Positions 1-64,000 of a DNA stretch of 64,000 nt are shown here, piece by piece. The notes beneath the pieces were generated by a model. That model did not search any database and was not told the origin of the DNA. It saw nothing but the letters and a program-made list of their open reading frames with translations. The position numbers and the translations under genes are program-made. The DNA comes from Branchiostoma floridae (taxonomy: Eukaryota > Chordata > Leptocardii > Amphioxiformes > Branchiostomatidae). The DNA is taken from contig NC_049983.1 in assembly GCF_000003815.2 (NCBI RefSeq), forward strand, positions 10,669,482 through 10,733,481, written 5' to 3'. Each line of letters opens with the position of its first letter. Positions within the stretch are counted from its first letter, which is position 1.

Positions 1-159
1 ATACATAATAAAAATTCTATAGTAGCAACGTAGTTCCAGGTCATTCTCACATGGGATTTATTTTTTCAAATCAATTTTGGAACAGTCCATGTTTGCATAA
101 AGGGGGAGAGCGGAGTGAAAATAGCTGAATTTGCTCCTAAGCAAATACCGGCCTTTCTA

Positions 160-1204
160 GTTTCAACATCAAATCTTGCGTACCATGTTAGATCGTGACC
201 GTGGCGGCTGTAAGAAGCTGTGTTTGCTAGTATTTTAGGGCTTCTTTATATAATAAATGGGGCTTCTTTATATAATCATCATCATCATCGGTCGGCTGCG
301 ACGCAGGCGACTGTAAGTTTCTTCCAAGACCTTCTGTCGGCAGCTAGATGACTGATTTGCTTCGCGGAGATCTGGTCATTGTAATCTCCTAGGAGCTGTT
401 GAATGTAATTTAAATAGGAGGTAGCTTGGCGTCCTCGTCTGCGTTTCCCATGCGTTGGTACATACAGTGCATAGATATTGGCAGGTTCGTCCTCGGGCAT
501 GCGCAGGATATGACCAAGAAAGTTCAACTGCCTCGAGCGTACATGTTCAGTCAACGGCTTTGTTTGGGTTAGTTCATAAATCCTGGAGTTTGGTACCCGG
601 TCGAGCCTTTTGATGTTCAGTATATAATAAATGGTTGTGTTCAGACAAATATTCTTGCTGAGCTATAAGTATAACGTTACACACTCGCTCAATGGTCAAT
701 ATACCACATACCACAACACGGGACATGCCACTGGTCAGTAGCTAATTTCATCAGTGCCTGAAGGAATGAGCAGAAAACGCCAACAGCAAATGAATTTCGG
801 TGTTTGTGAATTCAGAGCATGCAATAGAAGGCTTTTCAGCACCAAGGAAAGATCTATCATCTGGATCAAGACATCTGAACCACAGGAAAGCGGTGGTAAC
901 TTCAATCGTTTGTACTTACATGTGAAATAAGATTTTGTACATCGATATTATTCAACGTTATCGCTTTAATGTCAAATGTCCCTCAAGCTAACGATAACGC
1001 ATGATTATGTGACAAGTAGTTTACTTTGCATTGTTCACCACTGATGGCATTTATTTTGTGTAACGAACATCGAAAGTCGATGTTCAAAAAAGAAAAGGGT
1101 GAATACAACTGGAGATCTTTTGGTAAAGCTTCAGCTGCATTCAACAACAAAAACTGTGTCAAACGGAAAGCTTTAATATCGAAATATTGGTTCTAGAACT
1201 TTGA
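160..1204. repeat. left copy of a gap-flanking direct duplication
   Basis: From about 160 to the gap, the sequence matches 1305-1979 base for base except for scattered substitutions, small indels and one 344-base insertion (277-620). Shared landmarks include the repeated phrase CTTCTTTATATAATAAATGG and the hairpin-like CATCGAAAGTCGATG. No protein-coding content was recognised apart from the inserted retroelement tail. Confidence 0.9.
277..620 (-). mobile_element. 5'-truncated non-LTR retrotransposon tail
   Basis: The minus strand encodes the C-terminal end of a reverse-transcriptase polyprotein. It contains the typical FLGHILRMP segment, a basic GKRRRGRQ stretch, a tryptophan-containing RRSWKKLTVACVAADR end, and then a stop. 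The 3' end is a short ATG-repeat tail, as in several LINE clades. The insert is bounded by an 8-base direct repeat TATATAAT (269-276 and 621-628). The allele-like copy at 1407-1414 has a single TATATAAT and no insert. Clade not assigned. Confidence 0.85.
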
Positions 1205-1304
1205 NNNNNNNNNNNNNNNNNNNNNNNNNNNNNNNNNNNNNNNNNNNNNNNNNNNNNNNNNNNNNNNNNNNNNNNNNNNNNNNNNNNNNNNNNNNNNNNN
1301 NNNN
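1205..1304. other. assembly gap (100 N)
   Basis: A run of exactly 100 N, the conventional filler for a scaffold gap of unknown size. The sequences on its two sides are near-identical copies of each other, so the gap may join two alleles rather than two neighbouring loci. Confidence 0.99.
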
Positions 1305-1979
1305 GTTTCAACATCAAATCTTGCGTTAGATCGTGACCGTGGCGGCTCTAAGAAGCTGTATTTGCTAGTATTTTAGGGCTTCTTTATATAATAAATGGGG
1401 CTTCTTTATATAATATTAAATGGTTGTGTTCAGACAAATATTCTTGCTGAGCTATAACGTTACACACTCGCTCAATGGTCAATATACCACAACACGGGAC
1501 ATGGCACTGGTCAGTAGCTAATTTCATCAGTGCCTGAAGGAATGAGCAGAAAACGCCAACAGCAAATAAATTTCGGTGTTTGTGAATTCAGAGCATGCAA
1601 TAGAAGGCTTTTCAGCACCAGGGAAAGATCTATCATCTGTATCAAGATATCTGAACCACAGGAAAGCGGTGGTAACTTCAATCGTTAGTACTTACATGTG
1701 AAATAAGATTTTGTACATCGATATCATTCAACGTTATCGCTTTAATGTCAAATGTCCCTCAAGCTAACGATAACGCATGATTATGTGACAAGTAGTTTAC
1801 TTTGCATTGTTCACCACTGATGGCATTTATTTTGTGTAACGAACATCGAAGTCGATGTTCAAAAAGGAAAAGGGTGAATACAACTGGAGATCTTTTGGTA
1901 AAGCTTCAGATGCATTCAACAACAAAAACTGTGTCAAACGGAAAGCTTTAATATCGAAATATTGGTTCTAGAACTTTGT
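1305..1979. repeat. right copy of a gap-flanking direct duplication
   Basis: Second copy of the sequence at 160-1204, without the retroelement insertion. It keeps the pre-insertion site TATATAAT at 1407-1414. The copy ends near 1979, where unique sequence with CCAAT-type motifs (ATTGGCC, ATTGG) begins. Confidence 0.9.
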
Positions 1980-2579
1980 AATGGTTCCCCCTTCCACTCG
2001 TCTGGGTGGAATAGTCCAATTGTTATGTCACCACGCCTCTGATTGGCCAACAACAAGCGGTGATGTGAGCGTTCCTATGATTGGCCAGTACGGTCAATCT
2101 ACCTTGTCTCTCATTGGTTGCCACAATGTTTCCATAGTGACGGGAGACGCACAACTTCTGTTGTTTTGTTGACAAGGTCAAGTTGCCCTGGTCATACGAG
2201 CAATCGCTGTTATTGTTTACATCCGGGGTATTCGGCGCACGAGCGCTGACTGGTAGGCAGAAAGCGTTAGGAGATCAGATTACTAATTAGCATACCGGCG
2301 CGGAAGCAGATCGTACTGTTTACGCGAATTTGCGCATTTTCAGCCACGTTTTTATCGCATCCATGGGATTTTTTCAGATTTTGTATTTTTTTCACTACTT
2401 CTTAGTCTTTTTTTTTTTTTTCTTGTGTAATATTTTGGGAGAAAATGACCCTTGCCCTCTTGACTTCCGTCATGTGTTTCCGGTTGTTTTGATTTTCCCG
2501 CCGTACGGGCTTTCTGTCATCCGTTCCGGGCTGTTATATTTCTGTTCCTAATGTGGTTTAATTAATACGTTTAATCAAT

Positions 2580-3384
2580 ATGAGTTCTTCAAACAGCTAC
2601 ATTAGCTCTTTGGAGCCTAATGACCGAACCAGGTATTTTGAGAAATTAATGGTAAGTGTCGAAGACGCCGGCGATAGTTCAAACCCGGAAGTGACTGGTT
2701 CGGCGGTGACTGGTGACGGTGTACGCCTACCTGACCCATACAGTCTGACAGGTGAGGATCATGTGTACATGTGTTTCTAGATTTTGATAAGGTAGATTTT
2801 TGTGTCAGATAAAGGTTACAAAAACATGAGTACGTGTAAATGTGTTTGTTGCTAATCTCTAGAAATTCTGGCTACGTAACGTTATGTTTATTATCATTTG
2901 TATGTTATACAGGTTGGAAGGATGATTTGAGCCTCTGGCCAGATACGGACTATGGGTGCATCTACACCTACCTAATCGAGGCTCCAGGTCCGTTTAACGG
3001 AGAAGCCATGAAAGCCTATAAATCCCTGGAGGCGTATAATCTCTTTATAAGTGGCCATGTGAGGGAGTGCAGGTACCACCCTATTGGAAAAAATGTGAAG
3101 GTCTGCTTCCTTAAGGCCAAGGTTGTGCCAGGTGGGTGTTGGAGTGCATTGGAACAATATTTCTACTTACATGTACCTGTAGTGAGAACTCTTGAAGATG
3201 AAGAATGAGATGCGTGATTAGTATTTAACTGTCAGATACGTTTTTATATTTACTGTATTATCTTTTTTTTCTGTTACATTTGTGTTTCAGGACAGAGAGT
3301 AACAGAGACTCCTCACAACCCATGGGTGTGTTTGACCAAAAAAGAGGGTTATGTCATGGCAGCTCACTGCACTTGTATGGCAGG
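2580..3384 (+). pseudogene. YqaJ/SWIM-type transposon nuclease gene, 5' exons only
   Basis: Three in-phase exons can be joined: 2580-2751, 2913-3131 and 3291-3384, all with GT-AG borders. They give about 161 residues that resemble the N-terminal part of transposon proteins carrying a SWIM-like zinc motif and a YqaJ exonuclease domain. Recognisable segments are WKDDLSLWP, YTYLIEAPGPF, YKSLEAYNLFISGHV, VCFLKAKVVP, and the start of the metal-binding motif AHCTCMAG. The second half of the zinc motif and the whole nuclease domain are absent after 3384. The donor at 3385 has no matching downstream exon that I could find. Probably non-functional for nuclease activity. Start at 2580 is the first ATG of the exon. 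Confidence 0.75.
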
Positions 3385-3511
3385 GTAGGTAATATAACTG
3401 CATTGACCATCATATCCAAAAAGTCACATTTTTATCTAACAGTGTTCTCGTCAGATGAGGTCCATGGCAAGAAACAGTTTTAGAAATAATGAAAGTCAAA
3501 CTAGTACTCAC

Positions 3512-5945
3512 CTCTAAATGTTCCTCCGTATATTTCCAGGGAGGAGCGACCATGCAGTTTGTATGTGGCAAGATAACTGTCTTAATTTTTTTTCTTGGTT
3601 CATGTTCTTGTGCTTGATGGTTTCCAGTTGTATTTGTACCTGTTGCAAATGCATTTCTTCTTGTTGATGTTCTTGTTGCAGGTTTTACTTGTTGATGTGT
3701 TTCGTTTTCTAGGTAATTTGGAGTTATCAACAGTTCCTGAGAGTGAGTATACTTTAGAGGAGCAATGAAATCACTAACAAGTCTAAACACAAACATAAAC
3801 AGTGCAACAGTAGGTATTCCAGTGAAGAGCTTGCATTTTGCATCTGTGAGATTGGAGGCTGATGTTGATGATTTCTTGATTTGTTCTTGAAGGTGATCAC
3901 GTTCTTCCCTAAGGTTGTCAGCTTCACTTTGAAGGGACTCGCAAAACTGTTCCAACTTACATTTCTCCTCTTGTACTTTTGTGAGCTGTTCTCTCAGAGT
4001 CTCTACACTTTCAGGAAGGGGGTCTCTCAGAGTCTCTACACTTTCAGGAGGAGGGTCAGCGATCATTTCTTCATCTGAAATAAAGCAAATCCGAAGTTCA
4101 ATGAAAGTGCTATGTGATTATGAGTGTCATATATCTGAACTGAACTGAATGTTCTAAACTCTGATTCATATGTATGTATTGTTGTTTCAATATTTTACTC
4201 ATGCAGGTTGCATGCTTCTCTACTTGATTCACATCTATATCCCCACTCCGAAAACCAAGCGGATAAACTTTGTAGCAAGTAGTCTTGTGTGTATGGTATG
4301 TGATTCATGTTGAATAAGTGACAAGTGATAGATTTACTTGTTGAGCAAGAATGATAGATTAAACTGTTGATCAAGAATTTATATGTTTAGGATTACTGAT
4401 TGTATCCATTAGACACTTTTCTTATTCCCTCTGTAATGCCCTTACCATTTAGTGATGTAGGTGGGGCTTCATTCTCTGATGACACCCGTAGCCTTTTTGC
4501 TGCACGCATATACCTGCAAACAATGAAGCATGTTGTAAGTTGTAAATCAAAGTTGCATGCTTTGTTTCCTACATACATTCTGTTAGCATAGCATTTAGTG
4601 ATTACTGCTGTGAATGTTATGAAATATAAAACATTTGACTAGGTGTAAACTCTAACATGAGTAACTTACAGGATCTTTGTGAGATTTAACTGAATCCTTG
4701 GTAAAACTTTCATGGTCATCTTCTCAGGCAAGGAGGTAGAGTATAGCAATGTTTCACACAGGCATGAACAGCCTGCCTGCATGAACAGCATGAGCAGTAA
4801 ATCAAATTTCAATAAAGAAACATTGAAAACCCCAATGTTACCTACCGATCTTTCTTGGCAACTGGGTTTCTTGAACGATTGCAACTTGCTGAGGTTGGGA
4901 GGTTAAACAAGCTTGGGACGTAATCTGGATCTGCAGGGTCTTTAGAAGGGTTCCCTGCAATGCAAGAAGCAAAGAACTTGTCAGTATTATAAACATGATT
5001 TTAAAATGAGGTGGCAATTGGTCTTGTGGTTAGGGTGTAGGACTCATAATCCAAAGATAAGTATGAGTTGGAATCCCTGATAGGTCACTTTGTTGTAGTG
5101 CCCTTGGGAAAGGTACTTAAACCATACTTTACACCTATTTCCTCACTTCACTAAGGTGAAAAATGAGTACCTGGCTTCGGCTACACACCTCGGCATGTTA
5201 AACTGAAAGAACCCACCACACTTATCGAAAAGAGCAAGGGATCACCCCGGTGTGAGTGGATCAAACTCCACAGTCTGGTTCTTTCTTTCCCCTGCACTAT
5301 CCCACAATGGTCCGGACCAAGGTGGAGGTCTACCCGCTGGGGGCCTCCCCACACAATATGCTCCAGTAGGGGCCATCTGGGGGTATTCCCATGTAGATGT
5401 AGATGATTTTAAAGACATTTTAAAACATTTGTAGATGTCTTCGTCAATCAGTTAAGTGATGTACGTTATACTTCTGGTATACTATATATGTATACGTCCA
5501 TCCCAGATACTTTACCACTATTTATAAGTCAGACCCCCCCCTCCCACGTGGACGCGCTGTAAAACTTTGATACATGTAACATTAATATTCACTATCCTTG
5601 ATATGGCATGAATCAGCGACAAAACTTACTTAAGCTTTCCGCAGATGTGTAACGAAAAGTACACTATTACATCACGAAAAATGTATTTATGCAAGGGGGA
5701 CAACAACAAAATATAAAACATATAGATCACAAACCTGAGATGAAATGGTCGCTGCACACTCTCTCGTGGCCTCGTGGTGTCCACGCCGCGGTCGGGTTTT
5801 TCTTTCCCTGCTCAAAATCTGACCTTTTTAAGGCTCTAAGCCATGCAGCCCTTCGTCCTGGTTCCGCAGGGATTCTAAAAAACTTCTTTCTACTGCCTTT
5901 ATCCTTCCGGTTAGTACAATTCAGCGCACAACAACTGGTCGGCAT
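3512..5945 (-). pseudogene. THAP-domain transposase gene lacking its catalytic part
   Basis: Four exons on the minus strand join in phase: 5735-5945, 4846-4954, 4446-4513 and 3512-4074, giving 317 codons. Residues 1-70 form a THAP C2CH zinc finger (MPTSCCALNC at the start, CSDHF at the end), a sequence-specific DNA-binding domain. A typical linker follows (NPSKDPADPDYVPSLF). Then come an imperfect 11-residue tandem repeat (PESVETLR twice) and a coiled coil of about 60 residues. The transposon segment KCKLFTGIPTVALF follows. A splice donor ends exon 4, but no exon with DDE catalytic residues is present further left. If the donor is ignored, the frame stops at 3410. It faces the YqaJ fragment, as expected for two truncated genes of one deleted element. 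Domestication as a stand-alone THAP protein cannot be excluded. Confidence 0.8.
5010..5300 (+). mobile_element. tRNA-derived SINE
   Basis: The head carries tRNA-like internal promoter boxes, TGGTTAGGGTGTAGGAC (A-box region) and GAGTTGGAATCCC (B-box region). The tail, with CCCTTGGGAAAGG, CTCACTTCACT and CCACACTTATCGAAAA, is shared with the copy at 53035-53320. It sits between exons 1 and 2 of the THAP gene. Confidence 0.75.
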
Positions 5946-5966
5946 GTTTGCGTTTCCCGCGCGCAA

Positions 5967-6009
5967 CTGGTGGGCGAGGAGGGTTCAGCCCGCCCTCCTC
6001 GCCCACCAG
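5967..6009. other. perfect 17-bp hairpin inside the right transposon end
   Basis: CTGGTGGGCGAGGAGGG at 5967-5983 is the exact reverse complement of 5993-6009, with a 9-base GC-rich loop. It lies between the THAP start codon (5945) and the right terminal repeat (6012-6026). It could be a subterminal transposase-binding structure or part of the transposase promoter. Confidence 0.9.
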
Positions 6010-6026
6010 CAGCTTTTTGCCTACCA

Positions 6027-6055
6027 TGACGTCACGTGACGTAACCGTGACGTCA
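6027..6055 (+). promoter_or_regulatory. paired CRE/ATF sites upstream of the 6099 gene
   Basis: Two perfect TGACGTCA palindromes (6027-6034 and 6048-6055) flank CACGTGACGTAA, which contains an E-box and a CRE half-site. The cluster ends 44 bases before the ATG at 6099. CREB/ATF-family factors bind TGACGTCA. The first site overlaps the TGAC next to the transposon end. Confidence 0.65.
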
Positions 6056-6098
6056 GCGCGATCGCTCGTATTCTATGCTTGGATCTCGCGGCGAAAAC

Positions 6099-8324
6099 AT
6101 GTCAGAAGTTTACGGAGAGACGAAACAAGCGTCAGAAAGCTTTCTTCAGATGTCAGAGATGCCTCAAGTGTCCTTTTTGACCTTGGTAAGTTAATGATAA
6201 GCTGTGTTGTTGTGTAAAAGGTTTAGGGGTCGACGTTTTGTCAAACCATTGGCCTAAAAGAGGTTTTTATCTGTCAACAGTAGATTCACTTTATCATCAT
6301 ATCCATCCGGACTTGTTGACAAGGATTTAACCCAGCCCACTGAATTGTCCCCTGTACCGTTAACCGTGAACACAAAGGGTTTTATTTGTAAGCTGTTTCT
6401 TGAGTTGAAGAATTTTTTTGTGAAGATACAAAAATCATAGTGTGTAACAATGAAACTGTCAATAAAGGGCCCCGCCCCCACTAACAAAACAACAACAAAT
6501 ATTTTAGACTCCCCTCTCCTTCATTTCTGACGTTACATGATAGCTAAAACACCCGTGTCTTATTTCAGGACGGCAAGTACCACGTCTGTGGACAGGATGC
6601 TGTGTACTACACAGATGATAACGGTACAGAACGGTTTGTAGAGGGCGGGACAGTCGACCTGTGCCTGACAGAGGACGAGTGGGGTTGCGTCATGCCGATA
6701 GACGATGGGTACGGGCCGGATTTCATCTTGAAGAAATATCTCGAATGCCCCTGTGAAGTTTATGAGGAGATAGAACAAGATGTTCAAGAATGTGAGGAGA
6801 AAGTGTGCGTCCAAGATCACGACGACATGGAGGCGGGAAAGTGGAATTTCCCATGGTTTAGTGCTTGGAGCGTTGAAGAGTTCCTGGATGAGATGGAAAA
6901 TCTCCAGAAACCAAAGGAGGTAAACAACATTAACAGCATCAAGGCAACCAGCCACACGTCTCAGAATGACGGAGAAGTGTCCAAGAAGTTTGAGAAGGAT
7001 CAGCCCCACAACCAACCACATGTGGAGAGACAGAGGATGTGGGAAGACGGCATGACTATCTACATGTCGGAGAGTGATCTGGATGAACAGCTTCTGGGAC
7101 ATGCAGAGGTAAACTGGCTGTGTTATTTTTGTTTATTTCTTTTTCAATGACAATGTTTTTGTCAATGTCGGAGAATAATTTGGACAAACAACTGCAGTTT
7201 CTGGGGCATGATGAGGCAAACTGGCTGTCTTGTTTCTTGTGTTTGTTTCTGATGTTCTTGTCAATGGTGTTGTTTGTTTGGTTTAAAACACTAAATCTAA
7301 GAGTTCTAAACAGTATCATGGAGGGGATAAGCATAGCTATAAAATACAAGTGACAACATTTTGTATTCGTCCTTAGGGTTTCTTGAGTCAGAACTTGTGG
7401 GAAGACGGCATGACTATCTACATGTCAGAGAGTGATCTGGACCAACAACTGCAGCTGTTAGGACAGACTGAGGTAGGTTGGCGGTCTTGTTTCTTGTGTT
7501 TGTTTCTAATGTTTTTGTAAATGATGTTTTGTTCTTGTTTGATTTGATTAATAACACTGAATCTATGGGTTTTGAACAGTATTATAATGGGGATAAATAT
7601 AGCTATAAGATACAAGTGACAACATTTTGAATTCATTGTTACTTCAGAGTTCATTGAGTGAGAACTTGTGGGAAGATGGCATGACCATTTACATGTCGGA
7701 GAGTGATCTTGATGAACAACTGCAGCTTCTGGGGCATGATGAGGTAAACTGGCTGTCTTGTTTCTTTACTTAATTTCTAATGTCCTTGTCAATGTTTAGC
7801 TTTAAGAATGAGACTGACTTTTTTGTGTACAGTGTATTCATTGCACATCCAAAGGTTGATAATAGCAGATGTGCAGAATTCAGCAGCATTTTTCTCAAGA
7901 ATTAATAGACTAACAATTGTACAGCTGGAATAGCTTTAGTTCTTTGCATTACATACGAAAATAAATAGTAATAAATCTAAAAATTGACAACATTCTGTAA
8001 TACCAGCCATGTCTACGTGGACATAAGACTGGATTCTATAATCTTAATGTTTGTGTGAATGTATGAAAATACCTATTGGATTACAACAAACTGGTCAGAT
8101 TGGCCAGGTGGTTCTTATGTAGAGGTGGTCACAAGTTCAACTGTACATCTGTCATTTCTTTATATATGAGTCTCTCTCTCGGTTTGGCTTCGCGAACAAA
8201 GTCTATGGAATAGCAAAAGGACATGTCTGATTATCAGGTACACTATCTTTCTGTAGGCTCCCATACTGTATGAGAGTGAGAATATCTACCATCCAGTCAC
8301 AAAGAAAGCTACCAGACTGTCCAG
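6099..8324 (+). CDS. unrecognised acidic protein with duplicated exons (5' part)
   Basis: Five exons join in frame with GT-AG borders: 6099-6185, 6569-7108, 7377-7472, 7648-7743 and 8257-8324. Exon 2 encodes about 180 residues rich in Asp, Glu and Cys; no known domain was recognised. Its end and the whole of exons 3 and 4 encode one repeated unit, WEDGMTIYMSESDLDEQL followed by LLG; exons 3 and 4 are 96 bases each, phase 0. A decayed fourth copy lies at 7165-7216. Exon 5 (APILYESENIYHP) ends in a phase-2 donor. The 3' end is unresolved; an open exon at 15039-15321 is one candidate. CRE motifs lie just upstream. No signal peptide or membrane segment is visible in these exons. Function unknown. 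Confidence 0.6.
7165..7216 (+). pseudogene. decayed copy of the repeated exon
   Basis: Translates as MSENNLDKQLQFLGHDE, clearly a copy of the MSESDLDEQL exon. The first half is missing, and the donor reads GAG|GCAAAC where intact copies have GAG|GTAAAC. It is probably not spliced in. Confidence 0.7.
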
Positions 8325-9578
8325 GTACGACCTACATCACGGGCCAGATCACGACGCTCGCTCACCAAGTCGTCCTCTGATTGGTAGTTGTGGTGACAGC
8401 AAGGGAAGGATCGTTTTGGATTGGTGTTTGTTGGTAAGTTTAAAGTTATGACACATCTTAAGGCTGTCAAACATAGCTGCCCTTCTCCCAGGTTGGAAGT
8501 CACTAAGTAGTCCTAATACCCGTCACATTATCCACGATCTTCTGGCCTATCGATGCAAGATCGGCCATATTTAAGATTGACAGAGGGTTGCGCGTATTTA
8601 TCACCTGAAAACTGTCCCTGTCACACATAAGCTATGCTTAGTACCTTGTACAATTGTTGTGTAATATTTAAGTTATTATCATAAGCTAGGCTCGCATGAT
8701 TGCCGCAGAATTGCCGTCCGATCGATTTTCGCCAAATGTGACGGGTATGAGGAAGTTCATCCATGGGAGTTGGTCATGAGGGTGCCATGATAGTTGACTG
8801 TTACTTTTGAAAAAGTTAAAAAGTATTATAATTAGTACTGTAGTGAGCTGGTTGCGATCAGAGGAGACTGAACTGGACCTAGAATAGGGTGGAATCAGGG
8901 CTTCAGACAACTTTTGACCACTTTTACCTAAAATAAGTATAGCTTTTGATTCTTGCATTGTATACATGATGTTATGTCATACCTGTGACGCGAAAACGTT
9001 CGATACGGGTGTTCCGGACCGGCTGATAACTTTCCGTACGGCCCGGGCGTATCACACGGGCTCCATTCTAATAAATCGAACTGTTTCGAGTCAGCCGCCA
9101 CGCCACGTCGAGAGTTCGAGGCAGTTTTGTTTTCCTTCCGCGAGAGAAAGTAGTCCGTTCCATGACTCCGGGCGTCAACACGCGTTACAGAAAAGCTTGC
9201 CGCTGGAGTATATAACCACTTACCGTCTTAATTTCAAGTCATTTACAATACTTCAGGTTCATTTGTTACTCCTATAGCTTTTTTGAACCGCTGTTTTATC
9301 GCTTTCCCGTAACCATTACGTCGCGAAAACTGGCGATTTTCGTGTTATTTCCCCCGTTGTTTTCACCCTGGTGTAGATTTCAAACCAACAGGAAATTAAG
9401 CGTATAAGAAAGAGCAAAAAGTCTACTTTCTTTCGGTATATGATTTAGTATAGATTCTGAGGGCGACACGCATTTGCCCCCAATCCGCGCGAGTCCATGT
9501 CACTAGGAGTGGTCATTTTTATTCCAGAATAGAACGCACTACAGTAATTTGGTATGTGCGTGCCGCGGAACTCGTCCT
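8325..9578. other. no gene recognised; CpG-rich segment near 8960-9500
   Basis: Apart from a local rise in CpG around 8960-9180, no splice-flanked homologous exon was seen on either strand. One segment (9376-9485) is a diverged match to 14260-14370, described separately. Confidence 0.5.
9376..9485 (+). repeat. diverged repeat pair, copy 1
   Basis: GATTTCAAACCAACA and, 96 bases later, TTTGCCCCCAATC occur here and, at the same 96-base spacing, at 14260 and 14356. The sequence between has diverged strongly. Confidence 0.55.
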
Positions 9579-9663
9579 ATTCCCCAATCAGAGATTTCGT
9601 TACGGGGGCTAGTGGCGGCCGCGATTTTGCGTCTCCCGCCCCCGAAATCTCTGCTTGGGGAAT
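9579..9663. mobile_element. short foldback (MITE-like) element
   Basis: The left arm begins ATTCCCCAATCAGAGATTTC and the right arm ends GAAATCTCTGCTTGGGGAAT. These are reverse complements with one mismatch over about 21 bases. The pairing continues into GGGGGC/GCCCCC after a 4-base bulge. About 85 bp in total, non-coding. Confidence 0.75.
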
Positions 9664-10483
9664 GGATCGCGATCATAGGGCAGCCGTCAACACGTTTTCT
9701 TATGGTTCCTCAGTCCTATGATACTACTTTAATTTTTGTTTGACCTGTAACTTACAGTTCGAAGACTCAGTCAAAGCGAAAGTTCTGCTCTTTAGCCAAG
9801 TTGTCAATCCCAGTTTTATTAAGGGTACCGACTTTGATAAACCTAAAACTACATGTACCTCTGTTCTACGCACAATACTGTACTCAATTATTTCTAAACA
9901 ATTAGATAATATGTATTACAAATATCAAGAGATGTATAGTTTTTTGTACTTTGAAAAATTCAAATAAAACTTTAAGAGATGCCGAAGTTTGCCCTGCCGT
10001 TCCCATGACCTACATCATCACCGGGGTTAATCCTACAGTCTTTGGTTACAGTTCCTTGCTACAGTTCCTGCTTACATTTTATACTCATATTGGATGTCTT
10101 TTGAACAGGTCATGTAGGGTATTGGTTGGACATACATGCATTTACATGTAATTACTTTCGCTCACTCCTTCACTAATAGTCACTATTCGAATTATACCTA
10201 GAAGCATGGAATGATGTAATCTGTCAGTAACAAGTGCCTAAAAAGGGTCACATTTTCTTCTGTCCTTTCTTCATCTTAAGTACTGAATTACCCTTGCTAT
10301 TGTAAAATATGCAAAGAGTCATATGTCAAATGTAAGCCACACTTTATTGAACAAATATGTCTAACGTGTTACATATGAATGGCAAGTTGGAGACAAGATT
10401 TGTGTTGTAATCAAACAATATCTATGGAATCTGCTGCCACACAGCTGACCATTTTGCCAGATAATATACATGTTATTCCAATA

Positions 10484-10996
10484 AGGCCAAGTAAGTGAAT
10501 TTTATGGATGACATCATCGCCCCCATTAGTTTTTGCCTGATTTCAGAAAAAAAAAAACAAGAATTTTTTTTCCTCTTTTGGGATGGTCAGATAGACCAAA
10601 ATGGGCAAACATACTGTGTTGTACTAAAGCCTAATGATTATACTTGTAGAGGTAACACGAGAGAGGTGACTATAGTTGCAGAAGTGAAACTTGTTGGATA
10701 GTTGTAAAACTAAAACCAATATGGAAGCGATGAATCATATGCTAGTTGCCATGCTTGGCAAGTGATACTAGTGTACCACACCAGTATCACTTAAACTATA
10801 CTAGTTCACTTCTTTAATACAGGAATGAATGCCTTGTTAGTTGTGATACCACGTTTTGTCACTTCAAATCGTGTTACAATGTTTATGGTGTCTATTTTGA
10901 AAATTTAGCCATCTGTTTTTTTCATTGTATTACTATCTCATTTACAGTATTTTTTCATTTGGCATGTCATCCATAAGATTAACTTGCTGTGGCCTT
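10484..10996. mobile_element. foldback/MITE family A, copy 1 (about 513 bp)
   Basis: It begins AAGGCCAAGTAAGTGAATTT plus TATGGATGACATC and ends with the inverted form ATGTCATCCATAAGATTAAC plus TTGCTGTGGCC. A second copy with the same ends is at 16101-16601. The centre near 10759-10791 is itself an imperfect palindrome (AAGTGATACTAGTG / CACCAGTATCACTT). No transposase is encoded, so it is a non-autonomous element. Confidence 0.8.
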
Positions 10997-11309
10997 TTGT
11001 GAAATGATATTCTGTACAGTATGGTATAGATATAAATGATACATAGTAATGCCAATCAGCCAAATGATATGGCTAAGTAAACACAGCTGTCAGCCTCATC
11101 AGATCCACAGCAGAGCATCACCTGTATAAAACATAATATTTCACAGTATGAAAATCAAATATAAGAGATTGACAATGATTAATAGTAGGCTGTTATATTT
11201 GAAATACTTTACTTATTATCTGTGATAATATAATGTCAACTATAAAAGCAACATTTTCCACATAATGCAGAATATTTCCTCCCAGTAATGAAAGAAGTGT
11301 GGAATTATG

Positions 11310-12205
11310 CCCACCAATCATGCAGATAAGGTGCCAAGTAGAGCAACACACATTTCTTTTAATTGGCACTTGCCTTCTTGTATCTCCAATTTGAAGTTCC
11401 TACCATTAACAAGAAAGCAATATAGAGTTTCTGCATTAACTTGATAGGTAACCATAAACATTACCCACATTCCATTCTTTCCTAAAACTTATTACATGTC
11501 TAAAGACAATCCCCATTATTGACCAAAACAGAAATATGAAGCTTTTGTATTAAGTATGCAAATGAGGTCAACATTAGCATAACAAACATTCTGTTGTATG
11601 CACCTTTCCTAAATGTACTGCCACCTCTGATATGACAAAGTAGTCCAAATCTGCATTTGATTATGCAAAGTAGGTCCTAATAAAACATAATTCATTTCAC
11701 CTTTCTCTATATCATGGTTATGAATTATCTAAAGGTATCATTAAGGAAAAACATTTACTTCAAAGGCAATATAATATCTGGATATCAATTATGCAAATAA
11801 GGTCTTTTTGTAGCACAATTAGTATATCATTGTAATATGTCATTGGCATGTTCCCCAATGATATTTTTAAGCAAAATTGCAAAAGTACCATCATTTCTAC
11901 ATATGATGTTTCATGTATGATACTAGTGTAGTGGGTATTATTGTGCAAATATGGACCTAATTAACATTATCTATATCAATTCATGTTTATGTATATGTCA
12001 GCTAACTACCGTGATGTGAGATTAAGTTCCTATGATTCAAAATGCAGAAAAAAAAAGATCTAGAAAATACAGCATGTCCTCATGCAAACTATTAAGTCAA
12101 TCCATTGTGTAGCTGTTAGACTGTGTAAGGACTTCCTATTGTCATAAAGAAGATATGGATTTTCCCACCAAATATAGGTTTTCCTATTTAAGTCTGCAAA
12201 TGTGG
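11310..12205 (+). repeat. diverged array with repeated ATGCAAAT-like motif
   Basis: AT-rich stretch in which variants of TATGCAAATNAGGTC recur near 11325, 11556, 11664, 11790, 11944 and 12194. Two copies (11550s and 11790s) contain the perfect octamer ATGCAAAT. Flanking text such as ACATTCT and CACCTTTC also recurs, suggesting an old tandem repeat rather than isolated sites. No gene seen. Confidence 0.45.
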
Positions 12206-13325
12206 GTCCACTCAGACTAATCAGTACTTTGCTGTGCTCATCTCTAATGAACCTACCTAATGAAAGTTACAGACACTGTGAGCTGCAAGAAGCACATCCT
12301 CAGCTGATCTTGGGTAGAACTCTTTCTAATGAAAAAACAACAAAAAACATGTTAGTATCCATTTGTGATACCGGTACCCAACATTGCCATTCTTTGACTA
12401 CCCATATCACACAGATATTGGACACTGACACTACCCCTTCACTACCCCTTTTTAAATTATGTTATATCATATCAAGACTTATACATTATAGGTTTATGAT
12501 ATTATTCATATGTTATATAAAGATATGTTATAGACTCATTTCAAAATTCATATCATATCATATCATATAAAGAGTTATCCTAAGATTTATATTACTTTAT
12601 ATGTTTATCAATGACCCTAGTACTCACAAGGTAGAGAACCTGGATCAAATGTATTAGCCTGTAATCACAAGATGGGCAGTAGTACACAGTCTAATGCCTG
12701 TCAACTCCTCAAATTCAAAAGCAGATGGCTTCTTAAAAGGGGCAAGTCTGGCCTGTCTGGATGAAACTTAGTAGGTTTATCTCCCCCACAAAACAAAGGT
12801 GTTGCTATTACAGTCTAATCATGTGCTTCTACATCTACAAACTTGTTTTCATCACTGAGAAAACTATCCCCTTCAGTAACTTAAGTTTTACATGAATTAA
12901 TATACTAGTTGTGTCTATAGCAGATTACGTATACCTTGAGTTGAAAGTTGAAGGGAAAGAGCCAAGAGGCCACTGAAGCTTTCCCATCATGAATTATCAT
13001 GAGATGAACTAAACTGTATTTGATAGCACTCACATTTCCTCCCCTCCTTAGTACCCTTAGTGGTTACAATATTGGACACATTTCCTCCCCCCCCAGACTA
13101 CTGTAAATGCACCTACCTAGTGTTTAACCTGTTCCACCCAGCCTGAAGGATTAAGAGGCCCACCATATAACAATCTTACCTTCTTTGTTTTACCAGTAAC
13201 CCAGTCCTACACCTAGTGTGCTGAACCCTCTTGATACAGCTGTACTCTCCCTGCCCTTCCCAATAAGCATGTAGGACAGTACTTCATACTATACATCTTC
13301 TACTTCTTGATACTATATCATCTCT
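12206..13325. other. no gene recognised
   Basis: AT-rich sequence with a short TATCA microsatellite near 12550-12570. Short reading frames have no family resemblance and lie in low-complexity sequence. Confidence 0.5.
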
Positions 13326-13458
13326 ACACTTAAACCCCTCTACCTTCCCTATACTAGCCCCTCTACCTTCCCTACACTAACCCCTCTACCTTCCCTGCAC
13401 TAACCTCTACCTTCCCTGCACTACCTTCCATACACTAACCTCTCTACTTTTCCTGCAC
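13326..13458. repeat. degenerate tandem repeat, period about 23 bp
   Basis: CCTCTACCTTCCCTACACTA and variants recur about five to six times in tandem. It is pyrimidine-rich and non-coding. Confidence 0.75.
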
Positions 13459-14259
13459 TATCCTAGATTATATAGGCCAGTATCTCAAATTTCTGTATGC
13501 CATGGAAAATTATCTAACACACCAAAAGCTTTCAAATTGATATAGGATGACATTTGTGTGTAAACTCAGAGTAAGTGCACATACATTATTTTCATCATGA
13601 TTGTATTCCTGGGTATACTTGCAATTAGCCTTCGGTCATGAATTTGCAATAATATTTTTTATTATGATAATAATTTCATGATGTAATACATAAAACAATG
13701 TAGATGTGGTATGGAGATGTGGTATGGAGATGTGATGGACATTGTTGTAGATTATGTACTTGTATTAAGATATCTGAATAGTATTCAGACTGGGTGTAAA
13801 TATTGCTACATCATGAACATGTTGCAGACCTGTCCACCATGAACCTACGTTGTTATGCATGTTTGTTTGTCATCAAACGCTAGCCTAACAACATCGCACA
13901 CGTGACAGTATTAGCGGGAAATTCTTGTGCGTATCACTATCAGGTTATGTTAACACATTGAAGGATAGATTTTTCTTAATTCTCCGCTGTTAATAACTTA
14001 ACTTTCTGTCAGCGTCCAATGGATTCTCACTGATAAAGCTCTGAATCAGGAAATTTGTCCCGTATAACTCCATTTACACCGTACCATGCACGTTAGAACC
14101 GCGGTGGTTGTTGAGTTTACAAGAAATACCGACGATAAAGCACATCAGTCACATGTAACACAGTGAAAAACTTCCATAGCACCTGCTCTACGTACGCCGG
14201 TGTTGGCGAAAAATCACTAAAAATGTGACCCTGGCAGACTTGAAATTACATATCTACCC

Positions 14260-14370
14260 AGATTTCAAACCAACATGATTTTCACATGGGATACAGACGA
14301 AGGTTAAACACGTCTTACACGCCATCGATGGAGGACGGGTCGGAGAGCGACAAGTATTTGCCCCCAATCT
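14260..14370 (+). repeat. diverged repeat pair, copy 2
   Basis: Shares GATTTCAAACCAACA and TTTGCCCCCAATC, at identical 96-base spacing, with 9376-9485. Confidence 0.55.
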
Positions 14371-14865
14371 GAAAATCGCCGAAATTTCAACTCTTTACGG
14401 CGCTGCCATTTTGCTAATTTGACTGTGTTCCGAGTTTGATCATCAAACAAATTAAAATCGTTATAAAACCCCACAAAAATGGATTAAATGGAGAGCAGAT
14501 AGCAAACACATCCGATACTTACCGCCATTTTCGCCGAAAGGCCGTACATCGTGATGCAATCAGCTGTCAACTCGGATGATATTTCATCCCGCTGGTGGCG
14601 CGAAAAACTGCGCCCTTAGCAACGGCGTTACTATGCACGGCGGAAGGATACGTAAGAAAACAAATAGCGTTCGAAAGACATTCTATTTTAGACGTGGCTT
14701 GGCGGCTGGAGTGGGCCGAGTACGGCGCCATCGAAAGTTCGAATACCTGATTCGGACGTTGGAACATTGCTGTTGCAACACTTATTGTTCGAGGGCACCA
14801 AATTTGTTCAACTTCTGGCGCATTTCGCATCAAAACATGGGTTTTCTCAGGTGGGCATGACATAA

Positions 14866-14969
14866 GTAAAACACAACACGGCGTATTCCGCATCACCCTC
14901 GGTCTCAGCCCGACCCCGGGTCGGCTGATACCTTGGGCGATACGGAATACACCGTGTTGTGTTCTATAT
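14866..14969. mobile_element. about 100-bp foldback (MITE-like) element
   Basis: The left arm ACACAACACGGCGTATTCCG and right arm CGGAATACACCGTGTTGTGT are reverse complements with one mismatch over 20 bases. The inner segments CAGCCCGACCC and GGGTCGGCTG pair imperfectly around a CCCGGG centre. Reading frames across it are shadows of the hairpin. Confidence 0.8.
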
Positions 14970-15038
14970 TTACTAGCCACACTATATATGCAATGCCAGC
15001 TGCATACCTAACCCACCACTCTTTTTCATTTCTCAGGA

Positions 15039-15321
15039 AACATCATTGCTTGTATACACCACAGCTGGTGCAGGGCACCAGAGGAAAGAAGTTCACAAGA
15101 CAACCCGAAAGAGAAGACTGCAGCAGACATCTATGTACATTAAGCAGCCGTTCAGTGGTGTGGTTTTTGAGAAAGTTTGTTTCCCCTACATCTGCTGCTC
15201 CTGTTGGCTTCTTCTCATGGGTTTACCAAGTCTTTTTATCCTTGTGTTTGGGTTACAAAAGTTTGGTAAGTGTGTGGGAAAAAGCCGACAGGGGCAGCAA
15301 CGCTGGCAACCTCCCACATGA
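15039..15321 (+). CDS. possible terminal exon with a hydrophobic segment
   Basis: After an acceptor-like CTCAG at 15034-15038, the frame ETSLLVYTTAGAG... is open to a stop at 15321, about 93 residues. It contains a basic stretch (KTTRKRRLQ) and a hydrophobic segment (CSCWLLLMGLPSLFILVFGL) long enough to span a membrane. It could follow a phase-0 exon such as 7648-7743 of the gene starting at 6099. It is not in phase with that gene's exon 5, which would instead select a second open frame. Family unknown. Confidence 0.3.
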
Positions 15322-15786
15322 CAGAAAACAGGTCCTACATCATCCTAGTTAGGCATTGCAAGATGGAGGACATGTTTTCTGTTGTGTTGGAGGTTGCCAT
15401 GGTTACTGACAACCAGACTATGGTTGCCAGGTAACGAAGTAGCTGCCCCTTTTTGTGTGCACCTACATCATGTATTGGTGTGAAGCTCAACACTCTGTCC
15501 ACATGTTCTACATTTCATCAACATACATAAATACATTGGCTTCACACTGGTAGGTACACTGAAAATATTGTTCTGATAGATGTAGTCATATCATAGTTTT
15601 CAATATCTTTAATATTACACACCCTATGTACTCCAACGTGAACAGCACAACCACTACTTTGTCAGGAGAGACTACATTGTAAATTTTCTCTTGAGGGTTT
15701 GTAATTTCATACCCATATTTGCCAGTTTGTGGAAAGAATAAAACTAAAATCCAAGGACATTAAACATTTTGTACCACTATGTAGTT

Positions 15787-15886
15787 NNNNNNNNNNNNNN
15801 NNNNNNNNNNNNNNNNNNNNNNNNNNNNNNNNNNNNNNNNNNNNNNNNNNNNNNNNNNNNNNNNNNNNNNNNNNNNNNNNNNNNNN
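15787..15886. other. assembly gap (100 N)
   Basis: A run of exactly 100 N marking a scaffold gap of unknown size. Confidence 0.99.
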
Positions 15887-16100
15887 TTCAGTTTGCCAAA
15901 TAATGTTATACTTCATGCATTAACATGTGCAAAGATATGTTTTTAATGATCAATGACCTCAGACCATGTTCTCTCTATTTGACAATCACGTTTAATAAAT
16001 GTGAGTGAAATATTGTACTTGAGTTTATACGTTATCTTTGACAATAATTGTCCTTTTGTGATGAGTGTAGACCACCCCAACTCATTATCACCTTCCTAAT

Positions 16101-16601
16101 AAGGCCACAGCAAGTAAATTTTATGGATGACGCATCAGCGCACGCGTTAATTTTTGCCTGATTTCAGAAAAAAAAACAAGAATTTTTTTCTTCTGCAGGG
16201 ATTGTCAACATGTTGTAGCCTAATAATTGTACTTGTACAAGTGACAATTGCAAGGTACCCAAGACTGTAGTTGTAGAAATGAAACTTATTGGATAGTTGT
16301 AAAAGTGACACCAATATGAAAGCTATGAGTGTGGTTACCAACTATGTCTACCACACCAGTGTCACTTTTACCACACCAGTACATGTATTAATTAAATACA
16401 GGAATGAATGCCTTGTTGGCTCTGATACCATGTTTTGTCCCTTTATTTCTTTTTACAACAGTCATCACAACTTTATGGTGCCTAATTTTGAAGATGTAGC
16501 CATCTTGTTTTTTTTCACCCATCTTGTTTTTTTTCGCCCTATCGCACTATTTTTGCAATCTGTGGAGGATGTCATCCATAAAATTTACTTGCTGTGGCCT
16601 A
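16101..16601. mobile_element. foldback/MITE family A, copy 2 (about 501 bp)
   Basis: It starts AAGGCCACAGCAAGTAAATT plus TTATGGATGA and ends with the inverted ATCCATAAAATTTACTTGCT plus GTGGCCT. It is alignable along most of its length to 10484-10996. It contains a local duplication of CATCTTGTTTTTTTTC near 16500-16535. No coding capacity. Confidence 0.85.
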
Positions 16602-16735
16602 AATGTATACAAGCAAGTACGCCGTCCCAGAGACGCCAAGAATAGCCGGGTTGACTGTTGCAGGCTTTTCTTTCTTACGGTCGCTATGGCTAGGTACATT
16701 AAGTGATTCCTGAATTCATTGATTGTCTAACCGAA

Positions 16736-17115
16736 CCTGTCCTTGGTGCTAAACACCATCCACACAGATGAACACACTTGTCCCTGACGCTGACCAACAT
16801 ACGCCCATAAGCGAGCATACTTGCCCTTGGTGCTGAAAACCATCCACACACTCAGATAAACAAACTTGTCCCTGGCGCTGACCACCATACACCCATAACC
16901 GAACATTCCCGTCCTTGGTGCTGAACACCATCCACACACTCAGATAAACAAACTTGTCCCTGGCGCTGACCACCATACACCCACAAGCGAGCATACCTCT
17001 CCTTGGTGCTGAACACCATCCACACAGATAAACATAGTTGTTACTGGCGCTGACCACCATACACCCATAAGCGAGCATACCCGTCCTTGGTGCTGAACAC
17101 CCACACAAGAAAGCA
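16736..17115. repeat. minisatellite, period 84-88 bp, about 4.5 units
   Basis: CCTTGGTGCT recurs at 16741, 16825, 16913, 17001 and 17085, giving spacings of 84, 88, 88 and 84. Each unit includes ACCATCCACACA, CTTGTCCCTG and GCGAGCATAC. The open frames it creates on the minus strand change with unit length, which argues against coding. Confidence 0.9.
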
Positions 17116-17159
17116 GACCTGCCCCTGCATAGTTCATACACGTGGGGCCTTTTACCCAA

Positions 17160-18416
17160 CTAGCACAACATGTAAAATCTCTAGGCGCTTAAGCTAGCAG
17201 AAAGAGTTATGACTCTTCAGTGCACCTTAATACATAGTTCTGATGGGATGTATTCCATGAAACCAGCTTAGGCCAAAGTAAGCAAACATAATGGATCTGC
17301 ACACTTATCATCAAATTGGCCTTCATAAAACATGCTGGGCAAAAAAATAAGATGTCTACATTGTTGCAAATTTAGAGATCAAAAACCTCCCTGTAACAAG
17401 AGTTGAAGCGATAAGAAATGTTGTCACAACCAACAAGAACGTCATTCTTCACACAAATTAAGAATTATATTCTAGAGTTTTAAAACACTAGATACACTCA
17501 AGACTCAGTCTTATGTGTCTCAGCTAGGTCCACACATTGACAATACTTTCTCAATCGCCAATGGTGAGTGCACAGAAAGGAAAGAGAACACTTACACTTG
17601 AAATATCCAATCTTTACTGCTTCAAGTTCAACGTCCAAGGTGACAAAGTAACATCTATGGATATAACATCTGTATGGATATAACATCTGTATAAATAAAT
17701 CGATGTCAAAACTGCAGAAATGTTTATATGTAAATATATAAAAAGGAGAGGAGATAGGCGCCGCCAGGGGACTAAAAGCCTGTTGAGTCAGCATAACATG
17801 TTGTACTGCCCCTACGGCTACTTACGGCTGATTAAAAGGCTATGGGACGAACGAACGAACGAACGAACGATATGAAAATGTAAACTGCAACTGTTGTGAA
17901 ATATAGAATTATTGTGTGCTCGAATATACGTATATATATGAAATATTACACTGCAGGCTTTACAGTATACTTTAGACTTTATATTGCGTGTAAGTGATAT
18001 AAGGCTCGTTCCACAACAATGTTAAGTACATCTTTCTCGGCAGTATTTCGAAGGCAAGTCTGTCTTTGAAAGTAGGCAATAACATTAAAATATACCATCT
18101 TCGCCCTAATATATGTTTCCGCTTATATTTCCGGGTAGTTTCTCGCACATGATTCAAGAGCAAAATCAAGAGAAGTAATGAGGATGATCCTTACTACGTG
18201 TAAGCAAGGAATTCAAACTTGTCCTCATTTCGCAGTGATTGTGTAAACCTGATATTGATAGCATCTGAGGTAAGTAAATACATGTGCATATATATAGTAT
18301 TTTGCTAGTAATGAAATATAGATGCTAAGTAAAATAAGCTCTTTTAGTGTGCATTTGCACTACATCAGATAAATATATTAGCACCAACCAGGTGCATAAA
18401 GTTCTACATGTAGGCG
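17160..18416. other. no gene recognised; intergenic
   Basis: Contains an ACGA microsatellite at 17845-17870 and AT-rich sequence. I searched both strands for transmembrane or SEFIR exons that could continue the receptor gene ending at 18550 and saw none. Confidence 0.55.
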
Positions 18417-18422
18417 TTTATT
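18417..18422 (-). terminator. polyadenylation signal AATAAA for the secreted receptor gene
   Basis: AATAAA on the minus strand, 128 bases after the stop codon at 18550-18552. It supports 18550 as a genuine 3' end rather than a truncated model. Confidence 0.6.
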
Positions 18423-18549
18423 TCTTGCTCTAGTATGCACTCTCCTGGTACGGTCTATCACAGATCTAGAGTACCATGCACAAAATGTCAAATAGTAAAA
18501 TATATGAAGATCTGCAGAGCAGATGGACACTTCAGTCGCTGTACTTCTG

Positions 18550-18714
18550 CTATTCTTCAATTTCGTTACTACGCGAGAGCCTGCCCTCGCTGCGGTTATG
18601 TTTACGTCTGCGCCTCCTGTCCTGGCGGTTCTTCCTGCGGCGCGAGCTCGAGCGGCGTGGGACACGCAGCATCAGCAGATCACTCCGCTGGGCGTCGTCA
18701 TAGGGTGCCGATAC
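18550..18714 (-). other. terminal exon encoding a polybasic tail
   Basis: Phase-0 exon of 55 codons including stop. The first 18 residues align with the 58-base exon 15 of the paralogue (VSAPYDDAQR versus VSPPYPDAAR; LRVP versus FQIP). The paralogue has a GTGAGA donor immediately after that point. Here the sequence reads CCACGCCGC, so no donor exists and translation continues into PRRSSSRRRKN and QDRRRRRKHNRS before TAG. The tail therefore looks like retained, repurposed intronic or novel sequence. Confidence 0.85.
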
Positions 18715-21700
18715 CTGCACGTACAGTCAAGACTGTTAGAGTGCCAGGTTTGAGAAAAAAACTGCTCAGCTGGATGGACATGCAATAGTGCTATTCTTTG
18801 AGAAGCTTCAAAATGAAATTACGGTTATGAACATTTCATCTGTTTTTGGAGTGTCTGTGTGCATGTGGCGAAACGGCTAGTGCGTTGGAATCAGAATCGG
18901 TAGGTCCTGAGTTCGGTACTCACCATGCCCATGCCCATGCCCCCCATGACGGTGGAGTGACGCCCATCGAGCCTCACGGCCAATCTGTCTAAAGGTGCCT
19001 AAACCACCTACGCATTTGCCCACTTACCACTAAGACCCTTGATTTTCTTTTTAAATCTATTTTTGGAAGACAGTGTTCTTGGATTTTTCCCAATATCTAG
19101 GAATGAGGTGATTGTACCGCCTAAAAGTTTTAAACGATATATCCATGTAGAATCCATCTATCATGTAGATCAATTCGGACATAACAGAAAAACTAGTACG
19201 AAAACTTTGTATTCATACAAAAGTATAACACCATACCTGAAAGAACTGTATCCCTCCCGGCATATCCTTCAGCACGGCCGTCACGTTGGTCCAGTTCTCT
19301 GCCTCCGGCTGTTACCAAAAAAATGAACCCAACAGTAAGAATGTGTACTCTCAAATGTTGAATCAAATACTCATTTGTGTAGCACGAACAAGAAGGGATT
19401 TCGTGTATTTTATTCTACAGACGAAGCTATAAAATATGTCAATGATATTTGTTATCAGACTGCAGAACACTTCTCCACAAGTTCCGAAGAGAACTCCCAT
19501 TCCGTCTACTCATCCCGAATAGCACAAACATAAGGAGAGAGATACTACGATGAGGAATTAGAGGGGCAGGGTAAGGCTTGGAATAATTAGGGAATGAGGG
19601 GAGGTTCACTAAAGCTGCTGTTCTGTGACAGGAGATGAAATTTACCCGAGGAACTGTCTGGCGCTCCAGACTTGACGGGTCCTTCCCGTGGTACAGGTAA
19701 AACCCGCTGTAGTCGTACTTCTGGTGAGGCTCCGGCCGGGGGAACGTCAGGCGTACGCGCGTCTCTTGCTTCTTGCGGCCGCCTTTGCTCTTCTTACCGC
19801 GTGGCCTGCTGGCTCGGCCCCTAGAGCGTCCTCCAGAGTGACCCTTGGAGTGGCCACCGCCGGAACGGTCACGACCCGCTCTCACGTTCACAGACTTGAC
19901 TTTGACATTTATATCCTGTTTCCTCGGCACCCAGTCTAGAGATAGAACAAACAAAAAAACGGTAGGGGTAAAAGTTACATTCTTGTTGCAGTGATTTTGT
20001 TACTTTCACAAGTTTCCCCCTTTCAAACCCCCTTACTAACAGTAAGATGATGCTTAGTGACATTACTATTAGACTTTTTTTCTCCAACTGTAAAAGCGAA
20101 AATTTTCGATATTTTTTTGGCCTTCGTGGTTGTTTGTGTTGAAGTGTACAGATACTTGATTCGAGCAATGAGATTGAAATTGCTTGACGTTCTTCATGAA
20201 TTCATTAATTCTATGTAGCATATCGAAACTAACCTGTTACTTCGATTATCATTTCCTTCACAGGAAATGCGTCTGGAAAAGGGGAGGATACCTGCAAGAC
20301 AAAACCAAGAAATTATGTCATGTGTCATCATCGTTGAAAAAGGAATATCGATTAGATACAAACGCAGGAATCAAGTGCAAGAAACATTCAAAGACATATG
20401 TACATGGTTACTATGATGGTTAAGAATCACATGTATGCGCCTACCTTCACAGCATATATGTCTGGCTTTAGGTTCGCGAACACAACGGAGACATTTTTCT
20501 CCAAGATGACCTATAAGATGTTCACAAAATAATGTTCATTGACATTTTCGTACATTTAAAATAAGAGAGATTTGAGAAATAGCGATATCATCAGCAGATA
20601 ACAAGATCGTTTTGCTACAAACTCTCTTAACGTTATATATCTCGATCTATTAAACAAATTATATCATTCCAAACAAATACGCATGTAACATTTGTCGACG
20701 ATGAAAGGCAGTAAGCCCAGACCTTTTATGATGAGAAACAACCATTTGTAAGTTTGTTGCTTACATTCCGTGTCCATGTGCACTCAGGATAGGACTTCCT
20801 GGTGAGAATGACGGTGCAGGCAGACAGGTTGTACTCCGGTGGTGGGCCTTCAAACTCAACCGTCACGTTACGACAGGATTGTTGGACATTAATGTCACCA
20901 GGTATCCAGTCTGGGGAAAAATGAAAGGTTGTACTATGAAGTTCATCATTTGTGATATTGTTTGGCCAGAAGACGTTGTACATTTTCCCGAGACAGTTAG
21001 TTGTGGTGGAATGCATGAATCTTCCTCATGATAGTGCAATGTGCAATGGAAGAAGTTTAATACTGTTAACATCACGTATGTAACGGTACATATCTTACCT
21101 GTGACAGTAAACTGCAACGGGTAACTCCTGAATGGATCTCTAGCATCCACGCTGTACTGTAGGAATAAAACCAGGGATACATAAATATCACATTTCCTCA
21201 ACAACATAAACTCAAGTTTTCCGGTTAGCTAAAGAAATCACATCTCACTTTCCACAAACTCACATCTTACTTTATTAGTAAGTGGGCAAGTGGTTAGAAG
21301 TAGAATTGATAGATCAATATCCAAAAATGTCCATTTTACAGCGGTTTCTTCAATACATATCTGCATCTGGTCACAACTAGTTTGAAATATTGACAAAGTA
21401 TGCCTCCCAGATCACATGACAAAAATTCCGTCTCATCTACGTAAATCTCACCTGTAAGGTGTACTGTCCAGGTGCGATGTTATTGAAGGTGTGTTGGAAG
21501 TACTTCTTATTGCTGTCTTTAAGGGACTAGGAAAAAGGGAGTAGAGCAAATGTTTCAAGATTGCCTCGGGAATACACTTGTTGTATTGCATACAAAAGTA
21601 GTACTTCATGGAGTGTTGGCCAAATAAAGCACGTCTAGCTCACAATTTTATCGTCAAGACTTAAATACGTTTTTTTAAACTCTTAATACAATCAGTATTT

Positions 21701-24700
21701 GCAAAATCATGCCCGTTGGCTAATTGCATGAACATTCTCAAGAGAAAAGTAAATGGGTACTTAACACTAATGTAATATTTAATCAACTGTTATGTGCATC
21801 TAATATGTCTAATATTGGTTTAGGCAGTGGTTAATGAACTATCTCACTGCAAAATTGATGGGTTTTGTGATTTAAGTAAAAACGTAGTCTTTTGGTGATA
21901 TCCAGGATTACAAAAGCTCGATGACATTGACGTGACTGTTTGGAATAATCTGTTTTAGCAATTAAGTGTCAATGGTATCTATTTCATATGAAGTGTGGTT
22001 GGTAATCTTACCAGGTTTTTCCGCGTCATGCTGATGATTTTCGGGTATGGCCTGCTCCCACTCGGTTGTCCCAGGTACAGGTTGTACGTGCGGATGTTGA
22101 ACTGTCGGGCAGTCCTGGCCCTGACAGTGACGGTCCTGCCGACGGACCGTACTGTTGGCTGGGGCGGGTTCCATCGGGACGGACTGGGCCTCGTCTTACA
22201 CCCCGGGATGTTCTCACAAGCTGGAACATTGCAAGGAAGTTGCCAACTTCACAGAGCAGCCAAAGATATGTCAACGATAGTCGACATCAACACTGTATTT
22301 CAATAATGAAAAGGAATGTACATGTTTTCTGGTTCTAGCGGAACACGGAATGGACTTTCAGGTCACAAGTACGAGCTCTGCATACAAAACGCTTGTGTAT
22401 GAACAGTGAGAACAACTTCGAAGATAAAAAGAAGGCTTCTGAAATTTGTTTAAGCATGGATATACATATACATGTTGTTTGTCTGAGAACAAGGGAAAGT
22501 TTGAGTCCTACATAATTTTATCTGCTGAATTATCTCTTTGTCACATGTAATGGCAACCAACTGCAGTGCACAGTGTACCAGCCAATCTTGCCTTGAAGAA
22601 GAGGACAGACGGCCATCGAAACGTCGGCTTTTGAAAACCATGTGACTTACGTCTTTGTCACATCAGTTAATAATGACACCTAACTGCAGTACAAAGTGAA
22701 CCAGCCATTTATGCCCTGAAGAAGATAACAATGTTTGTGAATAAAGAACTTTGATGTGCTGACTTACATCTTGTCCTGTACCTCTGGATGAGCACACTGT
22801 CCTCATCCCCATCATCAGGCCTGCGTGCCGGGAGGGACCGGACCGTGATGCCGTACCTGGTATCCGGGCGGAGACCCCGTACCACGTGATTGAACCTCTT
22901 CTGTGGGACAAGTCCATACGTCAACTGTAAGGCTTATATCAGTACCACATACAGGCAGCACAAATTACAAAGCTGCATCAAGAGATCATTTTCTAAGTTG
23001 AACTTGAAAACCAAAGGAACAACAAACTGTAGGCTGAAAATCACAGGTATATCTGAAATGTAGTGTTGCTATTCTCTAATATTAGGACGTTACCAGTACC
23101 AGTGTCAATGATTCTATGTTAACCTTAGTGCGGGTGCTATCCTGGTCCATAATTTCCCTTCTTTCCAACATTTGGTATATGGGGGAAGGGCAATACGAGA
23201 GCTCCAGTAAAATACCTAGGATGGCAACAGGCTTACTTTTACAATCCATGACCAAGTTTATTGATTTGATTTATGGTCAAATTTGATTACAACGCATGAG
23301 GCACATGACAGCAATGTGATACCCAAACACGAGTCCGGATGGGTGGATCATATTTGCAGAAGGCGCCGGTGTGCTGACTCACGGTAGAACAGCTACTTAC
23401 ATGTACTCATTAAGACAACAACAAATGTTTGTGTTTCCTACGTGCACAGTTAAGCGCAATACGAATTAGAGGAAGTTCGAAGCAGAACTTAAGGAACTCA
23501 GTAAAAGCCAATACACACAATGATACGCCCTAAGGAGATTCCTGTTTTCTGTTTTTCTTTGTTGAATCTATTCACGGACTTGTTGCTATGTGTTTTGCTC
23601 CTGTTATGGATCTTTTATGTCAAAGGCTACAGTGGTTATAAGCCTCTTTGGTTGATGGGTGTTTTTGTTTGTTCAACTAACGACAACGTTTTACTACAGC
23701 AGGTGAATCATTGTGCCTGTCACAGATAAGCTGTTATTGTGCTTCAGGTAGAATTGACAAACATAACATTGCAAACATTCTTGACCCTTTGATATTTAGT
23801 CTTTCTTGTCACACAAATCGTAATGTGTGATTCTCTGTTGATAAAGATCGGGCGTCAAAGCAACGCATGGACCCCATTACATTGTACAGACCACTACATG
23901 CAAATGTTTATCACTGCACAACACGTCAGAACAAGACAGTTTTACACGACAGGAGTCTAATCTGTTGGTTTCGCCTATACTTCTACCGCTTAAAACTGAG
24001 TTTATTAACGGGTGCCTAAGATTTTTTTTAGCGGATGAAAGCGTCTTCTGCCCCGTCAAAACTCCAGTCAATCCAAGGTAGACTGGATTTTCAGGTTAAT
24101 TATGAATAGTCGTTATATAAATGTATTGTTTAGACATATATATGATTATATTTGACGAACAATTTTTGTGGGTTCATCATTTGTCCGATATATCTGTCCA
24201 TTCATTTGTATGTAGCCGGATCACACAGAAACAAAGGTTATGTCAAAGCAGGTGTAAAATTTATGATTATACATACCAAAAGGTATGCCACAAGTAATTT
24301 GAAAATTAAAAGAAAAACCCCTCACCTGATTATCTTCATGTGCCAAAGTAACATTAAAGCCCAGGATGATCTGATGACAGATGGATGAAGATGCCGGACT
24401 CATCTCGGCCACGAGTACTGTGAACCCTTTCAGACATCTGATGGCTAAAGAGGACAGTGGCACAAGATAACAAAAAACCATGTCACTGGATAAATTCTAT
24501 GAAGAACCAAACGTTTATCATAGCAGCCAATATATCTTTTATCAGATCGTTTACGAAAAGACAGTGGGTGCTATCTGAAACTTCTTACTATCAAGAGAAA
24601 TTTTGCAAATGCTTGAATAATTTTGTATTGCGTAGTGTCTAATTGACGTATCGAGAATGACAAAAAGCTATCATTTGATGTACATCCAACTACAATGATC

Positions 24701-27351
24701 TTGTTATAAGCTTTATTGATTCCACTATTCAGCGATATTATTTTCAAAACTGTTGATCAGTACGTACAGATCAATGGCTGAATTGTCTACAAAATATGCA
24801 AGACAGGCTTTTAATTACCTGATTAGTCATTAAACCAAAGGGACTATCATCTATATTTCTCTTAGACTCACTTATAAAACTGTCCCATCACAGATTGCAA
24901 ATTCCGGTACGTACCGTCTCCACTGGGTTGCCAGCTGATGTTGACTGCATCCTGTCTGTTACTGTTACTGTCTACCGGCGTTACATTCAGATTACGCGGT
25001 CCGGGCACAGACTCGTACACGGGGAGCATGTCAAATGGCCATGCCGTGCATTCTGGAAAATTCCATTAACATGGTGTATCAAGCCAAACACGGCAAAACA
25101 TGTTTGTTGTGTGTTGGTTCGAATAAAGTTGCTAAACGGGGAACATGCGGCTCCAGCGTCTTTTCTGAAGATGTGGCGTAAGTGTGAACGGTTGGGTTGA
25201 GGTTGTCCTTCTCCTCATACTCTACGTAAAACTAATATGAAAAGGACAACAGGCAAATAGACGTACCACCAGTTTTATTTCAAAATTGTAATATTTCTAA
25301 CAAAGAAGCCTTGGATTTCATCATTGCCTTTGCCAAGAAGGTTCTGTTTTCGGTTGAGCCATGGTGAAGTGCCTGTGGTGTGTGTGTACTGTATGCATGT
25401 TGACAGCATAACACGACATGCTATGGATGGATCTGCATGCTATTTTATTGTACAAAAGCGAAGTTTAAAGCTTGAATGTTTTCCCACCTCCTGATGATGG
25501 ATATCTCAGACAGACCTCCGTACAGTTCCCAGACGTCCCCAGACCACATATTCTATCTGAAGCAGGCTGAAGAACATCAACAGAGGTTAGTTCTTTAAAA
25601 TACATGGCCATCACAAGGGGTTTCAATAGAGGTCTCAACCTTACTCAGAAACAAGGGACACAGTTCGAATTTCGGGGTGCGAATTTCGGGGTATGAAGTG
25701 TATGGGGCTTTTATGAATACTCACTAAAGCTGAAATCATGTTGTGGTCATCACTTTGCAGGTGGCGCCAGCCATTTTGAAATCAATAGGTCAAAGGCATG
25801 GAAAATGCGATTATAATATAGCCGCTAAGTCTGTGTGAGTGGGTTCTTATGCCCCATGTGGTATGAAATCTGCGCATTCAAGAACATCGTCGACACTATT
25901 GACGAGGAATCAGTTCGTATTTCTAAGTGATTTAAATCAGGGCAAAGAGAGCCTTAAAGGTGACCCGCACACCTCTAGCAGCAGCTCAATTGCTCATGGT
26001 TTTCTTTCTCTCTCGCCTAACCTTACCGACTTCTATAACGGCGTGGCTTGTAAAGTAATGATCACAGACGCTTGGATTCTGGTGGACATTCAGCAAATGC
26101 TTCATACTTAACAACTTGCGATCCTTATGTCTTCGTAAGGCCGAGGACTTGTTTAACGTCCCTCGTAGTATAATAAATGTACGTTCAAAGTAAGAGTAAA
26201 ACTGGCGAAGGTTATGTGATTTTAAAAGCTTATCATGTTGCATGTTAATTTCAAAGACTGGCACAAATATTTGTAGTTCTTGGTCATATTAACAGACAGG
26301 TGGTTTACACCTGTTTTGCCTCCCTCAAAGTAAATCCGAGCATTAATATGACTGACGACTGAGCAAGGCTGCATTCTTGGGGGACCAAAAAGGCATTTAC
26401 CAACACAGATGAACTTCTATACAAAGAAGACATTGTGCAGTAAATCAGCAGCATGAAACCAGCTACACATGTACTTTCAAATCCGCTGTATGAAACTAGT
26501 CATACTTTCTTATCCACCGTGTGAAACCAGTGATACTTTCAAATCCACAGCCATTATCTTGAAAGGCTTTAGGAGTGGAGTTTGAACACAATCCGTTAAT
26601 CATGGAAGCCGTTGTTGGGAAAAATAGTGATCTTTCATGAGTGACTGACATTAGACTAGTGCTCCACAATATTGACCACAATGTCTTTATATGATTTTTT
26701 TGGTGACTGTTTTGCTATGGGTAACATGGTACCTTCTGCAAGTAGCAGCTGGTATATGCAGCTGCAGCAAGACGCAGTAGCGGCTGCGTGCATAGGTCCA
26801 ATCTTCATACGTGCGTTTTAGTTCAGAGACACGGAAATATCCTTATAGATACGGCTTAGCATCCGTTGAAAATCCTAATTTGGGATTTCGTTGGGATCCA
26901 AACATTCCGGATCGCTGAAAATCTAAATTTCGAGTATTCTACGGATTCAAGTTGGATCCGTCTGTATCGATCCGCCTGTATCTGGTTGAAATATCTCGTA
27001 TTTTGCTGTATTTTTTAAATTTTCGCGCAAAGGTTGTATTTCTAAATAGGCCTTTGTTCATCCATTTGAACTATGTCGTATCAAGCATTTCCGTTATCGT
27101 CACGAAGGACCAGTTCCAAGTATTTCAGACTTCCTTCTCAGAATGCTTCAGCTGCCAAGGGAAGTGAGACTATCAGTTCTCAAAGGAGTAGTTCAAAAAT
27201 AAAAAGGCCGGAGGAATTGATAGTTGCGTTTCCTCACGAAGTGCTACTGCAGCTGATATAAACTCACCTGGGAACAGAGCGCCTGACAGAATTCTTGCCG
27301 GGATTCCCGAGCCTGTGCCGGGGCGAGAAGGAGCAACAGCAGGGCCAACAT
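18550..27351 (-). CDS. IL-17-receptor-like secreted protein with basic tail
   Basis: Fourteen exons join in phase (1692 nt, 563 aa): 27268-27351, 25488-25566, 24915-25052, 24326-24444, 22768-22900, 22012-22220, 21452-21526, 21099-21156, 20765-20910, 20445-20510, 20234-20291, 19646-19935, 19237-19308, 18550-18714. Residues 1-14 are a signal peptide (MLALLLLLLAPAQA). The rest is an ectodomain of fibronectin-like modules, each made of three exons and starting with DWIP or DWVP in the later modules. It matches the ectodomain of the receptor at 31239-42320 exon by exon. Exon 12 carries a Gly/Arg/Lys-rich insertion at about residues 409-446. The last exon starts like the paralogue's (VSAPYDDAQR), then runs into an arginine-rich tail (about 528-558) and a stop. 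No transmembrane helix or SEFIR domain follows. Inferred role: soluble IL-17-family decoy or carrier held by heparan sulfate. Confidence 0.85.
18862..19045 (+). mobile_element. tRNA-derived SINE (partial)
   Basis: GCGAAACGGCTAGTGCGTTGG and TCCTGAGTTCGGTACTC resemble tRNA A- and B-box regions. A CCATGCC triplet and a degenerate tail follow. It lies in the last intron of the secreted receptor gene. Confidence 0.6.
22555..22762 (+). repeat. two tandem copies of an interspersed-element end
   Basis: AACTGCAGTGCACAGTG...CCAGCCA...CCTTGAAGAAGA (22559-22605) and AACTGCAGTACAAAGTG...CCAGCCA...CCCTGAAGAAGA (22682-22725) are the same sequence about 122 bases apart. The ATCGAAACGTCGGC phrase is typical of metazoan retroelement 3' ends. 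It lies in the intron before exon 6 of the secreted receptor gene. Confidence 0.55.
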
Positions 27352-27387
27352 GTTGGGTTGTACAAGAAAGGGGAATACCGTACTGAT

Positions 27388-27434
27388 CTTTATAGTACAG
27401 CAGGTACTGTTGGGTACTACAGAGGGGAAGTCCC
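27388..27434 (-). promoter_or_regulatory. TATA-like box and kappaB site upstream of the secreted receptor
   Basis: On the minus strand GGGACTTCCC (27425-27434) fits the NF-kappaB consensus GGGRNNYYCC exactly. It is followed about 30 bases downstream by TATAAAG (27388-27394). The predicted ATG is at 27351, a spacing compatible with a start site near 27362 and a very short 5' leader. The arrangement is seen in the sequence; NF-kappaB control is inference. Confidence 0.5.
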
Positions 27435-27639
27435 TCACATTCTTCCTTAATTCTCGGTAGGTAACACATAAAAGAGGTAAATTGTTTGCTTTTTTGCTTA
27501 AGACCAGGCGTAAATGGCCACCGATCCCAAACGTTGGTTTCCTATTGGCTCTTATTTGGAAATTTAGAGCTCGCTGTATGGTGTACGCATGCGGTTCCTC
27601 CATCAGTGATTAGTGAGTCATTTTGAAAGAGAGGAAACA

Positions 27640-29430
27640 GAAGTGTAGGTAACAAGGCCCCGTCGACCCGATACTTGATTCGATGGCACATTCTGTCCGA
27701 AGGAAGAGTTCTGCAAATTTACGGATGAGTTGCAATGCCTTTCTCATACCTGGCAGCTCAGTTATCAATTTGTAGTGGAAATGTACTATACATCAGCGGG
27801 ACACGTGATGCAGCTTCTGTTATATCAAGGGTAAGTATAACCAAAGATCGTACATTTGAAGCGTGGCTTCTTTAGTGAATATTGTGCTATATTAGAAGCT
27901 CGGTCATGAATTGGGAGAAGACATTGTTTGCCAAGGGAGTGTAAAGCAGGACGTCAATCTTCCAAGAACTCATGTCAAATTGGCCATATCTTTCCCGATA
28001 GAGCGCACTAGATTATGATTGCTCAGTATTCGTGTCTCTTGATATATATACCATAACGCTTTCTTTCCTGACTGTTTTGAATTTGTTCCTTACAGACATC
28101 TTTGTAACTGTTTCCGCCATTTCTCTATGGAATTACATTTGGCCGCAGCAAACATTGGTGAGAAAGATGAGTTCTTCAATCTGATACTGATGGAATGTCT
28201 GCACATCATCATTTGATGGTTGGTATTGATTATCGTATCACGTGGAAAGAAATCGGTGAAGAATTATATGTATGTCTTCTTCTTCTTTACAGTCGAGCAA
28301 AGACATTATATTGTTGTTACTAATACATCATCTTACCGGGATTTCCCCACAGTCGTACCTGCAATTGACACAGGGAAGTTTTTCTAAGCTTAATGATAAC
28401 ACACGAAGAAGACAACCAGTTTATCACCAGAAAGGGCGTAAGATGTAACTTCTCCATTTTGTTGGTCAACGACCGTCAGATCGACCCTAGATCGTTGACC
28501 TGTAGCAAGTCTCAAACTAAGAGAGGACGCGTCGCTTCTACACATTTAAATCATGGTACATGTCCATACTAGCAAGCATCAATTTACAATCGGAGAGCTC
28601 TTTTATGAGGGGTCAGTTTATTAGATTTTTAGATTTGTTTCTCATGGTGTAACACACCAGCTTTAACATTATATTCGGATAGATTTGTTTCATCAACTCA
28701 AACTAGGAAGCACCCCTTTTCTTTGCGATAAGCGTAGCGGGATCCTTAACGTGCTCGATGTGGCTCTTCTCAAACACAGAACCTCCATTAACGTCCTATC
28801 CGAGAGATCTCCGTAGCCGAAATTACTCCCGAGTGAAGTGGAAGAATTCGCTCAAGTGCCTCTCCCAAGGGCACAACGTCGGTGACATATCAGAGGACTC
28901 GTACCCAGGACCTTTGGGTTTTGGGCAAAACAACCTAACAGTTACGCCCAAAGCGACAACTCTAAATACCTGAGTGTCTGTCCGTAACATTTTTGACATT
29001 TAGTTGCTGGTAAATACCAACATGACGTAAAATTACAGTCATGGATAACTTCTCATTTTAGCCTTCTCAGTAGCCCTCAGAGGGAAACGAGAAGTACACA
29101 GATGGCGTCCGTACACAATGGGAAGGGAACTTCGTGGGTGTAGAGTGCTAACATTTTAACGCCCTTCCGGTCATATATAGTCGTTCATATATTGATATGC
29201 CATTCTCAGAAATATAAAAAAAGAACGATAGGCAAAAAACTGGGTAATGGCTTCTTTGCCTGGCCCTTTCTGCTGAATTTCCTTTCAGCAACTGGAGTGT
29301 AGCCGAAGTAGAAAGGAGTGGGACTTCTGGATCATATTTGGTTTGAAACATTGAAGTAGATTAAATCATTTAGTAATGCTAGGCAGCGATCAATCAGAAA
29401 CTATTGAACGACCAAAATTGGAATCTTTGA
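27640..29430. other. intergenic between the two receptor genes; no further gene seen
   Basis: Between the secreted receptor promoter and the signalling receptor's 3' end, I see only SINE and retroelement debris and low-complexity DNA. No additional ectodomain, SEFIR or ligand exon was recognised. Confidence 0.55.
28740..28975 (-). mobile_element. SINE of the 5010/53035 family, reverse orientation
   Basis: The reverse complement contains CCCTTGGGAGAGGCACTTGA, CTTCACTCGGG, CGGATAGGAC and AGGTTCTGTGTTTGAG. These match the tail of the copy at 53035-53320. Confidence 0.7.
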
Positions 29431-29439
29431 CTTAAGAGT

Positions 29440-29552
29440 CATGGCCATCCGTGCCACCAGCACGCCCAGCCGGATGATGATGATGATAACTTAAAAATTG
29501 GTGTATAATTAATGAATCTCTTTTTTTTCTCTCTCTCTCTTATACACACGCA

Positions 29553-29600
<48 letters not shown>

Positions 29601-29606
29601 CACACA

Positions 29607-29651
<45 letters not shown>

Positions 29652-29655
29652 ACAA
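29440..29655 (+). repeat. retroelement tail followed by a CT/CA microsatellite
   Basis: GCACGCCCAGCCGGATGATG continues as an ATG-repeat tail, the same style of 3' end as the LINE fragment at 277. From 29521 a T-rich and CT run passes into a CA repeat of about 90 bases with a few interruptions. Confidence 0.7.
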
Positions 29656-29659
29656 ACAA

Positions 29660-31070
29660 CGCAAAAACAAATCGTTCTCTATGTACGATGATCGTTGGTA
29701 GCTCAGAAGTCACACTAGTCTCTATTATGGAAAGTGTGTGTTGGTGTCACAAATGAATTATCCATCCGAAAGAATTTCTAAACTGTTCATGGACGTATTC
29801 ATATTGAGCTATAGAGTCCATTCCGAGACACCATGAGGGTTTTTAGACAATAATTGTAATAAGTTGTAATTATTTTGAATAAAAGAATATCTAAGCTCCA
29901 ACAATCATAATTTTTTCAAAAATATTAATATGGAATTTTGAATCTATTTGAATTCCTTTGAATACTTTGGAAACATTTTGAAAGAGATCTCACAAAAATC
30001 TCTTTGTTTACAATAATTTTCAAACATCTGCAGGATTCTTTCACTTTTAGAAATATTTACAAAAAATGGTAAACCTTGCCAAATGGTAGAATTAATTTAT
30101 TGCCCCATAAAAGTTAGCCCCTTTTGTCTGCCTGGTCTATTTTTAGATTTCACTGATGGGCACTGATGGGTCCTTTGTGGTAGGCCATTGACATGACACC
30201 CAACCATACTTTGCAAGGATGTGTGAATTGCTTTCTTCCCACCCCACTGACCCAATATTACAAAAAATGGTAGAAAATGGTAAATAATGGCAAAATGCTG
30301 TTACCATTGTTTACAAACTGTTATAAGTGTTCTGTTCCACATCGTGAATATTTCAAAGGTTTTACAGACCGGGGAAAATATTTAGAAAGTTCAAATAGCA
30401 TTAGAAATATTTCAAAAGTATAAAATCTCCTGGACATATAATTGAAAACAATTGAAAACATTTGTAAATGATGACAATTGCAACCCTCGTGGTGACTCGG
30501 AATCGACTCTAGAGACAGAACAATAACCGCATGTTATTTTTTCAATCTTTTATTGCACCCTTTAGTAAAGGCAGTGAGAGGCTTATCACTATTCATACAT
30601 GGGCTTGATTCCGTTTATATAACAATCCAAGCGTAATTCAATACGATAACACTGATATCGTTCTTGTACTGGCGGATTTCAAATTGATAACTACTCTTTG
30701 CTCTAAATCATCAACACCAAATGGTACAGAAAAACTCACATTTAAAATTGTAAAGTGTTCTTGAAACTACTCTGAGTATGTCAACACAGGATAAAATGAA
30801 TCACCAAATTGTAAAATAGCGAAGCGATTGTCATGATAGCTGCTCGAATAGTTTGTGCTTGTAATTTGACAAGAATCTTTAAAACATATCATCTTCATCC
30901 CATAGCTTTCGTTGAAAAATATTTTTTAAGCTTCGTCAAAGCGATTAATACTTTTGCGGTATATTGTACAATACACGGCATTGTTATTGCTTAGCAGATA
31001 TAAGCTATAATTAAGAACAATCTGCAAAGGCTAAATTTGCTAATGTATACTTTTTCAACACTGAAAACTA
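29660..31070. other. AT-rich intergenic, no gene
   Basis: Low-complexity sequence with recurring AAATGGTA phrases around 30060-30300. TTTATT at 30548-30553 and 31075-31080 gives AATAAA on the minus strand. Confidence 0.5.
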
Positions 31071-31074
31071 AATT

Positions 31075-31080
31075 TTTATT
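31075..31080 (-). terminator. candidate polyadenylation signal for the signalling receptor
   Basis: AATAAA on the minus strand, about 160 bases past the TGA at 31239-31241. A second AATAAA is near 30548, so alternative 3' ends are possible. Confidence 0.5.
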
Positions 31081-31238
31081 GATTCAAATTTTTTTTTGTT
31101 ATTTCAGGCTCAATGATTCATAGACTCATACATACATCTAACCAAAGCATCGACAATATCTACAGTACAGGCATCTACAAGCAGCACTCATATATACATT
31201 AGACTTATTCTGTTACTTAGTCTAGGATATAATTCCCT

Positions 31239-34200
31239 TCAAAACCTAGTTTCTCTGTAAGACTGCCCGCTGTCCTTCTCCATATACCTTAACTGTGAAT
31301 CTCTGTTTAACTGAGACAACTGGTCCATAATGTTAAAGTTACTGGAGGGAGGAGGTAACTTTGGTAATCCCCCGTTCAGAGGAGGAGACTCGGCCCGGGG
31401 TAAACCCGAAGGTGGCCCGGGCGGAGGACATTGTAAGTACGGTCGGGAGGGGGAAGACACCGTGGCGTGGGAAGGGGAAGTTTCTACCATTGGGCCTACT
31501 TGAAGGGATGGATACTGACCGGCTGTATGATGTCCCCCTTCTGTAAAATGTAATCTTCCGTTCGCTCTGTTAGCATCTGACGTGTCTGTCTCGTGACGCA
31601 CTGACTGTTCTTCACTTGGGAGAGGACGTCTCTGGGAATAGGACGCATGGCCTGCATACGGGAAGTGTCGGAATGGATACGGAGGGAAATTTGGGGAAAC
31701 TACTTCCACTTTATTCTGGGAAGAGTGATACCCAGTGTCGTGAGCCGAGAACGCAGGTACTTGGTCTGTATTATCAAACGAAAGGCTCTGTTCTTGGGGG
31801 ACCTGGTCTGGTGTTTTAAAACTCGTTTGGACACAACCTTCTATATGTTGAAAATGATCAGCTCGATGCCCAGCAATAGTTCTATAGTCGTCAACTTCAA
31901 AATCCCCCAGATTGCCCATCCCAATATGGGTAGAATTCATTTCTACTGCATGGTGTGCATGAGCATATGTGCGATTCGTCGGAACGTCAGCTATAGACCC
32001 ACCCTCTCCTATAACGGCTACCCCGGTTGAACCTTCAGTGCCATGCACTGGAAGGGAACTGACATTAGCTGAGCAGGCATCGGCATTGTACATACAGGCA
32101 GTTGGTGAAAGTTGGCCATATCTATCGTCAAGGTAATTGTTAAACTGGGATATTTCATCTAGATTGACTGAATCCAGAGACGCACTCTGAGTATCCCCTT
32201 CTATCGCATACTCCCCCTCCATTAAAGACTCTAAGCTTGAACCACGTGGTAGCTGGTCAGGGGTGTTTGGGACACTAAGGCCCATCCCATCACCACCCTC
32301 GGGACTACCCAGGACGGCAGCGTTACGTGAGAGGGCGGCCTGGAGGTTGCGTTTGCATGCCATCACGTCGTTTCCCTGCTCCCCGATTCTGATCGTCAGA
32401 GACTCGGGGTTGAGTTGATATCTGTAGAGGGGAGAGAAATAAATTCATCTTCTGTCCTTTCCGTGAACAAAACATTAGCAACATCAAGCATGGAATATGC
32501 GGAATGTAAATAGATGAAGAGAGCTATCAGGATGATGACTGAACAAAAAACCATCAAGTCAATAAAACACTCATAAATTGAAAATAACCAACTAATTGGT
32601 CTTGCAGTCAATCATCGAAATAGAAAGGATCTGTCTACACGTATTTGGTGTCGTGTTGGCGCAGTGGTTAGATTGTTTGGTCCCGAATCCAGAGGTCCTG
32701 GGTTCGAGTCATCTGACGTGCCACCGATACTGTGCCATTGGAAAATGCACTTTATACGACTTTTCTCACTCCACCCAGGTGCAAAAATGGGACCCTGTCT
32801 TTGGTTGTGCAGCTAAAAGGTGCTGGAAGGAGAGGGATGGGCACCGCATTACAGTACCGTACCCTAGACACAATGGATAGCAACCCACTGCCCCCTATGG
32901 CCCCAGAAGGCCATACCTTTATTTTAACCTATCCATCAAACACATCTTACCTCTCAAACTTGTGAAAATGACAGAACAGGTCCACGACGGCATCGTCAAA
33001 GTCTGGGTCTCGCGCCTTGATCTTGTAGTGCCGAGCAGTGCCCAGGACCTGCGGGACGGTGTGTTTACCGCTGTACTCGAAGCGGACAGTCAGGCACTTG
33101 TGGTGTTGGGTGGCGAGGTCGGTGGAGAGCTTCTCTCCCAGGATGCGGACACAGTGTGTGTATATGGGGTCCGGCTGGGCTTCTTCGCCGTCACCTGATG
33201 AAAAAAAAACAGAATTGTAAGGAAGACGATTTTCAATTTTCCTTAAAGCATATTTGGTGTAAAATCTGTCTTTTAGTGAAAAATGAGATAGAGGGGTACT
33301 ATCTCATTTTTCACTCGCGATCGTACAGTACTAGTAGACTGTTAATGACATACCTATGCAGACATGATTTAGTACAACTTATACAATTATGACGTTTTCC
33401 ACCTAAACGTCCTTCATAACTTAGTAAATGTGATAAATAATCAGGTCTAAAAATCTAGGCACCAGAAAATAGTTCTGGTATTCAGTGATGCCCAGTGATA
33501 CGATTTCTATGATATTCAAACAGATAGTGCTGTGTCCATGTTCTTCAAAAGATGTCATATATTCACGAATCATACGCGTTGTCAAGTTGAGAATAATCTT
33601 AAACACATGCACACTGAATGTGCGAAAAGGAACGAAAAGGAACGTTTTCTTACCAGTGTTGTTGGGTGGACAGACGACCACCGTATAGTCGGCAGCTTCT
33701 ATCTTGTCTATGTACCACTGTGCCGCTCCCACAAGGTCCACCTCCCTCTGACTGGTCAGCTCCGTGATGACGTCACAGTACAGCCCCGTTTGCAGGAGCT
33801 TCGCAAAGTGGTGGACGGCTCCATTTGGACCCCCGTGAGAGGGGGGATTCTTTGTGGAGATCACCAAGACTTTTTTGGCTTCTGTATGCATAGTAATATG
33901 AGGGTAAGTCCGACAACAGTAAAGAAAAAAGAAGAAGAAAGTGAACTAAGTAGGTGTTGGGACTTGAAGTTGAAGTTGAAATTGAAATATGTCATTTCAG
34001 CCGGACGTTTCCAAAGAAGAAAACAACAGCGACCAAGATAGCCAAACCTCACACCTTTAATTTCGGGTACTCCGCTGGGCTTTCGACCTGGAATAAGCCC
34101 TTTAATGATGCCAGTAAATGATGCAGACTTCTTGTCGACCATCCTCTTTACGTACATGATGACGAGAATCAGGATAAGGCAGAATCCACCGACGATACCA

Positions 34201-37200
34201 CCGATCATGGGTAGGGGCCAGGTCTGTGGGCTGACAACCTTTCCTTTAACATGGGAAAAAAGAGAACTCGGATTGTTAGACGTACTAAAAAAAGTCAAAA
34301 CTTTTCAAAATGTATGATAGAAAATAACATATAAGAAATCGACAACTGAACACATAAAGCAAATTTCCAGGGAATTGCGTGTACCAGAATCTAAATTAAC
34401 GTTTGGTGAATTTCTCACCTGGTATCTGGAAATGTTTCAGTTTACTCCGGGCTGCATCAGGATAAGGAGGTGACACCTGGGAATACAAATAGTCTCCAGA
34501 TGACTAAAGATGTAAAAGCCTGTGCAGTGTATGCATGTTGATGTGTCTTTAGGGGCGTTACAACAATGTCTTTTCTCATTTTACAAAAAAAAAACGATGT
34601 CTAATGCTACGGTCCTTTTTAGTAGAAAAAAAGAGTCGGGCTGATTTTTAAGTACTTTCGGTCATGACGTGACGTGGCAGCGTAGCACACCCTGTAGCTT
34701 CCGGGCTACGAGTACTTAGTATTTTGGGGCACCGCGGGGTCCTTGTGTTTTCTTCATAACCTCACAGATAAAACCCGACAGCAAATAGATGCGTTTCCGC
34801 AGTATCTTACAGTCCATCGGGACAAATTTGTTTCGTCAGAGCCCGAACGGGACTATATCCCCTACAGGCATGGGTGGAAATGGGGCCGTAGTACTAATTA
34901 CTAAGCATGATGTAATTTGATCAAATTTATCACTCATACCTGGAAAAATAGGTCGCTGCTCTGGACGACATCCAACTGCACTGTGACGTTCTTTCTGTCG
35001 TCATCATGAGGCTGGAAAATGAAAATATAAGAGCCTAGATGAATTTTCAAAGAGTTAAAGTAAAAAGTTGTAAACGTCCGTGGAATGGTGAGTTGGGACA
35101 AACATCATCCACAGGAACATTTGACAGACTGGATATGTGAAGAGTGAAAGCAAGTATGAGGTTTCAATCATTAATGCTCTTCTACGTTGCTATGCAGTTA
35201 CCTGACAAATTTCCATGTACTGCAGTTTGTCAGTCTGAGGTCCATAGTACACGTAAAAGCTGGGATAGTCGTGGTCTGGTGGGGGTTTGGGGAAGAAGAC
35301 GGTCAAACGTGTGGAGTTCGCGGTCGGTCTCATGGAGTCCTGGACCAGCTCTATGTCTTCCTGATTCGGCACCCAATCTAATGGGCAAAAGTACACGGTA
35401 GGTGATTTAATTCCTAACATGTACTGAGAATGATGTGGGTAAACATTTTTTGTCCGTCATTATACATAAAATACGTACATAGCATGTCTTTTAAATTCTA
35501 CTGTTTGTTGACGAATCAAATCTTGTTTTCCTGTGTCCCGGTATAAAAAGGAGGGTACTTTACCTGTAATGCTGAAGTCTTTTTCTTTAAAAGGAAAGGC
35601 GTCTTCGAACGGTGCAGACACCTGTAAAAATGATTATAATATTTACTTACAAAGCTAAAAGACAATGTGAAACAGCCTGAAACATCAGCGATGAAGTCAC
35701 AAAGAAGGTATACGTAGTCGTAGAATATAACACAAACCTTAACACGGTACGTGTCTGGAGGAAGGTTCCAAAGGTGAACAGTTACAACCGTTTGGTTAGG
35801 GTCCTGGAATGAGAGAAACATACAGTCATTCTTTTAATCTTGATCAAGTTCACAGTTTCTAGTGTCTATCCCTTTTACATTTGCTTTATGTGTATCTTCA
35901 TTCAATGGCGCATCTTCACAATACTTACAAACTCATTGGATTTGAAATCCAGTTCGTCGTCATAGCGGAAAAGCCTGACGTAGCACTTCGAGATGTTGTA
36001 CTTCAGCGGTGGGGCGTCGAAGCGGACTGTTACGTTACGTCCGTTCGTCTGGGTGGTGACGTTGTTTGGCTTCCAATCTGAAGTGAAAAAAAAAATGTCT
36101 TACTGATGATCGACATTACCGAATACAATTTTGACGCTACCAGTAAGAATGACAAGATGACATATATTTCATTGTGACATTTAAGTCTCCTTGCCTAGAG
36201 AATATGAGTAATCAGGAGTTTATTACAATTTAACTAGACGACAAGATAACGTATATAAAAACTCAAAAGATGTTTTCAAAATATAGATTAGATAGATTTG
36301 TAGTTGGTAACTGGGAGACACCCGTGCAATCCTAGCAAGGGCTGCAACAGTCTGTCTGGAGCGACGTAAAATGGGGGTCCCGTGTTTGAGGAGGTGCCCC
36401 GAGCACGACAAAAGGGAAACGGTGGTAAACCATACTTCTAAATATTACCCTTCAACTGAACTGAATATTACCCTTCCACGAACTATAGAAAAGTTGTAAC
36501 GAACCGTCGAATTAGTAAAGGAAACGTCTTATTGGTACCACGAGATGGTGATGGTTTGCCTTACCTTGCACTGTAACATTTACTGGATATGATCGCCAGG
36601 GATCGTGCACAAACTTTAGTTTCAACGAAATGGCATACTGTGGATGAAAGACGAGGAGAAGTTAGCGGCATCTAACGTTGGTATAAATACTGTCTTCATG
36701 AAATTGGTAAGTCTGTTTGTACGATGAACTTCCTGAAAGGACTGGATTTCTCTAATTTATCGAAAGGTATAACCCTACATGCATGACAGAAAGTGTTGAA
36801 ATTTGTAGCTATGGACGAACCTGTAGTGTGTAGTTTCCTGGTGACAGGTCTGAGATCGTGTAGTTGAAGTATTCTTGATTACTCTCTTCAGGTGTCTGAA
36901 TGAAGAAAAATCTATCATTACAATAGTACTGTCATGTTGCAGGTACTCCAATCATTTCAATGTCTTATAACGGCTTGCCCAAGACAATCCCTCTAGGCCT
37001 TCTCAAATTATCGTGTCGCAGACAGACAGACAGACAGGCAGACGGGCACACAGGCACACAGGCACACAGGCACACAGGCACACAGGCACACAGGCACACA
37101 CACATACACACACACAGAAAAGATCAGATTGGACATCAAATATCTCTTTGTTGAAAACAATAGGAAAATGAAAAGTCCATTTGCTCACCAAGTTTATGTA

Positions 37201-40200
37201 GATAGTGTCTTCTACGGCTGGAGACTTTTGGTTCCCTTGTATCTTGCCTAAGTATAGGGCGTACTGGTTTATGCAGTTTATTCGTCCTCTTTGCGTGGTC
37301 TTTGTCTTTGCTCTGATGAAGATCTGACGGCCCACTGTTGTAACATTGAGTTTCTCAGGGCGCCATCTGTTGGCGTCGCTACAACCTGTCGTCACAGGAG
37401 ATAAACCAACGAGTTAGACCTTGCGTTTTTCTTATTCCTGAACAATATGGATCTATATCCATGACCAAATAAAATCTTAGGTGAAATGGAACAACTGATT
37501 TTCAATCAATCAATGAAGCCGTGAAAGAATCAGTCGTGTCGTACCTTTGTCTGCCCTGCCACGGCGCCTTTTGGGGTCTGAGAACAAGTGGGAAAAGAAG
37601 TAATTTTTTGAAAACGGCACGTGAAAGAGAACAATGTGTACATGTAGTATGGCTGCACCGAATTTCATTGTAAAATCGAAATATATATCTAAACAGCTAA
37701 ACAAATCAACAACTTATCGTGAACATACTTTGGGCCTTATAGTGATACGTTTGTTGTAGATAGTTGCCATTGTCCCTATCTTGGCTTTTCGGCAGAGACT
37801 GCACAATGACATCGTAGTCCTCCTGATATAGACCAGACACTTCTTCTTGAAAGATCAACTGTTCAAGCAAAGATCAGGATGCATTAGTTGACTTAAGGCA
37901 CCAAAAAGTACTCAATGGTAGTATGGACTATTTGTAATCACAAAATAAAACAAAACTGGCTCCTGCAGTATTAAAGAAAGCCACTACCCTACAGCACTTA
38001 CTCCCTGTTCCAAGTGTTCATCACAGTCATAGGATGTCCAGAACACGAGATATCAAAATTGGAAGTTCTGCTGCAGTGCCGTGACAAGACGCTAGGCCCC
38101 CCTCAATGTAATTATTTTGAGGTCTTGTTAAGACCTACCGACAAAATATATATCGACAATTCTCGAGTAATGCTTTCCATCCACATACATGATAATACAT
38201 ACACATACAATAAAACGCTACCAAAAACATAAACGTCTTGGCGAACGTAACAAAGCGCATGTATGTACCTCACTGTCTGTAGGCTGTAACCGCACGCCTT
38301 CTGGGATGATTATTTGACTACACGGCCTGTGTTCCTGCATGGACCTCAAGTTCAGTTGGATCTGAAATCCTCTCAGGAACTCAATACCCGAGGCTGACAG
38401 AAGAAAACAGACAAAAGTATTAGCAGATTGTCATTCAATTTTGGGTTGTAATTGTCTATCTATATGGCTTGTCCTTGTACAAATGGTAAGTAATGAACAG
38501 TACTTGCAGTTGGTAACAATTCGTTCAGACCCTTTTCGTCGCTTTCTTTTCTTTATCTGTCGCTGCTATCATGTTCTCACCGGTAGCGTTTGTCTTCCAT
38601 GTGATCCTGACGGTGTCTTTGTTCCATCCTTTGACCTGCAGCTCTACGGGGGCAGGAGGCACGTCGTCCCCAAACGACGACTCCAGGCAGTCATCTTAGA
38701 GATTAAAAAAAAAGTAGATAAAGAGTTATGGAATGCGGTAAATCTTCAGCCTGATCCATAGACTACGCTCGTTTGTTCGTTGATAACCTTTTAGTTTGTT
38801 TGTTTGTTTGTTTGTTTGTTCGAACCTTTATTTATTCATGAAAGCTCAAATCGGCCTACAGGCCGCTTTTCATTGAGGTCATGAGGGAAGAGGCAAGGGT
38901 CAGACAAAGTATATAACAGAGATAAAGTTACATCGTTTTGAGTCCTTATAGGTCCTATACGTCTATATACACCATTTACATTTACATACATACAGAATAC
39001 ATGATAAAAACTGCTACATTATTCAAGTCCGTTCATTTGGCCGTTCCCGTGACTTTAAGAGTCTCTTAAAGGAAGCCAGGGTTGGGGCTGTGCGTATGTC
39101 CGGTGGTAGACTGTTCCAGATGGTGGGTCCACGGTAGGCGATGGCTCTTCTTCTAGTGCCTAGTGGCAAATAGGGTAGCAAGTTTCTTTGCTGTTTCTGT
39201 AGTAGGGTATAGTTTTACGGAGAGGTGTTGCTACCTATTTTCCCCTGACGTGCTCGAAACACACCATCGAAGACATGTCTTCCGAAAAACGGTTACAGCC
39301 CCAACCGAGATGCCCTCTCCAGGATTCTCCCAGCTACTAACTAATTTCAACCAGAGGCTCAACTGTGAGGCTGCTTCCAGTTGAAGTACACAGATCTATT
39401 ATAGTGTTATCTACGATGTACACTGAAACCGTCTACTTTTAAATCTAAAAAAAGGATATCAAGAAACAAGATATATGCGTAAGGAAGAAAATATCTACCT
39501 TTTTTGATAGCCGCACACCCATTTATGCAGTTTACTACACTCCCGCGATCACTGGAACTCTGAAAAACACGTGGGAAATATTTAGTAGACCTTTTTATAG
39601 CATGTAGTGAAAGGTATTGTTATTAACGGGTTCATATTTGAACGATCCATTTTAATTCTCTGAGGCTGTATACCTCTCGTGAATCTGAATAAGATTCAAC
39701 GCCAGCCTAAATAAACAAAACGTTAACATGGTCAGCCATCGAGTCTGAATTATGCCATGTAAAGAGCCACTAGTCGGCGATGCGTAAGTCGGACTTTGTC
39801 CATTTCGTACACGGTCGTTGCCATTTCATACGGTCGTTGCCATATCCCTGACCGGTCGATACGATTTGTACGAGCGTTTCATGATATTTTGGAAGAAGCA
39901 ATATTGAAATACAAATGTACGACAATATCGTGAAAATTGATTAAAAAAAAATGTCTGTAAAAGAATGTGACTACCTCGGGTTTGACATTTCTGAACTATG
40001 TTCCCTAACCAACTACGTTGTGATAAACTTTCAAAATGTATGGTAACCAGGCGCACTATACATGCGTAAAACGGCGATGATCGTTTAAGAGACGGAAATT
40101 AGCGAAGACGATCACTGAGCAACTACACAGTGACCAAAGTTGGATTTGTGTGACCCAGGACATTATATCAAAGTATGAACAAAACATAAGAAAAACGTTC

Positions 40201-42320
40201 GTTTTGTATCAAAGTTATTGAGAAACTCGTCAAAACTTGGGTCGTAGAGAGGTCGCCACCTTCAGTGGAAAGGGGTGTAACGCAACTTCCTTACCAGAAT
40301 ACTCATATACGTTACCCTCTTATACATAGCAACAGCCACCCTTACTAAAAAGGCGGGTGACCATTAATAGCCTATTTACTTTACGTGACATTATATCCCG
40401 ATTTCTTCCCCATTTTCTTTAGTTGTTATTGAGGATAGGCTGGGAGGTCAACCTTAAATCAACAGTCACAATGGTGAACACACAACATAGGATAAACTAC
40501 AAAATGATACCGATTTTGTTCAAAGTATTTCGCGTCCTGTGTATCAAAATTTTGTCCGCACGATCCATATACGAAACTGTGTCTATGTGTAGAGTTTTCT
40601 TATGAAAACGAAAGCTGACATAAGACGTGCAAACAGGTGACATAAGACGTGCCACTACATTGTACATCGATTTTTAAACACTTCCATTTACCATAATGAC
40701 TAGAAATAGTAACAAGGCCAGAAATCGATCGTTTTCTGAGACACGTTCGTCCATACGGCCTTTTAAAGCTGTATTCTCGGAAATGCTTAATATCTTTGTT
40801 GTTTACATCATTTACAGTGTAGAAACCTTGCATGACCTTGCATGAGAAAGCAGGGGAACGTGGTCAACATACAGGCAGTTGAAAACATGTTGACTTGTCT
40901 CCGTATAACACAAAAAGTGTACGTCCCAGTGTTTATGTACTTTAGACAGAACAAATAGAAATACAACAAGGAGACAAATATCTATACAGCCACCAACATT
41001 ATACAAACAAACAAGCATAAAGGGCACTGGTGCAGAGTTCTGCTATTTTCTGTTGAAAATTGTTCCTTGTTCTGCTTTCACGTGGGAAAAGGCAAACAAC
41101 AGCTTTCTTATATCTGAAACCGACTTACCTGACATGTGTGTTTGAAGACGGAAATGCCTTGTCATGATACGGGCAAGTAGTCTCTACAAGACTCCCGCCT
41201 AGCCGACTAGAAATAGGGGACTTTGGCCAAGCTAGGAATAAAAGCCTAGTAGGAGTTAAATTGGCATAGGAGCGAGCGGCGGTGAGGAAATAAGTCCTCT
41301 GGCCGGCCGACTCCGCTAGCGTACTATAGACTCTATTTGTCCAATTTCTACTATTAGACCACCGATCCGCGGAACCTGGTAGAGGCTACGGGCAATGGCA
41401 ATGTAACAATGGTAGCACGGAGGTCGCTTGTTAGTGGGAAAATGACCAATACAATCGCTAGTCTATGAGGATTAATTAAGGAAGCCTATCGTTCAAACAT
41501 AAATCTTGTCGAGTTTTGTCAACTATACATCGTATTCATGGTATAACTAATGGTGAGAATGAATGAATGAATATTGTACGAAAGTACGTCATTCGCCAGA
41601 GGGGTCACCTGACAAGCTTAAGGTAAGACGAGATGTCCGACAGTGAAACTGTATAATGACCTATTTTCTATCATTCATTCAGTCCTATGGACACTACGAA
41701 CATAGCCTCAGAATATCCTCAGCAACTTGGTCGAGTTATTGATATTGTCGCAGGCGAAACAAAGATCAATCTTGTCCCCCTTAAAAATGTTACCTTTAGT
41801 TATTTCCAGCTAGAACTACCTTACTTCTGATAGCATTAAGGCTAGCATGTTTTTTCAACGTTCTGTGGCATATTGCCATAGCCAGGATTAGGAACATGTT
41901 TTACATGAATTAGAAGCTAACTATCACCTGCAGAAATAACGTACCCTTGTTCTAAATACCTATATATGTACCCACCGCCAATTCTTACAACCGACAACCC
42001 CAAATATGATACCAAAAAGGAACGCAAACTCCGTCAGACCCAAAAGTAATTCCATGACAGAACTGAACATATCATCATACAAACCAGGCACTCCTATACA
42101 GTATCAACTTCCCTAGCTGTCACCTGTGCTTGGACAAAGCATGGGGAACCGTAAAACACGCGGAAAGTTTCCCCAAGAAGTGAAAGTTCCTAATACTGTC
42201 AAAAATTTCCCCATGTTCTCGCATTCTTACCTGACTGCACGTCTTGCAGGACGGCCTGGCAGAGTTCTCAAGTCCTTCCACTCTAGCTAGAAGGAGCAGA
42301 AGTAAGACGAGAGGAGCCAT
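31239..42320 (-). CDS. interleukin-17 receptor with SEFIR domain
   Basis: Nineteen in-phase exons (3321 nt, 1106 aa): 42231-42320, 39499-39559, 38581-38694, 38269-38393, 37729-37858, 37545-37577, 37189-37385, 36821-36895, 36565-36637, 35929-36077, 35738-35803, 35564-35621, 35202-35377, 34940-35011, 34419-34476, 34055-34243, 33654-33881, 32951-33194, 31239-32421. Signal peptide MAPLVLLLLLLARVEG; ectodomain to about residue 504 in repeating three-exon fibronectin-like modules; transmembrane helix about 506-527 (IVGGFCLILILVIMYV); SEFIR domain about 558-713; low-complexity cytoplasmic tail 714-1106. SEFIR domains recruit Act1/TRAF adaptors in IL-17 signalling. It is longer than human IL17RD, owing to the ectodomain and tail. 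Subtype (RD-like or RA-like) is not settled from this reading. The start is the ATG heading the hydrophobic leader; an upstream in-frame ATG would bury it. Confidence 0.92.
32643..32920 (+). mobile_element. tRNA-derived SINE
   Basis: TTGGCGCAGTGGTTAGATTG and GGTCCTGGGTTCGAGTC are clear A-box and B-box regions. The tail contains GCACTTTATACGAC, TCTCACTCCACCCAGGTG and a CCCCCTATGGCCCCAGAAGG end. It lies in the last intron of the IL-17 receptor, antisense to it. Confidence 0.85.
32951..33881 (-). other. SEFIR domain exons 17-18 of the IL-17 receptor
   Basis: Exon 17 (33654-33881) begins EAKKVLVIST, the first beta strand of the fold, and contains TELTSQREV, AAQWYIDKI and ADYTVVVCPPNN, the conserved core of SEFIR domains. 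Exon 18 (32951-33194) continues with CVRILGEKLS, KCLTVRFEYSG, VPQVLGTARHYKI and DAVVDLFCHFHKFER. The phase-1 intron between them splits the domain. This is the clearest evidence that the gene is an IL-17 receptor. Confidence 0.93.
34055..34243 (-). other. transmembrane exon 16 of the IL-17 receptor
   Basis: Encodes WPLPMIGG, then a hydrophobic stretch of about 20 residues ending MYVKRM (positive-inside), and a juxtamembrane segment to EIK. The paralogous secreted gene has no counterpart in this window. Confidence 0.9.
37017..37118 (+). repeat. CAGA / GGCACACA microsatellite
   Basis: CAGACAGA changes into about seven copies of GGCACACA and then a CA run, inside intron 7 of the IL-17 receptor gene. 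Confidence 0.9.
37545..37577 (-). other. 33-nt phase-1/phase-1 microexon encoding KRRRGR
   Basis: This short exon 6 of the IL-17 receptor adds 11 residues (about PKRRRGRADKG), is symmetric in phase and could be skipped without a frameshift. The secreted paralogue lacks it and joins the flanking exons directly. The RRRGR core resembles a furin-type or heparin-binding patch. Confidence 0.7.
38789..39200 (-). mobile_element. CR1/L2-like non-LTR retrotransposon 3' end
   Basis: The minus strand encodes the conserved C-terminus of a CR1/L2-type polyprotein (LPLGTRRRAIAYRGP, TIWNSLPPDIR, FKRLLKS, then stop). A 3' UTR of about 200 bases follows and ends in CAAA repeats (GTTT on the plus strand, 38789-38820). 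It is 5'-truncated near 39200 and lies in the intron between exons 2 and 3 of the IL-17 receptor. Confidence 0.85.
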
Positions 42321-42960
42321 GATTTCTACAGGGAGAGACTTTGAAGTCCGGGCGCGTGGCCTCCCCACGCCACGCACATGTGTGCTTTAAAGGCACGTAT
42401 GGGCGCTTCCAGGGGTTTCTTGAACACCAGAAACGGTAAAATTCTTCCTCTCAAGTTCTCAAGACAGAATCAAAATCAAAGAAAAAAATGTAAGTAGTCT
42501 CTATAATACGCGGCCTAAATCAATTAAAGATATTCATTTTTCTTTAGATTGGAATAGATTGATTGTTTTCAGATGAAATCTGTGAAAAATTGTAATCTCC
42601 TTGCACACCCTTAAGTTAGACGTAATGGAACAGTCCACTTGACAACCCTAGGTGTGCCTGAGGGACTTCCCCTTTCTCCTTTTGTGAAACAAAAGAAGAA
42701 AACAGAAGTGGCCGTATCTGTTCCTGTTTAAAGCACAATAGTCCTTCTGTGGCAACCTGTGACCTCTTTTAAATTCAATATGGCATTGGCTTAATTGCAA
42801 TTCTGAAGCAATAACTGACAATAAACAGATTAAAAAATAAACAAAGGATCGTAGGTAATTTATTTGCTTATCTCAAGTATGTTGGCCCTGTGACAAGTGT
42901 AACATGTAGGAGGTATTGATTGACTGCGGGGGTGGGTGATCGACAAGAAGTGACCTACAG

Positions 42961-43086
42961 TTATCTCCAAGCAGAGGTTAGGCTCTATGTCTTGCGGCCT
43001 ATAAATGAAAACGGTACAAAATAGGAAGACCGATAAAAACGCCTAAAAACAGCCGGAGCCTAACCTCTGCTTGGAGAGTAACCTAC
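42961..43086. mobile_element. foldback (MITE-like) element with about 24-bp arms
   Basis: CTCCAAGCAGAGGTTAGGCTC on the left and GAGCCTAACCTCTGCTTGGAG on the right are exact reverse complements. Looser pairing extends to ACCTACAGTTA / TAACCTAC. The loop is about 65 bases and has no coding capacity. Confidence 0.85.
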
Positions 43087-43194
43087 AAGGCATATTCAGT
43101 AAATGCCACCAACAACAGACGCGAGTTAAGCATCGAGTGCCGATTCCGTGACAGCCCAATAATACTGTCGAATAATATGAACAAAGGTTCAAAC

Positions 43195-43405
43195 AAACAA
43201 ACAAACAAACAAAAGGTGAAATGTTCGTGGTGGATTTATGTTCGCGGTTTTCACATTAACCTCTTCAAAACAACCACGAAAATGTTTGCCCTGTCTTTTG
43301 TCCACCTATCCCATTATTGTTTCAACCGCGAACTTAGAACCACTGCGAACACTCCATTTTCTCCATACGATACAATTAAATTAAACCCTCTTGAACGTCC
43401 CCTTT
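43195..43405. repeat. GCGGTGGATT/CCGCGAAC interspersed repeat, copy 1
   Basis: GGTGGATTTATGTTCGCGGT and CCGCGAACTTAGAACCACTG are shared with 52240-52451. A CAAA microsatellite precedes it. Confidence 0.65.
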
Positions 43406-43409
43406 CACA

Positions 43410-45056
43410 GTACTTCAGTTACGCCGAAAATTAAGGAAGTGGTGCATATAATATATGCCTTGCAAGTTTGTAGAGGGTAATGGGAGTATTCGTTGGTACA
43501 AGCCTTCCACGAAATCTGGCCGCAGTTCCAAGTAAAGGGGGTCACTGAAGTGCGGTACGTTGTTCGACCTCGCTGGGGCCGAGCGATTTGACAAAGGGCT
43601 CAACGAATTGATGAGACAAAAATCTCTAGCTTTGTGTGTTTTGTTGTCATACTTGTACAGCTTGCATGATGATTCCATTATTTTGTCAATGGTAGCACAA
43701 GCTGAATTTAGAATACAGTGACGCCGCCAACGTTTGACAATCTAGTGAGACATCCTCAACAAACAGAAGTATGTTGCTGTAATGGTAACATGAGTTATAC
43801 TTCGATCCCTACTGCGACACAAACTGTTTCCTGGTCATACTATCGCCCCCTCCGTCCTCACGCCCACATGTACACGCCCACCTGTGCGCCCACGTGGTAA
43901 AGGTCGTACAAGGTCAGCTGCAAATAACTACATGATTGAGCGAGCGAGCGAGCGTGAGAGAATACTTTTATAATTAAGTGTGTGGCGTTGGGAAAAGGTG
44001 TTACCCCGTCTTGTAACAATAATCTTCCTTCAAATGCCGTACAAATTAAAAGGCGCTTTGTGTTATCAACAGGAAAGATCCTTGACAGGGTGATATTCAA
44101 ACACCCAAACATGATCCAAAACCGGGAAGACTTCCTCTTGACCCCTTCGGTTGACCCTTTTGGTTGAATGGTTAAATCGTATTACGTGCTTGTGTGACAG
44201 TTCTATCGCAACGCAAACATGCGTAAACGCCGAGACAAAACAGTACAAACGTGTTTAAAAATATGTACGAACGCTGTGACGCGAAAACAAACAATAGAAG
44301 GTACTTTCTAGAGTATTGATCCACAACACAACGTTTCTTCTAGAATAGTACAGATATTGAGATACAACGTTAATGCTGTTGACAAGACGTTGCGACGAAT
44401 TACATAGATAAAGTAAAGATTTTTCAACGCTTTGTGTGTTTGCCTGTGCTTTAGATCATGGTTAAATGTGCATCAAATTTCAATCTTAGAATCAATGGTC
44501 ACAAAAATGCAATTTTGGTCAAGTTTCCCCTGCATTGCTGTACTACCGCTCGCTGAAGCACTTCTATAGCGCCCCCTTGCGATAGATGCTGTACATGCAA
44601 TGTACGAAGCTTAAATTACTGAATCATTTCCTCTATCCATGTACTCAGGTTTTCACCGATGCAGTACTTCCTGCTAACCTTCAGTTCGGCAAAATTTCCA
44701 CAAAAACGCAAACGAATGGGAATTGACATTGACTGATTTTCCATTGAAACATGTGAGATGAAACTCTGTCACTTCTAAATGCTGACATTGCATGAATGAC
44801 CACATGCATTGAAAACCTGGGACAAAGTGAGTCAGTGGTCACTCCATACTGCAAACGTCATAAAAATGACCATCCCAAAGCCTTGAAAATGGAGTAAGGT
44901 TGAGATGGGTTCCTTCACACATACCTAAGGACACGGCGCGTTGTCCACAGTCCACTGACTACTAATGTATACGTTCCACCGTTCAGCAAGACCGCTACAC
45001 ATCGTAAATCATGTGACTATTGCATGTCATGCACCATTTTTCTTCATGCACTTGAG
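43410..45056. other. intergenic, no gene recognised
   Basis: Lies between the IL-17 receptor promoter and MRPL46. A minus-strand frame at 43415-43678 is open for 87 codons, but has no family resemblance or convincing splice context. A GAGC microsatellite occurs near 43940. Confidence 0.5.
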
Positions 45057-45175
45057 TGGTAATGTCAGGCTGTTAACAGTGTAGGGACTGGCACCCCTGT
45101 CTCTGTATCACTTTCTTGGTAATGTCAGGTGTTAACAGTGTGGGAACTGGCACCCAGGTCTCTGTATCAGGATAC
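45057..45175 (+). repeat. tandem duplication, period about 63 bp
   Basis: GGTAATGTCAGG(CT)GTTAACAGTG followed by ACTGGCACCC and TCTCTGTATCA occurs twice in succession. Confidence 0.85.
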
Positions 45176-45489
45176 CTCTGTGTTTTTACCAAAAGGCAAA
45201 GGTTGTGTCTGTAGAAGTTCAGAGGAAATTGAAAACCTGGTGGCACTAATACAAGTTGTATGTGCCTTACATCATATTGCAGCTGACTAGGGGTGGGTAC
45301 CAGTACAAAATTTATTTCTTGTTGGACTGGTCCAGAATAACAGGACCCGGAAAACAATCAGTGGACGTTAGCCCGCTTTGAAAATGAACAGATTATACCA
45401 GCAGGCATTCATTTTTTCTGGATTACAGGACTTTCTATCAAATACATTCAATACTTCAGAAATGATGCTTCACTTGTCAATATATTGTT

Positions 45490-45890
45490 AATCATAGTGG
45501 CTGGTTTTGTACAAAAAACTATGACGTTGTTCAAACAGTGTATACATTGTATATACTGTGAACATTTTTCCCAAAAGTTACCAATTTAAATTAATTAATA
45601 TCTTGTCTATCTAAGAACACTGGAAGATCATCCTTTAAACTGTTTGGCAATTTGACACAGTGCTTTCTTTACAACAATACAACTAGATTTATAGTCATAG
45701 TGGATAGTTTTGTATTCAAAAAAGCATGGCGTTTTTCAAACAGTGTGTTTATACTGAACATTTTTCCAAATCATTACCAACTTAACTCAGTTAATATCGT
45801 GTCTATCAAAGAATGCTGCAATATCATCTAATAAACTGTTAGGCAATTCGATGCAGTGTTTTCTGCACATTATATGACTACATTTTATAG
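45490..45890. repeat. tandem duplication of the MRPL46 3' UTR, period about 202 bp
   Basis: TCATAGTGG, TCAAACAGTGT, ACTG(T)GAACATTTTTCC, TAATATC(TG)TGTCTATC, AAACTGTT(TA)GGCAATT and CAGTG(CT)TTTCT recur in the same order in 45490-45691 and 45692-45890. The second copy runs to the stop codon of MRPL46, so the event duplicated the sequence immediately after the coding region. Confidence 0.85.
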
Positions 45891-48800
45891 GCAGGTGGCA
45901 AAGGGTAGGACACTGTCCAGGTATTTCTGTGGTAGATATTCCTTCATCTCTTCTGGGGTGACCCATGCAAATTCCTCAACACCTTCACTGTCACACTCTA
46001 TGTCTCCTCCTGTCAGCTCTGCCTTGAAGAAGAAGACCTGAAATGAGTTTGGAAAACATGTCAGCAAAAGTTTAGAAGAATATATGAATCAGTAATGCTA
46101 CTTCACCTTTATCCACGAAGTAACCTATATCCGTTGTTTTATAAAACAGGGTATTAAGGTACGGTTGTTTGGAATTGCAAGGTTTTCAAAATATGCAGTT
46201 TGATACCATCGTCCGTCAACATGATATCACTACAAGTAGGTACACTTTTTTAAAATCAATTTTTAATATAGGTTACACAGAATTCTATAGACTATACCAT
46301 TTGTCTTGCCCGAGGTGTCAGGAAAAAGACAACAGGCACAATTTATGCAACTGAATTCATTCAGTTTTGCAAAACGTTTTGCCATACGATTGAATATGCA
46401 CAAATCTTGACACATTCAGGTCTTTCTTGTGCATTTTAATAAAATAGAATCTGATGTAATTTTTAAGGAACGTTCAAACTAGATTAACAGACAAGTATTG
46501 TATGGTTGAAGCCATTCAACCCTCATGGCCATTACTGGGAAATATAATTATTTACAGTAGAATCGAAAAGAAGTTGCAGTTCATATTACTAATTTTTTTC
46601 AGTCTGAAAAAATTGCAAACCTCCATTTTCAAGACCTGTCCAACTAAAATGAGGAGCACTTGAGGACAATTTCCCTCCTTGTGGCTCCATGGCATACGAA
46701 TGGTTAGTTTATGCATGGAAATTCCCCACAGAAGGGCCACTCATGGCAACACTTGTTTCTCAAATTGGCTGATGAACGACCCGGCTTTAAACGAGCCATT
46801 TGCAGATACTCAGCGCTGCGCCCTCCCCGCGTGATGATACCCCGCAGATGCAGGTTTTATGACCCAACAAAAGAAACCCATTAGGGAGTCCTTCACCGGG
46901 ACTGATTACAGCTTAGGCCATACCACTTAACTTCATCGCTTCTTGGTAATTTTATGATGAAAACATGCTAAGAGCAGTGTTCTAGCCAGCCTGACTTTTT
47001 TCTCCGTCCCTAGATTTTGAATTTGGAAATACTGTTGAGCACCTAAGGCACGACAATCCTAGGGGAGACTGGGTGAATGCTCCCCTCTGGAAATTTTGAC
47101 ATTCAGACCCTATGAAATGCTATTTCCTGCATTTTGAGGGGCAAATTTTGCTGGTAGACTCTGTTAGGATCAATGGCATCTGTTTTAATATCTTTACATG
47201 CTGATTTTGTCTGAAAATGGAATGGACATAATTTCTGTTCATCCCCAGCAGCAAATTTCCATCAAAGGACGGAAGGATGGACACTGCCAAGAACCCTATG
47301 CTAGAGAATACTGAAAAGACAGTACTGGGAGGAAAACTTAAATTACTCTCTAACACTATCCTGCAGTACAAACTTATTAGTCAGACTCTGTTCATGTTAA
47401 TTGTACATTTTTTTATTCAAGAACAAACAAATCAGATTATTTCATTGATAGATAGTTTGGTGGTTTAGAGTTCAGGATAGGGATATAATCTTCAACTTAA
47501 CAGGTACCCCCAATAAATCATACTATTGTACAATTTACAGTATGTATGAGTAGTGCTTTGACAAGCTAAAGGGGTAGGAGGGCAGAAAACAGAACTTTGC
47601 AACATTATGAATGAACAAGACATTAAATGTAAAACCACTGCAAACAATGTGAACAACACATTAAATGTAAAACCACTGTAAAAAGTAAATGTAAAGGCAT
47701 TTACTGTATTCTTAAGACCAAATTTCCAGCCAGACTCAATATATTTATGTCATCTTTTATTTTTAATAATCTTTTTATTGATTGTTGTTAAATCAATGTT
47801 AAATCTACTGTCAATTATTACGATTCTATGATTCTATGAACCAACGAATTAGATTGGTACAGCCACCAAGTGCACACGTACATATATGATGAATACAACC
47901 CACCTTGGCTCCGACGTTATTTTCCGATCGCATGGTCCGGGGGTACTTGTACTTGTAGAAGCCGCAGGGGGCATTTCCATAGAAGGTGGTCCGAAGATGG
48001 GTGCCGCAGCAGGTCAGCAGTATTCGTTCTGCAGTCTGCAGAGGGGTGATAAGGAAGAATTAGACAAATGTGGCCATGTTGCAATCCTAGAGGGCTTTCC
48101 TTGCCGTTTTCTGTAACTGTTATACAAATGTATGAAGTACTGTATGATGAAGTTTGGAGTTTTCTTCAAGCTGTTACTCTTCCAGTATACCACGAGCACA
48201 AGAACAAAATAATCAAAAGCAGTAAAAGGGGTATCTCATTAGATTGCTCTGAAGTGCAAATCAGTGCAAGTTTTGTGCCTCAAAACTGCAAAGAAATTCT
48301 CAGTTTGCAAAATGACACAAATGGGCGCAAAATAAATGACAGAAAGTGACCCAATTAATACATTTAGTGTTATCTTACCTATTTTGCACCGAGTATCATA
48401 AGTAATCATCCTTTTGTATGAGCTTTTTAAGCAAATGGCCACATCAAATCACACACCAGTGTGGGTATATGACACACAAGGGAAAATTTGTTGAATTGGC
48501 AAAGTTGGTGCAATTTTCCAAGGCAATCTGGCTCAGTACAACATGATACGCGTTTCACAGCTATAAACACTTTGAAATGTGTGCTACTTTACAGTTGTTG
48601 ACACAGATAATCAGCAAGGAATTCAACATAAGTGCTCCATACTTATGCATCATTTACAAACCATTACACAGTTGGTGTAAAATGTGCAGAGATTTTCCAT
48701 ACAATGGTATGCAGATGTCTACTGTAAGTTCATCTATGACAGTAATGAACATTATAATACAATTTTACACTCACAATTCCAAACAGGATTACTTTCTAAG

Positions 48801-51800
48801 GGGAGTGAAAGAGGTCATTTACATCAGAGCCCAACAACCTTCCCTCAATCGAGACGGGGGCCGATACCGACTTCCAAGCACCTTTAACCCATTGCTGTGT
48901 GTGGATGTGTGACATAGGCTTTGGGTCATTTCATCTTGATAAGGATCAGAGGACTGATAAAAAGCTTGTTGGTAAGCTCTCTATTTTGTGCACGGATTTA
49001 ATGTGTAAAATTGTATCATAATATATATATATACAGATGTCCTTGATTTTCCTTGATCATGGCTTTCTACAGGACCCATTCTGGGATAGAAATTGCTTGC
49101 TTCACTCCACAAAATAATATGTTTTCAAAGAAAATTAACAACATGGGCTCACAAACTACATGTATGAGTGGAATGGGAAAAAATGATGAGCTGAAGCTCA
49201 GATTTCACCATATGCTATCAAGTTGTAACATGATAAGTGTTACAACTAACTGCAGTGTTCCTGAAAATCAAGAGGGGCTATCATTTTTCTAAGACTATCA
49301 TTTTTCTAAGACTCTTACAAATTTGAAATAGAGGTGGTTTGGCTGTGCCAATAGTGGACCATGTATCTTTGAGGCATCCACATTTTACTGCTACAATTAC
49401 TGACAAGGGCATAACCTACCAACAAGGGCCTGTTCACAACTGGTCCTTAGAGGAACATTACCTGAAGTGACATATGTTTCTGTACAATAGCAGATAGATA
49501 AAATTTGTTCCCACACATAAAACACACACAGGTAACAAATTTTAGCTGACCTCTTGAAGCCTTGCTAGGGAGCAAAGTACCCACAATGATATTACCATGT
49601 AAAAACTCAACATTTCAGCTATGAATCATGAATGTATGCATCTAGGCTCTAGAAGTTCCTCCAATGATTGTAAAAGCCCAATCTCATCCTATACTACACA
49701 TTTTTGTATTAGGTAGATTACCTTTATAGAACTGTAGTTATGCACCAGTAGATGCCATAATCTGTAGTAATTGGACCTAATACGATTGTTGTACAATTAA
49801 GTTATTACTATAACCTTAGATCTGTTTTGTAGTAAGGGAAAGATATTGATTAGAAGACAATTATGACAAGACTTACTGAACAAGACATTTCTTGGGCATT
49901 ATTAGAAAATTTGCTTCTAAACATATTTAGTAGAAGCAACTTAAAATCAATCAATTTGTCCTAAAATAAGTCCAAGTTATGAAATATCTCGGACCTTTTG
50001 CACTAGCCATGCAAAATGTTCACTCAGATGCAAGTATCCTATTACTAGGGAATGTCTACACTATTCGAAAATCTTTGACATATCATGAATTCACACTTGT
50101 GATATTGTTTTTACACTGTTTGAATCTTTTATGTTATCTGCAATTAGCCCATGGGCACGAATTTGCAATACACTTTACAATTATTATAATTTATCTAGGA
50201 TTAAACAAAAGTCACAGCTTGTGAGCGCTTTGACATGGGATACTTCTTTGAATACTATACTCATCCGGCTTATGTATGAACACTGCATCTGGATTCACCC
50301 TCCCTTATTGGAAATACATACACGATTTTATCGTTCATAACCCTGTACACAAATTCACCATCTCATACATAGCAAAATTACACAGACGCCTGAGCATGGT
50401 CGTGTATTTTCCCTGACACTTCCATCGATTCCACATAAACGCACATTTTATAACAATCAAAGAGCCAAGTCTTCTTCTGCTGACAGATAGCAGCTTTTGT
50501 TAATGACAGGCATTTTTCCTGTATTTTATGTTTGCATCGTAATGACCTGTTTTCCCCCCACCAGATGGCAGTTCACAGGGCACGTGAAGCGTTTGAGATG
50601 GAGTAACAATTTAGGTCTCGCACAACGCCTTTCATCTCAGCCTGAAAATTATTGCCGGGACAACATGTTACAGGGTTAAGCAGGTTATGAAAAAAGCAAT
50701 AAATATACATGAGAATATCACCGGAGAAATTGAATCGCGATTTCACACACCTCGGACCAATTTACAGGTGGCTGAAATCAGTTTTCCGTGGCGAGGAGAG
50801 TTTGGACGTCGATGGTCGGGATTTGGGGATGATTATTGCATTTCTGCTTGAGCGGTTGCTGGGAAATTGAAAGGTCTTTGCGCTCTGGTTGTGTTCTGAC
50901 CATGTTTTGATGAATGTCTGCAGGTTGGACGTGATAAGATTGTAGTGTGTAATAGACTCTGCAGGGGTGGATACACATCACAGGAAAGGTGAACAGTCTG
51001 CCTTACAGAGGATTTCTAGTCCCAGTTCTTAAGTTGTGCAGTTTTATTTTCAGCTGCAAGATTAAGTGTTACTATTTCTCATGAGGAAAAAATCCTACTG
51101 TGGGTTCTTGTTATTGTTAATTGGTGAGCCAACTATGTTTTGCAGCCCAGGGCTGAATTATGAAAAGCTAGCAACTGCAAGGGCTAATCTGCAAGGGTAT
51201 GAGCAGCTGCCATTGAGCACTAAACTCAGGTGACCTCATGACAATACAACAGTAGTTGTCCTAGGTGCAGCCACAGTTCTGTCAAAGATTGTGACAATAG
51301 TTTTCATAAAAACCAATAAAGATGCATTGATAAGACTACTTCAGCATGGTATTACCTGTCTCAGTGTCTCCCCTCCTGTTCCCCAGCCTTACCTGTCTCA
51401 GTGTCTCCCCCTCCTGACGGCTGCCTTGTGGCATCACCCACACAGCCTTGTCTCCCAGCTTCTGTTTCACCAGAAGGTACAGTGGGACGCCCAGTTTCCT
51501 CAGCTGGCTGCTTCTGTCATTCTTCATGTCAGCTTCTGTAAGGAACATCAACGTAGCAGGTTGGGGGTTAGAATCCTGGCTGTGTTTCTCAATCAACAGG
51601 CATGCTGTTGAAAAGATTGTAGTCCGTAGGACAGGACATTAAGCTCTGATGCATTGTTCATTGTAGCTAGGGGAATTTCCCCGAGTTAATAAACCTGTAA
51701 ATACTGAACATATTGTCTGTCTTCCTTGTCAAAATTTGTGGCAGGGACCAGCCTGCCCCTTGCCAGCACCCAAGTGCTGACATACAACAGGGAGAAATGG

Positions 51801-54800
51801 AGGGAGGCAGTGTGCTCAGCGGCAAGGCGCCCCCACGACCACCCCCCGTCAAGGGGTAAAGTTCAGGCAGCATCATAATGTACTTGAAGACTTAGATATT
51901 GAAGACTTTTAGATCTACATGCAGATGGTCAACTGGTGATGTTGTCAACATCAACTGATTTTGAATGTCCTCTTACATCAAAACAAGCATGTGTTAGATG
52001 TTCTTGAATATGCATGTACATACGATTAGAAGAATAACACTAGTTTACCTTTATCCACGGTTATCTAGGGATGTTGTAGTCTTGATGTTGAGTCAACAGA
52101 CAGTGATTTCAAACTACAGTATTTTGTAAATATTGCAATTTGAAACCAATGTCCATAGACACCTTTTTCAAAAACAACGGATATAGGCTACCCCACAGCT
52201 AGCGTTACAGACTGAGCATGAAAGCACTCATTACTGATATACTGTAAATGCAGAAATGTTCACGGTGGATTAATGTTTGCGGTTTTTGCAGTGACCACTT
52301 CACCGCGAACTTAAAACCACCGCGAACATTTTTCTATTATGGTATTAGACTGCAGTCTATGGTGTTACCTCGAAATTAAAACCACCGCGAAAAGTCCTTT
52401 TCCCCGCTACCGCGAAATTAAATCCCCCCGTAAATCAATGTATTTACAGTAATATACAATACTTTACCTGTAAGGCGGTCAGCAGGTTGGAACTCCTGGA
52501 ATTTATCAGCTGCCAGGTCCTCCTTGTCTGCAGCCAGGAGGAGGGAGCCATCTTCATCATCATCATCGTACCCCCTACTCCGACGTTGCTTTAGTTTTAC
52601 TCTGTAATGTTACATCAGGAATATGGTAAATATTAAAAAAAACATGGCATAATTGCACATTGAACTGGTTCCAGATGTGGAAAACCAGTACAAAGCTTTT
52701 AAAAAAATTAATGAAAATATGCATCATTAGAAATCAACAAACTTCACTTCACTCACTATCCAGTTTAGCGTCCGTAAAAGTATATGTATAAGAAATCATT
52801 TGACCTCAATACAATGCAAATAGTTATAAAAGACTTGATCCAAATGTACCTATTTTTTGGTTGTTATTCATTTCAAGTTCATGAAAATACATCTTCATCA
52901 GTTTTATGTCATGTAGTTCAGATTTATGAGATGTACAGAGTGAAATTATTCTTATGTCCCAACAAACAACTTCCATCCCAGGATGGAGACATGGGTCCTG
53001 GAGACAGCCCTGATTAGTATGTGATTGGTGGGATTATGTGGCCCAGCGACAGAGTCTTTGTCCCATACTCCTGCCTGTCCTGGATTCGCTGGTATGTCAC
53101 CAGTCACCCTTGGGAAAGGCACTTGACACAACTTTCCTCACTTCACTCAGGTGGAAACGAGTACATAGCTTTGGTTAGGACGGTCCCTCGGATAGGACAT
53201 TAAATGTAGGTTCTGTGTTTGAGGAGAGCCACACCACTTAAAAATTCCACCACACTTATCGAAAAAGAGTAGGGGTCCATCCTGATGTGAATGGTTCAAC
53301 CCTACAGTCCTGTGGTAATTACTGTTGTATTGAGGTCACCTGAGTGGTGCCAAATGGCAGGTCTCTCAAGACCCTTGTGACAGTCATATTGAGGTCACCT
53401 GAGTGGTGGCACAAATGGCAGCTACTCTAGACACTTGCGATTTTGGCCAGCATATTAGCTCTCCACAGTTCAGCCCCTGGCTGCAATGAGAGAGTAGTCG
53501 GCCCACCCAATACTGTAATTCACTTTGTCTTCTCGGTACCAAACTTTCACGGTCTGAGAAATTTAACTTGTTCTCTGAACTAAATGTTCACAATAGCAGC
53601 AGGTGCGCATAAAAAAAAAGTCTGTGAATTATTTGTTATCTGTAATGATAAGTTCATGTTACAGTCGTCACAGTGAAAACTGTGAACATAAAAGTACAGT
53701 GAAAAAATCAGGAATTACAGTGTATGACCTACTTTTCCTCTATAAGTTGTAGTTCATGATCTGATAGAACGCTGGTCTCCAGGTGCAGCTGCTCCAGGTG
53801 TGCCTTATATCTCCGCTCTACGTCCGACAGTTCCGCCATGATGAGGGGCCGCCGAACCATGCACACCGCGCTCATCAGGGTCCACGGGGACTGCCTGGGG
53901 AACAACAGGTTTTAGAGACTCCTTAGAAAAAAAACAGACACTACAATATGAAGTCAATGCATTTACAAGAACTATCAACATGATATCACTCAGATTATTG
54001 CTGTCAATAATGGCAATTTATCCATGAAACCATTACAACCACATGAGTGGTGAGATGTAAAAAAAATGTGTTTCCCTAACTGTCTTGACATGATTTGTTC
54101 CTCCTTTAAAAAGAACTTTATATATTTATGATAATGGCCATGTGCATCTTTATGATATTTCCACAGATCATTACCGGTTTCCTATTCCAAGGAGCTTCAA
54201 CCTCCTTGCCTATAGTATATACCAATACAGTTCAGGTCTACTTACTCAGCTTGTGAACTGTTTTCTTCGCTTTCTGCAGGTCCTGTCTTAATCCCACAGA
54301 CACAGCACCTCATCTGGGCAGCCACTGCATTCTGAAGCAAACCTGGCAATGGGTGAAATGAAAATAAAAGTTACAACATGTAGTACTTCCTCCCAAACTA
54401 ACCAGTGTAGTCAACAACAGCAGGACAAAGGGGGCTTGGAATCTTTAGGTCAGCAGGATCAGGACTTACAGACCTGAAATGTAAGGACAGCAAAACTGAC
54501 AGGGGTGAAGCATAATTTGGGACTCAGGACTGAGGGGGTACTAGTATGCAGATCCCCCTCTATAATTTTTTGGAACAGCCCATTGTTGGGATAAAAAGAT
54601 TTGATGATCCAAGTGCCGTACTACGTTGTAAACGTACACGCAAAATACGTGTACGATACGGTACTTGGATAATCATGAATAAGACGTACATCTTGAACTG
54701 TAAGAGTGAAGGCTGAACCTGCCTCTTCCCCGGAGACAAGGATCAGGTAAACGATGCATGTGCAACCAAAAATTATTTGAGGCTCTATCATATATCGCGA

Positions 54801-54997
54801 CGTGAATTCTCGAGGTTTCCCTGCTCTTGTGGAGTTCTACAGGTAAAATATGACAGCTGTACGTGAACCACAATGTCAGGTACAAATTTTACTTAATATT
54901 CCATACCTTTGTGAGCATGTGAAGCGGCAATCAAGGCTGGTTTTGCTAGACGATTTGTGGACATCAAAAACGCGTTTCTCACCAAGGGCGCCGCCAT
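45885..54997 (-). CDS. MRPL46: mitochondrial large ribosomal subunit protein L46
   Basis: Seven exons join in phase (912 nt, 303 aa): 54907-54997, 54246-54342, 53733-53894, 52468-52601, 51393-51535, 47904-48035 and 45885-46037. The N-terminus MAAPLVRNAFLMSTNRLAKP is basic and free of acids, as in a mitochondrial targeting peptide. Residues 62-115 carry SPWTLMSAVCMVRRPLI, and the second half is a Nudix-like fold. Family landmarks are GVPLYLLVKQKLGDKAVWVM, FYGNAPCGFYKYKYP, MRSENNVGAK, VFFFKAELTGGD, FAWVTPEEMKEYLPQKYL. The Nudix box lacks the catalytic REXXEE glutamates, as expected for a structural ribosomal protein. Human MRPL46 is 279 aa. It acts in the mitochondrial large subunit. Start chosen as the ATG in GGCGCCGCCATTTTG, with no in-frame alternative. 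Confidence 0.96.
52240..52451. mobile_element. MITE-like element with TACTGTAAAT ends
   Basis: TACTGTAAAT at 52240-52249 and ATTTACAGTA at 52442-52451 form the termini. The interior holds repeated CCGCGAA and AAACCACCGCGAA phrases. It is related to 43195-43405 and lies in an MRPL46 intron, adjacent to exon 4. Confidence 0.75.
53035..53320 (+). mobile_element. SINE (same family as 5010-5300)
   Basis: A degenerate tRNA-like head is followed by CCCTTGGGAAAGGCACTTGA, CCTCACTTCACTCAGGTG, CCACACTTATCGAAAA and GGATCCATCCTGATGTG-like tail sequence. It lies in the intron between MRPL46 exons 3 and 4. Confidence 0.75.
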
Positions 54998-57900
54998 TTT
55001 GCTTCTAACCTTTGACCTCAAGAATGGTAACCTGATTACTCAGCTACGACACAGCATGCATATGTACAACATACACTAGACTTCTCGATATTTTAGGTGT
55101 GGGAGCTATGTACCTGAACAAAAGAAAGACAAGAAAAATGTTACAGATGTGGTATATTTACAATAGTTTAGATACATATAGCTAACTACCTTGACCTCCA
55201 GGTCGTTGGGGGGGGGGGGGGGAAGGTAGCCATGAAGATGGAGAGTTATTGCTAACTATATTGTCTTATTTGTATGAGAATTTTCATATTTGGGTCTGGA
55301 TAATTTGGATATTTGGAAAATTAATTCTACTCGTAAGTTTTCTTAATCTTCCAACCGCAATATTGTCAAACTTGTCATCTAGGAACGGGATTTACTTAAC
55401 TAAAAAGTATTGTCCAATAGTGCTTTAGTTTCAACAGGTATAGGTACACTAGGCGTTCATGGTAACAGCGATTTTCGCTAGAATAACAATTCAGTTCACT
55501 AGAATCACACTGCCGAGTCCTATAACATTTTCACAGACAAAAATCTCATTTCAAATACCTAAAAGTCTGTATTTGTGTATGAGAACGCTATTGCAACTCT
55601 CAACAAGTATGATCGGTTGGTTAGTTGGTGTTATAATGCTATTCACAACATCATTTGATTTTCCTTGGCAATCGACCGAATTCTAACAGCTAGGTACAAC
55701 GCCTTTACCTTACATTATCGTTTAAAACTACATCTGACTAAGGTTTCCCTTGCGTGTTCCACTCTAGCTCTAGGGAACTAGCACAAGACTTTCATCATTA
55801 ACCTCTGTTGACAACATCATGAATCTTGTACTTACGAAATGTTCTCTTTCTTTTTCTGGGTCAATAGCATGTAATAACGTTAAAGCGTGAGCATCATGTG
55901 CTCCAGATCGCTGATAGGTCTATAAATTCAGCAATTTTATTCAGACCGACTGTCCTGTGTACTATATTTGTTAGAATCAAGGATTATATGTCGACAGGCG
56001 TATCGTTAAAGACGTTATCAAGGCCTATTAAAGTAGTGCAGGAGTCTTGTCGATACAATATGAAGGTAGACTGGCTGGCGACGGCGCAACAATAATCCCG
56101 GAACACTGTCTCCGCCAGCTACGGGATTCAGAAAACTTGTCTGATATGCGTAGATCCGTTTTCATCATCTTGGCTATTTTCTCTTACTTCGTATTGAGCT
56201 TATTGCAGAGTGTGTCTCTTGTACTAATGTAGCTACAGATATTATTATGGTGCTAATGTAGAGTCTTTATTTGTTGCGTTCCAACTACAATGTTTTAGAG
56301 AGTGATACGGGCACTTGTTCAAGTGATAACCAAAGGCAAGTGCTGTCTTTCTGAAATTATATAGCCTTTAGGTAGATGCAATGACTGTACTCACAGCAGA
56401 TGGAAATAGATTTTTTTATTGGAAACGTAACATATCTATCCTCTGAAACTAGGTCGACTTCTACTTATCTACAAAAGACACACAGTTAGAGTGGTGGGGT
56501 AATAGTTTCAAATGAATAACGTTACGAAATAATGCTGAAAGCTACTGTGTAATCTGAGGGGAAGACTTGAATGCAAACATGAAGCAGCATACATATTACT
56601 AGGCTGATAGCTCAGTTGTGGGTTAGAGGCATGAACTGGTGTTTTATCTACAGAGAATGCGTGCTGATGAAACTTGCAACATAATGAGAACATCGAACTG
56701 CAGATTTTGAATATATTTCCCATATTTGAGTATCAGAGTTTGGATATGTATTTTGGATATGTATTTTTTTTCGCCACATAAGCAATGGCTGTTATGAACT
56801 CCAAACGTACATAACGTTATACATCTTCCCCGAATACTCCAACTATTATGATTTGCCAGAATACATTACATGCAGAACTTTTCATCCTTCGAAGCCATAA
56901 ACCTGCTTTTCTTCCGCCGATTCGATATGCCAACTTGGATTTCATGCAGTAGAAATCAAAGATTCGCTGCTTGGTTTTGAAACATGAAAGCCGTTGATGA
57001 AGCAAAGACTGGACTTTAATAAAGCCGTTTCATTCCTTCCACGCATACAGAATGTATCCACCTCTTTTTTATGATGACATTTTTGCCCTTGGAGGCATGC
57101 CTGTAGTTTGCGGTTGCCTCTGTGGCAGCCCTAGTTCTCATCTGCACCTCTAACCATTATCTGAGGCATGGCTCGTTTTCGATCGGGAGCTTACGCCTCA
57201 TCAGCCGTACCAATAGCTGTCTTTTGTGATGTTGGGAAGCGAATCCATCTCCAGTTGGCAGGGGATCCGTCTGGTTGGGAGAGATGCAGAGATGTACGAG
57301 TCGCTGTCATTCACACGCCTATCCTTTAATCCGCCGAGCGGTTTCACGGTTTCTCCGTCTCTGTCGCCGACGGTTTACCGTCTCCTGAGACCAGCACATG
57401 ACGAATCTCTGATCCTCCGCGTTTCATAACGGTAAAGGTTACGAAAACTGGATGCTGTGTACATGGGGACATGTAAAATATCACACATATAAAATATTCA
57501 TGCCTAACAAGATGTAAGTATGCATTCTGCTTCCTGTATAACCTGGTAATGTTTCAAGATACATTTTGAATAATTTAGCTGTCTTTCCAATTAGCTTTAA
57601 ATCGAGTAAAGGTTTTATATTCATGACTTCTTTCTATCCTCCGTTAAATTTTTCAAACCCTTGTTTGGCTTCTAATCCTTTGTTACCAAGCCTCCAGCTT
57701 TGCCATAATGCTAGCCTACTCAGATGTGTTTGATCTTACACTATCAGAGTAAACGGTTGGGATAGGTCTTAGGAATGTGGACGGAGGTTATGATCACATG
57801 CAGCTCACTATGAAGCCATCAATAGCTTTCTGTTTCGTGCAATTGTCGTCATCTACTTTCTGGATTTTTTTTTCATTCCAAGCAACGCTTATGAATATCT

Positions 57901-58000
57901 TATTGGATATCGCTATATATAAAAAGACAAGTAAAAACCCATTGCCTTTTCTAAATGTGTCTAGAGCGCCAACCAAAGTCAGGTACCCAATCTTACACCA
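54998..58000. other. intergenic upstream of MRPL46; no gene recognised
   Basis: No head-to-head partner gene for MRPL46 was found. A GC-richer stretch around 57100-57430 has an open frame of 67 codons (+, 57226-57429) without recognised homology. Confidence 0.5.
55208..55222 (+). repeat. poly-G run of 15
   Basis: Uninterrupted G run within CGTTGGGGGGGG...GAAGG, near the MRPL46 5' end. Length may be unreliable in the assembly. Confidence 0.9.
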
Positions 58001-58135
58001 AGGTTGAGTGAGATAAGTCGGTAAATACCTTTCCCAAGGTTACAAGATCGGCAACATGACAGGAATTGAACAAAGGACCTTTAAGCCACATAAACCTGCC
58101 TCAGTGGTGCAGATATTTACAAACTGTGTCATGTA
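57985..58135 (-). mobile_element. SINE fragment, reverse orientation
   Basis: The reverse complement contains CCTTGGGAAAGGTATTTACC and a TCCTTTGTTCAATTCC B-box-like phrase, matching the SINE family seen elsewhere in the window. Confidence 0.5.
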
Positions 58136-58415
58136 ATGCTTTATCCTGACCATGGGGACACGTTACACTTCTGATTATGACATTCAAATATACAGCGATG
58201 GCATTCCAAAAAAACACGGTGTGATTGTAAAACGCATGCGCGTTGAGAGACTGAAATTAAGGAGAGAGAAAAGACAGGCTACACGCTGAGAGCGAAGACG
58301 CGACGCTCTCGCTTCTTAGTCTAGCCGCATTGCTTGCGCTCAAGAATCCGCTGGCTGGCCATGAACTCATAACCTGCGGGGAGAAAAGGCGATAAAAGGT
58401 AGGACCCAATAGGTG

Positions 58416-58882
58416 CTATCGTTGGTCTCGATTTATCCTCCTTTCAAAGTCCGCGTCCGTATCATATATATTGCAGACGTGTATCTTTTGATATTCTATG
58501 GAGGAAGTGAGAAGCTCGGTTAAGAATGCAGCAACTGCCCTTGCGTTTTCCCACTGCTGATGTCGCTTTCTTTGGTATTCAACAGGCTGGTGAGAAGATT
58601 GTTCCTCTAAAATCCCGGCGTACTTTGTAGCCTTTGTGCGGAGAATGTTTTTGAAGGCAGTGGGATCCATCAGCACTTTTCAGTTGATGGCGCGTGCCAT
58701 GATTGCGTGGTAGTTGGCAGAATGATGCGTTTTACTTCACTAATTTTTACAATCACTGCCTGCTGATAATTTACATCCTCCGCGATGGAAGCCGAGATTC
58801 CACGCGAGGGGATTCTCTCGTTAACGGGCGTAATGTTGCGTAAAACAGGGAGGATACCATCACACCATATGTTCGAAATCAC
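58416..58882 (-). other. unrecognised adjoining open frames, possible relic
   Basis: Two minus-strand frames meet near 58670-58676: 70 codons upstream (58670-58882) and 86 codons downstream (58416-58676), in different frames. Composition is protein-like (for example HQPVEYQRKRHQQWENARAV), but I recognise no family and see no supporting splice sites. It may be a frameshifted relic or chance. Confidence 0.25.
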
Positions 58883-58889
58883 TCACTAC

Positions 58890-61800
58890 CGCTTCGTACT
58901 CCCTTCTGGAAAACGGAATATTCTTCTCATACGTTCATGAGATGCTCCGTTTTATCAAGCGCAAAGTAATAGCACGAAACGAACTGAACGCCCTTTTTCC
59001 ATACGTTTAGGTGATGCTTCGTTCATCAAACGTAAAGTAATAGCACAGATTGGACGCCAAACGACAAGACGGTTCATATCTCCAGGGCCACCCTCATGTA
59101 ATCTTCGTCTTGTGCAGAAAAAATGATCTGCCTGTTATTTGGGATGATCCACCGCCAGGGCGATAACGATGTGTAGATACAGGCCGGGAATCAATCATCT
59201 GTACCCCAAGGGAGTCGTGCGGTGAGCTCTGACGGCAAGATGGGCAAGCCTCGTAATTGAACAGACAAGCTCTGTGTGTATTCTGTCCCCCAACAGCCAT
59301 TTCAGTCATGTATTCCGAAACGACGACGCAATTGTCAGCGCCTTGGGTACCATGATTGACGGACTCACTTTAGGTTTACAGGCGCATTGCCGGGACTAAC
59401 ATCACTCGCTTGGTTACCGCTGACTTTAACTCAACTTCTACTCCTCCTGGCGAAGCCTTTACGCAGGTTGCTATGCAGCCAGTCTTGGGAGATAACAGAA
59501 GTAGTATTATAACACTGCCTAACGCCGGCAATTCGTTCCGTCTGACATTTTATATGTAATTGCTTTTGGACTAAACTTTCGAAGGCTTACCTCCAACACC
59601 CTGTACCGACCTTACGCGTTAACTTTTGTAACGGTGCCTCTGTTGCAAGGAAAGTTACGGAAAGATACGAGTAAAGGAATCTAACAGGTTGACCTTGTGT
59701 AACCTTGCAACGCACTTAACTTAAGTAATTCCTGTACACTCGACGGGATAAACGTGTATTAGTATTTGGTGCGGTAAAATCTTGGAAATCTTCCCTATTT
59801 TGTATGTCGCATCGGTCCAACCCTGACCACTTTTTATCATCTTTTTGATTCTACAATTCATGCATCCGCAATACTAAGTATGTATATATAGTGGCATTCT
59901 AGATTAGGTTTGGATGGAATGTTCAAGTAGGGGTGGATTAAAGATGCCATCTTTCAAGATAGTTTACAAGCCCTTCTACATTTCCTTCAGAAGCAAGCTT
60001 GTTATGAAGGTTTTTTCTTGGAAAGGAACAGAGTTTATACCACCCATGCACGTCTGCGTTCACCTTGACTTCATTTCCGGGATGCTGGTGGTTTGTTACC
60101 GCCTGGATGAACATGTTTTCCGTGCCCAGGTCACGGAGATAAGCCCAGGCGCAAATTTGTGAACTTCCCTCGGAAGACTTTCCACCTGAAGTATGATTAC
60201 GGTAAGTCAATATTCCCAGCGGCGTGCGCCGGCATACCAACTACTGCCGCGCACTTATCTCGGTACCGCCCATGGAGGACGATTTCCTTTTCTTCTCAAA
60301 TCCTCGCTAAGGATAGACCTGCGTTACGCGGTGGAGCTTTATCTACAGGCCGCATGCAGGGCAGAGTAATTCCTTGCCGAGTTGTACAGGATGCCTCCGT
60401 GCTTCGCTGATGTGATTAGAGTAAAGCCGAGGCGCGACTGACGCAGCTCATCAGCAAGTCCGCGAGCTTTTACTGCCTTCCTCTCCTTGGTCCTGGAAAT
60501 GCGGTGGTTGTGCAGAATGTGGGTGGGGTTCGGAAAGCGTCTTAAAACTGAGCTGTCTTAACTGTCTTAGCAATTCTATCACTCATTATACTACGTATGT
60601 TGTACACAAATGCAGAAAAAGGAGTAAATGGCAGCTGAATGGATTTCTTCCGGCAGTCTAGCCCTTACCACAACTTACAGCACACGAGAACAGAACAAAT
60701 CGAAAAAGAAGCGAACGAATGCCAAAATTCGATTATCTGCAATATAATTAGGAATGCCCTTGCATGAAAAATTGAATTCTCCTGACGATGAAACTCAGCC
60801 AGTGTGCTTTCCAGTTATCCAGAACATCCCATTTGTGGGGTAAGGAGATTTTACACGGCGGGAAACCGCATCGAGTTAGGGCGGCAATGGGATTTACCTT
60901 CTGGACATCTTGGTGCCCATCATACTCTGAAAGGTATCATGGCTAATATTATGAGACAGTCTTATATGTGTGCTTTAAGATGATAACTTATTGAGGACGC
61001 CTCAAGTTTTTAAGGTTCAAAATGTTGGGATTACTTCTTAACCTTGTGCACATGTTACAGTGGAATATCTAACTTACCACCGTCAAACAACAAACCACTA
61101 CACTACTCTAGTTGTTATTTCAGAGCAGCATTATGTTTCAATTGTGGTCTAAAAGCAAATATTACTTTACTCATTGCAGAAAGTATAATAAATTCGTAGT
61201 GTTATACTCTGTCTAGACCAATGCTGATGGGAATGCTCTCTTCACTTATTCTCTCGGGTACCTAAATACTATTGCAGCTTAGCAATCAGCAAAATATAAA
61301 TCCTACAAAGAAGTATCACAGCTGCATCGAAATGAACCGCCAAACTTTGCCGTATGACCTTGTTTGACTTTCAGGAATGATATGCTGTTCCTAAGTACCA
61401 ACCGATTTGCTCGGTCTGAATTGATTGCATTTCGCTGGTAGGGATAATAGCGGACATCTGCCATCGCTGTACTCCTATTTGCCCATTTGCGCTGCACGTC
61501 ATCGGCTGACCGAACAGGGGATGGTGTCACATTAGAGCCGGCTTCAGGAGTTCTGGGGAACAGCTTGCACACGTCATACACGCTATCAATCAAGTCCAAA
61601 ACATCCGCGGTTGCTTTGAAGTCATAGGAGCTAGCATCGTAACGAAATACATCTTATGTGATCTTCCTATCAGTAATATCCTAGCTCCTATACAACAGGA
61701 GATAATCAACGTATTAGCATACAACCTTGTCTTGACTTCGTCTTATGTAGATGTCAATTAAGAGTTGTAGTTTAATTCCTGGTGAGCTCCACATTCTTAT

Positions 61801-62525
61801 TGAGTCACCGATGGAAGACAGTGGATACAGTCTGAAACGTCTGACCATTTTTAATTCTATCCAGTTGCCTTATCTTGCTTATCTTATCTATTATTTTGCT
61901 TATCTTATTCCTTGGATTTCTAACTTTCTTTGACGTATGTATACGACGAAATAGAGTAGAGCATACACAACGAATTGTGCAGGATGTTGTCAAATTTGTC
62001 TGCAAAAAAACGTTATGGTGATTTCCTTATATATTCGCTAAGAAATTGGAAGAATTAGGGTTTGGATCATATGTGAAAGTGTTGAATGCCTCTTGAATAT
62101 AGGCCACTTAACGTTATATGAAATTTCGCGTACTTGACCTACGTGGCGATTGCATTTAATCTGAAAATATATTGCATTTATCTTATTTGACATGATAAAA
62201 TTCATTAGTAAAAATAGAAAGAAAAGCGTGTTCATGAGTCCGGAAAACAAAATTACGTTTAATTTCACAGCGTTGAGAAGGATCAATCCAGAAATCCACA
62301 TAATGCAACCAACCTTGAAGCTTTATAATGGTTTAAAAACAGTAATTAGTACTTTCCATTCCTCATACTGTGCTCTCTCCTGGTACATGACGTCTTTTGC
62401 GTGTCATAATTGCACAACCTGTTATTCTGGGGTCACATTACATTCACAACGTCTAGTAAGTTCCATCAAACAATTGGGAAGGGCGGATGGGTGCATAACT
62501 TAACTCGCACTCGTGTGTCATACCA
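58890..62525. other. no gene recognised
   Basis: Mixed-composition sequence with short open frames on both strands (for example 59938-60240 and 61303-61599, both minus) that lack family resemblance. Two similar phrases, CATACGTT(C/T)A(G/T)GTGATGC-like, occur near 58929 and 59001 as a local duplication. Confidence 0.45.
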
Positions 62526-62529
62526 AAAC

Positions 62530-63217
62530 TTTGAATTTTCTTGTGACGCATTGAAAACTTATCACTTGTACATACAGTTTTGTAGATATGTCTGCAATAG
62601 AATGGCATGGGAATGCAAACGAACGATCTTGTGTGATGTATGAAGCGAGTCTGATTGCGTATGCATTTATCAACTGACGGCACCTGCAACATAATCTATT
62701 GCAGCATTAATAAGGTTTCCCTTAAACGTTCGACATTATTTGTTAGCATACCAACGTACAAAACAGCGTATAAAATTGGCGTTCTAATGAAAGAGTAATA
62801 TTCGTGTATATCTTCTATTGTAATAATTTTTTAAAGTTTGTGTTCTCCCTTTATAGCTTCCGTAGTTACCAAATTTAAGTTTTCCTTTGACGTATTAAAA
62901 ACATATGATTAGGGACCAACCAACCAGTATAGATATGGTCAGCGACATCAGAAATGACCAGTGACCACTAAACTCCAATATAGTTTTTTCTGGTATAACG
63001 TTATATATTTTCAACTGGAGGCACCTAAAGCACAATCGGTTACAGCAGAACTTTACCGAAAATGCTTCACATAAAAGTAAACATTATGTTGCCAGCGTAC
63101 AAATTCAGCGTAAATAAAATTGGCATTGTAACGTGAGGATAGTATTTCGTGTATATTACTTTCAGTGATAAGGTTATAAAGTTTGTGTTCTTCCTTTATA
63201 CTTCCCGTAATTACAAG
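62530..63217 (+). repeat. diverged tandem duplication, period 344 bp
   Basis: GACGCATTGAAAAC at 62545 and GACGTATTAAAAAC at 62889, ATTGGCGTTCTAA at 62775 and ATTGGCATTGTAA at 63119, and TTTGTGTTCTCCCTTTATA and TTTGTGTTCTTCCTTTATA all recur at the same 344-base offset. Confidence 0.8.
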
Positions 63218-63589
63218 TCAAACTTGCATGCCGCTCGCTACAAAAGATCTACTCTCCCCCTGGGAGACCGTTTGTTGATGCTCACATTAGCGGTGCAAAT
63301 TGCGTCTTCGATAAAAGCTTTCAAGGGACGCCAACGTTTGAAGCTACACTGGCGCAGTCGGTATGGGGCATACTAAGTGTTGGGAGTGTTTACAGGGGCG
63401 ATGGAGCGAGTCAGTGATGATTTTCTTTAAGTAGGAACAAATGCACATTTTATAGTCTAATAATCTAATGCTAAACTTTATTGAGCGCTATGCAACATGT
63501 GTGTAGAAAAAGTATTAGGATGAAATACCAGTTGTTGCTTTGCATTATTATCTTCACCAAGAAGGTTATGTTTCGTTCGTGCCTCTCTT

Positions 63590-63663
63590 TACCTCTCTCT
63601 CTCCTTCTCTCTCTCTATCTCTATCTCTATCTCTATCTCTCTCACATTGTGTGTGTGTGTATC

Positions 63664-63713
<50 letters not shown>
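63590..63713 (+). repeat. CT / CTATCT / GT compound microsatellite
   Basis: CTCTCT changes to CTATCT repeats and then to about 20 GT units with short interruptions. Open frames here are repeat shadows. Confidence 0.95.
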
Positions 63714-64000
63714 CATACATATAACTCAAGGAAAAAGTTGTGGATTGATCTTTATGATATTTAGAAAGTGGATAGGGGTTAGAAAAACAAAGGTTAAGTT
63801 CGATAATGAGATCCCTAGCAACTTTTTAAGGTACAGCAGGTATTGGCATGCTTTTGTCGTAATTGTAACGTGGTAGGTAGCTTCTGGGGCAGAGAGTAAG
63901 TCTTTGGGTTAAGGTAACAAGTTTTATTTTTCCCTTACGTTCCCAATCAGCGTTAAGATCGCACCACACTTCAAATAGAGCAAAGTTTCTAGGGAGTTTT

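Follow-up and report, generated by a model that had tools for sequence, protein, structure and literature searches.

A conserved amphioxus IL-17 receptor paralogue gene without transmembrane and SEFIR exons, a candidate secreted decoy

Gene B, on the minus strand of a 64,000-nucleotide stretch of the Branchiostoma floridae genome (here called the window), is a conserved IL-17 receptor paralogue gene that contains neither a SEFIR domain nor a transmembrane (TM) segment. Its product begins like a signal peptide and lacks a membrane anchor and should thus be secreted, and we see about an even chance that it acts as a locally anchored decoy or sink for IL-17. A first-pass annotation of this DNA had proposed such a SEFIR-less tandem paralogue without a membrane anchor; the structure of the gene, the lack of a TM-like stretch in four of four species, and a conserved end support that proposal. 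Two features had been overlooked: gene B encodes two conserved basic stretches without counterpart in the adjoining SEFIR receptor (gene A), and the rate of evolution of its ectodomain is about half that of the gene A ectodomain.

Gene B (27351-18550, minus) comprises 14 exons that join in frame into a protein of 563 amino acids (Table 1). The exons are bordered by canonical AG acceptors and GT donors, and the reading frame stays open between the ATG at 27351 and a TAG at 18552-18550. An AATAAA polyadenylation signal begins at 18422 (18417..18422, minus), 128 bases past the stop codon, as had been noted earlier. RefSeq holds the gene as LOC118416162 (P0004 among the relatives below), a model with a truncated start: exons 1-6 are missing, and with them the signal-like start. 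From residue 8 to its end, this model is identical to exons 7-14, while the seven residues before that (MILQILI) correspond to 21710-21690, 5' of exon 7; the six additional exons were found in the window upstream of its start. The full protein could be aligned over its whole length with three relatives (93% identity to one that was annotated independently). Taken together with the splice borders, the frame, and the identity to LOC118416162, this alignment bears out the 14 in-phase exons of the first-pass annotation. The signal peptide is predicted as MLALLLLLLAPAQA, cleaved before RES by the -3/-1 rule. Its hydrophobic core is a leucine run, and the N-terminal 19-residue hydropathy is modest (0.57-1.11, versus 1.44-1.63 in gene A); the internal maximum of the gene B protein (1.18-1.37) is higher than its N-terminal value.

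Table 1. Features of genes A and B in the window
Feature	Positions	Strand	Remarks
Gene B exon 1: start codon and putative signal peptide	27268..27351	-	Similar start in P0001-P0003
Gene B exon 2: N-terminal segment rich in Cys	25488..25566	-	Found in 3/3 full-length relatives
Gene B exon 3: domain 1	24915..25052	-	
Gene B exon 4: domain 1	24326..24444	-	
Gene B exon 5: domain 1	22768..22900	-	
Gene B exon 6: domain 2	22012..22220	-	
Gene B exon 7: domain 2	21452..21526	-	Identical to LOC118416162 from exon 7 on
Gene B exon 8: domain 2	21099..21156	-	
Gene B exon 9: domain 3	20765..20910	-	Ig_ILCR1 match (see domain searches)
Gene B exon 10: domain 3	20445..20510	-	
Gene B exon 11: domain 3	20234..20291	-	
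Gene B exon 12: domain 4 including basic loop	19646..19935	-	
Basic loop of domain 4	19766..19879	-	About residues 408-445; absent from gene A
Gene B exon 13: domain 4	19237..19308	-	
Gene B exon 14: final part of the ectodomain, read-through tail, stop	18550..18714	-	
35-codon Arg-rich C-terminal tail	18553..18657	-	Beyond the place of the gene A donor
Gene A: IL-17 receptor paralogue, full length (LOC118416163)	31239..42320	-	1106 aa, 19 exons
Gene A transmembrane exon	34055..34243	-	No gene B counterpart found
Gene A SEFIR exon 1	33654..33881	-	
Gene A SEFIR exon 2	32951..33194	-	
100-N assembly gap	15787..15886	.	2.7 kb past the gene B stop

Our model of gene A equals the RefSeq LOC118416163 protein letter for letter, and its SEFIR domain scores above the Pfam cutoff. 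The order and phases of the gene B exons are those of the matching ectodomain exons of gene A, which has one micro-exon in addition. The two genes stand in tandem, with consecutive locus numbers here (LOC118416162/LOC118416163) and likewise in Bbelb_108430/Bbelb_108440; for the remaining three genomes, the contigs of the A- and B-type proteins are of equal length, as would fit a single contig carrying both. The earlier description of gene B as reproducing the ectodomain of its neighbor stands for exon order and phases; it does not stand in the sense of a near copy, since an identity of 37.7% marks an old paralogue.

The corrected count of 19 exons for gene A takes in the micro-exon, 33 bases long (37577-37545), whose product is basic (PKRRRGRADKG). 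It is found in the A proteins of B. floridae and the B. japonicum hybrid, has diverged in B. lanceolatum, and is missing from both B. belcheri A models, a pattern that could reflect either alternative splicing or lineage loss. Elsewhere in the window, only a mir-2060 precursor (16897-16992, minus; 61.8 bits, above the gathering score) reached the Rfam threshold; it sits inside an 88-base tandem repeat of 4.3 copies (16735-17101), about 1.6 kb downstream of the gene B stop. Also downstream of gene B, ORF matches indicate a diverged interspersed repeat common to 10.5-11.0 kb and 16.1-16.7 kb. A THAP-domain ORF (5730-5984, minus; E = 2.2e-13) is possibly transposon derived. Upstream of gene A, at 53911-45888 (minus), there are several ORFs that we take to resemble exons of mitochondrial ribosomal protein L46; one of them matches NUDIX weakly (E = 0.0067, below the cutoff).

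The protein collection yielded five B-type proteins, all of them gene predictions. Three are full length, namely, P0001 (B. floridae x B. japonicum hybrid), P0002 (B. lanceolatum), and P0003 (B. floridae x B. belcheri hybrid), with the parent species of each hybrid protein assigned provisionally from divergence. P0004 is the truncated model of gene B itself, and P0010 (Bbelb_108430) is a 290-residue model that stops short, close to where exon 6 ends, and is uninformative about the gene end. All relatives returned by the protein searches were from Branchiostoma, with no vertebrate protein among them, in a word-based search that leaves room for a vertebrate relative. The open frame and the full-length models in three other genomes (72 to 89% BLASTP identity) led us to reject a pseudogene.

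The absence of a membrane anchor traces to the end of the gene. In gene A, the last ectodomain exon is followed by a strong donor (CAGGTGAGA), then by the TM exon, which lies 175 bases after it, and by the SEFIR exons. The homologous place in gene B reads CCCACGCCGC, with no GT, and the protein ends as it does because this donor is lost: the exon continues for 35 codons to the stop. On a scoring matrix built from the 31 donors of the gene A and gene B models (minimum, 3.8; median, 9.1), no GT between the lost donor and the stop scored above 0.9 (a phase-1 GT at 18605), and two higher-scoring GTs (4.4 and 6.0) fall past both the stop and the AATAAA. Profiles of the TM, SEFIR, and cytoplasmic regions, built on five models of gene A (four species) and run against the 3,335 six-frame ORFs of the window with at least 12 residues, matched the exons of gene A only, and thus no second TM, SEFIR, or cytoplasmic exon was found in the window; the best matches outside gene A had E values of 3.2 (cytoplasmic), 4.6 (SEFIR), and 0.12 (TM). 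In four of four species, the gene B protein has no strongly hydrophobic stretch past residue 28, and no SEFIR match was found in P0001 or P0003. All full-length B models of other Branchiostoma genomes (3/3) end at the homologous place, and the four B-type proteins that reach the end share a homologous C terminus (NEIEE, NEIAK, or NQLEE) despite differing loop and tail lengths. The gene structure, the profiles, and these ends confirm the ectodomain-only gene, stopping without a TM or SEFIR exon, that had been described.

Modeling gives the gene B product four FN3-like domains. The Ig_ILCR1 match was below the cutoff for exon 9 alone and above it for the orthologous proteins, whereas IL17R_D_N and IL17R_fnIII_D1 stayed below their Pfam cutoffs. 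The region of domain 1 (D1) matched a profile of IL-17RA (E of about 4e-5). IL-17 receptors were absent among the best 50 Foldseek matches, and a structural match to IL-17RA covering D1-D2 ranked 49th among the best 50 in the VIA list; the top structural matches among those listed were FN3 arrays of matrix, adhesion, and other receptor proteins. The ectodomain of IL-17RA consists of two FN3 modules. Gene B thus encodes an FN3-like ectodomain related to D1/D2 of IL-17 receptors.

Conserved basic clusters outside the folded domains were found in gene B, where all four B-type proteins that reach the end have both the basic loop and the basic tail. For B. floridae, B. japonicum, B. lanceolatum, and B. 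belcheri, respectively, the net charge is +16, +16, +10, and +16 in the loop region; +12, +11, +14, and +15 in the tail; and +9, +7, +7, and +3 in the remainder of the protein, and that of the gene A ectodomain is -6, +8, -9, and -1. The maximum net charge per 20 residues is 10 to 13 in B versus 5 to 6 in A. The motif RRRRRK is invariant in B-type proteins (4/4 species). Lengths are more variable, with 29 loop residues in B. lanceolatum versus 50 to 55 in the others and a tail of 37 to 50 residues counted from the last shared motif. Both stretches are probably disordered, and the loop has a pLDDT below 50 in the structural model of P0001. Cardin-Weintraub heparin motifs are scarce, numbering one, one, two, and none across the four species. 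On charge, B may bind heparin or be anchored to the matrix.

Over the 453 columns common to all eight ectodomains (A and B, four species), identity of the B. floridae protein was higher for B than for A with respect to B. belcheri (77.9% versus 58.1%), B. lanceolatum (83.7% versus 65.6%), and B. japonicum (92.9% versus 88.1%). Corrected distances were 1.7 to 2.4 times larger in A across six comparisons. In all six, more columns differed in A only than in B only (from 48 versus 26 to 149 versus 60), with a sign test giving P = 0.014 for the closest pair and at most 4e-8 for the other five, the comparisons sharing branches and not being independent. Between B. floridae and B. belcheri, the identities for B versus A were 78.6% versus 50.9% in D1, 79.8% versus 56.7% in D2, 73.9% versus 63.6% in D3, and 80.6% versus 67.3% in D4; D1 shows the largest difference and D3 the least. 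The B ectodomain is about as conserved as the SEFIR domain of gene A (77.9% versus 76.3% for this pair). Between A and B, ectodomain identity is 37.7% for the two genes of the window over the 453 columns and 35 to 38% in each species. A and B form separate clades with full support in both trees and, at this identity, their duplication predates the sampled Branchiostoma species; a recent or assembly duplicate was rejected on the same grounds. Because the SEFIR domain defines the family, its loss in B is the simplest reading.

We propose the following sequence of events. Gene B would have arisen as a tandem copy of an IL-17 receptor before the sampled Branchiostoma species diverged, as the trees indicate. 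The sequence itself shows that the donor after the last ectodomain exon was lost, with read-through into a short tail that ends in a stop codon, and that no TM or SEFIR exons are left. The product, with its four FN3-like domains, would be secreted, and the basic loop of domain 4 and the Arg-rich tail would probably hold it on heparan sulfate or another acidic matrix near the producing cells. There, it would most likely bind IL-17 ligands without signaling and keep them from gene A and other receptors, buffering or blocking the response.

Several other explanations were weighed against this decoy. Gene B might be an artifact or an alternative transcript, with the true gene splicing on to TM and SEFIR exons in the gap at 15787 or elsewhere. 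The 100-N gap does lie 2.7 kb downstream, the phase-1 GT at 18605 is usable in principle, the relatives are all gene predictions, and one of the five (P0010) breaks off early. The window alone is insufficient to exclude a hidden exon at 15787-15886. However, since the three full-length relatives end homologously despite their loop and tail differences and the window gave no TM or SEFIR profile match besides gene A, gene B is hardly a gap artifact; the TM exon of gene A, moreover, lies just 175 bases past the last ectodomain exon. The first-pass annotation had itself named transcripts splicing into a membrane or SEFIR exon, in the gap or beyond the window, as what would overturn its proposal, and we rejected a hidden SEFIR on this evidence, leaving the artifact very improbable. 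A reading in which the Arg-rich tail is the active part (through furin-like release or as an antimicrobial or nuclear peptide) and the ectodomain is merely its carrier seems just as far-fetched: RRRRRK is invariant in four of four species, but the strongly conserved part is the ectodomain, and the tail varies in length.

More serious is the prospect that B is a secreted coreceptor, carrier, or presenter that hands matrix-bound IL-17 to membrane receptors (trans-signaling or gradient shaping) and thus aids signaling. The B ectodomain is more conserved than that of A in all four domains and about equal to the SEFIR domain of A, and the basic stretches could localize a ligand. Such conservation speaks against a fast arms-race decoy; it fits an agonist or carrier equally well and is otherwise neutral between decoy and carrier. 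Yet IL17REL, the only SEFIR-less family member with a reported function that we found, is described as an antagonist, and we regard an aid to signaling as unlikely, though well within consideration. Less likely again, B may have left the IL-17 system to serve as a matrix or adhesion protein, or as a receptor for another ligand, on a retained FN3-like scaffold. At 35 to 38% identity, A and B need not share a ligand; the top structural matches listed are FN3 arrays from other proteins, and two family domains stay below their Pfam cutoffs. FN3 matches are nevertheless expected from any FN3 array, and the profile match to IL-17RA, the tandem position beside a SEFIR receptor, and the identical exon phases all tie B to the IL-17 system.

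A dedicated gene for a soluble IL-17 receptor had earlier been considered notable, as soluble forms in vertebrates were thought to arise mostly by splicing or cleavage. This contention is weakened by IL17REL, which the available parts of the literature (PMC10143491 and PMC13105070) present as such a gene. In vertebrates, IL17REL is a dedicated gene resembling the IL-17RE ectodomain, without SEFIR (PMC10143491, in part). It reportedly acts as a decoy that takes up IL-17A, F, and C (Li et al. 2026, Nature Immunology, as cited in PMC13105070), and the latter preprint describes positive selection in primates and pseudogenization or loss in rodents and lagomorphs. Within the literature covered, a dedicated IL-17 decoy gene has been described for vertebrates only (IL17REL, 2026). 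Gene B is not described in the available parts of the amphioxus IL-17 receptor papers (PMC4517768, PMC8226699, PMC5457136, and PMC8353272), and an earlier mention elsewhere is possible. It is conceivable, at somewhat less than even chances, that cephalochordates possess a soluble IL-17 receptor that is conserved, anchored to the matrix, and more constrained than the adjoining membrane receptor, whether it was invented independently or is an ancient counterpart of IL17REL; the soluble arm, not the signaling receptor, would then be the stable element of this IL-17 circuit. A conserved amphioxus decoy gene, if true, would extend IL-17 buffering by soluble receptors outside the vertebrates, and gene B raises the testable question of a single ancient chordate gene versus two inventions. 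Its slow evolution and basic stretches suggest a housekeeping, tissue-local role over that of an arms-race decoy. A second system for a soluble IL-17 receptor would also be useful because IL-17REL is reportedly lost in rodents and lagomorphs.

Among known systems, gene A shares with B the 14 ectodomain exons, their phases, and the order of domains. Gene A differs in having the TM segment, SEFIR domain, long cytoplasmic tail, and micro-exon, in its faster ectodomain evolution, and in lacking both basic stretches. IL-17RA (soluble ectodomain structures 3jvf, 4hsa, and 5nan) resembles B in the profile match of the D1 region and the structural match over D1-D2, and unlike B, it has TM and SEFIR. 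Osteoprotegerin, a TNF receptor that serves as a decoy and has a heparin-binding domain (PMC5922009), provides a parallel to the proposed B protein as a soluble decoy with a glycosaminoglycan-binding part; it belongs to an unrelated receptor family, and heparin binding by B is only presumed. IL17REL, as so far described, is like gene B a separate gene for an IL-17 receptor ectodomain without SEFIR and a plausible ligand sponge. In contrast to IL17REL, gene B is the tandem neighbor of a SEFIR receptor, encodes four FN3-like domains and two basic stretches, and evolves slowly, its constraint standing against the reported selection in primates and loss in rodents and lagomorphs.
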